From Clostridia bacterium (GTDB lineage Bacteria; UBA6262; WVXT01; JAUXBS01): a DNA stretch of 5,238 nt. Under the pieces are notes generated by a model. It saw nothing but the letters and a program-made list of their open reading frames with translations, did no database searches and was not told the DNA's origin. Location: contig JAUXDE010000111.1 in assembly GCA_030618495.1 (NCBI GenBank), forward strand, positions 1 through 5,238, read 5' to 3'. A program made the translations under genes and the position numbers. Shown one piece after another: positions 1 through 5,238 of the stretch. Each line of letters starts with the position of its first letter. Within the stretch, counting starts at the first letter, position 1.

Positions 1-919
1 GGGCAAACACGGATGTGGCAAGGGCATCCGCAGCAACCGGGTCGCCTGTAATGATGGTAACGCTGATACATTCCGAATCCGCGGGATACCCCGTGTAAGG
101 GTCCAGTACATGATGATACCTCCTGTTGCCTGAAAAGAAATATCTTTCATAATCACCCGAAGTGAATATACACCTGTCTTCCTTAAACTCCATTGTCGTA
201 AGCATACTGCGCGGTTTCCTGGGATGCCTTATCCCAATCGACCATGGTTTGCCGAACTTATCGCCTGTTACCTGGACGTCTCCCCCCGCATTCACGATGG
301 CATTCCTTATACCCTCATTTTTCAGGACTTCCATTGCCCTGCCGACCGCATATCCCTTAGCAATGCCCCCAAGGGTAATTTTCGTTCCCTTCTTCCTGAA
401 GAGTATCGTTTTCTTATCCTTGTTCAATACGACATTCCTGTAGTCCACCTTTTTTAGCGCCTTTGACAGCAAGCCTGTTTCAGGCACGGAGTATTTCCTG
501 TTCTCCCCGGAAAAACCCCAGAGTTCAAGAAGCGGGGTAACAGAAATATCAAAAACGCCCTCCGTAAGCCTGCCGTACCCTAACGCCTTATCTACAACAA
601 AGAACAGTTCGTCCGACACGGTAACGGGCTTCCGTTGAGCGTCTTTATTTACCTCCGACAGCTCCGAGTCTTCCCCGGGCCCGGCAATGCCGTCTATTCT
701 TCTTATCTCGGCGAACGCCTTCTCTATCGCTTTCTCCGCAGGCTCCTTTTTGCGGCATGCAACGGTTATCTCTACAACGGTATCCATCAGAAACTCATGC
801 TTGAACACAAGGCTCCTGTTGTCACTGCAGGAAATACACGCCGGCAGTATAACTGCAAGAATGACTATTGATGAATGCATGAATAGCTTGGTGTTTCTGA
901 AAGGTTTTTTTGTTTTCAT
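1..919 (-). CDS. apbE: ApbE-family FAD:protein FMN transferase, lipoprotein (3' end cut by window)
   Basis: ApbE enzymes move FMN from FAD onto a Ser or Thr of target proteins such as RnfG/NqrC-type subunits, usually outside the cytoplasmic membrane. I translated 306 residues before the window edge. The N-terminus is basic, then hydrophobic (about 12-27), and ends in a lipobox-like LPAC with Cys28 as the likely lipidated residue. Family landmarks follow in order: EGVFDISVTPLLELWGF (120-136), GGIAKGYAVGRAM (184-196), NAGGD (210-214), TSGDYERYF (253-261), HHVLDPYTGYP (269-279) and DALAT (298-302), whose Asp and Thr match the Mg-binding pair of the family. Family members are usually about 330-350 residues, so only the last few dozen residues are missing. 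The ATG at 919 has AGGAAG seven bases upstream, inside the end of the previous gene, and lies one base after that gene's stop. The flavinylation target is not in view. Family assignment is firm; lipidation is inferred. Confidence 0.94.
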   Translation of the reverse strand, partial: MKTKKPFRNTKLFMHSSIVILAVILPACISCSDNRSLVFKHEFLMDTVVEITVACRKKEPAEKAIEKAFAEIRRIDGIAGPGEDSELSEVNKDAQRKPVTVSDELFFVVDKALGYGRLTEGVFDISVTPLLELWGFSGENRKYSVPETGLLSKALKKVDYRNVVLNKDKKTILFRKKGTKITLGGIAKGYAVGRAMEVLKNEGIRNAIVNAGGDVQVTGDKFGKPWSIGIRHPRKPRSMLTTMEFKEDRCIFTSGDYERYFFSGNRRYHHVLDPYTGYPADSECISVTIITGDPVAADALATSVFA

Positions 920-920
920 C

Positions 921-1277
921 TTACTTCTTCCTGTTTTTGAGGTAATCATCCAGCTCTTCAGGACTTGAAATCATCACATCATACCATCCGCCATATCGCT
1001 CGCAATCGGGTGGATTATGTCTTCGGCACCTGCCCGGCCTGTTATTATAATTACTGCATAAATTGTTCTTATCCAGGTAGATACACCTGCCCTTAATCAA
1101 TGTATACCATTTATGATTTCTTATGCACACATTAACCGTATCATACATTATCTCCCACTTGAGTTCTGAGATTTCTTCTTTACTCTTCGGCTTGGTAATC
1201 ATAAGAGCAAGGTCATGACAACAAATAGCGGGACAATCACTGCACATATCTACTGTAGTCTTTTTTTTCTTCTTCAT
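921..1277 (-). CDS. YkgJ-family cysteine-cluster (putative Zn/Fe-binding) protein
   Basis: This is a 118-residue soluble protein of the YkgJ/UPF0153 type, a family thought to chelate zinc or an iron-sulfur cluster, with no settled biochemical role. After a run of lysines (K2-K6), cysteines lie at 12, 15, 19 and 20 (a CxxCxxxCC cluster). A second set follows at C65, C74, C84 and C92 in the stretch GRCIYLD...LCSNY...RPGRCR, which is the usual C-terminal half of the family pattern. C51 is an extra cysteine. The ATG at 1277 has a GGAG-type ribosome binding site about eight bases upstream. A gap of about 50 bases separates it from thiE, with no hairpin terminator visible, and apbE starts one base after its stop, so it probably belongs to the thi transcript. 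Its base composition looks more AT-rich than the thi genes. A role in metal or cluster handling for the thiamin enzymes or for ApbE is speculation from position only. Confidence 0.85.
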   Translation of the reverse strand: MKKKKKTTVDMCSDCPAICCHDLALMITKPKSKEEISELKWEIMYDTVNVCIRNHKWYTLIKGRCIYLDKNNLCSNYNNRPGRCRRHNPPDCERYGGWYDVMISSPEELDDYLKNRKK

Positions 1278-1327
1278 GGACTGAACTCCATTCTCATTAT
1301 TCTTGTTAATTTCAGATTAAAAAGAAG

Positions 1328-1972
1328 CTATGGTTCAACCTCACCCCACGTATTGAACACAGCCCTTACTTTTTCCCTGATGTTTTCCGCTTCGGTTATT
1401 TCTGTAACAAGGCTTATGCACCTGGCTCCGGCTTTTATGACTTCATTAATGTTGTGTTCCTTGATCCCGCCTATTGCCACAAACGGCAGGTTTATATTCT
1501 TTACTACGTAACTGATGTACCCCGTACCTACAGGACTGCAGACGCCTTCCTTGGTACGGGTTTCAAAGACAGGGCCTACCCCGATGTAATCGGCGCCCGC
1601 TTCAGCCGCCTCCCGGGCCTGGGCGGGGTTATGCGTGGAAACTCCGATAAACATGTCTTTTCCTATCAAACCGCGAACTTCTCTTAAGGGCAGGTCTTCC
1701 TGCCCTATGTGGACACCGTCCGCGTCCGTGAGCACCGCAAGGTCAACATCATCGTTCACTATGAAAAGAGCGTTATATTTTCTTGTAAGTTCCCGGATTA
1801 ATACGCATTCGTCGTACTTCACGCTCTTCACCCTGCGCTTTTCACGGTATTGAATAATTTTTATCCCCGCTTCAAGCATTTCCTCCACCACGTACCCGGT
1901 ACTCCTCCCCCTGCTGCGCTCAAAACAGGTGATACCGTAAACCTGGTGTTCAAAGAATTTCCTAAGGTCCAT
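1328..1972 (-). CDS. thiE: Thiamin phosphate synthase ThiE
   Basis: ThiE condenses 4-amino-5-hydroxymethyl-2-methylpyrimidine diphosphate with thiazole phosphate to give thiamin phosphate in the cytoplasm. The 214-residue product is the normal length for this TIM-barrel enzyme. Visible motifs, in order, are QYREK (41-45), which binds the pyrimidine and diphosphate; VNDDVDLA (72-79); DGVHIGQEDLP (85-95), with the Mg-binding Asp93; GVSTHN (110-115); ADYIGVGPVFETRTKE (127-142); and AIGGI near the C-terminus, which binds phosphate. Near the end CISLVTEI replaces the more common VAVVSAI-like strand, a conservative variation. The ATG at 1972 lies inside the last codons of thiH, giving an 11-base overlap, with AAGGA six bases upstream, so translation is probably coupled. 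No fused ThiD or ThiM domain is present. Confidence 0.97.
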   Translation of the reverse strand: MDLRKFFEHQVYGITCFERSRGRSTGYVVEEMLEAGIKIIQYREKRRVKSVKYDECVLIRELTRKYNALFIVNDDVDLAVLTDADGVHIGQEDLPLREVRGLIGKDMFIGVSTHNPAQAREAAEAGADYIGVGPVFETRTKEGVCSPVGTGYISYVVKNINLPFVAIGGIKEHNINEVIKAGARCISLVTEITEAENIREKVRAVFNTWGEVEP

Positions 1973-2975
1973 TCTTTATCCTTCTCCAGTCAGTGAAAAC
2001 AGGGTCAAAGTTTTTTGCCTTGAGTATGGAAACCACTTCCCTTACCGACCGCCTGTCCCTTACGTCAAACTGTGTGTCATTTTCGCCTGTACCCGTATAC
2101 CCGCCTACCGAAGTGCGCGATGCCGCGGAAATCCTCGTAACGCCGATTCCAAGGGCATGGTCACGCAGTTTTTCACCCTCCCTCGTGGACAGGTTTATCC
2201 CGACCCTGGGGAACAGTATGCGGGCAAGGCACATAAGCTTTATAAGCGTAAGGTCGGAAACGTTAATGGATTTGAACTTCGTCCCCGGTACGCTCAGTAT
2301 TCTCGGAAACGAGAGGCTGTATTCAACACCCGGATAATTCCTTTCCATGCAACTGAGGTGCTTGAATAGCTCATGGATATCCTCCGCCACGTCCCATAGT
2401 CCCAGAAGCGCCCCCATGGATATATTCCTTATGCCTGATTTTGCGATACGCTCCGGCGTCAGGTAGCGGTATTCATAGTCGCTCTTCTTCCCGGTAGGAT
2501 GGAGGTAACTGTAACGCTTTCTGTTATAGGTCTCCTGGTAAACGGTTACGCCGTCCACTCCCGACCTGTACAACTGCCTGTACTCGTCTTCTGTCATGGG
2601 ATACACTTCAAGGCTTATGCTCGGGAAGTACTCCCCTGCAACTTCAACGGCCTTTTTAATATATGACGGTGGAGTTTGTTTTCGCGAACCGCCGGTCAAC
2701 AGCAGTATATTCTGGATTCCCGCCCCGGAAACCCGCGCCATTTCCCCTGCCATTTCATCGAAAGTAAGTTTTTTCCTTTTTATCCTGAGCCCGTGTCTGA
2801 ACCCGCAGTAAAGACAGCCGTTATCGCAGTAATTGGAAAGGTATATGGGAGCGTAGAGCGAAATGGTCCTTCCGAAAAACCTGCTTGTAATAGTTTTTGC
2901 CTTTACAGCCAGGTCTTCTATTGCCTGGGGGTCTTCATCAGCCAGGATATCTTTTAATTCCGATAGGGTAATCAT
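1962..2975 (-). CDS. thiH: 2-iminoacetate synthase ThiH (radical SAM tyrosine lyase)
   Basis: ThiH cleaves tyrosine with S-adenosylmethionine to dehydroglycine (2-iminoacetate) and p-cresol, supplying the C2-N piece of the thiazole ring to ThiG. The 337-residue product has the radical-SAM cluster CDNGCLYC (Cys50, Cys54, Cys57; CxxxCxxC spacing) after YAPIYLSNY. Further family segments follow: LLLTGGSRKQTP (SAM-binding glycine-rich turn), EVYPM, VTVYQETYN, MGALLGLWD, SLSFPRI and ASRTSVGGY. The oxygen-sensitive ThiH route, rather than ThiO, points to anaerobic growth. It is shorter at the N-terminus than the roughly 377-residue E. coli enzyme. However, the start at 2975 forms an ATGA overlap with the thiG stop and the catalytic barrel appears complete. 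Only a weak purine-rich GAAGA precedes the ATG, which suggests coupling to thiG translation. Its 3' end overlaps thiE. Confidence 0.96.
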   Translation of the reverse strand: MITLSELKDILADEDPQAIEDLAVKAKTITSRFFGRTISLYAPIYLSNYCDNGCLYCGFRHGLRIKRKKLTFDEMAGEMARVSGAGIQNILLLTGGSRKQTPPSYIKKAVEVAGEYFPSISLEVYPMTEDEYRQLYRSGVDGVTVYQETYNRKRYSYLHPTGKKSDYEYRYLTPERIAKSGIRNISMGALLGLWDVAEDIHELFKHLSCMERNYPGVEYSLSFPRILSVPGTKFKSINVSDLTLIKLMCLARILFPRVGINLSTREGEKLRDHALGIGVTRISAASRTSVGGYTGTGENDTQFDVRDRRSVREVVSILKAKNFDPVFTDWRRIKNGP

Positions 2976-3757
2976 TTTTTATCTTCAAAAAGAAACCCCG
3001 TCAGAGGCGAGGACGCGCTTGCGGAATCCTTTTCCTCCCGGGGAGCGCCCAGGTAGGCCGTCCTGCCCGCCTGCACTGCAAGCGCAAACGCTTTTGCAAG
3101 GGCTTTCGGGTTCCCGGCGGTAGCCACCGCGGTATTCAAGAGCACCGCATCGGCTCCCATCTCCATGGATTCCGCCGCCTGTGAAGGAAACCCGAGCCCG
3201 GCGTCAACAACTACCGGCAGGTCAATCTCGTTAATTAATATTTTTATAAATTCCTTCGCCTTAAGCCCGCGGCTGCTTCCTATACAGGAACCAAGGGGCA
3301 TTACCGTAGCGGCGCCCGCCTTTACCAGTTCGCGTGCGGTGTAGAGATCCGGGGACATGTAAGGAAGAGCAACGAACCCTTCCTTTGACAGCATTTCCGT
3401 TGCCTTTACGGTTTCATGATTATCCGGAAGAAGGTACTTGCTGTCGTTTACAACCTCTACCTTGACCCAGTTCCCGTACCCCGATTCCCTGGCAATCCTG
3501 GCTATACGCAGAACCTCCCTGGCATTCCTTGCGCCCGAAGTATTTATCAATAAATTAACGTTCTTCGGTATATACTCAAGAATGTTTTCCTCGTGCCGTT
3601 TGAGGTCTATCCTCCTCAGAGCAACCGTCACCACCTCGGTGCCGCTTGCCTTTATGCAATCGGTTACATCCTTCTTGTTCCTGAACTTGCCCGTCCCGAG
3701 GAACAGGCGGCTCTTAATCTTTTTTCCATCGATGATAAGCGGCTTATCCTTTATCAT
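2972..3757 (-). CDS. thiG: Thiazole synthase ThiG
   Basis: ThiG builds the thiazole phosphate carboxylate from 1-deoxy-D-xylulose 5-phosphate, ThiS thiocarboxylate and the dehydroglycine made by ThiH. The 261-residue product has the normal length and shows LFLGTGKF (18-25), VVTVALRRID (42-51), NTSGARNA (72-79), WVKVEV with the expected Schiff-base Lys99, YLLPDN, MPLGSCIGS, the phosphate-binding VVVDAGLGFPS, GADAVLLNTAVA and AGRTAYLG. The ATG at 3757 directly abuts the thiS stop, and its ribosome binding site lies in the terminal glycine codons of thiS. It overlaps thiH by four bases. ThiG and ThiH commonly act as a complex, which fits this tight coupling. A Ser-rich tail (about 245-252) and a short acidic/basic end are unremarkable. 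Confidence 0.97.
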   Translation of the reverse strand: MIKDKPLIIDGKKIKSRLFLGTGKFRNKKDVTDCIKASGTEVVTVALRRIDLKRHEENILEYIPKNVNLLINTSGARNAREVLRIARIARESGYGNWVKVEVVNDSKYLLPDNHETVKATEMLSKEGFVALPYMSPDLYTARELVKAGAATVMPLGSCIGSSRGLKAKEFIKILINEIDLPVVVDAGLGFPSQAAESMEMGADAVLLNTAVATAGNPKALAKAFALAVQAGRTAYLGAPREEKDSASASSPLTGFLFEDKK

Positions 3758-3958
3758 TTATCCTCCACCCATGAAAGCGATTAACTCCAGCACATCGCCG
3801 TTCCTGAGGCGTTTTTTCTCCCACCTGTTTTTCCCTATAATAACCATGTTAAGTTCGGCAACAACACCGTCCGGATTATCACAGAACTTTCCAATCGCTT
3901 CCGTGAGGCTGATTGAATCAGGCAGTTCTTTTATATCACCGTTTACGGTTACCAACAT
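3758..3958 (-). CDS. thiS: Thiamin biosynthesis sulfur-carrier protein ThiS
   Basis: ThiS is a small beta-grasp (ubiquitin-like) protein. Its C-terminal glycine is adenylated, normally by ThiF, and converted to a thiocarboxylate that donates sulfur to ThiG. The 66-residue product begins MLVTVNGD, has the expected SLTEAI helix and GDVLELIAFMGGG ending, and finishes in Gly-Gly-Gly, so the essential Gly-Gly terminus is intact. The ATG at 3958 has AGGGAG six bases upstream. That site follows directly on the U-tract of the leader terminator, making this the first gene controlled by the riboswitch. No ThiF homologue is present in the window, so the adenylating partner must be encoded elsewhere (for example a ThiF/MoeB-like protein). 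Confidence 0.95.
   Translation of the reverse strand: MLVTVNGDIKELPDSISLTEAIGKFCDNPDGVVAELNMVIIGKNRWEKKRLRNGDVLELIAFMGGG
3761..3766 (-). promoter_or_regulatory. thiG ribosome binding site embedded in the thiS Gly codons
   Basis: The minus strand reads GGAGGA across the last two glycine codons of thiS, followed by the TAA stop and then immediately the thiG ATG. The spacing is short, three bases after GGAGGA, but the match to the anti-Shine-Dalgarno is strong. The same six bases therefore encode the catalytic Gly-Gly tail and position ribosomes for thiG. Confidence 0.75.
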
Positions 3959-3970
3959 TTATTGCTCCCT

Positions 3971-3999
3971 AAAATAAAAACCCCTGTTTCGCAGGGGTT
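3971..3999 (-). terminator. Intrinsic terminator of the TPP riboswitch
   Basis: On the minus strand AACCCCTG, loop CGAAA, CAGGGGTT form a perfect 8-bp hairpin, followed by TTTATTTT. It begins just after the aptamer and ends directly before the thiS ribosome binding site. It is the likely off-switch: TPP binding stabilises the aptamer and lets this hairpin form. Structure is seen directly; regulation is inferred. Confidence 0.88.
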
Positions 4000-4000
4000 G

Positions 4001-4100
<100 letters not shown>

Positions 4101-4103
4101 AGT

Positions 4104-4132
4104 ATTAAACCACAAAATGCCGTTTATGTCAA
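4104..4132 (-). promoter_or_regulatory. Sigma-70-type promoter of the thi operon
   Basis: The minus strand has a perfect -35 box TTGACA (4132-4127), a 17-base spacer, and a -10 box TTTAAT (4109-4104) matching five of six consensus bases. Transcription would start around 4096-4100, at the very first bases of the riboswitch P1 helix. This supports its being the promoter of the riboswitch-led operon. No other promoter is seen between it and thiS. Confidence 0.75.
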
Positions 4133-4276
4133 TAAATAAAAAGAAAAGGCATGGGAATAGGTAATATGAAATGGACATACCCGACTGGTTCCGGGACACA
4201 AGAAATGATGAAAATCAAGAATAGTCCTGCTGTGTAATTAAAACACCGAATGGAATGTTTTCTAACGTGATAAATA

Positions 4277-4471
4277 TTATTTTTTCCTAATTACTTTTAT
4301 ACCTAAATCTTTACAGAGTCCTCTCGCTGTAAATGTGTTTATTTCACGATGCCTGGGCACTGTTGCGGATTTTTCACTTTTTGGATTATAAAACAACGTA
4401 TGTTTTTTCCCTTCTCGTTCAAGGATACAGCCATTTTTTAGAAGATACTTTATTAATTCAGTTCGCTTCAT
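4277..4471 (-). CDS. hicA: HicA-type mRNA interferase toxin
   Basis: HicA toxins have a double-stranded-RNA-binding-like fold and cleave mRNA when freed from HicB. The 64-residue product has the family outline: an N-terminal helix KRTELIKYLLKNGC; GKKHTLFYNP (21-30), with the expected catalytic His24; VPRHREINTFTARG (38-51); and a closing KDLGI. Length is typical. Its ATG overlaps the hicB stop as ATGA, and no good ribosome binding site precedes it, so it is probably translated by coupling to hicB. That arrangement would keep toxin below antitoxin. It is strongly AT-rich compared with the thi genes, as expected for a mobile module. No terminator hairpin is visible after its stop. Confidence 0.92.
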   Translation of the reverse strand: MKRTELIKYLLKNGCILEREGKKHTLFYNPKSEKSATVPRHREINTFTARGLCKDLGIKVIRKK

Positions 4472-4683
4472 ATATTTACTGCAATTCTCTCTTCCAATAC
4501 TTTATTTTGTCCTTTAATAAAATGTTTATAATTCGAATCTAAAACCATTTTAACTGCTTCTTTTAAATTCTCCTTTACTTCTTTAACTGTTTTCCCCTGA
4601 GAATGGGCTCCCGGCAATTCTTTTACATAGCCAGCATACCATTTTTCACTTTTTACAACAACAATTGTATAATTAGTTACCAT
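4468..4683 (-). CDS. hicB: HicB-type antitoxin, short form
   Basis: HicB antitoxins fold like a partial RNase H and bind HicA to block it. The 71-residue product shows a first strand YTIVVVKSEKWYAGYV, the family signature ELPGAHSQGKT (22-32), and an amphipathic helix EVKENLKEAVKMVLD (35-49). It ends there with a short basic tail, so no ribbon-helix-helix or helix-turn-helix DNA-binding domain is present. It is the short, binding-only kind, and autoregulation would need another mechanism or protein. The gene precedes hicA, the reverse of the E. coli hicAB order, and overlaps it by four bases. The ATG at 4683 is fixed by a perfect AGGAGG seven bases upstream. Confidence 0.9.
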   Translation of the reverse strand: MVTNYTIVVVKSEKWYAGYVKELPGAHSQGKTVKEVKENLKEAVKMVLDSNYKHFIKGQNKVLEERIAVNI

Positions 4684-4690
4684 CTACTTG

Positions 4691-4696
4691 CCTCCT
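4691..4696 (-). promoter_or_regulatory. Strong ribosome binding site of hicB
   Basis: A perfect AGGAGG on the minus strand lies seven bases before the hicB ATG. It contrasts with the very poor site before hicA and would favour antitoxin synthesis over toxin. Confidence 0.85.
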
Positions 4697-4709
4697 GTAT
4701 AATGTAATC

Positions 4710-4724
4710 TATAATTTAATTATA
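4710..4724 (-). repeat. Perfect AT palindrome over the hicBA -10 box
   Basis: TATAATTTAATTATA is a perfect 7+1+7 inverted repeat. It includes the -10 hexamer of the hicBA promoter and places another TATAAT on the opposite strand. It could be an operator, but palindromes of only A and T arise readily in such AT-rich DNA, so this is tentative. Confidence 0.4.
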
Positions 4725-4747
4725 TCATAGAAATAGTGTTTTGGCAA
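4719..4747 (-). promoter_or_regulatory. Sigma-70-type promoter of hicBA
   Basis: The minus strand shows TTGCCA (4747-4742, five of six -35 bases), a 17-base spacer, and a perfect TATAAT (4724-4719). Transcription would start near 4712, about 29 bases before the hicB ATG. The -35 box begins only 21 bases after the hgcB stop. Confidence 0.75.
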
Positions 4748-4768
4748 GGAATACATAACTCATAATGC

Positions 4769-5071
4769 TTAACAAAAAGGGTTGCTTGTATCACTTGAAC
4801 AGTCACAGGTGGGCTCCGTGCCTCTCAATGCGCCATTTATAATACCGGCGGCGCATCCTACCCCGGAATCAACGCTTATTGCCTGCTCCGGACAGTTCAT
4901 GGCGCAGGCGCCGCATTCCATGCAGTCGTCCCTGTCAATAATCAACGCCTTCTTATCCCTTATCTCATAGACCGCATGGGGGCACACCTTAACGCACATG
5001 CCGCAGCCGCTGCACTTGGCTGTATCAAGCTTCAGGGTCACAACATTTTTTAAATATTGAAATCTTTTCAT
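4769..5071 (-). CDS. hgcB: HgcB, mercury-methylation [4Fe-4S] ferredoxin
   Basis: HgcB is the ferredoxin partner of HgcA and is thought to return its corrinoid to Co(I) and possibly handle Hg(II). The 100-residue product starts MKRFQYLKNVVTLKLD and holds two clusters: C20-C23-C26-C30 (CSGCGMCVKVCP) and C50-C53-C56-C60. The second contains the characteristic CMECGAC of HgcB. GVGCAAGII follows, with Cys73 at the position of the conserved non-cluster Cys73 reported as essential in HgcB of strain ND132. The C-terminus has RGTEPTCDC and a final lone Cys100, whereas ND132 HgcB ends in two adjacent cysteines. The ATG at 5071 is chosen over an upstream in-frame TTG because AGGA lies five bases before it and the protein then starts where HgcB proteins do. 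It follows the HgcA tail by seven bases. Related ferredoxins exist without hgcA, but the adjacency argues for true HgcB. Confidence 0.9.
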   Translation of the reverse strand: MKRFQYLKNVVTLKLDTAKCSGCGMCVKVCPHAVYEIRDKKALIIDRDDCMECGACAMNCPEQAISVDSGVGCAAGIINGALRGTEPTCDCSSDTSNPFC

Positions 5072-5076
5072 TTTAT

Positions 5077-5080
5077 TCCT
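5077..5080 (-). promoter_or_regulatory. Ribosome binding site of hgcB, overlapping the hgcA stop
   Basis: AGGA on the minus strand shares two bases with the hgcA TAG stop and stands five bases before the hgcB ATG. It decides in favour of that start and implies coupled translation of hgcA and hgcB. Confidence 0.65.
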
Positions 5081-5238
5081 ATATGAACTTATCAACTATT
5101 GCCAGAACTACTCCGGCAACAACCGCGGACAACTGCAGGGGAACCGCCGCGCGCATTTCCTTCCTTACCCCGGATAGTGACGTATATGTTGAAGCGCCCG
5201 TGAAGTTCATTAATATAAAGGAAGCCACGGAACCGAAT
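5079..5238 (-). CDS. hgcA: HgcA C-terminal membrane segment (partial; 5' part outside window)
   Basis: Reading inward from the window edge gives 52 residues and a TAG stop at 5081-5079. HgcA is a membrane-anchored corrinoid protein that transfers a methyl group to Hg(II). The visible tail has a hydrophobic start (FGSVASFIL), then MNFTGASTYTSLSGV followed by RKEMR, a conserved stretch of the HgcA membrane domain as I recall it. A last transmembrane helix (roughly AAVPLQLSAVVAGVVLAIV) ends in DKFI. These segments, plus the hgcB start seven bases downstream, make the call. The cobalamin-binding domain and its N(V/I)WCA(A/G)GK cap helix lie upstream, outside the window, so methylation capacity itself cannot be verified here. 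A different corrinoid membrane protein with the same tail is the main alternative. Confidence 0.85.
   Translation of the reverse strand, partial: FGSVASFILMNFTGASTYTSLSGVRKEMRAAVPLQLSAVVAGVVLAIVDKFI

Follow-up and report, generated by a model that had tools for sequence, protein, structure and literature searches.

An hgcA-hgcB gene pair at a contig edge in an uncultivated species from a very small phylum

The presence of hgcAB predicts methylmercury formation, and the patchy spread of these genes over phyla is an open question. Here, we ask whether the right edge of a short contig from a metagenome bin carries a genuine hgcA-hgcB pair, whether that pair belongs to the organism to which the bin is assigned, and how it compares with mercury-methylation systems already described. 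The window, by which we mean the whole stretch of DNA analysed, is the entire contig C136 (5238 bases) of genome G000, an assembly of 1.69 Mb in 179 contigs that is 98.1% complete with 0.4% contamination. We confirmed that its right edge holds all of hgcB and the final sixth of hgcA, and we put at roughly 90% the probability that this edge represents the 3' end of an hgcA-hgcB operon on the chromosome (Table 1). The pair is genuine and of a well-known kind, and it leaves the known mechanism unchanged. It adds an hgcAB species from a very small phylum, six species of which were examined, together with a comparison of its flanks with those of a congener that has no hgcAB at the matching sites.

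Table 1. Positions of the features discussed, numbered along the window.
Feature	Positions	Strand	Evidence
Thiamine operon thiS-thiG-thiH-thiE	1328-3958	-	Led by TPP riboswitch
TPP riboswitch, leader of thiSGHE	3995..4100	-	RF00059, 54.9 bits
hicA toxin gene	4277..4471	-	PF07927, 40 bits (cut-off 27)
hicB-like antitoxin gene, immediately after hgcB	4468..4683	-	Weak PF15919 and PF21748 matches, under curated cut-offs
hgcB, complete 100-aa dicluster [4Fe-4S] ferredoxin	4769..5071	-	NF040864 and 9 invariant cysteines
hgcA-hgcB gap, 7 nt, with AGGA Shine-Dalgarno-like stretch overlapping the hgcA stop	5072..5078	-	Sequence
hgcA, last 52 codons and stop (end of membrane domain), running off the contig	5079..5238	-	NF040863

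Identity of the two genes

The initial annotation had described a complete HgcB-like ferredoxin with two clusters, a CMECGAC motif, Cys73 in GVGCAA and an EPTCDC motif, and each of these elements was found in the sequence. The gene runs from an ATG at 5071 to a TAA stop at 4769-4771, and the two cluster motifs of its product (CxxCxxCxxxCP) comprise C20/C23/C26/C30-P31 and C50/C53/C56/C60-P61. EPTCDC supplies C89 and C91, and one more tail cysteine, C100, is the final residue. Selenocysteine at the end of hgcB was considered and is not indicated, the stop codon being TAA. The protein scores 129.3 bits (3.6e-38) against NF040864 (HgcB_ferredoxin), a curated equivalog profile with a cut-off of 99, which bears out the proposed identity. 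Across all six genomes examined from the phylum, the runner-up ferredoxin reached 44 bits with the HgcB model versus 128.6 for HgcB, and none of 14 control genomes had a match to the HgcB profile at 1e-25.

Directly before hgcB, and read in the same direction, lies the membrane tail that had been called typical of HgcA. It comprises exactly 52 residues, encoded in frame at 5082-5237 and closed by a TAG stop at 5079-5081, and it carries MNFTGASTYTSLSGV. The tail matches NF040863 (HgcA_corrinoid, likewise a curated equivalog profile) with 58.4 bits (6.2e-16) over about model positions 276-325 of 325; with no more than about one sixth of the gene (~16%) on the contig, the whole-protein cut-off of 275 bits is out of its reach. 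Together, the curated profiles, the adjacency and co-orientation of the genes and their nearest relatives support the pairing of hgcA with hgcB.

The relatives were taken as the best 80 HgcB loci from one scan of a named genome collection, with the window's own genome left out, and all 80 are HgcB genes, from many phyla. In 79 of these loci, hgcB is preceded by HgcA, either as a gene or as a fragment cut by the contig end; in the lone exception (L099), the sequence upstream of hgcB is just 138 nt long. The cap motif N(V/I)WCA(A/G)GK occurs in 75 of the 80, and three fragments stop short of it. One full-length HgcA, from 'bacterium isolate CSMAG_1171' (L132, 884-2065), carries a variant of the cap motif, NVWCDAGK in place of NVWCAAGK. 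In an alignment of the window's HgcB with its 80 relatives, cysteines 20, 23, 26, 30, 50, 53, 56, 60 and 73 are present in all 81 rows.

The missing part of hgcA and the flanks of the locus

The cap helix of HgcA and the greater part of its corrinoid and membrane domains lie outside the window and are absent from the G000 assembly. A search for the rest of hgcA across this genome returned only the tail on the window and a CdhD-like corrinoid protein on contig C132. The initial annotation had proposed that the cap helix and the five-helix membrane domain be sought upstream, and this was possible in part: a probable start of the gene, HgcA residues 1-136, was located in the bin of a congener, G001 (76% complete, 4% contamination), while the cap helix falls within an unassembled stretch of ~209 residues. 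Contig C192 of that bin ends in this HgcA N-terminus, which covers model positions 1-66, the start of the corrinoid domain, and has the gene order nifS-nifU-ptsP-hgcA(1-136), the first three names resting on a reading of the translations.

C192 (1-3883) probably derives from the window's own species and was placed in the wrong bin. We assign it so because it is 98.9% identical over 1.23 kb of nifS/nifU sequence to contig C30 of the window's genome, whereas G001's own nifS-nifU-ptsP, on C48, is 79-81% identical to C192 and its thi region is 72-76% identical to that of the window; true orthologues of the two species thus span 72-81%. We infer that the C192 fragment is the start of the same hgcA gene whose tail lies in the window, the two pieces having no overlapping sequence. 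Measured against full-length relatives, the gap between them has a median of 209 residues (~630 nt), cap helix included, and was found in neither the G000 nor the G001 bin. A linking piece of this length would be short enough to drop out at binning. On C30, in the region ~6933-7503 (L043), the contig leaves the sequence inside nifU for a foreign stretch of 66% GC that encodes, by eye, part of an FAD/phytoene-dehydrogenase-like protein. This end is a probable assembly chimera, which explains why the stretch from nifU to hgcA is absent from the window genome's bin.

Both flanks have counterparts in the congener. The thiS-thiG-thiH-thiE-apbE flank, with its TPP riboswitch, is syntenic with G001 contig C127, and the nifS-nifU-ptsP flank of the N-terminal fragment is syntenic with C48. 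ThiH is 2-iminoacetate synthase, of the anaerobic route. In G001 the two flanks lie at separate places, with a FeoB-like gene before the thi operon on C127 and a rubrerythrin-like gene after ptsP on C48, and hgcAB is absent from both of these matching sites. Similarity to C127 stops at window position 4135, so that the riboswitch sits near the edge of the common segment; the stretch from 4135 to hgcA, which contains hicAB and hgcAB, is specific to the species of the window. The hicA-hicB pair (4277-4683, minus strand) stands between the thi operon and hgcB and is absent at the congener's matching place. Farther left, between apbE and thiE, a small protein with a CxxCxxCC metal-chelating domain (PF03692) is encoded at 921-1277 on the minus strand, and the left edge itself (1-108, in apbE) overlaps positions 1-108 of G000 contig C55 with 93% identity, a pattern suggestive of strain variation where the contigs break. 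Judged by this synteny, the flanks of hgcAB are native to the genus.

Nativeness of both flanks implies that hgcAB is not contamination. The possibility that the contig was drawn from another organism in the sample has in its favour that the genome is a metagenome bin and that C30, in the same bin, has a chimeric end; it is nevertheless mostly excluded by the syntenic thiSGHE-apbE block on the contig itself and by the identity of ptsP-nifU-nifS, beside the N-terminal fragment, to the congener's C48. Similarly improbable is that the ferredoxin and the tail are parts of a non-methylating system, either a fused HgcAB-like protein or a corrinoid protein of the Wood-Ljungdahl pathway. HgcB does match the model for fused HgcAB-like proteins (NF043039), which have related corrinoid and ferredoxin parts, and the genome does encode the CdhD-like protein. 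Yet the match is of 59 bits, far below that model's cut-off of 285, while the HgcB model passes its own; the fused form is one protein, whereas the window has two genes parted by a stop codon; the sequences most similar to the HgcA tail all lie within HgcA genes; and the protein on C132 matches the corrinoid domain alone (HgcA model 29-155).

Somewhat less improbable, but still unlikely, is that hgcA is broken mid-gene by an insertion or deletion, with only hgcB intact and the organism unable to methylate mercury. Two assembly breaks do fall inside hgcA, and its middle part is in neither bin. Against this, neither HgcA fragment contains a stop, both being open, conserved and in frame; every conserved cysteine of HgcB is kept; and a linker of such a size would commonly be dropped at binning, in an assembly with faults elsewhere, such as the end of C30. 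In the reading that we favour, the unseen middle of hgcA would be whole.

Comparison with the enzyme of Pseudodesulfovibrio mercurii

The window resembles the system of P. mercurii ND132 in having hgcA and hgcB as separate, adjacent genes in that order; for HgcA, the comparison reaches only as far as the contig, the window's cap helix lying beyond its end. In ND132 HgcB, the cluster ligands are cysteines 20/23/26/60 and 50/53/56/30 (PMC7305189), and the window's HgcB shares this numbering for its cluster cysteines and for Cys73. Replacement of Cys73 by alanine abolished methylation in ND132 (PMC7305189). Both proteins have cysteines in the C-terminal tail; the ND132 tail, however, ends in a vicinal pair (C94-C95), whereas that of the window has three cysteines as C89-x-C91 and a single C100, with no vicinal CC. 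Such a pair is present in 70 of the 81 aligned proteins, and it is absent from 10 of the 80 relatives too. In ND132, the loss of one tail cysteine left activity unaffected and the loss of both lowered it by 95%, so that full activity requires one or the other (PMC7305189).

By homology, HgcA would be a corrinoid protein anchored by five membrane helices, with a cap-helix cysteine ligating cobalt, and HgcB its dicluster ferredoxin partner, the electrons of which would reduce the cobalt to Co(I). Cobalt would then accept a methyl group and hand it on to Hg(II), with Cys73 and the C-terminal cysteines of HgcB presumably handling Hg(II)/CH3Hg+. For the P. mercurii enzyme, S-adenosylmethionine was shown to be the methyl donor: it methylates the cobalamin, to which HgcA Cys93 contributes a cobalt-thiolate bond, and the methyl group is transferred to Hg afterwards (PMC11588087). 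A search of the PDB by sequence returned no solved structure of HgcA or HgcB, the nearest chains being the CFeSP large subunit and polyferredoxins. The visible sequence of the window contains no departure from the known HgcAB mechanism, and the gene content suggests that the organism is a potential mercury methylator.

Relatives, distribution and origin

HgcAB had been found in about 30 phyla by 2020, including Elusimicrobia, Firestonebacteria and WOR groups, and transfer of hgcAB between phyla has already been proposed (PMC7438021); WOR-1 was also included in the reference set of another study (PMC7573106). Among the best 80 relatives, the closest HgcB is that of Ca. Saganbacteria CG08 (L053; 76% identical to the window's), followed at 67-72% by WOR-1, Bacteroidota and 'Cloacimonadota' bins, among them WOR-1 RIFOXYB2 (L054; 67%) and the 'Ca. 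Cloacimonadota' E44 bin L058 (67%); a second E44 bin, L086, stands at 63%. The best matches of the HgcA tail are the HgcA proteins of these same E44 bins (69% for L058, 67% for L086). By record title, all four genomes belong to phyla other than that of the window. In an RpoB tree of 28 rows, the window's lineage groups with Elusimicrobiota (100% SH-aLRT), at a long distance and on a long branch, and away from Margulisbacteria.

On the HgcA tree, the two fragments were placed singly, since a composite of joined fragments collapses the query rows by construction. In the full-length tree, L086 was the nearest row for each fragment placed alone. In trees built on the fragments' own columns, the N-terminal fragment was again nearest L086; the C-terminal fragment combined with HgcB was nearest L053, a placement that had no support. 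AU tests on HgcAB kept a clade that joins it to the HgcAB of Elusimicrobia (p 0.81) and also one with Saganbacteria/WOR-1/Marinamargulisbacteria HgcAB (p 0.91). Horizontal transfer had been expected to emerge as a conflict between the RpoB and HgcAB trees; because the AU tests reject neither grouping, the HgcAB tree is too poorly resolved to prove transfer.

Within the phylum, hgcB is present in one of the six species examined, that of the window, and neither hgcA nor hgcB was found above cut-off in the four sister-family species. This distribution fits either a gain in the window's species or losses elsewhere, and the incomplete G001 may have an unassembled copy. Tentatively, and with the balance of probability somewhat against it, we suggest that hgcAB, perhaps with hicAB, was recently gained by this one species and inserted at a rearranged site. 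If true, the congener's intact ptsP-rubrerythrin and feoB-like-thiS loci would represent the state before acquisition, and the locus would offer a tractable case of the spread of hgcAB. The hicB-like neighbour itself probably lies outside hgcAB function; a second hicB-like match occurs elsewhere in the window's genome, on contig C13.
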